Assembly: GCA_938075565.1 (NCBI GenBank)
Contig: CALJGU010000331.1
Coordinates: forward strand, 1-45,141
Origin: an uncultured Opitutales bacterium
GTDB lineage: Bacteria; Verrucomicrobiota; Verrucomicrobiia; Opitutales; UBA2995
Length of the DNA stretch: 45,141 nt
Reading direction: 5' to 3'
Shown: positions 1-45,141 of the stretch, in pieces
How the letters are laid out: each line of letters begins with the position of its first letter
Numbering within the stretch: the stretch's first letter is position 1
The notes under the pieces: model-generated
What the model was told of the DNA's origin: nothing
The model's input: the letters and a program-made list of their open reading frames with translations, nothing else
Databases searched by the model: none
Made by a program: the position numbers and the translations under genes

Positions 1-1
1 T

Positions 2-1003
2 GCTGAGAAAGCAGAACAGTTGTTAGTGCAAGACGAAGTAGCGGTTACCTTCGGTTGTTGGACCTCTGTGAGTCGTAAGTCGGTCCTCCCGGTTTATGAA
101 AAATACAACGGCCTTCTTTTTTACCCGGTTCAGTACGAAGGTGAAGAAGAGTCAAAGAACATATTCTATACGGCCGAGGCGGTAAACCAACAAGCGACTC
201 CAGCGGTCGATTTCCTTCTCGAGGAAGGGTACAAAAAATTCTATCTGGTGGGTACGGATTATGTGTATCCACAAACTACGAATCTGGTCCTCTTCGAATA
301 CCTTCTTTCAAAAGGAATCCCTGTTGAGAACATCGGTGGCGGACTACGAAAAGATGCTAGTGGAAATGTCATCTCAGCTGGTAAATACACTCCGTTCAGT
401 CACACCGATTATCAACAAATCGTAGCTGAGATTAAGGACTTTGCGGCCTCTGGTGACGCTTGCGTCATTAATACCATCAACGGCGATTCGAATGTTTCTT
501 TCTTCAAGGAGATTGCTGCATCGGGCATCACTTCCGACGATTGCCCAATCGTTTCATTCTCTCTCTCTGAAGACGAATTCCGGAGTCTGCCAACGAAGGA
601 CTTGGTCGGGCACCTGGGGTGTTGGACCTACTTCATGTCAATCGACACGCCGGAGAATAAAGCATTTAAATCCAATTTCCAAAAGTGGCTAAAAACGACG
701 AAGGTGGCAGGAATTCAAAAGGAGGGTCGTGTGACCTGCAGCCCGATGGTTCTATCCTACAACGGCGTCTATCTCTGGAAGGCAGCTGTCGAGAAAGCCG
801 GTTCTTTTGATGTTGATAAAGTCGTTGCTGCATTAGAGAGCGGTATTTCGTTCGATGGACCCGGAGGAACCGTGACCTCTCAGAAGAATCATCATTTGAC
901 TAAAAATGTCTTTATTGGGGAAACATTGGAAGACGGACAATTCGATATCATCGAATCCTTCGACGATGTGTATGGAGAACCATGGATGAAGGGGACTTTC
1001 TAA
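2..1003 (+). CDS. urtA: urea ABC transporter substrate-binding protein (5'-truncated by window edge)
   Basis: This is the periplasmic solute-binding subunit of a urea-type (UrtABCDE) branched-chain-amino-acid-family ABC transporter. The frame is open to the left window edge, so the signal peptide and N-terminal lobe start are missing. An apparent TTG start at 20 is only an internal codon. The visible part has hallmark UrtA stretches, including [16 protein letters not shown] near the truncated start, [12 protein letters not shown], and a Tyr/Trp-rich C-terminal half ([27 protein letters not shown]). The permeases and two ATPases follow on the same strand in canonical order. A strong hairpin terminator lies about 80 bases after the stop, so urtA may be expressed above urtBCDE. 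FmdD-type amide-binding paralogues look similar, but the complete urt set favours urea. Confidence 0.93.
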
Positions 1004-1084
1004 TAAATGTTCACGTTCGTTCAGCTGCAGAGAATTTGTAATTAGGAGTTAGAAGAGTACGTAGTCTGCAGTGAATCTGTAGTA

Positions 1085-1124
1085 GGGGCTTGTAGTGTTC
1101 ATAGGCTACAAGCCCCTTCTTTTT
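1085..1124 (+). terminator. intrinsic terminator between urtA and urtB
   Basis: A perfect 11-bp stem, GGGGCTTGTAG (1085-1095) with CTACAAGCCCC (1106-1116), encloses a 10-base loop. It is followed directly by TTCTTTTT. This is a textbook rho-independent terminator on the + strand. Because it sits inside an otherwise canonical urt operon, it probably acts as a partial terminator that lowers permease and ATPase expression relative to the binding protein. Confidence 0.85.
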
Positions 1125-1153
1125 AGAAGCTTAAGCCTCTGCTCCCAAAAAAA

Positions 1154-1169
1154 GTGAAAACTTTTTCAC
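1154..1169. promoter_or_regulatory. inverted repeat just upstream of urtB
   Basis: GTGAAAACTTTTTCAC is a 7-bp inverted repeat (GTGAAAA / TTTTCAC) with a 2-base centre. It ends 7 bases before the urtB ATG. It may be a protein operator for a urtB promoter downstream of the terminator, or an RNA hairpin covering the initiation region. No Shine-Dalgarno sequence is visible there. Function is inferred from position only. Confidence 0.35.
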
Positions 1170-1176
1170 GCTTAGC

Positions 1177-2865
1177 ATGGATCCTGCATTAGTGGCTTTT
1201 CTTATGCGTATCATCTCTCGCACTTTTAACACCAAACTCCTTACAGGCATTCTTCTGATTCAATGTGCGCTATGCCATTTTGTAGTAGGGCAAGTAGAGT
1301 CTGCCAACTGGCATAGCGTGTTCCACGGCCTTATACTTGCTGACGGTGACGAGGAAACCTTTGTCAAAGACTTAGAAGTATTTGGAGATCCTGGAATTTC
1401 CGATCTTTACGAAGCCTGGCGGACGGGAGACGTGTACAGTTTTGAACAGGATAGAGAAAAAATTGCTCTCCGCCAAATGAGCTCCTCTTCATGGATTAAG
1501 ATATCAACGGGAGAAGCGATCGAGCTTAGCTCGAGTGACCTGGAATCCATGTCAAAACTCCGGGCATCCCGAGGTGTCAGGAGGATGATGAAGAGTTTAA
1601 TCGATACACTCGGACTTAAAGCAGAGGATCCGATTGTCAGGCAAGAATCGGCTATGAAGTTGGGACTCAGCCAAAACTCAGAGTTCCTGCCAGCTCTAAG
1701 GTCTCGTCTTGAAATCGAAACAAACAAAAACGTTCAGACATCTATTCACGAAGCGCTCGCAATCAGTTTATTAGCCAACGGATCTCCAGAAGAGATCCTT
1801 CAGAGTGTGGAAACGCTTGGTGATTTAAAATCAGTTCCCGGCAGGGATTTCGTTCAAAAACTCTACGACACAGAAATCGAATCCGACCGCTCCGAAAGTG
1901 CGTTGTCCCAGGCCAGTATTAATACCATCTCAAAAATCGAGGCTTATATTGGGCGTGTCGAATTCATCGGAAATTTCTTCCGCGGACTGAGCTTAGGTTC
2001 AGTTCTGCTTATTGTCTCATTTGGTCTGGCAATAACCTTTGGCCTTATGGGCATTATTAATATGGCTCACGGTGAATTTGTAGCGATTGGTGGATACACT
2101 ACCTATTTGGTTCAAACCTGGTTTATTTCGATATGGGGAATCGATAGCTACGCGTTCGGGTGGTACTTTGTGATTTCACTCCCCATCAGTTTTGCAGTCG
2201 CAGCAGTGATTGGGCTCGGGCTTGAGAAATCCGTGATAAGGTTTCTCTACCGCCGTCCTCTCGAATCGTTACTATGCACCTGGGGTCTATCAATGATCAT
2301 GCAGCAGGGGTTTAGATTAATTTTTGGTGCAGCCAATGTTCAGGTCAATAATCCGGCGTGGTTACTCGGTAATTTGAGCGTGGGTGGATTTAACATGAGT
2401 TACACCCGCTTATTCATTATGGCGATTGCGGTTGTGGTGGTAATCCTGACCTGGCTGCTCTTGAGAAAAACGAACCTCGGACTGCATATCCGTGCGGTCA
2501 TGCAGAATCGGGACATGGCGAGTAGTTTGGGCATTCCGGTTAACAAAGTAAACTCGATGACATTTGCGCTGGGCTGCGGTCTGGCAGCGGTGGGTGGATC
2601 GGTGCTTTCACAGATCGGAAACGTCGGACCTTCAATGGGTCAAGCTTACATAGTCGATTGCTTTATGGTCGTGGTAATCGGAAGCGTCGGGAATCTCCTT
2701 GGCGCTGGGATATCGGCGATGGGGATCGGGAGTATTGACCAATTTTTGCAGCCCTCACTTGGACCGGTGATGGGCAAGATCACTGTGTTTTTCTTAATCA
2801 TTATATTTCTGCAATGGAGGCCTGGAGGATTGTTTCCTACTCGTTCAAGAAGCCTCGAAGACTAA
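1177..2865 (+). CDS. urtB: urea ABC transporter permease UrtB
   Basis: Inner-membrane permease of the urea transporter, 562 residues. The first 35 or so residues form a signal-like hydrophobic segment. Residues about 40-255 are a soluble, alpha-helical, probably periplasmic region with a HEAT-like stretch near 150-200, as expected for UrtB proteins, which are longer than LivH. From about residue 265 onward the protein has the multi-helix LivH/UrtB fold, including [20 protein letters not shown], the signature of the branched-chain permease family. A second ATG at 1204 (MRIISRTF...) would place the signal peptide at the very N-terminus and is an equally good start. Neither start has a clear ribosome binding site. 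urtC begins 14 bases after the stop, or overlaps it if a longer form is used. Confidence 0.92.
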
Positions 2866-2879
2866 CTGGAATCAACTGG

Positions 2880-3986
2880 ATGTACCTTTCAGATAACAAA
2901 AAAGAAATCGGACTGTTCTTAATGATCGGGGTCCTGTTGATGCTCATTCCAGGGATGAACGCATGGGGGCCGGATTCCGGTGTCTTTGCGGTCAGTTCAT
3001 TCCAAGTATCGCTTTGGGGGAAGTATCTGACCTACGCCGTGCTAGCCATGAGTTTGAATCTCCTATGGGGATACACGGGGTTGTTATGCCTCTGCCAGAG
3101 TCTGTTCTTTGCGTTGGGTGGATATATGATGGGGATGCATCTTATGCTCATGATCGGCGAACGAGGTGCCTATCAGAATGTTCTTCCAGACTTCATGGTC
3201 TTCTTAGGCTACACCGAGCTACCCACTCATTGGGTGCCGTTTTACAGCTTCTGGTTTTCTTCTGTAGCGGTATTGTGTGTTCCCGGCCTGGTTGCACTGG
3301 TCTTTGGGTTTCTCGCATTCCGCTCCCGCATCAAAGGAGTGTATTTTTCAATCCTTACTCAGGCGCTCACCTATGCGGCTTGTCTATTGTTTTTCAGAAA
3401 TGATTTTACTTTTGGAGGCAACAACGGCTTCACGGATTTTAAAGACGTGCTAGGCTTGGATCTCAACTTGGCTTCTACGCAGCGTATACTATTTATACTT
3501 TCGGTTCTCCTTCTGTTGCTCGCCTATGTAATCACCTCCGGTTTGCTGGCCACAAAGTTTGGAAAGATTCAGCAGGCGATTAGGGATTCCGAAAACCGAG
3601 TCAGCTTTTCCGGCTACTCCACGACGAGCTTCAAGCTCATCATCTTCACGTTATCGGCTATGATTGCAGGCGCCGCGGGTGCGCTTTACGTTCCCCAGGT
3701 AGGGATTATCAATCCAAGTGAGATGACTCCAGCCAAGTCACTCGATGTAGTTGTTTGGGTCGCAGTAGGTGGTCGTGGAACTAAGTGGGGTCCTGTCATT
3801 GGCGCCATCGTGGTCAACCTGCTCAAGAGTTTTGCAACCCGTGCGTATCCGGATAGCTGGTTTATCATTTTGGGAATGCTCTTTGTCATCGTGGTTCTGT
3901 TCCTCCCGGATGGGATTGTTGGGTTATACCACAAAATAAGATCCAAGTTTCCTCAAAAGGCCTCTCTCAAAGCCATTACGGCTTAA
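2880..3986 (+). CDS. urtC: urea ABC transporter permease UrtC
   Basis: Second inner-membrane permease (LivM/UrtC family), about 368 residues from the ATG at 2880. That start gives [15 protein letters not shown]..., leading directly into the first membrane helix. An ATG at 2814 would add 22 residues encoded inside the end of urtB and is less likely. Family features include [20 protein letters not shown], the [20 protein letters not shown] loop, and [19 protein letters not shown] near the C-terminus. urtD starts 2 bases after the stop, so translation is probably coupled. Confidence 0.92.
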
Positions 3987-3988
3987 AT

Positions 3989-4792
3989 ATGATTCACCAT
4001 GATCCATTGTACAAGGACACGCCGTTGATTTTATCGGTGTCGGGTGTCGATAAATCGTTTGACGGATTTAAGGCAATTAACGACCTGAACTTCTATTTGG
4101 AAGAAGGTGAGCTTCGAACTGTAATAGGCCCAAATGGTGCGGGGAAAAGCACCTTTATGGATATCCTGACAGGTCGCACCAAGCCGGATTGCGGAAGCGT
4201 TGTGTTTCACGATTCGGACGGCCATGACTATAACCTGGCAAAGCTTCGCGAATTTGAAATTAACCGTTTGGGAATAGGTCGAAAGTTTCAGACGCCGAGT
4301 ATTTATAAATCCCATACAGTGTATGATAATCTAGTCCTGTCTCTGGACCGGCCGCGAGGTGCATTTCAATCGCTCATTTACAGAGAATCCCCCGATGATC
4401 GGGAAATCATTCACGATGTGTTAAAGACGATCCGACTCTCCGATAGAAAGCAGGATTTGGCAGGTTCTCTATCACACGGTCAAAAGCAATGGCTGGAAAT
4501 CGGCATGCTCCTTGCCCAGAATCCTCGCATACTTCTCATCGATGAGCCGGCCGCCGGTATGAGCGATGAAGAGTCGGAACGCACGGGAGAATTGCTACTG
4601 AGTCTGGAAAAGAAACACAGCTTGATTGTTATCGAGCATGACATGGAGTTCATCAGGCAGATTGCGAGAAAAGTGACAGTGCTTCACCAAGGTCACGTCT
4701 TGAAGGATGGTGCCTTTGACAAAGTGAAATCCGATCCCGAAGTCATTGAAGTTTACCTCGGGCGACAGGGAGAAAAATCCGCAACGACTTAG
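3989..4792 (+). CDS. urtD: urea ABC transporter ATP-binding protein UrtD
   Basis: Cytoplasmic ABC ATPase, 267 residues, which energises urea uptake together with UrtE. Walker A is GPNGAGKS (residues 47-54), the signature is LSHGQKQWLEIGM, and Walker B is ILLIDEPAAGM. LSHGQKQWLEI in place of LSGGQ is characteristic of UrtD. The H-loop is VIEHDMEF. The start lies 2 bases after urtC and the next gene follows after 9 bases, consistent with one transcript. All catalytic motifs are intact. Confidence 0.95.
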   Translation: MIHHDPLYKDTPLILSVSGVDKSFDGFKAINDLNFYLEEGELRTVIGPNGAGKSTFMDILTGRTKPDCGSVVFHDSDGHDYNLAKLREFEINRLGIGRKFQTPSIYKSHTVYDNLVLSLDRPRGAFQSLIYRESPDDREIIHDVLKTIRLSDRKQDLAGSLSHGQKQWLEIGMLLAQNPRILLIDEPAAGMSDEESERTGELLLSLEKKHSLIVIEHDMEFIRQIARKVTVLHQGHVLKDGAFDKVKSDPEVIEVYLGRQGEKSATT

Positions 4793-4801
4793 GATGCTAC
4801 A

Positions 4802-5527
4802 ATGACAAACGAGCCCGACCATCTTTCACCTTTACTTTCAGCCAAGCATATAGAGGCCAGCTACGATGAATCGCTCATTCTTCGTGGGGTCACTATCGAT
4901 GTGCAAGCTAGCTCCGTCGTCGCACTCTTAGGACGTAACGGCGTTGGAAAGACTTCACTCCTCAAGAGCATCATGGGTCTTATGCCAAACTGTACGGGGG
5001 AGATTATTCTAAACACGGAAAGAATCGATGTTCTACGACCCGACCAGCGGGCGCGCAGAGGGCTAGGGTATGTTCCTCAAGGTCGGGATATTTTTCCAAA
5101 CCTTTCCGTTCAAGAAAACTTGGAAGTGAGCCTGAGTATTTCTGGAAAAGCAGGCAAAGACGACCTCGACCGTGTTTATGAATTGTTTCCGGTATTACGG
5201 GATATGCTATCCCGCAAAGGCGGTGTCCTTTCTGGCGGGCAGCAGCAACAGCTCGCCATCGGAAGAGCCTTACTAATTAACCCGAAGCTATTGATATTGG
5301 ATGAACCCACAGAAGGAATCCAACCCTCTATCATCGATCGGATTGAAGACGCCATTCACGCGCTTAAAAAGCAGGGCGATATCAGCATCATTCTTGTAGA
5401 ACAGTTTCTCGATTTTGCCAAGGCAGCCAGTGACAAGTTTTACGTGATGGACCGAGGAAAAGTCGTCGAGTCGGGCGATTCGGTTAACCTGAATGACGAG
5501 ATTATTCAAAAACACCTTACGGTTTAA
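4802..5527 (+). CDS. urtE: urea ABC transporter ATP-binding protein UrtE
   Basis: Second cytoplasmic ABC ATPase of the urea transporter, 241 residues. It has Walker A GRNGVGKT (44-51), the UrtE-type signature LSGGQQQQLAIGRAL, Walker B LLILDEPTEGI and the switch region ILVEQFLDFA. LivF-family proteins share this layout, but the QQQQ signature and operon position point to UrtE. An AGGATG stretch upstream of the ATG may serve as ribosome binding site. It is the last transport gene; no urease genes follow, so any urease is encoded elsewhere. Confidence 0.95.
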   Translation: MTNEPDHLSPLLSAKHIEASYDESLILRGVTIDVQASSVVALLGRNGVGKTSLLKSIMGLMPNCTGEIILNTERIDVLRPDQRARRGLGYVPQGRDIFPNLSVQENLEVSLSISGKAGKDDLDRVYELFPVLRDMLSRKGGVLSGGQQQQLAIGRALLINPKLLILDEPTEGIQPSIIDRIEDAIHALKKQGDISIILVEQFLDFAKAASDKFYVMDRGKVVESGDSVNLNDEIIQKHLTV

Positions 5528-5547
5528 AATCACTTATCAATATATAT

Positions 5548-5559
5548 AACGTATACGTT
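5548..5559. promoter_or_regulatory. 12-bp perfect palindrome before the LysR gene
   Basis: AACGTATACGTT is a perfect palindrome ending 5 bases before the LysR start codon, in an AT-rich 37-base gap after urtE. No Shine-Dalgarno sequence is visible in this gap. The palindrome may be an operator for autoregulation or for a separate lysR promoter. The assignment is positional inference. Confidence 0.35.
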
Positions 5560-5564
5560 TTTAA

Positions 5565-6491
5565 ATGACAACACCTCTCGATAGCAGGCAATTACTGGCA
5601 TTTACGACCTTGGCCAATACCGGTAGTTTTACCGAAACCGCGAAGCAGCTTTTTCTTACGCAATCTGCTATCTCGCATTCCATCAAAGGACTCGAAAGCG
5701 ATCTCAAGTGTAAGCTATTTGCCAGGGTCGGGAAACGAACTCACCTAACAGAAGCCGGCGAGCAATTCCTGCCTTCAGTTAATAAAATATTGAAGGACAT
5801 GGAAATCGCTCGGTTCGAAATCGAGGAGCTAAATCAACGTGGACAAGGACGGCTGCGCATTGGTGCTAGTGCGACTGCCTGTCAGTATATTTTGCCACCG
5901 ATACTTAGGGAGCTGAAAGAGCTGCATCCCTCCTGTAAAATCACAATCGATTCAGCAGATACCCCACACGCCATTGAGGAGGTCTGTAACAATCAAACCG
6001 ACCTCTGCATCACCATGGCACCGGAGGGAATTCACAAGTGTAGCTTTCACCAGCTCTTCCACGATGAATTGCGATTTATTACCTCTCCTGTTCATCCATG
6101 GGCTATCAAGTCCAGAGTGAATCGTGATGAGATTACCAATCAGAATTTTGTTTTCTATAACAAGGTCAGCTACACGTTTCGGCACATAGAAGAGTATTTC
6201 CGAAAAGAGGGAATCGAGATTAAGCCGTTCATCAAACTCGACAGTATGGAGGCCATTAAGGAATTGGTTAAGATAGAAATGGGTGTGGGAATTATGGCAC
6301 CCTGGATTATTCGAAATGAATTGGAGGCTGGTTCTTTAGTCAGCCTGCCTCTGGGTCGTACTAAGCTGAAACGACGCTGGGGAGTTAGTTATCAAAAAGG
6401 ACGCAAGCTAAGCCCGATTGAAGAAACTTTTATCAGCCTGCTTGAAAAGTCCGCCGAAAAGATGTTCACGAAAAAGCTTATCTCTAAATAG
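5565..6491 (+). CDS. LysR-family transcriptional regulator
   Basis: DNA-binding regulator of 308 residues, the usual LysR length. Residues about 7-66 form the winged helix-turn-helix (AFTTLANTGSFTETAKQLF, then LTQSAISHSIKGLE, where the recognition helix lies). Residues about 90-295 form the periplasmic-binding-like effector domain, starting at RLRIGASATACQYILPPIL. The general look is closest to the CysB/CbbR-like branch, but the ligand cannot be named from sequence. It is co-directional with and 37 bases downstream of urtE, so it may be partly co-transcribed with the urea transporter and may control it. Urea transporters are more often under nitrogen-global regulators, so a dedicated LysR partner is a hypothesis. 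Confidence 0.9.
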   Translation: MTTPLDSRQLLAFTTLANTGSFTETAKQLFLTQSAISHSIKGLESDLKCKLFARVGKRTHLTEAGEQFLPSVNKILKDMEIARFEIEELNQRGQGRLRIGASATACQYILPPILRELKELHPSCKITIDSADTPHAIEEVCNNQTDLCITMAPEGIHKCSFHQLFHDELRFITSPVHPWAIKSRVNRDEITNQNFVFYNKVSYTFRHIEEYFRKEGIEIKPFIKLDSMEAIKELVKIEMGVGIMAPWIIRNELEAGSLVSLPLGRTKLKRRWGVSYQKGRKLSPIEETFISLLEKSAEKMFTKKLISK

Positions 6492-6568
6492 CTAGTCCAA
6501 GACCCACTTCACCCGGCGCATTTGAGTGAGCTTGGCAGATATTAGGAGCACTACCGAATCCACACGTC

Positions 6569-7747
6569 TTATATATGCTGAATATCGACTTTTAGTCCTG
6601 CCACAGATGTGTTCTCGATTACCATCTTCGGGGTTATCATATCCGATATGCAGCAAGAAATGTTCGGATTTTGGAGAGCCCACAAGTAAGCCTTCGCATG
6701 TTTCGAAACGTCGTTTGGAAGTGCTGTATTCAATTTATCAATGCGCCATTGCGGTGTATCTTCCATGCTGATGATTCTGGCGACTTTCATGGCGACGATG
6801 CCCATGCCTTTCTGGTTCGCTTTGTAAATCAAACGATCGAGCGCTGCGTGGTTCCCGATATTGTAGGCGAACATCGCTCCATCATAGAATCCGAGGTCAA
6901 TGGCCTTATCCAGGTTCCCATCCACGTCATTATGCATGGAAAGAGCAGAACAACGAATCGTGCCTTTCGCTTTCAGTTCTTCGAGCACTTCCCGAATATT
7001 CTCATCTTCCAACATCTCGGGCATAGCCACTCCGTGAGGGCAGTATAGCAAATCAAAGTGGTCGGTCTGCGTGGCTTTCAGGGAGTTCTCCGTGAGCTCA
7101 TGCATGCGCTTCTTGATTCCCGGTTTCCACTTTTGCATATTCCCGTATTCCTGGGTCACCAGGTGCCGGATATAAGTTGTCTCAATTTTGTTTTCTTGGC
7201 CCGGCCAGTAGTTGAAATGATGACCAGGTCTAAGGATTCCACGCTCGGCAATGAGATCTTTCGCTTTCTTTTTCAGAGCGGACTGCTTCTCCCCGGGGAG
7301 TCCTTTGAGGATACCATCGGTGAGCTTAACCATGTATTCATCGTAGAAACTGATTTTGTTGGAGACGAAGAGCTTGTCCCGGTTTCCCGATCGTTTGAGG
7401 TAAGCGCCGACTAGCTTCTCGGCTTCGCCCTTTTGATAGGCGGGAGAGGTATCAATGAAGTTTACGCCTCTCTCATAACCTACCTCAAAGGCTTTCACGA
7501 AACTCTCGTCTGTCCACAGGGCAGTTCCCTGAACCACTTCTGAGAGCATCATTCCGCTCTTACCATACATCCGGTAAGCCATGTCGGCTTGCTTATTGCG
7601 CCACTCCCGGGAACTGGCCTTGGCCGAGCTCTGCGACTTTGCCGCTTTTGTATTCCCCTGCATAATGGCGGGTGTCACAGCCAACCCGATCGATGTTGCA
7701 ACGGTTTCTTTCACAAAGGTTCTTCTACTACGTTCTGGTTTGTTCAT
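6569..7747 (-). CDS. Tat-exported aldo/keto reductase
   Basis: NAD(P)H-dependent oxidoreductase of the aldo/keto reductase superfamily, 392 residues. The N-terminus carries a twin-arginine signal (SRRTFVK at residues 7-13, then a hydrophobic stretch), so the folded, cofactor-loaded enzyme is probably exported. The catalytic tetrad is visible: Asp99 and Tyr104 in NFIDTSPAY, Lys131 in FVSNKISF, His238 in YCPHGV. The Lys-to-His distance is about 107 residues, much longer than in classical AKRs, indicating an insertion around residues 136-215. Cytoplasmic-type cofactor use in an exported protein is typical of the many Tat-tagged oxidoreductases of Planctomycetota and Verrucomicrobiota. The gene faces the LysR gene tail to tail and diverges from the DoxX-like gene. 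Confidence 0.88.
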   Translation of the reverse strand: MNKPERSRRTFVKETVATSIGLAVTPAIMQGNTKAAKSQSSAKASSREWRNKQADMAYRMYGKSGMMLSEVVQGTALWTDESFVKAFEVGYERGVNFIDTSPAYQKGEAEKLVGAYLKRSGNRDKLFVSNKISFYDEYMVKLTDGILKGLPGEKQSALKKKAKDLIAERGILRPGHHFNYWPGQENKIETTYIRHLVTQEYGNMQKWKPGIKKRMHELTENSLKATQTDHFDLLYCPHGVAMPEMLEDENIREVLEELKAKGTIRCSALSMHNDVDGNLDKAIDLGFYDGAMFAYNIGNHAALDRLIYKANQKGMGIVAMKVARIISMEDTPQWRIDKLNTALPNDVSKHAKAYLWALQNPNISCCISDMITPKMVIENTSVAGLKVDIQHI

Positions 7748-7952
7748 ACAGCTAACGGATAGTCAATTTCACATGGCTTAGCCGACAAAGGGGTTTGTCG
7801 TATATTGCTATTTAGACTTTGGACATTCGAACCAAACAGAGTCCAGTTTTTTGCGAAGTCAGTGGCCTGATTGTTCAGCTATCAGTAGTAACCCAACAAA
7901 ATGAGTTGATTAAATTCAAAAGGTGGACGATTCGTTCAGGTAAGTTCTCTTC

Positions 7953-8315
7953 ATGAACATCTTTGAAACTACACTACAACTCGCTATCGGATTGGGAATT
8001 CTCAATGTCTGGCTTATTCGCTTTAACCAGAGGACTCACTACCGTGGAGGAGTTTCAACAAGCCTGAGAGATGAATTCAGGGTTTACGGTTTTCGACCAG
8101 GCGTGTTCTACATCGTGGGGTTTATCAAAGTGGCTGCGGCAATCGCTCTGATTGCTGGTATCTTTCATCGACCCTTGGTGGTGCCAGCAGCAGCTGTTCT
8201 GGCGGTTGCGATGCTAATCGCCTTGTTAATGCATTTGAAAGTGAAGGATCCCATAATGAAATCGCTTCCTGCAGCCGCGATGCTGGTCATGTCACTTCTT
8301 GTCACCCTAAGCTAA
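7953..8315 (+). CDS. DoxX-like integral membrane protein
   Basis: Small membrane protein of 120 residues with four predicted hydrophobic helices (about residues 3-20, 48-68, 74-92, 100-118). The order and the motif YIVGFIKVAAAIALIAGIF resemble the DoxX-like (DoxX_2) family, whose members are of uncertain role, sometimes linked to quinone or thiol redox enzymes. The start is supported by an AGGTAAG sequence about 8 bases upstream. It is divergent from the aldo/keto reductase gene across a 205-base gap that must hold both promoters. Nothing else was recognised in that gap. Confidence 0.75.
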   Translation: MNIFETTLQLAIGLGILNVWLIRFNQRTHYRGGVSTSLRDEFRVYGFRPGVFYIVGFIKVAAAIALIAGIFHRPLVVPAAAVLAVAMLIALLMHLKVKDPIMKSLPAAAMLVMSLLVTLS

Positions 8316-8347
8316 CCGAGTGTACAAGTTGCCTCGGGCTTTCGGAA

Positions 8348-9832
8348 TCAGGCCAGCACATCCTTCACCACGTGCCCATGCACATTGGTCAGGCGACGTT
8401 CGATGCCGTTGTGGTAGAAGCTGAGGCGCTCGTGGTCGAGGCCCATGAGGTGGAGTAGGGTAGCATTGAAATCGTAAACGGTGGTTGGATTAACCGCGGC
8501 TTTGAAGCCAAACTCGTCACTCTCGCCATAGCTGAATCCTTTCTTCACTCCCGCACCCGTCATGAAGCAGGTAAAGGCATCGGGGTTGTGGTCGCGGCCA
8601 GTTCCATTGCCTTGCAGAAAAGGCATGCGACCAAACTCGGTGCACCAAACGACCAACGTTTGATCGAGCAGCCCCCGGCGCTTCAAGTCATTGATTAATG
8701 CTGCGGTTGGCTGATCCATGATCTCCGCCTGCATGGCATGGGTGTCGGCAATGTTCGCATGGGAGTCCCAGTTGGTAATTCCGTTGCCGCCGGATGGGTC
8801 ACTACCGTTAAACAGTTGCACCACGCGCACTCCTTTTTCGACCAGGCGACGAGCCAGAATACAATTCTTGGCATACTCGCGTTTCAAGTCGCTGCCTTGA
8901 TCGGTGCCATACTCCTTGTGGATGGATCCCGGTTCGTTCTCGATACCCATGATCTCGGGGATCGAGGTCTGCATCTTCCCGGCCAGTTCGTAGCTGGCGA
9001 TGCGGGCCGCCAGATCAGCATCCCCGGGGAATTGCTCGAGGTGCCCGGCATTCAGGCGCTGCAACAGGTCAACCGTGCTCTTGTCATCTGAAGCCGAAAG
9101 TCCTTCAGGGCGTACCAGGTTCGATGGTGGATTCTTCGCATTGAAATCGGTGCCTTGAAAGGCGGCCGGTAAGAATCCGTTCCCGAAATTGTTTTTCCCG
9201 GAGCGGGCTAATCCACGTGGATCATTGATGGCCACAAAGGCGGGAAGCTCTTCGTTCTCAGAACCAAGAGCATAGGTACACCAGGCACCGAATGAAGGGA
9301 AGCCCTCCATGGTAAAGCCGGTGTTCATGAAATTCTCCCCTTGCGGGTGGGCACTCGTTTGAGTGGTCAGAGAATGAATGAAACAGAAGTCGTCGACTTG
9401 CTCAGCCAGGTTGGGAAGCAGGTCGGAAACCATCTTGCCCGTTTGCCCACGTGGTTTGAAATCCCAGAATGGTTTGGCAATGTTTCCGGTGGGCCCCTCA
9501 AAGGTAACGGCTGGAATATTCGGTGGCTTCTGGCCATGCATTTTAATCAATGCCGGCTTGTAGTCGAAGGTATCCACATGGCTGACCGCACCGGGACAAT
9601 AAATCACTAGTACCTGTTTTGCGGGTACATCGAAGTGGGCGCCCCGAGGCGTGTAGGGATTATTAGGATCAATGTCTGGGCGGATGGGTGCCTTCCCAAA
9701 CATGCCCTCGTCTTTGGCAAGTAGTTGCGAGAGTGACAGCGCACCGAGGGATAAGCCAGCCTGTCCGAGGAAGTTGCGGCGACTCAACAGGCGCCGGCCA
9801 TGAAAGGATATTTTTTCTTCAGGGTTGTTCAT
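8348..9832 (-). CDS. DUF1501 domain-containing protein (Tat signal)
   Basis: Protein of 494 residues from the DUF1501 family, structurally assigned to the alkaline-phosphatase/sulfatase clan but of unknown reaction. A twin-arginine signal is visible (SRRNFLG at residues 17-23 followed by GLSLGALSLSQLL). Family landmarks are VIYCPGAVSHVDTFDYKP, ENFMNTGFTMEGFPSFGAW, NWDSHANIADTHAMQAE and VVWCTEFGRMPF followed by GRDHNP, which supply conserved His and Asp residues typical of metal binding. The gene overlaps the upstream PSCyt1/DUF1553 gene by 4 bases (ATGA), so the two are translationally coupled. This pairing recurs across Planctomycetota and Verrucomicrobiota genomes. Confidence 0.92.
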   Translation of the reverse strand: MNNPEEKISFHGRRLLSRRNFLGQAGLSLGALSLSQLLAKDEGMFGKAPIRPDIDPNNPYTPRGAHFDVPAKQVLVIYCPGAVSHVDTFDYKPALIKMHGQKPPNIPAVTFEGPTGNIAKPFWDFKPRGQTGKMVSDLLPNLAEQVDDFCFIHSLTTQTSAHPQGENFMNTGFTMEGFPSFGAWCTYALGSENEELPAFVAINDPRGLARSGKNNFGNGFLPAAFQGTDFNAKNPPSNLVRPEGLSASDDKSTVDLLQRLNAGHLEQFPGDADLAARIASYELAGKMQTSIPEIMGIENEPGSIHKEYGTDQGSDLKREYAKNCILARRLVEKGVRVVQLFNGSDPSGGNGITNWDSHANIADTHAMQAEIMDQPTAALINDLKRRGLLDQTLVVWCTEFGRMPFLQGNGTGRDHNPDAFTCFMTGAGVKKGFSYGESDEFGFKAAVNPTTVYDFNATLLHLMGLDHERLSFYHNGIERRLTNVHGHVVKDVLA

Positions 9833-12591
9833 GGGAGAAATGCAAATTCGTTGGAATTGATCAAGGAGCGACTGACGAGTTCAAGGCCTCCGTTTCGAGC
9901 CACTTCGAGTGATGCTTCGAGTTCGTCTGCGTTGGGTTCTCTGCCAAGCAGGATATTGAATAGCTCTTTGGTGGCTGCGACATCATCGTCATTGGATGTT
10001 TGCTTCGCACGTTCCGCAATAAAACCCGCTTGCTCCATGGCGAATGGACTGTTCATCAGATTCAATGCCTGTAGCGGTGTGGTGGATACGGGACGTTTTG
10101 AGCGAACCTGTCCGCAATCCGGAAAGTCGAATGCGGTAAAGATTTGGTCGTCAACTCGGCGCATGCGTTCCTGATAGAGCATTCGTCGCCAGCTATGAGG
10201 TCCATGGTTATCGACCACTTGCCACTGGGCATAAGTTTTTTTCTCGTTGTGGATACGGAAGCTTTTGCCTCCGAGGCGTGGATCGAGCTTGCCGGATGCT
10301 TGGAGAATTCCGTCCCGTATCACTTCTGCTTCCACCCGGCGAGGTGGGAAGCGCCAAAGGTAAAGCGCAGATCCATCCTCAGCCAATCCATCTTCGCGGG
10401 GAGCGCTCGATTGCCGGAAGGCATCGGTCATCAGAATGGTGCGAATAAGGTTTTTGACGGACCAGGATTCTCCTCCGGTGACGGTCGGTTCGACAAATTC
10501 GGCGGCCAGCCAGTCGAGTAGAACCTGGTTCGTCGGTGGAGCTCCTACGGTTCCGAAGTCAGAAGGTGTGGCCACAATACCAGTGCCGAAGATATGACTC
10601 CATACCCGGTTGGCCATGACGCGGGCCGTAAGCGGGTGGTCCGGTTCTGTCAGCCACTCTGCGAACTTCATACGTCGCTGAGGATCGGGTGAAGATGAAT
10701 CAAGCCCCAAGTCTCCTTCGAGGGAATCGAAGCCTGCCGGGGCTACCTCCTGTTTAGGATTCTCGGGACTACCTCGGTGAAAGACATAGCTTGTCACCGG
10801 ATCAATGAATTGCCCAACAAAACTGGGCTGAGGACCTTGCTCCAGCACCGCATCAATCGTTGCCTGGAGATTTTCATGATGCACCGCCAAGCTCTCATTC
10901 TCCTTAATCTGCTGATCGAGATCTTCGGTAGATGCAATTTCCACCCACGCACCTGATTCATTCATGACTTCAAAGACAAATTTCTTTGGGCTCCCGGGTG
11001 AATAGGAAGTCAGGTATTCGGTTTCAAAGAAATACTGACGGTTGGAGCTTACCTTCAGGTGATTAATCAATTGGGGTTTCGGAAACTCAAAACTCACGGA
11101 TGGCCATACTCCCTCAGGCATCTCTTTAATCGGTCGCCAATTCATGGTCCCCTTTATACCATCATTGATGTTCGATGGTGGTCCGAGGTTGTTGAAAATG
11201 GCTTTGGGTGTGGTTGCCACCGTTCCTTGCTTGGATGCGGCCAAGTTCAGCTCTGGATGTTCGGGGCCGTATATGTCCAGCTCATCGATCCTCACATTCT
11301 TGGTTTTAAACGTGATGCGTGCCTTGGAGGTTTTAATCGGTGGGAAGTAAACATCGTTCCAACCGTGCCAGTCCTCCTGCCAAACACCCGCTTCTTTGGT
11401 AAGTGTTGAGCGAATGGCTTCGAGATCACCATCCAGCTGGCTATAGTCTCTTCTTGCAGGATCATCCTCTGCTATCTCCGGGAAGCGGCTTCCGAATTCG
11501 ATTCCCTGGAAGAGAGCGGTGAGCGAATAATAGTCCTTAATGGAAATAGGATCAAACTTGTGATTGTGACAACGGGCACAGCTCACCGTCATTCCCATCA
11601 TCGATGCTCCGACGGTTTGCATGATTTCATCCATCCGGTCGGCTCGTGCTTGTCTTATGGCTGACGGTTCGCGTCCGACGGTTGCTGCCGGTACGTGAGG
11701 GCCCGCAACGATAAATCCGGTTGCTTCACCAGCACCCAATTGATCCCCGGCCAGTTGCTCTCGGACGAATTGATCGTAGGGCTTATCTTCATTGAAAGCG
11801 TTGACTACATAGTCGCGATAGAACCAGGCATTTTTGCGATAAAGGTTGGCCTCGGATCCATTCGTCTCCGCCCAGCGGATGACGTCGAGCCAGTGTTGCG
11901 CCCAACGTTCTCCGAAGTGAGGTGATTCCAGTAGTTCGTCGACTAAGCGTGTGTAGGCGCGATCCTCGTTCCTCGCATAGGCTTTGGAAAAGGTTTCAAC
12001 TTGTTCCGCACTCGGAGGTAGGCCCGTCATTAGAATAGACGTCCGGCGGATGAGTGAGCGGGCGTCCGCCGCTGGATTGTAGGCCAGTCCTTTTTCATCC
12101 AATTTTTCCAGTAGGAAAGCATCGATGGGATTTGCGGCATCCTTAACTTTGGGCACTTCTGGCCGCTCGACCGCTATGAGTGACCAGTGATCAACGGTTC
12201 CCAGTTCGGCTTCTTCTTCGAAATCATCCGGCAGCTTGGCGCCTTCTTGGATCCACTTCTCAAGCAGCGCAATCTCGGCTTCGGGCACCGCATCTTCTTC
12301 GTATGGCATGCGATACTCTTCGTCCGGCTCACGGACCAGTTCGATGAGGTAGCTACCTATTGGGTCGCCGGGAAGCACGGTCTCTATGCCTGAACCTCCT
12401 CCGCCAATGAGTGTGGCCTTTCGATCCACCCGAAAGTCCGACTCTACCTCGTCAGGACCGTGGCAGGCGATACAGTGCTTTTCCAGGATGGGTTCTATGT
12501 CCCGCCGGAAATCAATAGTGTCCTCCGCCCCAAGTTGGGAGATCCCGAGTGGAAGAATGAGACTTAATGTAATTTTGGAAAGGGTAGTCAT
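9829..12591 (-). CDS. PSCyt1/DUF1549/DUF1553 cytochrome c-like protein
   Basis: Large secreted protein of 920 residues. A Sec signal occupies about residues 1-22. A planctomycete-type cytochrome c domain follows with haem motif CIACH at 40-44. DUF1549 spans about 150-360, containing a second cysteine pair in SCARCHNHKFDPIS. A middle beta-rich region at about 420-600 could be a carbohydrate-binding or discoidin-like module (KPQLINHLKVSSNRQYFFETEYL). DUF1553 lies at about 645-890, including MANRVWSHIFGTGIVATPSDFG and STTPLQALNLMNSPF. The reaction is unknown; the domains suggest electron transfer at the cell surface or periplasm. It heads a two-gene unit with the DUF1501 gene, and the divergent IclR/AraC hybrid regulator is the likely controller. 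Confidence 0.92.
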   Translation of the reverse strand: MTTLSKITLSLILPLGISQLGAEDTIDFRRDIEPILEKHCIACHGPDEVESDFRVDRKATLIGGGGSGIETVLPGDPIGSYLIELVREPDEEYRMPYEEDAVPEAEIALLEKWIQEGAKLPDDFEEEAELGTVDHWSLIAVERPEVPKVKDAANPIDAFLLEKLDEKGLAYNPAADARSLIRRTSILMTGLPPSAEQVETFSKAYARNEDRAYTRLVDELLESPHFGERWAQHWLDVIRWAETNGSEANLYRKNAWFYRDYVVNAFNEDKPYDQFVREQLAGDQLGAGEATGFIVAGPHVPAATVGREPSAIRQARADRMDEIMQTVGASMMGMTVSCARCHNHKFDPISIKDYYSLTALFQGIEFGSRFPEIAEDDPARRDYSQLDGDLEAIRSTLTKEAGVWQEDWHGWNDVYFPPIKTSKARITFKTKNVRIDELDIYGPEHPELNLAASKQGTVATTPKAIFNNLGPPSNINDGIKGTMNWRPIKEMPEGVWPSVSFEFPKPQLINHLKVSSNRQYFFETEYLTSYSPGSPKKFVFEVMNESGAWVEIASTEDLDQQIKENESLAVHHENLQATIDAVLEQGPQPSFVGQFIDPVTSYVFHRGSPENPKQEVAPAGFDSLEGDLGLDSSSPDPQRRMKFAEWLTEPDHPLTARVMANRVWSHIFGTGIVATPSDFGTVGAPPTNQVLLDWLAAEFVEPTVTGGESWSVKNLIRTILMTDAFRQSSAPREDGLAEDGSALYLWRFPPRRVEAEVIRDGILQASGKLDPRLGGKSFRIHNEKKTYAQWQVVDNHGPHSWRRMLYQERMRRVDDQIFTAFDFPDCGQVRSKRPVSTTPLQALNLMNSPFAMEQAGFIAERAKQTSNDDDVAATKELFNILLGREPNADELEASLEVARNGGLELVSRSLINSNEFAFLP

Positions 12592-12798
12592 TACTAGATT
12601 TAGAAAGCTATTTCTGATGATTTGTTTCGGATTAATCCATACAAATCAGGCATCAAAGAGATGCCAATAGTAGCATACCGTTATTCATCCTTTTATCTAT
12701 GCACATTTTGACTGGTCGTATGACTATTTCGATTCTCTTGAAACTCTGTCGGACTTGACCGCCCCTTCCGCTCACTGCTTAATGAGTATTCTTGGCTT
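12592..12798. promoter_or_regulatory. divergent intergenic region, PSCyt1 unit versus regulator
   Basis: This 207-base non-coding gap separates the - strand PSCyt1/DUF1501 unit from the + strand regulator and must contain both promoters. It is AT-rich near 12600-12700. I could not assign -35/-10 boxes with confidence, nor identify a convincing AraC-type direct repeat. Confidence 0.4.
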
Positions 12799-13719
12799 AT
12801 GAGTGAAAACCAAATTGGAAACACGGCCGTTCTGATTCAGAACTCGTCCGACTTGCTGTCGGAACTGCGGGAAAAGACTCGCATGACTGCGGCGATGGCG
12901 GTTTTGTCTGAGGAACAGAACCGTGGGGTGGTCTTGGCCTCCTTTCCCGGAACGGGGGACCACGCTTATGTCCCGCGGATAGGGTATCACTTTCATTTGC
13001 ATCCAACTGCCCCCGGGAAGGCGATACTGGCAGCCCTGCCAGAGCGACAACAGAACGATTTGTTGGCTCGGATGAACTTCAGGAAATTCACAGAAAAGAC
13101 CTGTCGGGATGCGTCGGCTTTCAAGAAGGATCTCGAGTTGTGTTTGGAGGAGGGATATGCGGTGGATATCGGTGAGTATGCGGAAGGAATCAATTGCCTC
13201 GGCACCAGTATTTGCGATCAGGATGGCCAACCGCTCGCGGCCATTTGGATCACTGCTCATTCGCTGGACTTGCCGGTCGATGCGTTTCCGGAATTGGCCA
13301 ACGATCTGAAGCGGATTGCACGGGAGATTGGCGAACGCCTTGCAAGAAACAATCCGGACACCTCTACTTACGTCACCGAAACGCTGAAGCAGGCGAAACA
13401 GTTTATGAATGAGAACTTCGCCAATGAGGAGGCCATCTATGAATTCGTACAGGACCTGAACATGAGCGAGAGTTGGTTTCGCACCTGCTTCCGAAAGACT
13501 TACGACATTAGTCCGATGCAGTATCGGCAAAAGTTGCTTTACGATAAGGCCCGAAGCCTGCTCGAGCATACGCAACTCAGCATAAAAGAAATTGCCTTCC
13601 AACTGGGTTTCGACACGCAGAATTATTTTTCGCGAGCGTTTAAGAATCAGCAAGGCGTGTCTCCCGCTCAGTTTCGAAATCAGGTTCAAGAAGCCAGCTC
13701 TGAGGAGTCATCTGAATAG
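12799..13719 (+). CDS. hybrid regulator: IclR effector domain plus AraC DNA-binding domain
   Basis: Transcription factor of 306 residues with an unusual domain order. Residues about 10-180 match the IclR ligand-binding domain: FHLHPTAPGKAILAALP, then the Thr-rich FTEKTCRDASAFKKDLELC, GYAVDIGEYAEGINCLGTSI and PLAAIWITA. The IclR N-terminal winged helix is absent. Instead residues about 195-296 form a complete AraC/XylS double helix-turn-helix, with LNMSESWFRTCFRKTYDISP and IKEIAFQLGFDTQNYFSRAF followed by KNQQGVSPAQFR. It is transcribed divergently from the PSCyt1/DUF1501 genes, so control of that unit is likely. IclR domains typically bind small aromatic or sugar-acid metabolites, but the ligand is unknown here. 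Confidence 0.9.
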   Translation: MSENQIGNTAVLIQNSSDLLSELREKTRMTAAMAVLSEEQNRGVVLASFPGTGDHAYVPRIGYHFHLHPTAPGKAILAALPERQQNDLLARMNFRKFTEKTCRDASAFKKDLELCLEEGYAVDIGEYAEGINCLGTSICDQDGQPLAAIWITAHSLDLPVDAFPELANDLKRIAREIGERLARNNPDTSTYVTETLKQAKQFMNENFANEEAIYEFVQDLNMSESWFRTCFRKTYDISPMQYRQKLLYDKARSLLEHTQLSIKEIAFQLGFDTQNYFSRAFKNQQGVSPAQFRNQVQEASSEESSE

Positions 13720-13758
13720 CCTATTCAGCTGAACCGCGATTACATCTCCTGAATCACT

Positions 13759-14245
13759 TTATTTTTTAGAAACCTGTACTTCCAAAAAAGCGGTCTGTGC
13801 TTCGTTGATCTCTGTTGAGATTGACCTCATGCCTCTCGCATCCGGTGCTGAAACTTCGGTGGTGTTCCAATTGGAAAGACTGTCTGAGCTCAAGCCGCCA
13901 TAGATGAGATCGGATCGATTGCCAGGGAAAGAGCTCATGAATTGGTTTCCCTCAACCCGGAGTTCAATGGGGAGGTTTTCGAGAGGCGAGACATCCAAGG
14001 CATAGTGTAATAGATAAGGAAAGCCCGAGGGTGCTGTTTCTCCGAGATCTATTTGGTCCGGATTCAGATTTTGATCCCACATCCATTGTCGGGCAATGGC
14101 ACTCAGGCCGGGTGCTGGATCTCCCACTTTTACATAACTGCTATCTGAATGGCCGTTTGCACTGGTGGCGGTTATAAGCGCCCAACCTGATGCCATAGTA
14201 AAAGGGATTGCCGGATTGTTGAATGAAAGACTCGCGCTTCCGGAT
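13759..14245 (-). pseudogene. C-terminal remnant of a secreted beta-domain protein
   Basis: The - strand frame ending at 13759 encodes a recognisable C-terminal tail from about 14245 leftward. It shows TMASGWALITATSANGHSDS, then GFPYLLHYALDVSPLENLP and a final LSNWNTTEVSAPD/AFLEVQVSKK segment. This resembles the repetitive beta-sandwich tails of large secreted Verrucomicrobiota proteins. No signal peptide or catalytic domain precedes it. The open frame runs on to 14418, but that part is antisense to another coding-like fragment and looks unlike protein. I read it as the 3' end of a gene whose 5' part was lost. Confidence 0.5.
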
Positions 14246-14596
14246 CCGGAATCCCCAGGCGACGATCCAGATGTGGATCGAACACAACAGGTCAAAGAGC
14301 TGCTAGAAGCCTGGGGCGCCTCGAAGTCACATGGGTCCATGACTTCCGACTTGGCAAAGGTGGATGCAGAAAATCCCAGAGAAACATTTATGCGCAAGCG
14401 TTTTGCCGACACCCTCAACGATGCTAGCGAATTCTATTGGCTGCTCGACGATACGATCCAAGGAGACGCCATCCAACGCAGAGGCGAGGTGATTACACGG
14501 ATCTCTTATTTTGCTCTGAAAACCAAGGACCGAACCTTACGTCTTCGAGTTTATTTCAATGCTGAAGCAAAAGTTGCCGACTTTATTCGAGATTAA
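14165..14596 (+). pseudogene. C-terminal fragment of an unidentified protein
   Basis: The + strand frame has an ATG at 14165, but convincing protein-like sequence begins only near 14285, after a Pro/Asp-rich linker. It reads VKELLEAWGASK, then DAENPRETFMRKRFADTLND and a basic/hydrophobic alternating tail (ISYFALKTKDRTLRLRVYF) that looks like a beta hairpin. The family was not recognised. It lies head to head with the remnant on the other strand, so both seem to have lost their N-termini at a junction near 14245-14285. It could instead be a real small gene of 143 residues. Confidence 0.4.
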
Positions 14597-14789
14597 GGGG
14601 ACTTGAAATAAGAGAGTCTTAGAAAATTGCCTGAGAATAATTAGAGGTGATTCAACGTAGTGACGAGCCTCTTCCCGGTCGGGTATCCTTGAGGTTTCAA
14701 AGGCCCGATTTGAGGATAGTAATTTCGTTTAAAATGGGTGAAGATTTAATTTTGAGATCTACTCCATCAATCAGATTCCTACCCATACG

Positions 14790-16037
14790 ATGAAATACTT
14801 AAGGTCGCTTCAAGCTGTGCTCAGTTATATGCCTATCCTGGCTCTAATTGGCAGTACTCAGTTCATTTCCGCACAAACATCCGACGCAGATACACAAAAG
14901 GAACAACGCATCCAGATGTGGTTGGATGATCAGGATAAAAACCAGGATGGCAAAGTCTCTCCCGACGAGGCCATTCGTCAAATGAAGTCTAACTTCAAAA
15001 ACCTAGACCGTAACAACGATGGTTTTATTGATCGGACGGAGCTGGGCCAATTAGCCGACCGTTTGGCAGGGAATCGTAACAGGACTGAAGGCAATCGCAC
15101 CGAGGCACCCTCCCAAAATAATCGCCAGCAAAACCAAGCCAGCCGTTCTGCTTCAGATTCGGTACAGCTGATAGAAAACATCCCTTATGCCGACACCGAC
15201 AACCCTCGCCAAATGCTTGACCTGTTGTTGCCGAAAAATCACGAAGGTGAATCACTACCGGTTATCGTTTTCATTCACGGCGGCGGATGGCGCAATGGCA
15301 ACAAGCAAGGTGGCCGCAATCGAGTGACCCCATTCGTTGCCAGCGGTAACTATGCCGGCGTGACCGTCGCTTATCGCTTGAGCGGTGAATCTCAATGGCC
15401 GTCTCAGATCCATGACTGCAAGGCCGCCATTCGTTGGATTCGGGCCAATGCCAAAAAATATAACCTTAATGCCGACCGAATTGGCGTGTGGGGAACTTCA
15501 GCTGGCGGACATCTCGTGACCATGCTTGGAACCAGTGGAGACGTTAAAGCCATGGATGGATCTCTGGGCTCCAATAATGAGTATTCAAGCCGCGTGACTT
15601 GTGTAGCCGACTTTTTTGGCCCGACCAACTTTCTGACCATGAATAAAACGGCGATTGAGTCAGCTCGATTGGACCATGATGCGGCAGACTCTCCAGAGTC
15701 GTTGCTCATTGGAGGCGCTATTCAGGACAATCCGGAAAAGGTAGCTACGGCTGATCCTATTACGTATGTAAGTGCCGACGATCCTCCCATTCTCATCGTG
15801 CATGGCACCAAGGATCCTTTAGTCTCTTTCAATCAGTCGGAGCTTCTTTATGCGGCATTGGACAAGAAGGGAGTCGATAAAACGCTCATCACCGTCGATG
15901 GCGGCGAACACGGTCGGGGTTTCCCTCCCATAACCGGTGAACTCGTCGAAAGATTCTTTGATCACCACTTGAGAGGAAACAAAACCAGTTGGTCAGATCA
16001 GACGGTTCAGGCGGTTGCTATCCAACGAGGGCGCTAA
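14790..16037 (+). CDS. secreted EF-hand alpha/beta-hydrolase (esterase-like)
   Basis: Exported hydrolase of 415 residues. A Sec signal covers about residues 1-28. Two EF-hand calcium loops follow at residues 49-60 (DKNQDGKVSPDE) and 73-84 (DRNNDGFIDRTE). A low-complexity Asn/Gln/Arg linker runs to about 125. Then comes an alpha/beta-hydrolase of the COG0657/BD-FAE-like type, with oxyanion motif HGGGW (163-167), nucleophile Ser237 in GTSAGG, Asp342 in HGTKDP and His374 in GGEHG. Activity on acetyl, feruloyl or other ester groups of plant or algal polysaccharides is plausible but not shown. It converges on the last sulfatase of the neighbouring - strand cluster. No Shine-Dalgarno is visible. 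Confidence 0.88.
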   Translation: MKYLRSLQAVLSYMPILALIGSTQFISAQTSDADTQKEQRIQMWLDDQDKNQDGKVSPDEAIRQMKSNFKNLDRNNDGFIDRTELGQLADRLAGNRNRTEGNRTEAPSQNNRQQNQASRSASDSVQLIENIPYADTDNPRQMLDLLLPKNHEGESLPVIVFIHGGGWRNGNKQGGRNRVTPFVASGNYAGVTVAYRLSGESQWPSQIHDCKAAIRWIRANAKKYNLNADRIGVWGTSAGGHLVTMLGTSGDVKAMDGSLGSNNEYSSRVTCVADFFGPTNFLTMNKTAIESARLDHDAADSPESLLIGGAIQDNPEKVATADPITYVSADDPPILIVHGTKDPLVSFNQSELLYAALDKKGVDKTLITVDGGEHGRGFPPITGELVERFFDHHLRGNKTSWSDQTVQAVAIQRGR

Positions 16038-16100
16038 GCGTGGGTGCCTATTTAAACTGACGAGCATTTCCGCTCTGCGTATTGAGACCTCCGGATTGAG

Positions 16101-17603
16101 CTACTTCTCATTCGTGGGCTTGTCGTCCCACATCTCACGCGTGTAGATCCAGTTTTTCGACTCGTCGATTTGCCAGGGCACCTCGGTTTCTGGAATCCAG
16201 GCTTTGTGTTCTGAGATGACCGGTGCGTATTGCGGGTCGGAGGCCACATTCTCCCATTCCCAGGGATCGTTGTCATGGTCGTAGAGCTCCTCGCTTCCGT
16301 CGCTGTATCGAATGTAGCGCCATCGGTCGGAGCGAATGGCATGGTTGCCTCGGCCCATGGTCATGAGGGCGGGTTGATCCCAGGTCGCGCTTGGGTCTTT
16401 TAGAAGCGGCAATAAACTACGGCCGTCCAGCTCCTCTTTCTGCGGCAGCCCACACAGGTCGACCAGAGTGGGATATATGTCGAGCAAACTCACTGGCTGT
16501 TCGCAAACTGTTCCTGCTTGGGTGACGCCAGGGGCAACGATAATGAACGGCACGTGGTTGGCCTTTTCCCAGAGGGTAAACTTCACGCAACTTTCCTTGT
16601 CGCCCAGATGGTAACCGTGATCGGAAAAGAGAACGATGATCGTATTGTCGGCCTCGCCTGTGGCATCGAGTTTGTCCAGCAGGCGACCCACCATTTGGTC
16701 AGCATAATCGGAGGCGGCCTGGTAGCTTTTCACAAAGGTGTGGAGACTTCCCGGATGCTGTTCAGGTTTCTCTAGCACATTATCGGTGATGAAAAATTCT
16801 TTGTTGGCCATGTTGCGCGCAATGGCTCCTACGTCGTCGAGATCGTTTTCCTGAACAGGAGGCATGATCAAACCTTGGTACGGATATCTCTCCCAAGTTG
16901 TTTGATCGGAGTAGAAGGGCATGTGTGGCCGGAATATACCAGCTGCCATGAAGACAGGTTTATCGGGCGGCTCATCCATGGCTTCCTCGATCCATTCAAC
17001 TGTATCCAGATCGATGATCTTTTGATCGTGTACCCCCCAGTCGAATACAGTCTTTGCCAACAAACCTTCCGTGTAACCATTGTGGTTGGTGTCCGGTGCA
17101 CGGGTGGCCAACATATCAAAAAACTTCTCAAAGGAAGGATTGTCCGCGCGGTCCTTCCCGGCATCGCCGTGGTGGAATATTTTCCCGGCCCCCTGGGTGG
17201 CATACCCATTGTCTTTAAAGTATTGAGGCAAAGTTTCTGCATCTGGCACCAATGTCCGCCAGCTGTCTTTGTTTCCGTAGACGCCCGTGGTGGATGGATG
17301 AAGGCCTGTGAGGATGGCCGTGCGCGAAGGATTGCATGCGGGGGAGACACAGTAAGCTTTATTGAAGAAAGTGCCTCTTGCGGCGAGACGCTGCAGATTG
17401 GGTGTCTGGATGGGATTGTTCGGATCAAAGAGGGTGGTCCAGTCGTTCATGTCATCTATGGCGATGAAAATAACATTGGGCTTCGACGAAATTCCAGGTG
17501 AGTTAGCGGTCACTGATTTCTCATTCGCGCACCCGGCTAGCAGGCCCAAGCCCGCTGCGAATAAGGCTAATACAAAGGTCTTCTTAAATGAATTTAAATA
17601 CAT
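16101..17603 (-). CDS. sulfatase, iduronate-2-sulfatase-like lipoprotein
   Basis: Type I sulfatase of 500 residues. A lipoprotein signal ends in LLAGC with Cys25 as lipidation site. The catalytic signature has Cys90 in CNPSR, which must be converted to formylglycine. Metal ligands Asp50-Asp51 (AIDDMNDW) and DHGYHLGDK further on are intact. The IDDMNDWTT start and GAGKIFHHGDAG motif place it near the iduronate-2-sulfatase branch (probably SulfAtlas S1_7, not verified). It is the last gene of the - strand sulfatase unit, 22 bases after the preceding sulfatase, and a close paralogue of the one at 19028-20605. It should remove sulfate from an algal or animal glycan at the cell envelope. Confidence 0.93.
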   Translation of the reverse strand: MYLNSFKKTFVLALFAAGLGLLAGCANEKSVTANSPGISSKPNVIFIAIDDMNDWTTLFDPNNPIQTPNLQRLAARGTFFNKAYCVSPACNPSRTAILTGLHPSTTGVYGNKDSWRTLVPDAETLPQYFKDNGYATQGAGKIFHHGDAGKDRADNPSFEKFFDMLATRAPDTNHNGYTEGLLAKTVFDWGVHDQKIIDLDTVEWIEEAMDEPPDKPVFMAAGIFRPHMPFYSDQTTWERYPYQGLIMPPVQENDLDDVGAIARNMANKEFFITDNVLEKPEQHPGSLHTFVKSYQAASDYADQMVGRLLDKLDATGEADNTIIVLFSDHGYHLGDKESCVKFTLWEKANHVPFIIVAPGVTQAGTVCEQPVSLLDIYPTLVDLCGLPQKEELDGRSLLPLLKDPSATWDQPALMTMGRGNHAIRSDRWRYIRYSDGSEELYDHDNDPWEWENVASDPQYAPVISEHKAWIPETEVPWQIDESKNWIYTREMWDDKPTNEK

Positions 17604-17625
17604 ACCTTATCTGCTCCCCAAATCG

Positions 17626-19002
17626 TTAATTTGTCTCAATCGCTGCCATAAAATGAATAAGCTCTTTTTCGAGCACTTTGACAACCTCAGGATAATCATG
17701 GGCCAGGTTCCAACGCTCGCCGATATCGGTCGCTAAATTGTAGAGCTCGTAATCGTTCGTTCCAAAGTCCATGACATACCGGTGCGGTTTTGCGGGTTCG
17801 CGACCGGGGAGTAAGAGTTTCCAGTTTCCTTTACGAATACCGATGCCCAAATAAGGAGTGTCCACTTGCCGTACCTGATCGTAGATAAACGTGTCACGAC
17901 CTTCCTCGCTCTTTCCAAAAAGAAGATCGCTCTGATCCTGGCCATCGATTGATTTATCTGAAGGTAGATTGGCGTCAGCTAGAGCAACGATAGTTGGTAG
18001 AAAATCAATAGTGGCCCAAAGGGCATTCGAAGTGCTTCCTGCTGGAACTTTACCCGGCCAGCGGACAATACAGGGGACGCGTGAGCCTCCTTCATAAGCG
18101 GAGCCCTTAGCGCCTCTTAGTGGCCCGGGGTCTCCCCAGAAAATGGTGCCATCCGGCATAAACCACGCAGGGTTGCAGCTGTTGGGTTTCCCGATGCGAC
18201 CCTGTTTAATGAGTGTGTATCGCGGTTGACTCCAGGGACCATTGTCGGAGGTAAAAATGACCATCGTATTTTCGCTCAATCCCAGAGCATCGAGTCGGTC
18301 CAGCAATCGTCCGGTTTCAAAATCGAATTCTTCAACTACGTCACCATACAACCCTCCCGCCGAGGTTCCTTTGAACTTAGGAGAGGCGTCAATATTGGTG
18401 TGCATCATCGTGTGCGCCAGATACAACAGGAAGGGTTGATCTGACTTCCTTTTGTTTTCCAAATAGTCGATAGCCTTATCAGTATACATTCGAGTCAGGC
18501 TTCCCATGTCGGTGGTTTCCCCCGCAGGCTCGTTGTTGTGATGAAATTTTACAGTGCCGCCGTCGTTCGCTCCAAGTGGGCCGAAGTAATAATCAAAACC
18601 CTGGGCATTCGGCATGCGATCCAGGATGGCCCTGCGATTCGAAACATCCCACTTGCCGATACAGGCGGTCTGATAGCCAGCCGGTTTCAACAACTCAGCA
18701 AAGGTGACCTCATCAGCCGGCATATCCCAACCTTTGCTTCGAATCGGATAACGCCCCGTCAACAGCGCGGAACGCGATGGACCACACACCGGTTGAGCGT
18801 AGAAGTCGGTATAGAGCGTCCCTTCCCGAGCCAGCTGATCCAGACGTGGCGTCTTGATCAGCTCATTGCCATAGCAGCCGACATCTCCATAGCCCTGGTC
18901 GTCGGTAAAGATGATTAGGATATTCGGTTGATCTGCAGTTGCCTGCATTGCACCGACCAAGACAAAAAGGATGCCTAGCAAAATCTGTTTATGAATTCTC
19001 AT
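17626..19002 (-). CDS. sulfatase, arylsulfatase A-like
   Basis: Type I sulfatase of 458 residues with a Sec signal (about 1-23). Metal-binding Asp34-Asp35 lies in IIFTDDQGYGD, and Cys73 in CGPSR is the formylglycine precursor. GKWDVS and FTSDNGPW supply other active-site Lys, Asp and Asn residues. The C-terminal part has the NDYELYNLATDIGERWNLA segment found in most secreted sulfatases of this group. It sits 25 bases after the upstream sulfatase and 22 before the next, so it belongs to the same transcript. Substrate is unknown. Confidence 0.93.
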   Translation of the reverse strand: MRIHKQILLGILFVLVGAMQATADQPNILIIFTDDQGYGDVGCYGNELIKTPRLDQLAREGTLYTDFYAQPVCGPSRSALLTGRYPIRSKGWDMPADEVTFAELLKPAGYQTACIGKWDVSNRRAILDRMPNAQGFDYYFGPLGANDGGTVKFHHNNEPAGETTDMGSLTRMYTDKAIDYLENKRKSDQPFLLYLAHTMMHTNIDASPKFKGTSAGGLYGDVVEEFDFETGRLLDRLDALGLSENTMVIFTSDNGPWSQPRYTLIKQGRIGKPNSCNPAWFMPDGTIFWGDPGPLRGAKGSAYEGGSRVPCIVRWPGKVPAGSTSNALWATIDFLPTIVALADANLPSDKSIDGQDQSDLLFGKSEEGRDTFIYDQVRQVDTPYLGIGIRKGNWKLLLPGREPAKPHRYVMDFGTNDYELYNLATDIGERWNLAHDYPEVVKVLEKELIHFMAAIETN

Positions 19003-19027
19003 TTCTTTTTTTTTATTGATTACAGAC

Positions 19028-20605
19028 TTAAGGACGTTTCGACAAATGTTCCTGCAATCCGATGCCCGGAGCAGGGGCGGGTCTGAGCAAGTGATCCATG
19101 GCTACGCCTTCTGCTTCGTTCTTTGGTAACCACTTCCGGTGTTCGGCAATGACACCCGCATAGCGCGGATCACCAGCCAGGTTGGTGTGCTCCCACGGAT
19201 CGTTGCGATGATCGTAGAGTTCTTCGTCACCCGTGTTGTAAGTTATATAACGCCAGCGTTCCGAGCGAACGGCATGATTGCCTGGTCCTTCATTCATGAG
19301 TGCAGGACGAACCCACTTGCCATCGGGATTTTTTAGGAGAGGCACCAGGCTCAGCCCGTCGTTGTCTGGCTTGGGTGGGAGACCAGCCAGCTCAAGTAGG
19401 GTGGGATATATGTCGATGAGCCCTACCGGCTGATCGATACGTGTACCCGGAATTGTGATACCAGGAGCGACGATGATGAATGGAACTCGATTGGCTTTTT
19501 CCCAGAGGGTAAATTTTACCGTGGTTTCCTTATCGCCTAAATGATAACCATGGTCGGACCAGAGCACGATGACGGTATTGTCTGCCTTGCCAGCTGCGTC
19601 GAGTTTGTCGAGTAGGCGCCCAACCATCTGGTCGGCGTAGTCCGCCGCAGCTTGGTAAGCTTGAACCATGCGTTCAAGGCTTCCCGGAGCTTCCCGTGGT
19701 TGAGCCGTGGTGTTGTCCCAAATCCAGTATTCCTTGCGAACCATACGTCGAGCCATCTCGCCCACATCGTCGAGATCACCCTCGGGCATGGGAGGCATGC
19801 GGACTGTTTCAAAAGGATAGCGGTCGAAGGTTTCCTGAGGTGCGTAGAACGGCAGGTGGGGATTAAAGATACCGGCGGCCAGAAACAGGGGTTTACCCTG
19901 CCCTGAGCTTGTCGAAGGGCCCATGAATTTCTCCATCTGGGCTTCCACATATTCACACATGTCGTCATCGATCATCTTTTGATCGTGAACGCCCCAATCG
20001 AATGCAATTTTCCCCAGCCGAGGATTTTCATCGGGTTTGTAGCCATTGTAGTTATTTCCGGCGCCAGGTCCGCGGATATCCAGTTTCTTAAAAAACTCCT
20101 GGAAGGCTGGCTTCCCCTTGGGTTCCTTACCTGTTGCTCCGTGATGAAAAATCTTACCCGCACCTCGCGTAGCATAACCACCGTTTAGCTCAAAGTACTT
20201 GGGGATCGTTACTGCATCCGGCATGATCTCCGCCCACGGAGTTCGGTTCCCATAAACACCAGAGGTCGTCGGACGATAGCCCGTCATGATCGCCGTTCGC
20301 GATGGATTGCATCCCGGTGACGCGCAATAGGCGCGGCTGAAAAAGGTGCCACGTGAAGCCAGTCTCTTGAGATTGGGTGTCTGGATCGGGTTTCCCTCAT
20401 CAAAGAGGGTCGTCCAATCGTTCATATCATCAATGGCGATGAAGAGAACATTGGGTCGATCCTTGGCGTGCAGCGATAGCGGAAAAAGAAAGCCCGCAAC
20501 GAGAGCCAAAAACATAGAGATAGCTTTCATAGCTTTGTTAGATGATTTTAGATTCATGTATGACCCGTCTCGCTGTACATTAAATTTCACTTTCCACCAG
20601 AACAT
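19028..20605 (-). CDS. sulfatase, iduronate-2-sulfatase-like
   Basis: Type I sulfatase of 525 residues from the ATG at 20605, which is preceded by a good AGGAAG ribosome site next to the stop of the glycosidase gene. Internal ATGs at 20557 and 20530 would give shorter, more typical signal peptides (MKAISMFLALVAGFLF...). The Cys of CNPSR is residue 99, or 83 from the second start. IDDMNDWTT, GAGKIFHHGATG and SDHGYHLGDK match the paralogue at 16101-17603. An 18-base dispersed repeat (19902-19919) is inserted in frame and adds a GPSTSSGQG-like stretch before KPLFLAAGIF that the paralogue lacks. The insertion lies in a surface loop region, so activity may be kept. Confidence 0.93.
   Translation of the reverse strand: MFWWKVKFNVQRDGSYMNLKSSNKAMKAISMFLALVAGFLFPLSLHAKDRPNVLFIAIDDMNDWTTLFDEGNPIQTPNLKRLASRGTFFSRAYCASPGCNPSRTAIMTGYRPTTSGVYGNRTPWAEIMPDAVTIPKYFELNGGYATRGAGKIFHHGATGKEPKGKPAFQEFFKKLDIRGPGAGNNYNGYKPDENPRLGKIAFDWGVHDQKMIDDDMCEYVEAQMEKFMGPSTSSGQGKPLFLAAGIFNPHLPFYAPQETFDRYPFETVRMPPMPEGDLDDVGEMARRMVRKEYWIWDNTTAQPREAPGSLERMVQAYQAAADYADQMVGRLLDKLDAAGKADNTVIVLWSDHGYHLGDKETTVKFTLWEKANRVPFIIVAPGITIPGTRIDQPVGLIDIYPTLLELAGLPPKPDNDGLSLVPLLKNPDGKWVRPALMNEGPGNHAVRSERWRYITYNTGDEELYDHRNDPWEHTNLAGDPRYAGVIAEHRKWLPKNEAEGVAMDHLLRPAPAPGIGLQEHLSKRP
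19902..19919. repeat. short dispersed repeat inserted in a sulfatase gene, copy 1
   Basis: CCTGAGCTTGTCGAAGGG is shared exactly with 24758-24775 and lies in frame inside the sulfatase coding region. It adds a PSTSSGQ peptide relative to the paralogous sulfatase. Repeats of this type occur intergenically and intragenically in many environmental bacterial genomes; I recall this from general knowledge, not from a search. Confidence 0.75.
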
Positions 20606-20613
20606 CCTACTTC

Positions 20614-21588
20614 CTATGGGGCTGTTTTTTTCAAATTTGAAAGATCAAGGATAGGAAGTTCCATTCGAGTGATATACCGACATCTGTCCTCGGGAAATTT
20701 CACCTTCATTCCCCAGGATACGCCGTTGTTGTTGACCCCGTTTCCAAAATTTTCCGGACAGTAAAGTCCGACTGTTTTGGGTGTCCAATCAGAGGTCTTT
20801 TCAAAGGTGAATCCATCTTCCGACCAGAAGGTACCGTACCCAAAACCGGCTACACCATTGCGGTGAACCCAGGTGGTGAAGGCGTGGCCAGGGAACACGG
20901 GACTCTTTTCATATTTCGTGTACGGTCCAAGAAGATTATCAGAAGTTGCAACCCCGATTTTTGTTTCGGATGGCTCGGCTCCAAACGGTCTCCCTTTATA
21001 ATAAAGAAACCACTCGTCGTCGAAGAAGATGATATTCGTATCGTCGATGTGAACGCCGTCCCACTCCTCTTTATTCCCACTGGGCCACAGGAGCTTTTTA
21101 CCCGATTTCTTCCAAGGGCCATCAGGCGTATCCGCGACGGCATAGCTGATGCCTTTCAGCTCTGCAGCGCTTCCGTAAGCGGTATAAAAGAGGTAGTACT
21201 TTCCGTCATGGGGAACGACGTAAGATGTAATGGCGGCCTTATCGTCGATATCTCCAGTTTCGCCACCAGAGATGGCGACGCCTTGGGCGGTCCATTGCAG
21301 ACCATCGGTGGAGGTAGCCAGCCGAATGTGACCTTCCCAGCCGTTGGTCACCTCCGGGTGTTGGGTGTACCATAGGTAGTATTTGCCGTTGTATTTGATA
21401 ATGTTTGAGGGATCGTGATGGTGTTTATCCGGCACATCTAGTACCTCCACATAGACCTCCCTATCCGTCACCTCGACCAACTCTCTGGGTATTTCGCCGG
21501 ACAATGCGGTCTTTTCATTGGGTGCGGTGCAACCGACCAGAACCATCACCATGGCAGAAAATGTAATCAATCGGGTTATTATCATCAT
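20614..21588 (-). CDS. GH117/GH43-like five-bladed beta-propeller glycosidase, lipoprotein
   Basis: Probable glycoside hydrolase of 324 residues with a lipoprotein signal ending LVGC (Cys20). Repeated blade motifs are seen: KYYLWYTQH, KYYLFYTAYG, EWFLYYKG, GYGTFWSEDG. Candidate catalytic acids are Asp in HHHDPSNI, Asp in DIDDKAAITSY and Asp in HIDDTNIIF. The GHAFTTWVHRNGVAGF segment resembles the His-bearing motif of GH117 neoagarooligosaccharide hydrolases, but GH43-type families share the fold. It lies among sulfatases on the same strand (34 bases after the upstream gene, 8 before the next), so it probably cleaves a sugar exposed after desulfation, perhaps from a sulfated galactan. The substrate is inference. 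Confidence 0.75.
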   Translation of the reverse strand: MMIITRLITFSAMVMVLVGCTAPNEKTALSGEIPRELVEVTDREVYVEVLDVPDKHHHDPSNIIKYNGKYYLWYTQHPEVTNGWEGHIRLATSTDGLQWTAQGVAISGGETGDIDDKAAITSYVVPHDGKYYLFYTAYGSAAELKGISYAVADTPDGPWKKSGKKLLWPSGNKEEWDGVHIDDTNIIFFDDEWFLYYKGRPFGAEPSETKIGVATSDNLLGPYTKYEKSPVFPGHAFTTWVHRNGVAGFGYGTFWSEDGFTFEKTSDWTPKTVGLYCPENFGNGVNNNGVSWGMKVKFPEDRCRYITRMELPILDLSNLKKTAP

Positions 21589-21622
21589 TTAAGCAACCAA
21601 GATTGGAGAACTGTTTTCGAGT

Positions 21623-23395
21623 CTATCTCCGGGTGACTTTCACATAGATCGCGCTACACAGTTCGTTTCCATCAATGTCTGAGAAGAGAGTACTGAGCTT
21701 CGTTTTTCCTGCACCCAGTTTCGCTGTAAAAGTGACATGGGTTGCGTCTTTGTTTGGAACTACGGTCTCCTGAAAACCGGCCACATGAATGTTGGCGAAG
21801 TGAATGGGCCGTTCACCGACAAATCCGGTAAAAGGTCTGGAGGCTGAAATTTCCTCACCTTGGAGCCCGGCACTTAAAGGGAGCTTTGATATTTCAGGCC
21901 AGCGACGCAGTTCAAATTCGTAAGTTCCGGCTTCGGCCACATCGATATCCCAATACCCCATGGTATCGGCAGCAACGAGGTTGGGTGGATTGTCGCAGTA
22001 ACCACCCTGCCAATCATTTGCATATAAAGTCAGGCTTCTTTCCTCATCGCTCCCCACGGTAATGTAACGGGGGGTATCGAAACGGAGTTTGGCTTCCGCA
22101 TACCATTGCTCGTAATGATCGCGCATGGCCTGAGCGACTTCCGGGAATTGTTTAATCACATTCTTATCCTGGTGCGGATCGTTGGCGATATTGTGGAGAG
22201 TATCGGCCCCGACGAGGCGCCACTTGTCCCAAAGCACAATGGCATGATCCCAGCGAACGGCTGAGGTATTGCGGTTGGAGTATTGAATCACAATTTTTCG
22301 ATCATCCAGTTTGGACTGTTTACCCTGAAACAATTTCGCGAGGCTGGTTCCGTTTACGTCACTGGATGGTTTTGGCAGATCGCAGAATTCAGCCAGTGTG
22401 GGAAGAATGTCCTGAACCTGGGTCAAGTCGTTTAGGTCTTTGCCGGACTTTAGACCATTGGGCCAGCGCCAGAAAGAGGCAACGCGGTGTCCACCGTCCA
22501 ACATGCCTCGCTTGAAACCTTGCATGCCTGCATTGTAGATTTCCGAGGCGGCTTTGCTCTGACTGCCATTGTCGTTCAGATAAATAAGTAAAGTGTTCTC
22601 CTTCAAACCTTCCTTCTTCAGAAAGGCGTCCAGTTTGCCCATATTTTCATCGATGTTGGCAATCATGCCGTAGAAATCGGCTGGGACTTCCACGCCGTTA
22701 TAGGTCCCCACATCTGCGTAGGGTTTTGAGTATTCTTCATCCACCCAGTTGGGCACATGAGGCGTATTGGTGGGAAGGTAGATGAAAAAGGGTTTGTCTG
22801 CCTCTTTCTGCTCTTTCATCCACGTCATGGCTTCACTGAAAAAGATATCGGTACAATAACCCTTATACTGCTTTTCAGTACCGTTGTGTCTCAACCAGGG
22901 ATCCCAATAGGAATTGCCAAAATGGTCGGCCAGCGAAGTGATGCCCCAGGCCATGTGATGCACCGTCTCCTGAAAGCCACGGTCTTGAGGACGGTGCGGG
23001 TAGCTATCACCCAGGTGCCATTTTCCAAAGTGTCCGGTAGCATAACCAGCCTCTGCAAAATACTCGGGCATCAACGGTATCCCATTCCCCATCATAGAGC
23101 GTCCCTGGCAAACAGCCGTCGCGCCGTTGCGCATGGCATCCATGCCGGTCATCAGCTGGCCACGCGTCGGCGTGCACATGGGAGCCACGTGAAAGTCGGT
23201 TAAGCGAATACTCTCGGCGTGCAGCTTGTCCAGGGCGGGCGTTTTCAACAACGGATTTCCATGACAGCTATAATCTCCATATCCCTGATCATCTGTCATA
23301 ATCAGGATGACGTTGGGACGGTTTGCCGCGAAGGCAGAGGAAAGCGCGAAACAAAGCGCAAGAATCAGAAGGTAACTGTGTTTGATATTCATCAT
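21623..23395 (-). CDS. sulfatase with C-terminal beta domain
   Basis: Type I sulfatase of 590 residues, the longest in the cluster. A Sec signal covers about 1-24. Asp35-Asp36 in IMTDDQGYGD bind metal, and Cys74 in CTPTR is the formylglycine precursor. GKWHLGDSYPHRPQDRGF and YLNDNGSQ carry further active-site residues. Residues about 455-590 form an extra beta-rich domain (from RYITVGSDEERSLTLYANDW) seen in a subset of arylsulfatases, possibly aiding substrate recognition. The gene is 19 bases downstream of the next sulfatase in the transcript. The substrate is unknown. Confidence 0.93.
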   Translation of the reverse strand: MMNIKHSYLLILALCFALSSAFAANRPNVILIMTDDQGYGDYSCHGNPLLKTPALDKLHAESIRLTDFHVAPMCTPTRGQLMTGMDAMRNGATAVCQGRSMMGNGIPLMPEYFAEAGYATGHFGKWHLGDSYPHRPQDRGFQETVHHMAWGITSLADHFGNSYWDPWLRHNGTEKQYKGYCTDIFFSEAMTWMKEQKEADKPFFIYLPTNTPHVPNWVDEEYSKPYADVGTYNGVEVPADFYGMIANIDENMGKLDAFLKKEGLKENTLLIYLNDNGSQSKAASEIYNAGMQGFKRGMLDGGHRVASFWRWPNGLKSGKDLNDLTQVQDILPTLAEFCDLPKPSSDVNGTSLAKLFQGKQSKLDDRKIVIQYSNRNTSAVRWDHAIVLWDKWRLVGADTLHNIANDPHQDKNVIKQFPEVAQAMRDHYEQWYAEAKLRFDTPRYITVGSDEERSLTLYANDWQGGYCDNPPNLVAADTMGYWDIDVAEAGTYEFELRRWPEISKLPLSAGLQGEEISASRPFTGFVGERPIHFANIHVAGFQETVVPNKDATHVTFTAKLGAGKTKLSTLFSDIDGNELCSAIYVKVTRR

Positions 23396-23414
23396 AGATT
23401 CATTTCATAAAGAT

Positions 23415-24851
23415 TTAATTAGATCGCTCCAACGCTTCGAAATTTTTCATCCCTAAATAGTCTCGGAGTTTGGGCAAGTTCCCAGGTTCGCTGATCAGAA
23501 AGTCTGAGTGGTCCAGCATTCCGGGAGGGCGGGTATTGGCAGCGAGCTCCTCAGCATGGTCATCGAGGATTGCTTTCAACTCTTTTGCCAGCTTCGGGCG
23601 TGCTTCGACCAGGTTCTTGGTTTCACCCAAATCGTTCTTCAAGTTGTAGAGTTCGAAGTCTCCATTGCGCCCGCGCACAAGCTTCCAGTTTCCACGGCGT
23701 ATGGCATCGATCTCGTAGAAGAGGATCTCGTGTGCTGATTTGGTTTGGGATTTCCCGAGCAGGGCATCCAGGGAGTTTTTCCCATCCGTGATCCTGTCGG
23801 TGGGTATCTCGGCACCAACCAATTTGGCCAGTGAGGGCAACACGTCAATGGATGCGGTTATCGCTTCAGTGACCTGGCCGGCAGGAATGGTTCCCGGCCA
23901 CCAGGTGAGCGTGGGCTCCCGCATATGCCCTTCGTATTTCGGACCGCCTTTGTTTCCGCGAAGCGGTCCTGCGCTCATGCCTCGAGCGGGACCATTGTCG
24001 GACGTAAAGATGAAGAGTGTATTCTCATCGATCCCCAGTTCCTCCAATGTATCCAGAATTCGTCCCACACTGGTATCGACTTCCTCAACAGTTGCTCGAT
24101 CAATGTCGCCATCCGCCTTTTTAGTTAGATCCAACCGTCCAAAGCGGGGCAGATGAACATAGGCATGGGGCATATAAAGAAAGAAGGGTTGGTCTTTGTT
24201 TTTCTTTATGAACTTAACCGCCTCATCGGTGATCACCTCACAGAGAAGCGATTGGTCGGCGCCATCACTTACATAGGCTACCACTTTGTTTTGTCTGAGG
24301 ACTGGAAGCGGGGTGTAGGTTTCTTTAGTGTGCCGATGACGATTCAGGTTAAAGGGCCACATGTCGTTCGAGTAGGGGATTCCAAAATATTCATCGAAGC
24401 CATTTTGTAAGGGGAGAAACTCGCGTTGATCGCCCAGGTGCCACTTGCCAAAAATGCCGGTTCTGTAACCCACCGATTTCATCATGTCTCCAACCGTGTA
24501 CTCCGTCGGATTGAGACCTCGTTTTTCATTGGGAAAGCAGACCGTACCATCCATTCCGATACGCGCGGCATAGGTCCCGGTCATCAAAGCAGCACGGGAC
24601 GGGGTGCAAGCAGTGTTGGAAGTATAATACTGAGTTAACCGGTTTCCTTCCTTGGCCATCCGGTCCAGGTGGGGTGTCTGGTTAACGGTATTACCAAACG
24701 GTCCGATGTCACCGTAGCCCATGTCATCAATGAACATGAGCACCACGTTTGGCTTGTCCTGAGCTTGTCGAAGGGGCCTGTCTGCTGAGAGGGAGGTTAA
24801 GTAGGTGAAAAGAAGTATTAGGAATACAGATAACGTTTTCTTAGAGCACAT
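23415..24851 (-). CDS. sulfatase, arylsulfatase A-like, with repeat insertion
   Basis: Type I sulfatase. From the ATG at 24851 it has 478 residues and begins with a clean signal peptide (MCSKKTLSVFLILLFTYLTS). An ATG at 24917 would overlap the upstream gene by 47 bases and bury the signal, so it is less likely. Cys82 in CTPSR is the formylglycine precursor and IDDMGYGD supplies metal ligands. GKWHLGDQREF and FTSDNGPARGM are intact. Just after the signal peptide the normal ADRPNVVL junction is split by about eight residues (LRQAQDKP) encoded by a copy of the dispersed repeat at 24758-24775. It is part of the eight-gene sulfatase unit. Confidence 0.92.
   Translation of the reverse strand: MCSKKTLSVFLILLFTYLTSLSADRPLRQAQDKPNVVLMFIDDMGYGDIGPFGNTVNQTPHLDRMAKEGNRLTQYYTSNTACTPSRAALMTGTYAARIGMDGTVCFPNEKRGLNPTEYTVGDMMKSVGYRTGIFGKWHLGDQREFLPLQNGFDEYFGIPYSNDMWPFNLNRHRHTKETYTPLPVLRQNKVVAYVSDGADQSLLCEVITDEAVKFIKKNKDQPFFLYMPHAYVHLPRFGRLDLTKKADGDIDRATVEEVDTSVGRILDTLEELGIDENTLFIFTSDNGPARGMSAGPLRGNKGGPKYEGHMREPTLTWWPGTIPAGQVTEAITASIDVLPSLAKLVGAEIPTDRITDGKNSLDALLGKSQTKSAHEILFYEIDAIRRGNWKLVRGRNGDFELYNLKNDLGETKNLVEARPKLAKELKAILDDHAEELAANTRPPGMLDHSDFLISEPGNLPKLRDYLGMKNFEALERSN
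24758..24775. repeat. short dispersed repeat inserted in a sulfatase gene, copy 2
   Basis: Second exact copy of CCTGAGCTTGTCGAAGGG, lying between the signal peptide and the first strand of the sulfatase. On the coding strand it is flanked by near-identical 8-base sequences, GACAGGCC and GACAAGCC, suggesting a target-site duplication. The insertion totals 24 bases, so the frame is kept. Confidence 0.75.
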
Positions 24852-24870
24852 GTGGTTAGTTAATAAGGTT

Positions 24871-26271
24871 CTAATTCCTTCGTCCCGTAAGATTATTTGT
24901 GGGGATTTCTGATTCATCCCAATCGAGGCGTTTAAAGTAGGCCGTCAGTTGAGCGTAGAGTTGTTTGGTCAGGGCTGGTTTTTCCTCAGCTAGATCATTA
25001 CTTTCTCCAATGTCCTCCACCAGGTCGTAGAGCAGAAGTTGATCGGAGTCGGCATCCTTGATGAGCTTGTGCCGCCCCTGAACGATCGTGAGGTCATGCC
25101 GGTTGTTGGGCTTGGTGTATTTGAAAACTAGGAAAGGGTCTTTGCGTTGGATCGGTTGTTCTCCATTGCTTTTCAAGTGGTCGAGTAGGGAGGCACCCTC
25201 GACGGTATCTGGAAGCTGACGGGTACCATCGATGATATCCATCGCAGTCGTGTAGATATCTGTGCCCACCACCGGTTCTGTGGAATGGGTGTTCGCTGGG
25301 ATTCCGGGGCCTCGCACGATAAAGGGGACACGAATACCGCCCTCGCTTACATGGTATTTGTGACTGCGTTGCGGGTAGGCTTTGTAATAACCACGCTCGT
25401 CCACAGGCTTGTGGAAATCGTGTTTGTCTTCGTAGCCGTTGTCGGCGGTGTAAATGACATAGGTATTTTCCCGGATTCCCAGTTCATCGATTTTGTCCAA
25501 AACGCTGCCCACGCCGGTATCGAGGTTCTCGTTCATGGCGGCCCATAAAGGACTGTTCTGGTAGGGAGTCGCTTTGTCGGCGTGTTGGGTCTTGTACTTC
25601 TCAATCGTTTCCGGGAGTGCCTGGTAGGTGAGGTGATTGGCGTAGTGAGAAATTTGCAGGAAAAAGGGCCGGTCTTTCTGGACCTGTTTCTCCATAAAGG
25701 CATTGGCCTTGCGAGTCAGGCTGAAGATGAACCTCGGATCTCTCGGGTGTGGAGAATCCGGGTTGTTGCGATTTTTTCCCCTCGTTGCATTGGGGTCGTG
25801 CCCATCACCATATTCGGCCACGTCATAACCGAGCTCTGAAGGCTCCCATTCGATGTGCCACTTGCCCATGTGCGCACATACGTAATCCGGGTTCGCCTGT
25901 TTCAGGCGATTGGCCAATGCGTCCTTTACGACCGCATCGACATTCTTGCCGATATTATCCGCTGCCCAGATTTGGAGACTGGAGGGGCTTCGCCCAAACT
26001 GGATGGCGTAACGCGTGGGTGAGCAGGTAGGCGCTGGGGCGTAAGCCTGCGAGAAGCGCATGCCTTCCGTTGCCAATTGCGCGAGCCTCGGTGTCTGGTA
26101 ATAAGTGCTGCCCGATCCGGGCATATCCGGATTCATGCGAGTGGAAAGCGCGTTCCAGCCCTGGTCATCGGCCAGAATAAGAATGATGTTGGGACTCTTC
26201 CCAAATGTAAGGCCCGTTGTACAAAGTAATGCCCAGAGGACAGCGAGTCGCAGAATATACCTCGTATCCAT
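24871..26271 (-). CDS. sulfatase (type I)
   Basis: Type I sulfatase of 466 residues with a Sec signal (about 1-24, MDTRYILRLAVLWALLCTTG). Asp35-Asp36 in ILADDQGWN bind metal, and Cys83 in CSPTR is the formylglycine precursor. HMGKWHIEWEP and YTADNGYEDK supply additional active-site positions. It is more divergent from the other cluster members, for example WN rather than YGD after the first metal site and an inserted STRMNPDMPGSGSTYY loop. It follows the DUF1552 gene by 12 bases, so the two are almost certainly co-transcribed. Its substrate is unknown. Confidence 0.92.
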   Translation of the reverse strand: MDTRYILRLAVLWALLCTTGLTFGKSPNIILILADDQGWNALSTRMNPDMPGSGSTYYQTPRLAQLATEGMRFSQAYAPAPTCSPTRYAIQFGRSPSSLQIWAADNIGKNVDAVVKDALANRLKQANPDYVCAHMGKWHIEWEPSELGYDVAEYGDGHDPNATRGKNRNNPDSPHPRDPRFIFSLTRKANAFMEKQVQKDRPFFLQISHYANHLTYQALPETIEKYKTQHADKATPYQNSPLWAAMNENLDTGVGSVLDKIDELGIRENTYVIYTADNGYEDKHDFHKPVDERGYYKAYPQRSHKYHVSEGGIRVPFIVRGPGIPANTHSTEPVVGTDIYTTAMDIIDGTRQLPDTVEGASLLDHLKSNGEQPIQRKDPFLVFKYTKPNNRHDLTIVQGRHKLIKDADSDQLLLYDLVEDIGESNDLAEEKPALTKQLYAQLTAYFKRLDWDESEIPTNNLTGRRN

Positions 26272-26283
26272 AATCTGGATGCC

Positions 26284-27627
26284 CTAGCTGATGAGTGGTT
26301 TCAGTGTCCCGGTGCTATCGGCAAACTTATCGATCTTTAAACCCATAGCCTGAGCCTGAGTTAGCCACAGGTTGGCGAGAGGTGTGCCATCGGGACAGTG
26401 TAAGTGTGCGCCTGTATTCAATTTTCCCTGAGCCTTCCCGGCCACCACGATGGGCAAATCATTGTATTGATGGGTAGATCCATCTCCCAAACCGGAGCCG
26501 TAGGTTAACAGGGTATTGTCCAGCAGGGTGCTGCCGTCCGATTCCCGAATGCTGTCCATCTTTTCGAGCACGTAAGCAAACTGTTCCATGTAAAAGCGAT
26601 CCACTTGCATCAACTGATCCACATAAACAGGTTGGTTGTGAGACATCTTGTGATAACTCACCGGCTTGTCGAAAAGTCCCTCGAACATGAAGGGCGTATT
26701 CCAACGCTCCGGACCAATCATCAGGGTTGCAACGTTGGTTAGTCCGGTTTGCAAGGCGACGACCATCAGGTCGCCCATAAGTCGGATGTATTCACCTCGT
26801 GGGAGGTAAGCCGCCGCGGGTTCCGCAATGGTGACATTCTTTAACTCACCCTTCATTTCCTCCAGTCGATCCATTTGGGTTTCGATGGTTCGGACGGAGT
26901 CGAGGTATTCGGAAAATTTTTGTTTGTCGTAGTATCCCAACTCCAATCGCAGTGATCGCGCATCTTCGAGCACGAGGTCAGTGATGTTGCGAAAGCGTTG
27001 GATTTCCTGCGTGGCAAACAAGCGTCGGTAGAGCTTGCGGGGATCGCGAATGGAGGGAGCTACGTGGCCAGTGCCATACCAGGAAATATTATCAAAGTAG
27101 ATGGACTCGAGATTGTCCTTATGGCTGTTGCAGCTCAGCTCGAGGGTCCGGAAGGGAGTCGTTTTGCCGACATGATCGCCCACCATTTGGTCGAGCGTGC
27201 GATCGAGGGGCCAGGCCGACTGGGTTATGGAAAATGGCTCCGCGCTACTTAGAAAACAGGAGGCGCATTGTGCATGGACATCGGTTCCGATTTGGAAGGT
27301 GCGATCCATACCGGTGATGAGGGTCACCTTTTCCTGGAGCTTTTCCAGAGGCTGAAGCGTATTCGTCCATTGAATGGGCTGGAAACCCACTTGGTTTCCC
27401 ACCCAGGAGATATCTTTGATAGGTGGACTATTTCCTATAGGAATGTCAGCTTGCGATTCTCCCGGGAAGAATCCCCTGCGAACCACCCCAATGGGCACGT
27501 AGAAGAAGGCCATCCTCTGAGCGGGAGCAGGTCGACTGGCCGCGAGCGAAATACTTTCCATCCACGGAAGCGCCAGAATAGCACCCCCGGCTCCACGTAT
27601 AAACGAGCGCCTGGATATCGATTTCAT
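26284..27627 (-). CDS. DUF1552 (HXXSHH-type) protein with Tat signal
   Basis: Protein of 447 residues from the DUF1552 family, whose reaction is unknown. A twin-arginine signal is visible (SRRSFIRG at residues 5-12, then GGAILALPWM). Landmarks are FFYVPIGVVRRGFFP, TLELSC (residues 161-166) and the C-terminal LLTYGSGLGDGSTHQYNDLP. The name-giving HXXSHH motif reads HKMSHN at residues 326-331, so the last His is replaced by Asn. DUF1552 genes usually sit beside a DUF1592/1588 cytochrome-like gene. Here it heads the sulfatase unit, 12 bases before the first sulfatase, while a DUF1592 gene lies 15 kb away. This links it to glycan breakdown by position only. Confidence 0.88.
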   Translation of the reverse strand: MKSISRRSFIRGAGGAILALPWMESISLAASRPAPAQRMAFFYVPIGVVRRGFFPGESQADIPIGNSPPIKDISWVGNQVGFQPIQWTNTLQPLEKLQEKVTLITGMDRTFQIGTDVHAQCASCFLSSAEPFSITQSAWPLDRTLDQMVGDHVGKTTPFRTLELSCNSHKDNLESIYFDNISWYGTGHVAPSIRDPRKLYRRLFATQEIQRFRNITDLVLEDARSLRLELGYYDKQKFSEYLDSVRTIETQMDRLEEMKGELKNVTIAEPAAAYLPRGEYIRLMGDLMVVALQTGLTNVATLMIGPERWNTPFMFEGLFDKPVSYHKMSHNQPVYVDQLMQVDRFYMEQFAYVLEKMDSIRESDGSTLLDNTLLTYGSGLGDGSTHQYNDLPIVVAGKAQGKLNTGAHLHCPDGTPLANLWLTQAQAMGLKIDKFADSTGTLKPLIS

Positions 27628-27697
27628 AGGGTAGGTTGAAAGAGTAGGTAGGGATTATTAGGGGAAGTTTCAGTAGATCTCAATTGGAAATTTATCG

Positions 27698-27723
27698 CTG
27701 TAGGAGCTGCCTCAGTTGTGAAT
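27698..27723. repeat. REP-like element, single diverged copy
   Basis: A 26-base element containing GTAGGAGCTGCCTCAGTTG that matches the paired elements at 28312-28382 with about five differences. It lies in the 230-base gap upstream of the DUF1552 gene. It has the GTAG head and short imperfect stem typical of REP sequences. Apart from this element and the read-through frame of the next gene, I see nothing in the gap. Confidence 0.6.
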
Positions 27724-27767
27724 TCTGAAAATATTCCAAGCTAGTGCTCAGCGTTCCAAGGGTTTAA

Positions 27768-27857
27768 TCACTGCCCTTGAAACGTTTCGTTGTTAATCAT
27801 TACAGAATCCTCCATATATTCAACAAAGTCTGCTCGGTAGGAATCTCTTCTTTCGGT
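27768..27857 (-). pseudogene. stranded 3' end of the adjacent small membrane protein gene
   Basis: Reading on in the same frame after the TAG at 27858-27860, the next 29 codons encode plausible protein (TERRDSYRADFVEYMED, then SVMINNETFQGQ) up to a TGA at 27768-27770. The frame-preserving, acidic/aromatic character suggests this was the original C-terminus before a TGG-to-TAG change. Confidence 0.5.
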
Positions 27858-28262
27858 CTAATAAATGGAAAATTGAGGTGTTTGGTAAACGTTAGCGCGG
27901 CCACCGAGAAACAAAGCAGTCTCGGGATCGAGAATGCCCAGCTTTGTTTGAAGGAATCGATTCATCTGAACACGCAAAGCTGACTGATAAAAGGAATTGA
28001 TGAGGGTTTCCTGATCTTCAGACAATTCCCTGCCGTCTAAGGCCATATTAAAAACTATTCTGAGATCCTCGTTTTGAACAATTAGATTGGTCGCCGTGAA
28101 TGATTGCTCAGAAATAGATTGAATGGTTGCATTTTCTACCGCCTCTGTGTTTTGCCGAATTTCCCAGGCCACGAAGATCAGCGAAAGGATTACGCCCAAT
28201 GCGCCCAACAGTTGTCCCAGGAATTTCCAATTTGTTTTTTTGACCTCAGATTCTGCACTCAT
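27858..28262 (-). CDS. small membrane-anchored protein of unknown function, probably truncated
   Basis: Protein of 134 residues with one membrane helix (about residues 13-33, LGQLLGALGVILSLIFVAW) followed by a helical soluble region: EIRQNTEAVENATIQSISEQ, LDGRELSEDQETLINSFYQS, LQTKLGILDPETALFLGGR. It resembles a widespread uncharacterised group of single-helix proteins with an IRQNTxA motif after the membrane segment. The product ends abruptly at PQFSIY. The codon there is TAG, and the same frame stays open and protein-like for 29 more codons, so a Trp codon (TGG) probably mutated to amber. The gene may be inactive, slightly truncated but functional, or affected by a sequencing error. REP-like repeats flank it on both sides. 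Confidence 0.65.
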   Translation of the reverse strand: MSAESEVKKTNWKFLGQLLGALGVILSLIFVAWEIRQNTEAVENATIQSISEQSFTATNLIVQNEDLRIVFNMALDGRELSEDQETLINSFYQSALRVQMNRFLQTKLGILDPETALFLGGRANVYQTPQFSIY

Positions 28263-28311
28263 TGGAAGAAGCTTACAGAATTATTGAGAAGGGGGACAAC
28301 TGGAATGTTAG

Positions 28312-28382
28312 CTGTATGAGCTGCTTTAGCTGCGAATCGTCAATCCAACATGTTTAATTCGTAGCTAAAGCAGCTCCTACAA
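28312..28382. repeat. pair of inverted REP-like elements
   Basis: Two 26-base elements, 28312-28337 and 28357-28382, are inverted copies of each other with about three mismatches and a 19-base spacer. The shared core is GAGCTGCTTTAGCT. Together they form a long hairpin of the kind made by paired REP sequences mobilised by REP-associated transposases. The hairpin lies between the PepSY gene stop at 28392 and the small membrane protein gene, so it could also protect or end the PepSY transcript. Confidence 0.7.
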
Positions 28383-28391
28383 AAATTACCT

Positions 28392-29546
28392 TTACGCCTT
28401 CTTCCCAAAGAACCGTCGCCAACTCAGAGCCAAGCCAGTCCATACGAGAAAGGCTCCGCCGAGGGATGCCAGGCCAGCTAAAGTTTGGCCTACAAAACCG
28501 AGTGCTTCGCCGGTATGGAGAAAACGTGTCCAGCCGCGCACTTGTCGTGCTGCGTCCTGGTCGCCGAATCCGCTTTGGCTCAGAATACTCCCTGTAAATG
28601 GATCGAGTGAAACGGTTGTTGTCCCTGTTCTCGGCCAACTGGTTTTCTCTTTGATACTAAATGATGCAGCCGTCGGTCCCCCGCCTCGATTGCCTCGACC
28701 GCCAGGAATGCGCAAGGTGATTTCCTTCCAGTCCGGGAATTCGCTTTGCACTGCTGCTAGCAATGCAGACTGACTAAGTTGGTTTGCTCCGGCAGGTGGG
28801 GTGGGAACCTCCACAGGAGGTCCGGCCTGACCACGGCGACTACCACCAGCGGGTTGCTCAGTGCCGGTGAGGGTGTAGATAAGATCTCCAGCCCAACCAT
28901 AAGAGATGGGTAAAGCCGTTGCGGTTAAGACCGCGAGAATGAGCGCGCTCCAAATGCCAATTACATTGTGCCAGTTCCAGTCACGTGCTTTGCCTTTGAG
29001 GGAAGCATTGAACAGCAGAATCGCCTTCAAGGCATTCATAGTCCACTTGCGTGGCCACCATAGGTAGATGCCACTCACGGCAAGAAACAGAAAAGCGAAA
29101 TTACAGGCGCCCGTTATAGCTTTACCCAAGGAACGACTGTCACCTGAAAGAGCTATCCATCGATGCCATGAAACCATGGTTCGCATGAAGCTTCTCATGG
29201 TGGTTGCTTCGGAAGCACGAACTTCTCCGGTATAGGGATTTGCGTACACAGCGCCCGATCGGCCGTAGCTAATGGCAACGGCTGAGTCTGGCTTTGAGTA
29301 GAAAATGAGTCCTGATGGGTTGGCATCCGATTCGGTCTCCCCGGCAATTTTCAAGAGTGCTTCAACCGGCATCTGTTCGGTACCCGGCTCTGGAGTTTCG
29401 ATACGCCGTGCGTCTCTTTCCGACCAGGCGATCATGCTTTTTTCATAGGTCAAAGCAACGCCCGTGACGCACATGATTAAAATAACAATACCTGCGATTA
29501 CTCCTGCGATGAGGTGCATCCAAAAGATAGTTTTACGAAAGCTCAT
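28392..29546 (-). CDS. PepSY-associated membrane protein
   Basis: Inner-membrane protein of 384 residues from the PepSY-TM family (COG3182), members of which are often linked to iron-siderophore reduction or metal handling. Membrane helices are visible near residues 9-34 (HLIAGVIAGIVILIMCVTGV), 140-165, 195-215 and 350-378. The family His residues occur in FWMHLIAG, MVSWHRWIALSGD, WNWHNVIGIW and TRFLHTGEALG and may bind haem or metal. Gly/Arg/Pro-rich loops occur around residues 230-290. It follows the RND permease by 105 bases on the same strand and may be co-transcribed. Its role with the pump is unclear. Confidence 0.85.
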   Translation of the reverse strand: MSFRKTIFWMHLIAGVIAGIVILIMCVTGVALTYEKSMIAWSERDARRIETPEPGTEQMPVEALLKIAGETESDANPSGLIFYSKPDSAVAISYGRSGAVYANPYTGEVRASEATTMRSFMRTMVSWHRWIALSGDSRSLGKAITGACNFAFLFLAVSGIYLWWPRKWTMNALKAILLFNASLKGKARDWNWHNVIGIWSALILAVLTATALPISYGWAGDLIYTLTGTEQPAGGSRRGQAGPPVEVPTPPAGANQLSQSALLAAVQSEFPDWKEITLRIPGGRGNRGGGPTAASFSIKEKTSWPRTGTTTVSLDPFTGSILSQSGFGDQDAARQVRGWTRFLHTGEALGFVGQTLAGLASLGGAFLVWTGLALSWRRFFGKKA

Positions 29547-29651
29547 AAGTGGAAGGCTGCTTTGATGAAAGCATGGAAATTCTTATTTTTGATGAATTTC
29601 TCAATCCTAAACTGCGAAAGCGCAGCTCAGGTTACATGTGCTGGTGCAGTT

Positions 29652-32600
29652 CTATACAGCCGGCGCTTCTTTCTCGCCAGCACGGAAAGGTCTCAGATAC
29701 CAACTCTTGATCGCGGCAATCACCCGTCCACAGTCTTCAGCCACCAGCAACGAACAGGGAATCAGAAAAAGCGTGATCACTGTTGCAAACACCACGCCAA
29801 AGCCCAGCGACACTGCCATTGGAATCAGGAACTGGGCGTGCAGAGATGTTTCCAGCATCAATGGAAGCAGCCCGACAAAGGTGGTGACGGAAGTGAGCAT
29901 GATGGGTCGAAAGCGTTTACCACCTGCTTCTATGCAGGCATCGAGAAGTGGAATTCCATCACTTGTTCGCTGGTTGATAAAATCCACCATCACGAGGGAG
30001 TCATTTACGACCACACCCGCTAGCGCCAAAATCCCAAAAATTGAAAGGTAAGACGGAGTTAGCCCCATAATCATGTGGCCCAGCAGTGCGCCGATTACAC
30101 CGAAGGGTAGGGCGATCAAAACAAAAAAGGGTTGCACCATGGATTTGAACGGGATGGCCAGCAAAGCGTAGAGGGCAAAGATTAGGGCGAGGGAACCTAT
30201 AATTGTTCGGCGCTTGGATTCTTCGGCTTCGGCCACGTAGCCCTTCCATTGATAAGAGATGCCTTCGACCTCGTTACAATACTCCTGAATTAGCGGAGTA
30301 AGTTCTTTCGATATGCCGATTATATCCACCGTCTCATCCATGGGTTGTGCACCAATGCGAATGATTTCCGCCCGATCGTTACGTTCTACAACGGTGGGTG
30401 CCTGGGCAAAAGTTACGTCGGCGACCGTGGTGAGAGGGATATCTGCGCCGCGCGGTGCACGTATTTTGATGCGTTCGAAGGTGTAGAGAGATTCACGTTC
30501 GTCATCCGGCAAACGAACCATGACCCGGATGTCATCCACATCTTCCAGCACACGTTGGGCTTGTTCTCCATAAAAGGCCTGCCTGATCTGGCGTGCCAGC
30601 AATTGTTGCGTCATTCCTAATTCGATGGCCCGTGGTTTGAGAGAAACCACCAGCTCCTCCGCTCTGAAGTTAATATCCGCCCAGGCGGTGCTGATACCGT
30701 CATAATCCATGAGCAGATCTCGAATTTTTTTTGCCACATCGGCTTTCCCCTCCGAGCTGGGTCCGCGCAGTTCGAGGTTTAAATATTCTTCGTTGTTCCC
30801 TCCCCCTTGTTTCAGAGAGGATTCCGAATACACCCGGAATTGTCTGGCCTCCGGGATGGGACCAATGATCTCGGCCCAACGATTGGCTATCACGCTGTTT
30901 CGGGGTCCGGGTTCGCTTCGACCTTCTGGAGGGATGACCTCCACCTGGACGAACCCTTGCGATTGACTGTACCCTTTACCCGGATACCTGGCGCCTGAGA
31001 CCAGGGAAACATTGCGGACCAGCGGTTCACCGGTGCCAGAATCAACAAACTCTTCCTTCAACTGATCGACTGCGCCCACGATTCTTCGTATGTAGCGATC
31101 TGTGATTTCCACTGGAACATCACCAGGAAAGGCTAGGGTAGCGGTCAGGCGTGCTGTATCGACCGAAGGGAACGATTGAAAACCGAGGCGGCCGCCCATG
31201 CAATAGCCTGCCATAAGCAAACCCATGGTTGTGAAAAGCGCCAGAACCGAAAATCGGTTTGATATCGCGAACTTGAGGGAGGGTTGATACACCTTTTCGA
31301 CAAAACGCTCGAGACTGTTGGCAATGCTGGTTTGAAAACGAGAGAAGATGTTTGTTTCCGGTTTTATGCGTATGTGCTTCAAATGAGCAGGAAGAATCAG
31401 CTTTGATTCGACGAGGGAGAAAATCAAAACTGCACCTACAATCGGTGGAATCTGTTTCGCAAAATCTCCCCAGACACCGTCAAAATAGAGCAAGGGCAGG
31501 AAGGCGACAATGGTGGTTATGACTCCAAAGGTTACCGGTACAGCGACTTGCTTGGTCCCAAGGATGGCAGCCTCGGTCGGATCCATTCCTGTTTTGAGTC
31601 GAGTGTATACATTTTCCCCGGTAATGATCGCGTCGTCGACAACCACACCCAACACCAGGATATAACCGAAAAGGCTCATGATGTTTGCCGAAATCCCAAA
31701 TACCGGCATGAGGAGTGCGCCTCCTGCAAAGGAAACCGGGATTCCCAACACGACCCAGAATGCTACCTGGGGGCGCAAAAAGATCCCCAGGATGATCATG
31801 ACCAAAATGCTTCCCTGGAACAAGGATGTGACCAGGGTATCCAATCGTCCGCGAATACTATCCGACTCATCCTTCCAGATATCAAGATTCACACCATCCG
31901 GGAAACGATTGTGGGCGTTCTCCACATAGTCGTGTACTTTGTCCGAGATATCGATCGCGCTTTCCTGCCCGACTCGCATCACCTCCACGTAGAGTGCTGG
32001 TTTCTCGTTAAATTCAACAAACTTCGTTCCGCCCTCAAAGGTATCGATCACTGTGGCCACTTCACCGATCAATACATCGGCGCCGTTGGCCGATCGAATG
32101 GGAATGCTCGCAAAATCTTCTTCTGAATAGGCCTGTCCTTTGGTTCGTACGTTGAGTCGACCACTTTCGGTCCGAATGGAACCGGCTGGCATATCGACGG
32201 AACTGCGACGGATCGCATCGGCAATTTGCTGAAAGGTGAGATTGTAAGACCTAAGTAGCGTTTCGTCAGCCTCGATGGATATTTCCCTCGCACGGTCTCC
32301 CTGTATGTTGGTCCGACTGATACCTGGTATTTCCAACAAATCATCCCTGACTTGACGAGCAGCTTTCAGAAGATCGTGGTCGTTCAAATCTCCAGAAACC
32401 GCAACGGTGAGCACTTCCCGCGAATTGGCGGATTCGGGGATAAATATACGGGGCGGTTCGGTTTCCCTGGGAAAGGTATTGATGGTGTCTACCTGGGCTT
32501 TTACGTCATCCATTAATGCCCGAAGGTCTACACCGTCCTTGGCTCTCAAATAAAAACGGGCTCGGCCGTTGCTGCCATCGGCGTTCAATTCCTTAATGCC

Positions 32601-32822
32601 CTGAACGCTTTCCAGCGCTGCCTCAACCGGAATGAGAATGGCCTTTTCGATATCCTTGGGTGTGCCGCCTCGGTAACGCATATCCATCATTACCAGGTCC
32701 CAGCTTAGGGCCGGCGAAACTTCCAGTGGTATCTTAAAAAATGCGGTATACAATCCAGCCAGCAGGATGCCGACCATGAGGAAGTTGGCCGCGATGCCAT
32801 TCTTTGTGAACCAGCGAATCAT
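29652..32822 (-). CDS. RND efflux permease (AcrB/HAE1-like), copy A
   Basis: Inner-membrane proton-driven efflux pump subunit of 1056 residues, the expected length for the AcrB family. Twelve helices and two large periplasmic loops are inferred. The TM4 proton-relay acids are present in GVVVDDAIITGENVY near residue 400. In TM10, where AcrB has an essential Lys, the motif reads GVVVNDSLVMVDF. The gene overlaps the upstream adaptor gene by 4 bases (ATGA), so the pair makes a functional unit that would need an outer-membrane TolC-like channel, not found here. The substrate cannot be inferred. Confidence 0.93.
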   Translation of the reverse strand: MIRWFTKNGIAANFLMVGILLAGLYTAFFKIPLEVSPALSWDLVMMDMRYRGGTPKDIEKAILIPVEAALESVQGIKELNADGSNGRARFYLRAKDGVDLRALMDDVKAQVDTINTFPRETEPPRIFIPESANSREVLTVAVSGDLNDHDLLKAARQVRDDLLEIPGISRTNIQGDRAREISIEADETLLRSYNLTFQQIADAIRRSSVDMPAGSIRTESGRLNVRTKGQAYSEEDFASIPIRSANGADVLIGEVATVIDTFEGGTKFVEFNEKPALYVEVMRVGQESAIDISDKVHDYVENAHNRFPDGVNLDIWKDESDSIRGRLDTLVTSLFQGSILVMIILGIFLRPQVAFWVVLGIPVSFAGGALLMPVFGISANIMSLFGYILVLGVVVDDAIITGENVYTRLKTGMDPTEAAILGTKQVAVPVTFGVITTIVAFLPLLYFDGVWGDFAKQIPPIVGAVLIFSLVESKLILPAHLKHIRIKPETNIFSRFQTSIANSLERFVEKVYQPSLKFAISNRFSVLALFTTMGLLMAGYCMGGRLGFQSFPSVDTARLTATLAFPGDVPVEITDRYIRRIVGAVDQLKEEFVDSGTGEPLVRNVSLVSGARYPGKGYSQSQGFVQVEVIPPEGRSEPGPRNSVIANRWAEIIGPIPEARQFRVYSESSLKQGGGNNEEYLNLELRGPSSEGKADVAKKIRDLLMDYDGISTAWADINFRAEELVVSLKPRAIELGMTQQLLARQIRQAFYGEQAQRVLEDVDDIRVMVRLPDDERESLYTFERIKIRAPRGADIPLTTVADVTFAQAPTVVERNDRAEIIRIGAQPMDETVDIIGISKELTPLIQEYCNEVEGISYQWKGYVAEAEESKRRTIIGSLALIFALYALLAIPFKSMVQPFFVLIALPFGVIGALLGHMIMGLTPSYLSIFGILALAGVVVNDSLVMVDFINQRTSDGIPLLDACIEAGGKRFRPIMLTSVTTFVGLLPLMLETSLHAQFLIPMAVSLGFGVVFATVITLFLIPCSLLVAEDCGRVIAAIKSWYLRPFRAGEKEAPAV

Positions 32823-34141
32823 TTCTTTCCGCCTCCTCCGCCTTTGAGACTTTTAGTTTTTTCCGGTTTGCCCGCTTTGGGATCAACCATGGAGGTTTTG
32901 AGGGGAGCGTTAGGGTCTATCGTTGGAAGAATTTCTACCTGCGCACCTTCCGGAGTATAGGTTAATTTGGTGGTAGCCAGAAGTGATCCGTCCGGGATGT
33001 TAGGATCGCGAATCAGCACATAGTGTTCGTCCGACCAGACGGCCTCTATGGTTCGGTTGTGCAGCGTCAACTTCTTCGGATCTACGATGTAAACCTGGTT
33101 CAGCCGTTTTACCCCAAGTCTGGGTAATGCCATCACGTTTTCCAGTACTTTGCCAGAAACCGATGCGGTTACCGGCTGGCCTATTCGTAAAGGTGGTTTA
33201 CCTGAAATGATCCCGAAAGGATCATCTACTTTAGCGATAGCAAATAATTCAAGTGAGCTGGGGTCGAGCGCACCCTCGGTACGAATGATCTGTGCTTTCC
33301 AGGTGGTTTCATTGGCGGAATTCAGCGTGTCTCTCAGTATTACTTCTACGGGTGGATCACCCACCTCTTCGGGTAAAACGAGAAGAGGTAAATCCTGGCC
33401 GGGAATGGGCAGGCGTACTTCCGCATAATCGGATGCGAATATAGTGCCCAATGAAGAATTGATACGAATCGCCTGGCCCAGGCCGACCGTTCGTTGCTTA
33501 ACCCGACCATCAAAGGGAGCCCGAATCCGGGTGCGCTCCAATTCACGCTGCGCGCGACCTAATTGTGCATCTGCAGATTTCACATTGGCTTCCGCTTGCT
33601 TTAATTGAGGAATACGGAGCACCAGTGGGTCGGGTTCTTCATTTAAGGTCAACTTCTCCCAATTGGCACGGGCGACGTCAGATTGGGCTTTTTCCAACGC
33701 ATAGGAAGATGTCATCCGGGCGACCTGGGCTTCTGCATTTGCCACTGCGGCTTCAAAGTCAGCAGTGTCCAATTCAACCAGGATTTCTCCCTCTTCAAAG
33801 AAGGCTCCGTCCTCGAAGCTGGGACTGATGCTAACAATACGACCTGAGACTTCGGAGTTCAAAGTGATCTGATCGTGGGGACGTACATTCCCCTGCGTCA
33901 CTATCTGAGTTGGGTAATCCTGGGTGACGAGCTCAACTACCTGAGTTTTGATTGGACGCGGTTTTCCTTTCGGGCGCTTCTTTTCTTCCGGTTCAACCGA
34001 TAATGAGGAGTAGCCGAACCAACCTACGGCGAGGATGAGAATGGGTGGAACAATACGTGTAATGATCGCGAGGGTACGATTCGCCTGTTTGCGATTTTCA
34101 GCGACGCGTTCAGAGGGGAGTTTTTGTTCTTCGGATTCCAT
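32819..34141 (-). CDS. RND efflux periplasmic adaptor subunit
   Basis: Membrane fusion (HlyD/AcrA-type) protein of 440 residues. One N-terminal membrane helix lies at about 27-47. A lipoyl-like region begins around residue 90 (LNSEVSGRIVSI), followed by a coiled-coil hairpin at about 130-200 (QAEANVKSADAQLGRAQREL) and the second lipoyl half (RTRIRAPFDGRVKQR). A beta-barrel/MP domain follows, and the C-terminal tail is Lys/Gly-rich. A GAGGT sequence about 9 bases upstream supports the start. The 4-base overlap with the permease gene indicates translational coupling. Confidence 0.92.
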   Translation of the reverse strand: MESEEQKLPSERVAENRKQANRTLAIITRIVPPILILAVGWFGYSSLSVEPEEKKRPKGKPRPIKTQVVELVTQDYPTQIVTQGNVRPHDQITLNSEVSGRIVSISPSFEDGAFFEEGEILVELDTADFEAAVANAEAQVARMTSSYALEKAQSDVARANWEKLTLNEEPDPLVLRIPQLKQAEANVKSADAQLGRAQRELERTRIRAPFDGRVKQRTVGLGQAIRINSSLGTIFASDYAEVRLPIPGQDLPLLVLPEEVGDPPVEVILRDTLNSANETTWKAQIIRTEGALDPSSLELFAIAKVDDPFGIISGKPPLRIGQPVTASVSGKVLENVMALPRLGVKRLNQVYIVDPKKLTLHNRTIEAVWSDEHYVLIRDPNIPDGSLLATTKLTYTPEGAQVEILPTIDPNAPLKTSMVDPKAGKPEKTKSLKGGGGGKK

Positions 34142-34264
34142 GGAGATGACCTCAAGTATAATACCAGATGGACCTTACCAAAAGGTTATGCCTGAGGGAA
34201 TTATTTAGGTATGAAGATGGTGGTTTTATGACGAAAGGGTTGTGAAATTTATGCAGCTTTGGAG

Positions 34265-35818
34265 TCAGTTCCCAAAAAAATGTTTAAACGCAGCGGCAGC
34301 TTCCTTTTTGGTGATGAATCCGTTGTTGTTGCGGTCCATGGTACCGAAGCGCTGGCTTTGGTATTCCTTGCGCGACAGACGCCCATCCCCATTCTTGTCG
34401 TTCTCAAAGAGACGGGCCAGTCGTTCTTCGATACTGATCTTTGTGCTGCGTGCGCCTTGTTTGAGCTTACCTCCGACTTCGGCGTTGTTGCGGTCTTGGC
34501 GAATCCAGCGTGGATCTTCCATCTGATTGCTCCACGTGGCATAGATGGACTGGAGTTCTTTAAACTTTTCTGGATTCTTTTTAGACAAGTCCTTCTGCTC
34601 GCCAATATCCTTGGCTAGGTTAAAAAGCATCTCATCCTCGCCACGTGATTTTACCAACTTCCAGTCGCCGACGCGTGCTGCATGTTGGCCTCCGGAACGC
34701 CAGAAGAGTTGCTCGTGTGGTTTGCTTGAATTGGACCCATCAAGGTAGGGAATGATGTTCTTGCCGTCGATAAGATCGTCCTCGGCCAACTCGACACCGG
34801 CTACGGCCAAGGAAGTGGCCGTCACGTCAAAGCCCATAATGGGATAGTGATAGGTTTCGCCCGCTGGAATTTGCCCTGGCCATTGGGCCGCAAAAGGAAC
34901 GCGAATGCCGCCTTCCCACATCGTGCCCTTGGTTCCGCGAAGAGGATCGTTCCGCGAAGTGGTTTGAGGAGTCGGTCCACCATTGTCGCTATAGAAGAAG
35001 ACCAGGGTATTGTCTTCTTCGTCGTGCTTACGAACGGTGTCCATCACTCGGCCCATGGCATCATCCAAGGCCGACAACATACCCGCATAGGTTTTGCGGT
35101 TTTTATTCTTAATGGTTGGGAAACGGCTTTCGTACTTCTTGGTTGCTTCAAGGGGCAGGTGCACCGCGTTAAACGAAAAGAAAATGAAGAAGGGATCGTC
35201 AGAGCGATCGCTGGTCTGGTGGTCTTCGATGAATTTTACCGAGTCACGGGCAAAGGCATCAGTGAGGTATTCGGTTTCGTCGTGAAAAGGTTTCCCATTT
35301 TGATACATCTGATGATTCTGTCGGGGGCCGTTGGGATAAAAGGTGCGTGCTCCAGAGTGGAAACCGTAGGTGTAGTCGAAGCCCCGTTCGTGTGGACGTA
35401 GTCCCGGCTGAAAACCTACATGCCATTTTCCAACCCAGGCCGTGCGGTAGCCTACTTCTTTGAGTCGTTCTGCCAAGGTAGGCACATCGCGTGGAATACC
35501 AAAGTTCTTGGCCGAGTACTCTTCCGGGCCTGAGTTGTTCTCAAATCCAAATCGATGCTGATAGCGACCGCTGAGTAAACCTGCCCGCGAAGGCGAACAT
35601 ACCTGATGGTTCGCATACCCATCCGTAAATCTCACACCCTTCTCGGCAATCGAGTCGATATGTGGAGTGGGAATATCCTCGCAGCCGTTGAAACCGACAT
35701 CAGCGTAGCCCAGGTCATCGGCCAGGAAGATGATGATATTGGGGCGTTCCGCCGCAAAGAGGGTAGAGCAGAGAGCAAAGAGGATAGATACTAAAAGAAT
35801 GGAAAGTAATTTGCGCAT
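34265..35818 (-). CDS. sulfatase with C-terminal EF-hand pair
   Basis: Type I sulfatase of 517 residues. A Sec signal covers about 1-22. Asp34-Asp35 in FLADDLGYAD bind metal, and Cys74 in CSPSR is the formylglycine precursor. GKWHVGFQPG, YSDNGGP and GTKGTMWEGGIRVPF are intact. The C-terminus adds two EF-hand calcium loops, at 474-485 (DKNGDGRLSRKE) and 495-506 (DRNNNGFITKKE). It stands apart from the main sulfatase unit, between two RND pump genes on the same strand, with gaps of 123 and 187 bases. Its link to efflux is not obvious, and it may have its own promoter. Confidence 0.93.
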   Translation of the reverse strand: MRKLLSILLVSILFALCSTLFAAERPNIIIFLADDLGYADVGFNGCEDIPTPHIDSIAEKGVRFTDGYANHQVCSPSRAGLLSGRYQHRFGFENNSGPEEYSAKNFGIPRDVPTLAERLKEVGYRTAWVGKWHVGFQPGLRPHERGFDYTYGFHSGARTFYPNGPRQNHQMYQNGKPFHDETEYLTDAFARDSVKFIEDHQTSDRSDDPFFIFFSFNAVHLPLEATKKYESRFPTIKNKNRKTYAGMLSALDDAMGRVMDTVRKHDEEDNTLVFFYSDNGGPTPQTTSRNDPLRGTKGTMWEGGIRVPFAAQWPGQIPAGETYHYPIMGFDVTATSLAVAGVELAEDDLIDGKNIIPYLDGSNSSKPHEQLFWRSGGQHAARVGDWKLVKSRGEDEMLFNLAKDIGEQKDLSKKNPEKFKELQSIYATWSNQMEDPRWIRQDRNNAEVGGKLKQGARSTKISIEERLARLFENDKNGDGRLSRKEYQSQRFGTMDRNNNGFITKKEAAAAFKHFFGN

Positions 35819-35873
35819 GGGTGGGCTAGCTGTGGGTGAGCAGTTTGATTAGAATATTAGCTGGAATGCAACG

Positions 35874-35900
35874 GCCTGACCAGCCCATAACTGGCCAGGC
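35874..35900. repeat. 10-bp imperfect hairpin upstream of the sulfatase
   Basis: GCCTGACCAG (35874-35883) pairs with CTGGCCAGGC (35891-35900) with one mismatch and a 7-base loop. It lies between the end of RND permease B and the start of the EF-hand sulfatase. No T-run follows on the - strand, so I do not call it an intrinsic terminator. It could be an operator or an RNA structure. Confidence 0.35.
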
Positions 35901-36005
35901 TGCAGATAGACGTATATGAAAGTATCAAACTACACGATTGATACATAATGTATGGTCTTCTACTTTGGATAGTGTGACATTTTTCAAAAATAGTGCAGCC
36001 GTTTC

Positions 36006-39000
36006 TCAAACCATAGGTTCCTGTTCCTCTTGGTAAGAATTATCCAAGCCGTACAGCCGATAAAAAAGCTGGCTCACGTCGTTGAAGATAAGAATCAGGA
36101 CAGGTACAAGGATGAGAGTGATAAAGGTGGCGAAGACGATCCCCCACCCAAGGGATACCGCCATGGGAATCATCCAGACCGCTTGCGGGCTATCTTCGAA
36201 CATCAGAGGAAGCAGCCCAAAGAAGGTCGTTAAGGAGGTTAACAGGATGGGTCTGAATCGTCGTTCAGCTGCCTGGCGGACTACATCGTTGATGGGGTGT
36301 CCTTTCTTCAATTGTTGGTTCATGAAGTCTACCAGTACCAGGCTATCATTCACAACGACACCCGATAGAGCCATCATCCCCATGATCGATGTAATTGTCA
36401 GGATGGGATTTCCTCCGTTGAATCCAAAGATCCTGGACATGATCCAATGGCCGGCGATGGCACCCACTACGCCAAAGGGAATGGCCGACATCACAATCAA
36501 TGGCTTGATATAGCTCTTCAACGGAATGGCCAAGAGGGCATAGATCACAGTGATTACAAAATAGATGCCTTGCTGCAGATCCTTATTGGCTTGGCGAATT
36601 CTTGCGGAGCGCCCGAAAGGCTCAAAGGTCATTCCCGGGTATTTGGTCGCCGCCAGCTCGGGTAGAAACTCATTGAGGATTTCGTTTTCCATAGCGACTA
36701 CATCCAGTTTGTCGGGATCGCCGTTGGCGTTTACATTGATGACACGTTTTCGATCCATGCGCCGGATGGTGGGCAAACTTTTGTCTGACGATATGGAAGC
36801 CACGGTTTCAAACGGAACTTCCGTACCGTTGGCAGTACGAATCATCATCGATTTGAGAGAGGCAAGGGAGCGTCGCTCATTTTCGGGATAACGGACCATG
36901 ACCTGAATTTCATCGCGCCCGCGTTGAATACGTTGGACTTCTGTACCGTAAAAAGCGGTACGCACTTGTTGGGCGAGGTTGGTTGCCGTGATACCGAGGT
37001 ATTCCGCTTCCGGTTTGAGGTCCAGATTGAACTGATCGTTGGATCGTTCATAGGAATCCTCAATGTCATAAAGTCCTTCAAAGGAGGCCAGTTTTTGCTG
37101 CAGGTCTGCTGACGCTTCTTTGAGCTTCGATACATCCGGTAGAGCCAGGGAGAAGCTCATTACTTCCGATTCATCCCTGGTATAGGAAAAGCTGTAATTT
37201 TCCGCTTCCGGAATAGCGGGGGCGAGAGGACGCAATTCATTGACGAGATCCCGACTGCTGTAAGCAACATCCCGCACCTCAGCAGGAGTCAATTCAAGCA
37301 AGACTTCACCCAGTTCCGCTACGCCTGCCGCCGGCCCTCTGGTTTGATAACCTGCCGGCTGGAATGGCATTCCTCCGGTGGTCGCAAATACATTTTTAAT
37401 GACGGTTGTGCCGAAGCGCTCATTGACTTGCTGCTTCAGTTTCAATGCGGCTTCTTCAATGAGATTTACCTTTTGTTGAGTGACCTCAAAATTGGTCCCA
37501 GCTGGCATCAGGAGAAGGATGGTCGTGGTGTCGCTGGGAGCGGACACGGAAGCCCGGTAAGCGATTCGATTACCCAGGACCAGGCTGAGGAATATGAGCA
37601 GCAATCCCGCGAAGACGGAGAAGGTGGAATACCGGTGGACTAGCAGGTAGTTCAGAAAAGGGCGGTATTGATTCCGGACAAAGCTCTCGAGCCCCGCGGC
37701 GATGCTTTGTTGGAGCCGGGTGAACAGGCCCGGTTTCTTTTTCTCTTTGGCGAGGCTCCCGGAATGTTTGAGGTGGGCAGGCAGAATTAGTTTGGATTCG
37801 ATGAGCGAGAAAAAGAGTACCGGAATAACCACTACAGGCACGCTTCCATAGATCGCTCCACGAGTACCGGTCATTAAAAGGAGCGGAAGGAATGCCACCA
37901 TGGTCGTCACCACTCCGAAGATAACCGGAATCGATACTTCATGGGTGCCATTGATGGCGGCAGAAATAGGTGAGGACCCCCGCTGCATATGCTGGAAGAC
38001 ATTCTCTCCCGTGACGATGGCATCATCTACTACGATTCCGAGGGTGAGAATGAATGCGATCAAAGTGCCTATATTGAGGGTGACCCCCATCTGGGGCAGA
38101 ATAAAAAAGGCTCCGGCGAATGCGATGGGTATGCCCAATGCAACCCAGAACGCCAAAATGGGTCGCAAAAACAACGACAGGATTCCGACGACCAAAACGA
38201 AGCCCAATATAGCGCTATCTTTCAGCGTATTGAGCCGAATCTTAATTCGTTCCGAATCATCATCCCAGACGTCCAGCTTTATACCTGGTGGAAGTTGATC
38301 CTGTTTGGCTTCGATAAACGCTTTTATGGTGTCTCCGACCTCAATCACATTTTGGCTGCCGGCTCGATACACGTCGATGGCAATGGCTTGCTTGCCATTG
38401 TATTTGGAAACGATGGGGATTTCGCTGAAGCCATCTTTGATGTCCGCGATGTCCTGCAGCCGGATCTTGGTACCATCGGATCTCGTCAGAATCGTAATCT
38501 TGGCAAAGTCTTCCTGATGATAGGCTTGTTGATTGGTACGAAGGAGAATGCGGCCGGTTTCTGTCTTCACGCTTCCGGCGGAGAGGTCGACGGACGACCT
38601 GCGGATGGCCTGGGTGATCTGGTCGAAACTCAGTCCATATTGCCGTAACGTCGATTCTGAGACTTCTATCCCGATCTCGTAGGGCCGGACCGCTTTGAGT
38701 GTTACGATGGAAATATTCGGCAGATTCGAAATCTCGTCCCTCAACTGTTCTCCGAGAAGTTTGTTATCTTTTTCAGTGAGGTTTCCCGAGAGGACGATGG
38801 TGATGACCCTTTGGAGGACATTGCGAAGGCTAATCTGGGGTCGTTCTGCTTCTGGTGGAAACGTGCGAATGGTGGAGACCCGGTTGGTGACCTCATCCAG
38901 TTTCTCGCTCAGGTTGTATCCATCCTCAATTTCAAGCGTTACAGTTCCTCTTCCTGAGTTGGCACGTGCGGTCAGCTCTTTAATGCCCTCAATATCAAAC

Positions 39001-39215
39001 AAAGCTTCTTCAAGACGCGTCACGATGGCTTGTTCAACTTCCCCTGGCGTCGAACCGCGGTAAATGACGGACACATTGATCTCTCGGAACTCCCGGTCCG
39101 GATACTCTTGCAGAATAATTTTACCACCTCCCCAGATTCCCCCAGCTAAAATACCAAACATGAGCAGGTTGGCAGCTACCCCATTGCGGGTAAACCAGGA
39201 GATCAGTGAATGCAT
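36006..39215 (-). CDS. RND efflux permease (AcrB/HAE1-like), copy B
   Basis: Second AcrB-family permease, 1069 residues, paralogous to copy A. TM4 carries the proton-relay acids in GIVVDDAIVTGENVF, and TM10 reads GVVVNDSLVLVDFMNQ, so the AcrB-type Lys is again absent. It has no adaptor gene directly beside it; the nearest is at 32819-34141, beyond the EF-hand sulfatase. It lies 64 bases downstream of the FecR-like gene, so it may belong to the ECF sigma/FecR transcript. It could share the adaptor with copy A to form a heteromeric pump like MdtBC, or act alone. Confidence 0.92.
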   Translation of the reverse strand: MHSLISWFTRNGVAANLLMFGILAGGIWGGGKIILQEYPDREFREINVSVIYRGSTPGEVEQAIVTRLEEALFDIEGIKELTARANSGRGTVTLEIEDGYNLSEKLDEVTNRVSTIRTFPPEAERPQISLRNVLQRVITIVLSGNLTEKDNKLLGEQLRDEISNLPNISIVTLKAVRPYEIGIEVSESTLRQYGLSFDQITQAIRRSSVDLSAGSVKTETGRILLRTNQQAYHQEDFAKITILTRSDGTKIRLQDIADIKDGFSEIPIVSKYNGKQAIAIDVYRAGSQNVIEVGDTIKAFIEAKQDQLPPGIKLDVWDDDSERIKIRLNTLKDSAILGFVLVVGILSLFLRPILAFWVALGIPIAFAGAFFILPQMGVTLNIGTLIAFILTLGIVVDDAIVTGENVFQHMQRGSSPISAAINGTHEVSIPVIFGVVTTMVAFLPLLLMTGTRGAIYGSVPVVVIPVLFFSLIESKLILPAHLKHSGSLAKEKKKPGLFTRLQQSIAAGLESFVRNQYRPFLNYLLVHRYSTFSVFAGLLLIFLSLVLGNRIAYRASVSAPSDTTTILLLMPAGTNFEVTQQKVNLIEEAALKLKQQVNERFGTTVIKNVFATTGGMPFQPAGYQTRGPAAGVAELGEVLLELTPAEVRDVAYSSRDLVNELRPLAPAIPEAENYSFSYTRDESEVMSFSLALPDVSKLKEASADLQQKLASFEGLYDIEDSYERSNDQFNLDLKPEAEYLGITATNLAQQVRTAFYGTEVQRIQRGRDEIQVMVRYPENERRSLASLKSMMIRTANGTEVPFETVASISSDKSLPTIRRMDRKRVINVNANGDPDKLDVVAMENEILNEFLPELAATKYPGMTFEPFGRSARIRQANKDLQQGIYFVITVIYALLAIPLKSYIKPLIVMSAIPFGVVGAIAGHWIMSRIFGFNGGNPILTITSIMGMMALSGVVVNDSLVLVDFMNQQLKKGHPINDVVRQAAERRFRPILLTSLTTFFGLLPLMFEDSPQAVWMIPMAVSLGWGIVFATFITLILVPVLILIFNDVSQLFYRLYGLDNSYQEEQEPMV

Positions 39216-39279
39216 GTTGGAGATCTGGTCGGTTCGGGCGTGTGAATTTATTCAATGCAATTGCTGCATTTGGATATAC

Positions 39280-40713
39280 TTACTGTTCCGGAGCTAGTAA
39301 TTCGAGTCCTGAAATCATCAAATTGGCTTCCTGAGAATCGGTGGAGCACCACCATTGTAGCAATTCTTTCCCGGCAGGATTGCTACTGCGAAGGCTCTTC
39401 CCCCAGAACTGAAACGCGGAGATCGGTATCTCCAGTTCAAATGGACCGGAGACGTTTCTTTCGACATAGTATCTCCCCCCACTCGGGAGGCCGGAATCCA
39501 AGGCGCAAAAGCCAACCATGATCTGTGTAGGTGTTTGCACTTCTCCTTTTACAATAAACCGAGCACCTTCGGCCAAAAAGGTTGGCCCGGCTTGGGTTAA
39601 AAGGACTGAAAGAGATGCCATATACGTCAACCCTGCCTTGGTCGCTGGATCGCGTTTCACTCGTGTTGCATACAAGCGACCTTTATCATCCAAAAGATCA
39701 GTCATTCGGGATTCCAGAAATCGGCGTGCTTCCTCCTCTGTCATTTCTCCCTTATCGGTTGCGGCCCGAACTTCCTCTCTTAGCGCATGCATTTCAGGCT
39801 TCCATCTGCCACCCGTGACGTCTTTGGGGAGGTTGGATTTCCAGAAAACGACCGGTCTCCTCTGAGGCACAACGCTTAGCGATTCATTCGTATCTGTTGA
39901 ACTCAAAACACGATGCATGGCGGGAACATCGACGTGTGCTCCATCTGCGTTTCGCGTGAGTCGAACGAGCCCTTTCTTTACCAGGAGTTTGGTCTGTGAG
40001 TGATTGACCAGTACGTTGAAGAGCGTGCCCAGGACTTTCAGATCTGCTTCAGGTGTATGAACCAGAAGAGGATGTTCCTGGGGTTGTCGTCTGGCATAAA
40101 TCCAGGCGTTGCCATAGTGCAAACGAAGCACCTTTTGTGGATTGGCCGTTATGGATAGGGATGATTTACCCCAAACATGAATCCAGGAGCCGTCGTGAAA
40201 CTTTAATTTCGCCATCCCGTCCGGAGCGAGTGACTCCAGAGTGCCGCTGGTGAAACTTTGTCCTTCTTCCAAGGTCCCGATTACCTGTCCGTTGGGGTCG
40301 ATCCATTGAAAGCTTCCTTCGATCTCGGTTAGCTCAGCGATTACCGGTTCCTGAGACGACGTAAAAAAGAATAGGCTGGTAACCAGAAGCGCAAATACTG
40401 CAGCCGTGGCGATCATCCAGGGAAGTAGGTTCGATTTCTTTCTTATCGGTTTCCCGGAATGGATGGCTGTTTGAATCTCTGTAACAAAGGGATCGTTTTC
40501 AATGCGCTCTTGCAGAGAACTTAGAAACGACTCGGGTGCCTTGAGCTCATCTTCAGAGAGTGCGATCAGCTCGCTCACTTCTAACTGGTTTCTGATTTCT
40601 CCCAGACGCGCAGGGTCTTCCTCAACCAGTTGGATGAGCTCCGTTTGCTCTGCAGCGGTCAGCTCATCATCGACCAAGCGGCCGAGCAGTTCTTCAAATC
40701 TATCGTGATTCAT
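39280..40713 (-). CDS. FecR-domain anti-sigma-like membrane protein
   Basis: Single-pass membrane protein of 477 residues. Residues 1-75 form a cytoplasmic helical region (MNHDRFEELLGRLVDDEL...), a likely zinc-less anti-sigma segment. A membrane helix lies at about 96-117. A FecR domain follows at about 150-260 (LKFHDGSWIHVWGKSSLSI, LLVHTPEADLKVLGTLFNVL). Residues about 380-477 are an additional beta-rich domain with several Trp and Tyr residues (GGRYYVERNVSGPFELEI) that could bind ligand or carbohydrate. The start is one base after the sigma factor stop, so the two are translationally coupled and almost certainly act as a signalling pair. Confidence 0.85.
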   Translation of the reverse strand: MNHDRFEELLGRLVDDELTAAEQTELIQLVEEDPARLGEIRNQLEVSELIALSEDELKAPESFLSSLQERIENDPFVTEIQTAIHSGKPIRKKSNLLPWMIATAAVFALLVTSLFFFTSSQEPVIAELTEIEGSFQWIDPNGQVIGTLEEGQSFTSGTLESLAPDGMAKLKFHDGSWIHVWGKSSLSITANPQKVLRLHYGNAWIYARRQPQEHPLLVHTPEADLKVLGTLFNVLVNHSQTKLLVKKGLVRLTRNADGAHVDVPAMHRVLSSTDTNESLSVVPQRRPVVFWKSNLPKDVTGGRWKPEMHALREEVRAATDKGEMTEEEARRFLESRMTDLLDDKGRLYATRVKRDPATKAGLTYMASLSVLLTQAGPTFLAEGARFIVKGEVQTPTQIMVGFCALDSGLPSGGRYYVERNVSGPFELEIPISAFQFWGKSLRSSNPAGKELLQWWCSTDSQEANLMISGLELLAPEQ

Positions 40714-40714
40714 A

Positions 40715-41242
40715 TCAACTTTCTAAAGCCAGTTGTCGTTCTACGCACAAACGAAGTTGGCGTCGTACCCGGATTAGCATCTGACGAATATTGGCCGAAG
40801 TCCTTTCCGTTTGCTCCGCGATTTCGGAAGCATTCAGGCCTTCCCGGTAACGGTACTCAACGATAGTGCGGTTCAGTTGGTTGAGCTTCGACATACATGT
40901 TTTCAATATTTCCAGCGGCAGGTGATCCCAGGCCGATTGATCACCTTTCCCTTCGGCCAAAATCATTTTAACCAGATCGGAGTTCAGGATACGCTGCCTT
41001 CGCGCCTGCTTGCGGATTTCGTTGCGGACGATGTTGGCGGCAATGCCCCGCACCCATTTACCGAAGTCTCTGGTTTGATCATAGGACTCCCAATCGAGAT
41101 AGGCTTTCAAAAAAGCCTCCTGCGCAATGTCATCCACCCAGTCTGCCTCCACCCCCAAGGTACGCACGAATGCCCGCACCCGTATGTGGTGCTCGAGAAC
41201 CAGCGATTCGAACTGATTGGAATGTGTGGATGGTGAGTCCAT
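40715..41242 (-). CDS. ECF-type RNA polymerase sigma factor
   Basis: Extracytoplasmic-function sigma factor of about 175 residues. Region 2 covers about residues 10-80 (ESLVLEHHIRVRAFVRTLG, DDIAQEAFLKAY, KWVRGIAANIVRNEIRK) and region 4 about 115-170 (LKTCMSKLNQLNRTIVEYRY, then ASEIAEQTERTSANIRQML). It resembles the ECF group expanded in Planctomycetota and Verrucomicrobiota. I chose the ATG at 41242 because it begins with MDSPSTHSNQFE, typical of this group; a GTG at 41260 is an alternative. It is encoded immediately upstream of the FecR-like partner and diverges from the ceramidase-like gene. Confidence 0.9.
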   Translation of the reverse strand: MDSPSTHSNQFESLVLEHHIRVRAFVRTLGVEADWVDDIAQEAFLKAYLDWESYDQTRDFGKWVRGIAANIVRNEIRKQARRQRILNSDLVKMILAEGKGDQSAWDHLPLEILKTCMSKLNQLNRTIVEYRYREGLNASEIAEQTERTSANIRQMLIRVRRQLRLCVERQLALES

Positions 41243-41388
41243 GTAGCGGAGTATGGTCACTTACCGACTCAAGTGTGACAAATGTTTCTTCCTTATGCCT
41301 TTTTTAGTCCCGGCTGGGTTGAAGAAAGAAGATTGGTGAGTACAGCAAATGTAGTTGTCCTTATGGTTCGATGAAATAAGGTTCAGGA

Positions 41389-42849
41389 ATGAAATTCCCT
41401 GGATCTTTCATTCGGTCGAAACAGCTCTTTGCTTTTTGGCTATGCTTCCTCTTCCTTCTACCCTTCGGAGCTCGTGCTGGTTTGGAGGGTGGTGCAGCAG
41501 TGGTAGATATCACTCCCAAGCTGTGGCCGATTTATCTACGAGGGTCGTTCTTCAAAAAGGAGGCTTACTCGGCTCATGACCCTCTGCATGCTAGAGCGAT
41601 TGTTCTTAAGGATGGCGAAACCCGATTGGCGATGGTCATTGTTGATTCCTGTTTGATAAGTCGTGGGAATCTGGACCAAGCGAAGCGAAAGGCATCCGAT
41701 GTTACGGGTATTCCTACATCTCACATGTTAGTTGCGGCCACACATACCCACAGTGCTCCCCATGATTATGCACGATACGATACCGAGCCGGAACACGCTT
41801 ATGTAAAACAACTCATCGAAGGGATTGCCCAGTCTATCATTCAGGCGAATGAAACGTTGGTCCCTGTCGAAGTGGGCTACGGATCTTATGAAGAGCCGAC
41901 CGAGGTCTATAACCGTCGTTGGTTTTTGGATCCGGATGCCATGCCGGCTAATCCCTTTGGGGAAACTACGGATCTGGTAAAGATGAATCCGGGTATCACG
42001 AATCCTGCCTTGAAACATCCGGCGGGTCCTGTGGATCCGGAAGTATTTGTTTTATCGGTACGAACTGTGGATGGACATCCCTTGGCCTTGCTGGCTAACT
42101 ATTCACTTCACTATGTGGGCAAGACACCTGCTGGGCAGGTTTCGGCTGATTATTTTGGCGAGTTTGCCAGGCTCATAGAAAACCGACTAGGGGGACACCG
42201 TCCGGATTCAAACTTTGTGGGGCTCCTTTCCAATGGCACGTCGGGTGATATCAATAACATCCCGGTTGGAAATCCTCGCCCCAACCGCGAAACCTTTGAA
42301 CAAATCCGAGTCGTGGCTGGCAAGGTGGCCGATGCCGCTTACCTCGCCTACCAATCCATCGACCATCGGTCTGACATGAGCCTCTCCATGCTTCAGGAAT
42401 CGATCACGCTTGATCGCCGGGTGCCTTCCCAACGCCAAGTAGCCCAGGCCAAGGCCATGTTGGAGCGTGCCGAAAACGCAGGCAGTGAAGAGGGCCTCCC
42501 ACGTCACGGAGTGGCCTACGCAAAAAAGGTGTTAGACTTTGCCGAGCAATGCGATGCATCGCCACAGGTTGAGATACTGGTTCAAACAGTGCGTATAGGC
42601 GACCTGGCAATTTGCTCCTCACCCTTTGAAACCTTCGCCGAAACTGGCCTTCGCCTAAAACGCCAATCTCCGTTTTCTTCGACCTTTACCATCGAGCAGG
42701 CGAACGGTGCGGAAGGCTACCTGCCCACGCCCGCCCAACATCGATTAGGCGGCTACGAAACTTGGCTGACTACCAGCCGGGTGGAGTTTAGTGCGTCAGA
42801 GAAGATTGTCCGTCAGTTGATAGGAATGATGCGGACTATGAAGGACTGA
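41389..42849 (+). CDS. secreted neutral/alkaline ceramidase-like protein
   Basis: Exported protein of 486 residues related to the N-terminal catalytic domain of neutral/alkaline non-lysosomal ceramidases. The signal peptide covers about residues 1-30. GGAAVVDITP is the family's opening strand, and the zinc-site region is LVAATHTHSAPHDY, followed by LANYSLHYVG and LLSNGTSGDINNI. The family's C-terminal beta domain is missing, as in the many short versions in Planctomycetota and Verrucomicrobiota, whose substrates are unproven. CAGGA close to the ATG may be the ribosome site. It diverges from the sigma gene across 128 bases and converges with the DUF1592 gene, 12 bases apart. Confidence 0.88.
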   Translation: MKFPGSFIRSKQLFAFWLCFLFLLPFGARAGLEGGAAVVDITPKLWPIYLRGSFFKKEAYSAHDPLHARAIVLKDGETRLAMVIVDSCLISRGNLDQAKRKASDVTGIPTSHMLVAATHTHSAPHDYARYDTEPEHAYVKQLIEGIAQSIIQANETLVPVEVGYGSYEEPTEVYNRRWFLDPDAMPANPFGETTDLVKMNPGITNPALKHPAGPVDPEVFVLSVRTVDGHPLALLANYSLHYVGKTPAGQVSADYFGEFARLIENRLGGHRPDSNFVGLLSNGTSGDINNIPVGNPRPNRETFEQIRVVAGKVADAAYLAYQSIDHRSDMSLSMLQESITLDRRVPSQRQVAQAKAMLERAENAGSEEGLPRHGVAYAKKVLDFAEQCDASPQVEILVQTVRIGDLAICSSPFETFAETGLRLKRQSPFSSTFTIEQANGAEGYLPTPAQHRLGGYETWLTTSRVEFSASEKIVRQLIGMMRTMKD

Positions 42850-42861
42850 TTCCCCAATATA

Positions 42862-45051
42862 TCAGTTTGCTGCAGTTACCTCCGGGTGAGTCGACTTATG
42901 CTGGAACGATTCGCTTAACACGACCTGCTTGATCAAAGCCTTCATGCGGTAGTCGTCGTTGTTGATGGCTTCGACCATCTGATTGATGGAAGCGGTATCG
43001 GCGACGCCGGTTTCTCGACCGAGAGAGAAGGAAAGCAGGTGGGTGGCAAAGGCGCGGGCGAAGCGATCTTTCTCAGCGAGGATAGCGTCCTTGAATTCGA
43101 CGATGTCGTCAAAGGGATGTTTGTTGAAAAGGACTCCTGTGGAATCAACTTCCCGAGCATTGTCATAGAGATCGCGCCACTTGCCGGTGGGACCATAGTT
43201 TTCCAAAGCGAAGCCGAGAGCATCGATGCGTTTGTGGCAGCCGGCACACTCCACTCGCTCACGGTGAGCAGCGAAACGTTCGCGTAAGGTGAGGTCGGCT
43301 ACCTCTGGAGCTTCCTCAACTTCTTTGAGTGGGGGCACATCAGCCGGAGGGGGTTCTGGTGGATCATTGAAGATAACCGATGCAAGCCACGCGCCTCGAG
43401 TGATGGGTTGGGTCCGCGTGGGATTCGAGGTCATGGTCATGACCGCCGCGTTGGTGATGATGCCACCTTCCCGTCGGTCAAGCAATGGTACCCGTGTAAA
43501 GGGTACGGCGGTGGGACTTTTCCTGTTTGGCAGAGGCTCTCCGAGATACCATGCGTCCAGAATGTTGCTTCGATAGCTGAAGTCCGAATCGATCAATTCC
43601 AAGATGGATCGATTCTCTACCAGTATGGTTTCGAAGAGCAACAACGGCTCCAACATCATGTGAATGCTCACTCTGAATTTGGCGAAATAAAAGTCGGGGA
43701 ATTTTTCTCGGTCAGGTACAGAGGATATAATGCGTTCCAGTTGCAGCCATTGAGATGGAAAGCTATCGCAGAAGCGTTTGACCTTTTTATCGATCAACAT
43801 GCGATCGACTTGTTGGGCAAGTATCTTGGGCTCGCTGAGATGTCCCATGGCTGCCAGGTCGAGGAGTTCCTCATCCGGAATACTTCCCCAGAGGAAAAAT
43901 GAAAGGCGCGAGGCCAGTTCGTAGTCACTGATTCGTTCCGAACTGTTTTCAGAACTGGCGCGATCGTAGAGGTAAAGAAAGCGGGGAGAAGCCAGGACGG
44001 CGGAGGCCACTTCTTTCATGCTGTCGGTGAAGCTGGCACCTGATGCGATCTGCTCGTTCGCGTAATTTGAGTAGCGGTCCAACAAGGTGGTGGAAACTGG
44101 TTGTCGAAAAGCTCGACTGAGGAATGTCTTCAACCGCTGTTTCACCACCACTTCTATAGATGCCTCGGAATTCGGCTCGGCGAATAACTCGTCCCAGACC
44201 CCGCAGGTAGTTTCGTTGAAGTCATGACTCTCAACAATGGACCTGCTTAGCTGCAAAAACGATTCGAGTAGGAGTGGAGAAAGGGAGAGGTGATCGGCCC
44301 GGTTATCAAAGCCATGTTCGGCTCGTAGGTCCTGTGGAAATGGTGTAACTCCAGCCAGACGTTTGCCGATCAGCTGAGATTTGCCAAGTGGGCGACTTCC
44401 AGCCTTCAGCTCCTGCGGCATGGCACCGGAGGCTGGTTGAAAGTAATTTTCATGCTCGCGCATCATTCGCTCAGGCAGGGCAAACACCTCTACCTTCAGA
44501 TCGAAGAGATCTTGCACGGCATTGCTGTATTGAAAGCGATTCATCCGCCGGATTGGAGTCGCGGGAAATTCCTTGTTCACCGCGATGGCGGTCTCGAGCA
44601 GTGAGTTCAGGTATGAGAGAAGCTCGGTGCGAGTGGCGTCTTCCAGTGGTTCTTCCTCCTCGGGTGGCATTTCCTCGAAGTCGAGGACATCGATCATATC
44701 CTGAAGCAATTCCGGGTGATTGATCAGATCGCTACTCGAACTCAACTTCGTCAAGTCCACGTCCCCTTTGATCTTCTCCTTCGCTCCGTGGCACTTCACA
44801 CAGTTCTGCTCAAAGGTCGAATGGACCAGCCCTTTGAAAATGTCTTTGCTCGCCTGCAATGAGTAGGTACATACGAACAGTGCGCCTATGAGAGATGTCA
44901 GGCGCCATCGTTGGATGGCAAAGCACACTGGAGTCTGAAGTTTCAATGGGGTAGGTCCTTGAAGTAGGCTTCTAGTTTCTTCCAGTTTGGATGGCCTCTT
45001 CAATCCTTTTTTAGACTTCAGATCACTCCTCGAGCAGATGTGCTTGCCCAA
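42862..45051 (-). CDS. DUF1587/DUF1595/DUF1592/DUF1588/DUF1585 cytochrome c-like protein
   Basis: Secreted protein of up to 729 residues. The true signal peptide is near residues 50-68 (RWRLTSLIGALFVCTYSLQA), so the annotated start may be too far upstream, although no internal ATG fits well. A cytochrome c-type motif CVKCH lies at residues 84-88. The domains follow in order: DUF1587 (about 170-235), DUF1595 (about 310-375), DUF1592 (about 385-510), DUF1588 (about 535-640, with CAGCHKRIDALGFALENYG) and DUF1585 (about 660-725). The reaction is unknown; a role in surface electron transfer or glycan oxidation has been suggested for related proteins. The usual DUF1552 partner is not adjacent. Confidence 0.92.
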   Translation of the reverse strand: MGKHICSRSDLKSKKGLKRPSKLEETRSLLQGPTPLKLQTPVCFAIQRWRLTSLIGALFVCTYSLQASKDIFKGLVHSTFEQNCVKCHGAKEKIKGDVDLTKLSSSSDLINHPELLQDMIDVLDFEEMPPEEEEPLEDATRTELLSYLNSLLETAIAVNKEFPATPIRRMNRFQYSNAVQDLFDLKVEVFALPERMMREHENYFQPASGAMPQELKAGSRPLGKSQLIGKRLAGVTPFPQDLRAEHGFDNRADHLSLSPLLLESFLQLSRSIVESHDFNETTCGVWDELFAEPNSEASIEVVVKQRLKTFLSRAFRQPVSTTLLDRYSNYANEQIASGASFTDSMKEVASAVLASPRFLYLYDRASSENSSERISDYELASRLSFFLWGSIPDEELLDLAAMGHLSEPKILAQQVDRMLIDKKVKRFCDSFPSQWLQLERIISSVPDREKFPDFYFAKFRVSIHMMLEPLLLFETILVENRSILELIDSDFSYRSNILDAWYLGEPLPNRKSPTAVPFTRVPLLDRREGGIITNAAVMTMTSNPTRTQPITRGAWLASVIFNDPPEPPPADVPPLKEVEEAPEVADLTLRERFAAHRERVECAGCHKRIDALGFALENYGPTGKWRDLYDNAREVDSTGVLFNKHPFDDIVEFKDAILAEKDRFARAFATHLLSFSLGRETGVADTASINQMVEAINNDDYRMKALIKQVVLSESFQHKSTHPEVTAAN

Positions 45052-45141
45052 ATCTTACCTTGCTCATTCTTTTCAGTAGAAGTTCAGAATACTTAAAGTG
45101 TTTGGTTGATTCGGCCAACATACAAGAATCACAGCTGGCTT

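Follow-up and report, generated by a model that had tools for sequence, protein, structure and literature searches.

A probable REP-like palindromic repeat lies in frame within sulfatase genes of an uncultured Opitutales bacterium

INTRODUCTION

GTAG REPs are tagged short hairpins that occur in head-to-head pairs. A REP that is mobilized by a REP-associated tyrosine transposase (RAYT) carries a GTAG or GGAG tag, and copies of it flank the RAYT gene. A second kind of small element, the Rickettsia palindromic elements (RPEs), was reportedly described by Ogata et al. in 2000 and 2002. In the sections of two reviews drawn on here (PMC10969869, PMC2229807), these are palindromes found in frame within unrelated protein genes, about 105 to 150 bp in length, with one conserved peptide per element. 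The CGTC-tagged REPs, as portrayed in the relevant parts of Di Nocera et al. (2013; PMC3733652), are short palindromes present in several phyla, tagged at one end, mostly intergenic and sometimes within genes; head-to-head pairs predominate, tail-to-tail pairs are rare, and no dedicated transposase is given. Those same parts describe an unpaired CGTC (or TGTC/CCTC) tag, a stem of 8 to 9 bp whose first two pairs are A-T, and a three-base tail that is mostly CCA, and they state that RPE-4 and RPE-6 of R. conorii correspond to CGTC repeats (PMC3733652).

The repeat described here was found in a 45,141-nucleotide stretch of DNA (the window; contig CALJGU010000331.1) from an uncultured Opitutales bacterium, and it is best read as a variant of the known REP-like kind. 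Compared by description rather than by consensus sequences, it resembles the CGTC-type REPs, as that source sets them out in part, in being multi-phylum, palindromic, tagged, mostly intergenic, and frequently head to head. Like the RPEs of the review sections, it lies in frame in unrelated conserved genes (sulfatases, Pfam domains, and phage portals) and is missing from homologues; unlike them, it forms inserts of 24 bp in the window and uses five reading frames family-wide. The tagged short hairpin and head-to-head pairing are also shared with GTAG REPs.

RESULTS

Two copies in the window and their empty sites

The original prediction, that one exact 18-mer is present in two sulfatase genes, was borne out. 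The features are as follows.

19902..19919, plus strand: copy A of the repeat, CCTGAGCTTGTCGAAGGG; minus-strand reading PSTSSG
24758..24775, plus strand: copy B of the repeat, CCTGAGCTTGTCGAAGGG; minus-strand reading LRQAQ
19028..20605, minus strand: sulfatase gene hosting copy A, 525 aa (PF00884 and SGSH_C)
23415..24917, minus strand: sulfatase gene hosting copy B, 500 aa (PF00884)
19891..19924, no strand: stretch containing the 24-nt surplus of copy A relative to the C311 homologue; edges ambiguous
24759..24782, no strand: 24-nt insertion of copy B, without counterpart in the C341 homologue; ends slide by 4 nt
19896..19901, plus strand: 5' flank of copy A, CCCTGC, with terminal CTGC a YTGY-type tag (by sequence and tag class)
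24752..24757, plus strand: 5' flank of copy B, GCTTGT, with terminal TTGT a YTGY-type tag (by sequence and tag class)

Both host open reading frames (ORFs) were assigned the Pfam Sulfatase domain, which the copy B insert precedes, downstream of an apparent signal peptide. The extra peptides are GPSTSSGQ for copy A and RPLRQAQD for copy B. A scan of the window with up to 3 mismatches gave 3 matches against a shuffle mean of 0.04; the third, at 17674-17691 with 3 mismatches, reads as an ordinary sulfatase C-terminus. Each window copy is unpaired, and no Rfam family was found over either at gathering thresholds. Folding predictions were weak (-3.9 kcal/mol, z -1.0, for copy A and -1.8, z +1.05, for copy B); copy A was predicted to form a 5-bp stem and copy B a weaker one.

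The same assembly contains a second syntenic sulfatase cluster, on contigs C311 and C341, in which both copies are absent from genes that are 83 to 88% identical. Copy B aligns against its C341 homologue as a single clean 24-nt insertion, and copy A adds 24 nt overall relative to its C311 homologue, in a gap that the aligner splits 16+7+1. These 24 extra bases per copy are the sole indels within the aligned parts of both genes. When copy A was compared with distant repeat-free paralogues, 8 extra residues were seen in 3 of 14 comparisons and none in 2 of 14, and the alignment of its host with the best solved structure had no gap. Since the length difference varies among distant paralogues, both insertion sites are length-variable. 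The counter-evidence that had been proposed, namely orthologous sulfatases that have the extra residues and no repeat, is not borne out by the syntenic homologues and holds in part for the distant ones.

Copy B does have the GACAGGCC/GACAAGCC flanks that had been taken for an 8-bp target-site duplication, and the corresponding empty allele has one GACAAGCC. The duplication itself was not upheld, as 211 isolated copies elsewhere gave no 8-bp signal and none was seen at copy A; the scan of those 211 copies showed enrichment at one 4-bp register (17 versus 5). Net insert length elsewhere was most commonly 15 nt in two phage portal families and about 40 and 45 nt in two other families, and a fixed 24-bp unit was therefore rejected.

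Spread across genomes

The exact 17-mer occurs twice in the 4.6-Mb genome of the window. Within its own phylum it gave 112 matches in 27 of 288 genomes, at 1 to 23 copies apiece, compared with 1 match for the reversed control. Rarity in the genome, which had been proposed as evidence against a mobile element, is thus literally the case (2 exact copies), but the repeat family lives mainly in other genomes. Two collection scans each returned at least 120 repeat-bearing stretches, and the same 17 to 18 letters were seen in many other phyla among the matches listed. Many of these records are metagenome-assembled genomes (MAGs), and the repeat also occurs in isolates and complete plasmids. Sphingobium, Sphingopyxis, and Microbacterium are among the genera rich in it. 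Five Sphingobium plasmid regions were aligned, and in one of them a repeat pair accounts for about 110 bp inserted between etfA and etfB; an automatic indel finder had returned nothing for these plasmids, and the two sites were aligned directly. Other copies lie within Pfam domains of MutL, MetH, phage portals, and other proteins, and alignment to PDB structures showed an extra stretch in MetH and no gap in MutL. A 19-mer in the tail fibres of N4-like Pseudomonas phages was set aside as chance; it reads as one piece of an unbroken tail-fibre sequence, which we take to be native. Text searches of the literature found no paper describing these 17 to 18 letters as a bacterial repeat.

Architecture and coding context

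Copies on genome contigs are depleted in ORFs (36 of 137, versus 80% of random positions), and those on viral contigs less strongly so (66 of 126, versus 76%). Five of the six frames of the core are free of stops, and the 102 copies that lie in ORFs make use of every one of the five. Copies A and B are indeed read in different frames, as predicted, and no single frame is conserved in the wider set; with five frames open and all in use, it is not the peptide that spreads.

The flanks covary as the arms of a hairpin would, with a short, conserved 5' tag and a continuation of the stem. Covariation in the wider set backs a few more inner-stem pairs, and loop variants occur among the copies. Elsewhere the tag seen most often is GTTC, in 40 of 137 genome copies. 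One of CGTC, TGTC, or CCTC stands at the tag place in 26 of 137 copies on genome contigs and in 11 of 129 on viral contigs, where chance would give an estimated 2 or so of 137 for the three 4-mers. A form GTCATCCTGAGC-NNN-GTCGAAGGATC, which contains the repeat core and which we take to be CGTC-REP-like, was found in 12 stretches of viral contigs. The repeat nevertheless departs from the CGTC REPs, insofar as the source portrays them, in several ways. The window copies are tagged CTGC and TTGT, the stem is broken up, with about 5 bp and some internal mismatches in place of 8 to 9 bp, and a CCA tail is present in 0 of the 26 genome copies with a CGTC-type tag. Among 170 close pairs, 92 are head to head, 34 run in the same direction, and 44 are tail to tail, an arrangement described as rare for CGTC REPs.

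Other sulfatases of the same genome

Eight CTGAGCNNGTCGAA sites were examined in the genome of the window (G000). Four of them (C69, C87, C146, and C319) were taken for ordinary coding sequence from their frames; C87 is also in a sulfatase gene, yet has no consistent extra residues. Insert-like sites that are in frame number four (A, B, C21, and C64), all of them in sulfatases and at two homologous positions. B and C21 share RQAQD before PN[IV]V, and A and C64 share STSSGQ before a P-F/L-F strand, with matching frames in each case. In 7 of 13 comparisons, C64 is longer by exactly 8 residues. C21 and C64 are 2-mismatch sites, of which the reversed control gives 1 in the same 135 sulfatases. Ranked by tree distance after the insert peptides had been taken out, C21 is the 74th nearest sequence to B and B the 88th to C21, while C64 is the 82nd nearest to A and A the 135th to C64. 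The closer sulfatases that were scanned have no repeat, and deep tree supports are low. The four carrier sulfatases are not sisters. What is new here is this set of four in-frame sites. It suggests that the repeat has repeatedly inserted, or survived, in loops that are tolerant and variable in length and that belong to a redundant gene family.

Search for a mover

The linked transposase that had been proposed was not found, the repeat being present in 0 of 30 fetched RAYT (Y1_Tnp) loci from 11 genomes, a subset of a longer Y1_Tnp match list with some loci ending at contig edges. A single loose match among the 30 (L068) is a different sequence, and the eight loci inspected more closely all have inverted repeats of other sequence. 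Among the other listed Y1_Tnp matches, the only one noticed near a repeat (G172:C1:894259-894519) is some 1.3 kb away from the copy at 892903. By hand count, RAYT-type Y1_Tnp genes are present in 27 of 27 repeat-bearing genomes and 186 of 261 others; with comparison limited to genomes of at least 4 Mb, the counts are 20 of 20 and 69 of 77, so RAYT presence is not clearly higher in the repeat-bearing genomes. The copy-free RAYT loci and the absence of GTAG among the commonest tags listed set the repeat apart from GTAG REPs. No autonomous partner element was found, and in this, as in having no 8-bp duplication signal, the repeat is unlike a MITE.

DISCUSSION

The insert most probably represents a small mobile DNA element whose general kind is already known. 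We favor, with some reserve, the reading that the repeat forms the core of a REP-like palindromic element that is very short and non-autonomous and whose sulfatase copies are in-frame survivors. The proposal of a mobile element spreading into coding DNA stands as far as it concerns in-frame insertions of a repeat that is scattered over many genomes, and it falls short in that genome-contig copies lie mostly outside ORFs. An enzyme acting in trans would copy and insert the element, most plausibly a hairpin-reading HUH/Y1 enzyme. Insertions that damage or frameshift a gene would be lost, and those with a net length that is a multiple of three could survive, since five of the six core frames contain no stop. 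The in-frame copies are probably such survivors, helped by the five open frames, and the many redundant sulfatase genes of this genome probably offer tolerant, length-variable places. No function is implied for the added peptides. A bolder version, in which a micro-element of some 24 bp, pan-bacterial in range, crosses phyla by means of a mobilizer that reads tagged hairpins, lands time and again in this genome in the same two loops of different sulfatases, and so keeps supplying 8-residue loop insertions to an enzyme family that is diversifying fast, seems to us rather doubtful.

That the four in-frame copies of G000 all lie in sulfatases, occupy two homologous positions, and agree in frame at each of them is what would be expected had each position received one insertion that was then inherited through gene duplication or gene conversion among paralogues. 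We consider this improbable, because the carriers are far apart by tree distance, nearer scanned sulfatases are repeat-free, and the nearest homologues, on C311 and C341, are empty; conversion of a very short tract may nonetheless have taken place. Transposase-free copying, through template switching during replication at short complementary stretches, is no easier to credit. It would accommodate the varied insert lengths and the lack of a copy in all 30 RAYT loci, and GACAAGCC is present in both empty alleles and has GACAAGC in common with the repeat; the shared letters may be coincidence given the DKP codons that are common in sulfatases at these places, and template switching by itself leaves one conserved core in many phyla unexplained.

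That conserved core, together with paired arms and a mostly intergenic location on genome contigs, could instead mark a protein-binding or signal sequence under selection, such as a nucleoid, uptake, or termination site, with its presence in genes incidental. Such a sequence would hardly be expected to be as patchy as 27 of 288 genomes with 1 to 23 copies each, to be present or absent with clean empty sites, or to appear in frame in unrelated coding genes, and we judge this explanation unlikely to a similar degree. Contamination from adaptors, primers, or assembly might be suspected, as might chance, where many of the records are MAGs, and lone matches can indeed be chance, as in the phage tail fibre. 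As a general explanation, artefact is refuted by the isolates and complete plasmids, the loop variants and covarying flanks, and the ratio of 112 matches to 1 in the reversed control, and we give it almost no weight.

Across many phyla, and within conserved enzymes too, the same 17 to 18 letters turn up again. If they are one mobile element, its mover would be missing from the small bacterial elements known so far, its copies would show directly which in-frame insertions have been tolerated, and annotated peptides such as PELVEG, LRQAQ, and PSTSSG would be recognizable as possibly element-derived.

Two sulfatase insertions and their empty counterparts

The original prediction placed one 18-base repeat in two sulfatase genes, and the exact sequence is indeed present in both:

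19902-19919, - strand gene: copy A, in a sulfatase with the peptide context EKFM-GPSTSSGQ-GKPLFL
24758-24775, - strand gene: copy B, in a sulfatase with the peptide context LSAD-RPLRQAQD-KPNVV

The window holds three sites with up to three mismatches, against a shuffle mean of 0.04, and predicted DNA folds are weak for both copies. Ten proteins of the window were scanned, and seven proved to be sulfatases (16101-26271 and 34265-35818). Two of these seven overlap at 24871-24917, which suggests that the start of one was called too early.

A protein search revealed a second sulfatase cluster in the same assembly, syntenic with 16 to 26 kb of the window and split over two small contigs, C311 (L337) and C341 (L338), at 78 to 88% identity. 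In the DNA alignment with C341 (1,874 bases, 86.7% identity), copy B is a single 24-nt insertion, and 2,781 neighboring bases align with C311 free of gaps (88.2%). The copy A gene is also exactly 24 nt longer than its homologue (1,427 aligned bases, 82.8%, leaving out the unaligned first 150 bases), the excess being split by the aligner into three gaps around the repeat. Window positions 16117-18936 show 14 gaps of 1 to 13 bases against C311 (77.8%), unrelated to the repeat. The second cluster may be either paralogous or derived from a related strain in the bin.

Insertions were also measured outside this genome. The commonest net gain, measured in a fixed window, was 15 nt in two phage portal families (10/15 and 52/79 relatives) and 45 nt in another phage family (38/80 relatives), and both relatives of a Mu-like transposase gave 40 nt. 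On Sphingobium plasmids, one of the five regions aligned has about 110 bp inserted between etfA and etfB, made up of a head-to-head pair of copies, and a second pair, in an intergenic stretch, is likewise present in one of five; four records with regions identical over 24.9 kb were counted as one. In portal locus L504, the linker where its relative L276 has the repeat is occupied by a different repetitive insert (AGTCAGTAGTCAGG-like), and this linker seems to accept inserts of more than one kind.

Related sites in the sulfatases of the genome

Sulfatases are highly abundant in this genome, where 150 of 261 candidates gave scored PF00884 matches. The genome contains eight CTGAGCNNGTCGAA sites, compared with two in the reversed control, and four sites of this type read as in-frame inserts, all in sulfatases: A, B, and one each on contigs C21 and C64. 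The A and C64 inserts precede a P-F/L-F strand, and those of B and C21 precede PN[IV]V. The site on C87 also lies in a sulfatase, with no consistent extra residues. Those on C69, C146, and C319 were rejected as inserts, as their frames read as ordinary coding sequence. We scanned the 135 sulfatase ORFs from 150 fetched loci that passed the extraction rule, with copy A added from the window; sites with up to three mismatches were B, C21, and C64, against one site with two mismatches in the reversed control, and the 15 loci dropped by the rule hold one such site, C87.

Compared with its nearest sulfatases, C64 is exactly 8 residues longer in 7 of 13 cases, and A in 3 of 14; many alignments of B and C21 stop before the insert. 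Other repeat-free relatives are 0 to 12 residues shorter at these places, so the linkers there vary in length anyway. In a FastTree tree made with the insert peptides removed, in which deep supports are low, C21 is the 74th nearest sequence to B and C64 the 82nd nearest to A. Sulfatases make up some 5 to 9% of the genome by our arithmetic; four of four inserts in sulfatases is more than chance, but the pattern was noticed after the fact.

Dispersion and reading frames

The exact 17-mer occurs twice in this genome (4.6 Mb, 91% complete), where 17 sites have up to three mismatches versus 3 in the reversed control. Within the phylum set, 27 of 288 genomes carry it in 112 copies by sum, including these two and with a maximum of 23 per genome; the reversed control matched once across the set. 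Scans of genome contigs and of viral contigs each yielded at least 120 stretches with the repeat, and we calculate that 257 billion bases with uniform composition would contain about 8 chance matches to an 18-mer. Hosts among the matches listed, taken from record titles that in many cases denote MAGs, belong to many phyla and include sphingomonads, Microbacterium, Bacteroidetes, Chloroflexi, Armatimonadetes, Eremiobacterota, Acidobacteria, Spirochaetes (Treponema), and Patescibacteria. One Bacteroidetes contig (L130, 1970-2621) has six exact copies spaced 126 to 127 bases apart, an array of a tandem unit carrying the repeat.

Copies lie in ORFs in 36 of 137 cases on genome contigs, compared with 80% of random positions, and in 66 of 126 on viral contigs, compared with 76%; the phylum figure is 26 of 80, an uncontrolled count under a laxer ORF rule. 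As predicted, A and B are read in different frames, and across the family 102 in-ORF copies use all five stop-free frames (LRQAQ, 31; PELVEG, 25; PSTSSG, 22; LSLSK, 14; PFDKLR, 10), the sixth being absent from ORFs because it contains TGA. Pfam matches were obtained for 16 of 20 hand-chosen in-ORF proteins, including MutL, MetH, DNA polymerase A, and three phage portals. In PDB alignments, the MetH copy falls within additional sequence that separates two aligned segments, and the copy in a solute-binding protein directly precedes an aligned segment; the alignments of MutL and the copy A sulfatase had no gap at the repeat, and the polymerase match was weak.

Anatomy of the repeat

On the CCTGAGC strand, the 5' side is conserved in 137 genome and 129 viral flanks, the commonest sequence being CCGTTCGC (30 and 20 flanks, respectively). 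Within the phylum another tag, YTGY, is the predominant one: 41 of 75 copies there have it, both window copies included, versus 15 of 155 among the genome-contig copies. The flanks covary: in the genome-contig set, the register continuing the inner stem has an excess of 88 over composition in the first seven pairs and the next register 36, and in the phylum set the highest values, 36 and 27, belong to two registers in which the tag forms a bulge, with all others at 5 or less. The loop varies, with 281 of 335 cores in 240 loci having the exact form, a share inflated by picking loci on that form, and 37 having CT for TT. The 497 cores gave 170 close pairs: 92 have the head-to-head arrangement, with the tags outside, 44 are tail-to-tail, and 34 run in the same direction. 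In another phylum genome, G172 (L036, L765-L769), the repeat lies within a longer stretch conserved on the 5' side, caggctcaaggc or a close variant, mostly then gcggcacccgcg, apparently a longer composite element.

Mobilization and relation to known elements

A target-site duplication had been proposed for copy B; no 8-bp duplication emerged among 211 isolated copies, in which one 4-bp register was enriched (17 versus 5) and fits part of a CCGT-tagged form. Genes matching Y1_Tnp, the profile of REP-associated tyrosine transposases (RAYTs), occur in all 27 repeat-bearing genomes and also in 186 of 261 others. The suggested search for an associated transposase found the repeat in none of the 30 RAYT loci fetched; one other Y1_Tnp match listed, from G172, is about 1.3 kb away from a copy, which we provisionally take as chance. 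In three phylum genomes (L042, L062, L043), RAYT-type genes lie between nearly perfect palindromes of another sequence (CCTAGGG...CCCTAGG), in a terminal-repeat-like placement at about 1340-1370 and 1900-1935.

A form containing the repeat core, which we take to be CGTC-REP-like, occurs in 12 viral stretches, and this suggests a continuum between the repeat and CGTC REPs. CGTC REPs are described as having a tag, head-to-head pairs, and in-gene copies, and as lacking a transposase (PMC3733652). The repeat resembles them and differs from that description in the tag of the window copies, stem length, and tail. In-frame palindromic inserts are described from Rickettsia in two further papers (PMC10969869, PMC2229807). 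Text searches with fragments of the repeat, 11 to 16 bases long, gave, among the matches listed, no title concerning such a repeat, and we claim no absence from print beyond these and topic searches.

The analysis demonstrates insertion of the repeat, its dispersal, its tag, the covariation of its flanks, and its use in several reading frames. Taken together, it is fairly probable that the repeat is a REP-like, nonautonomous micro-element, the copies in genes being those that survived insertion. Such an element would be moved by an enzyme acting in trans, and the tolerance afforded by redundant genes can, we infer, account for the bias toward sulfatases.
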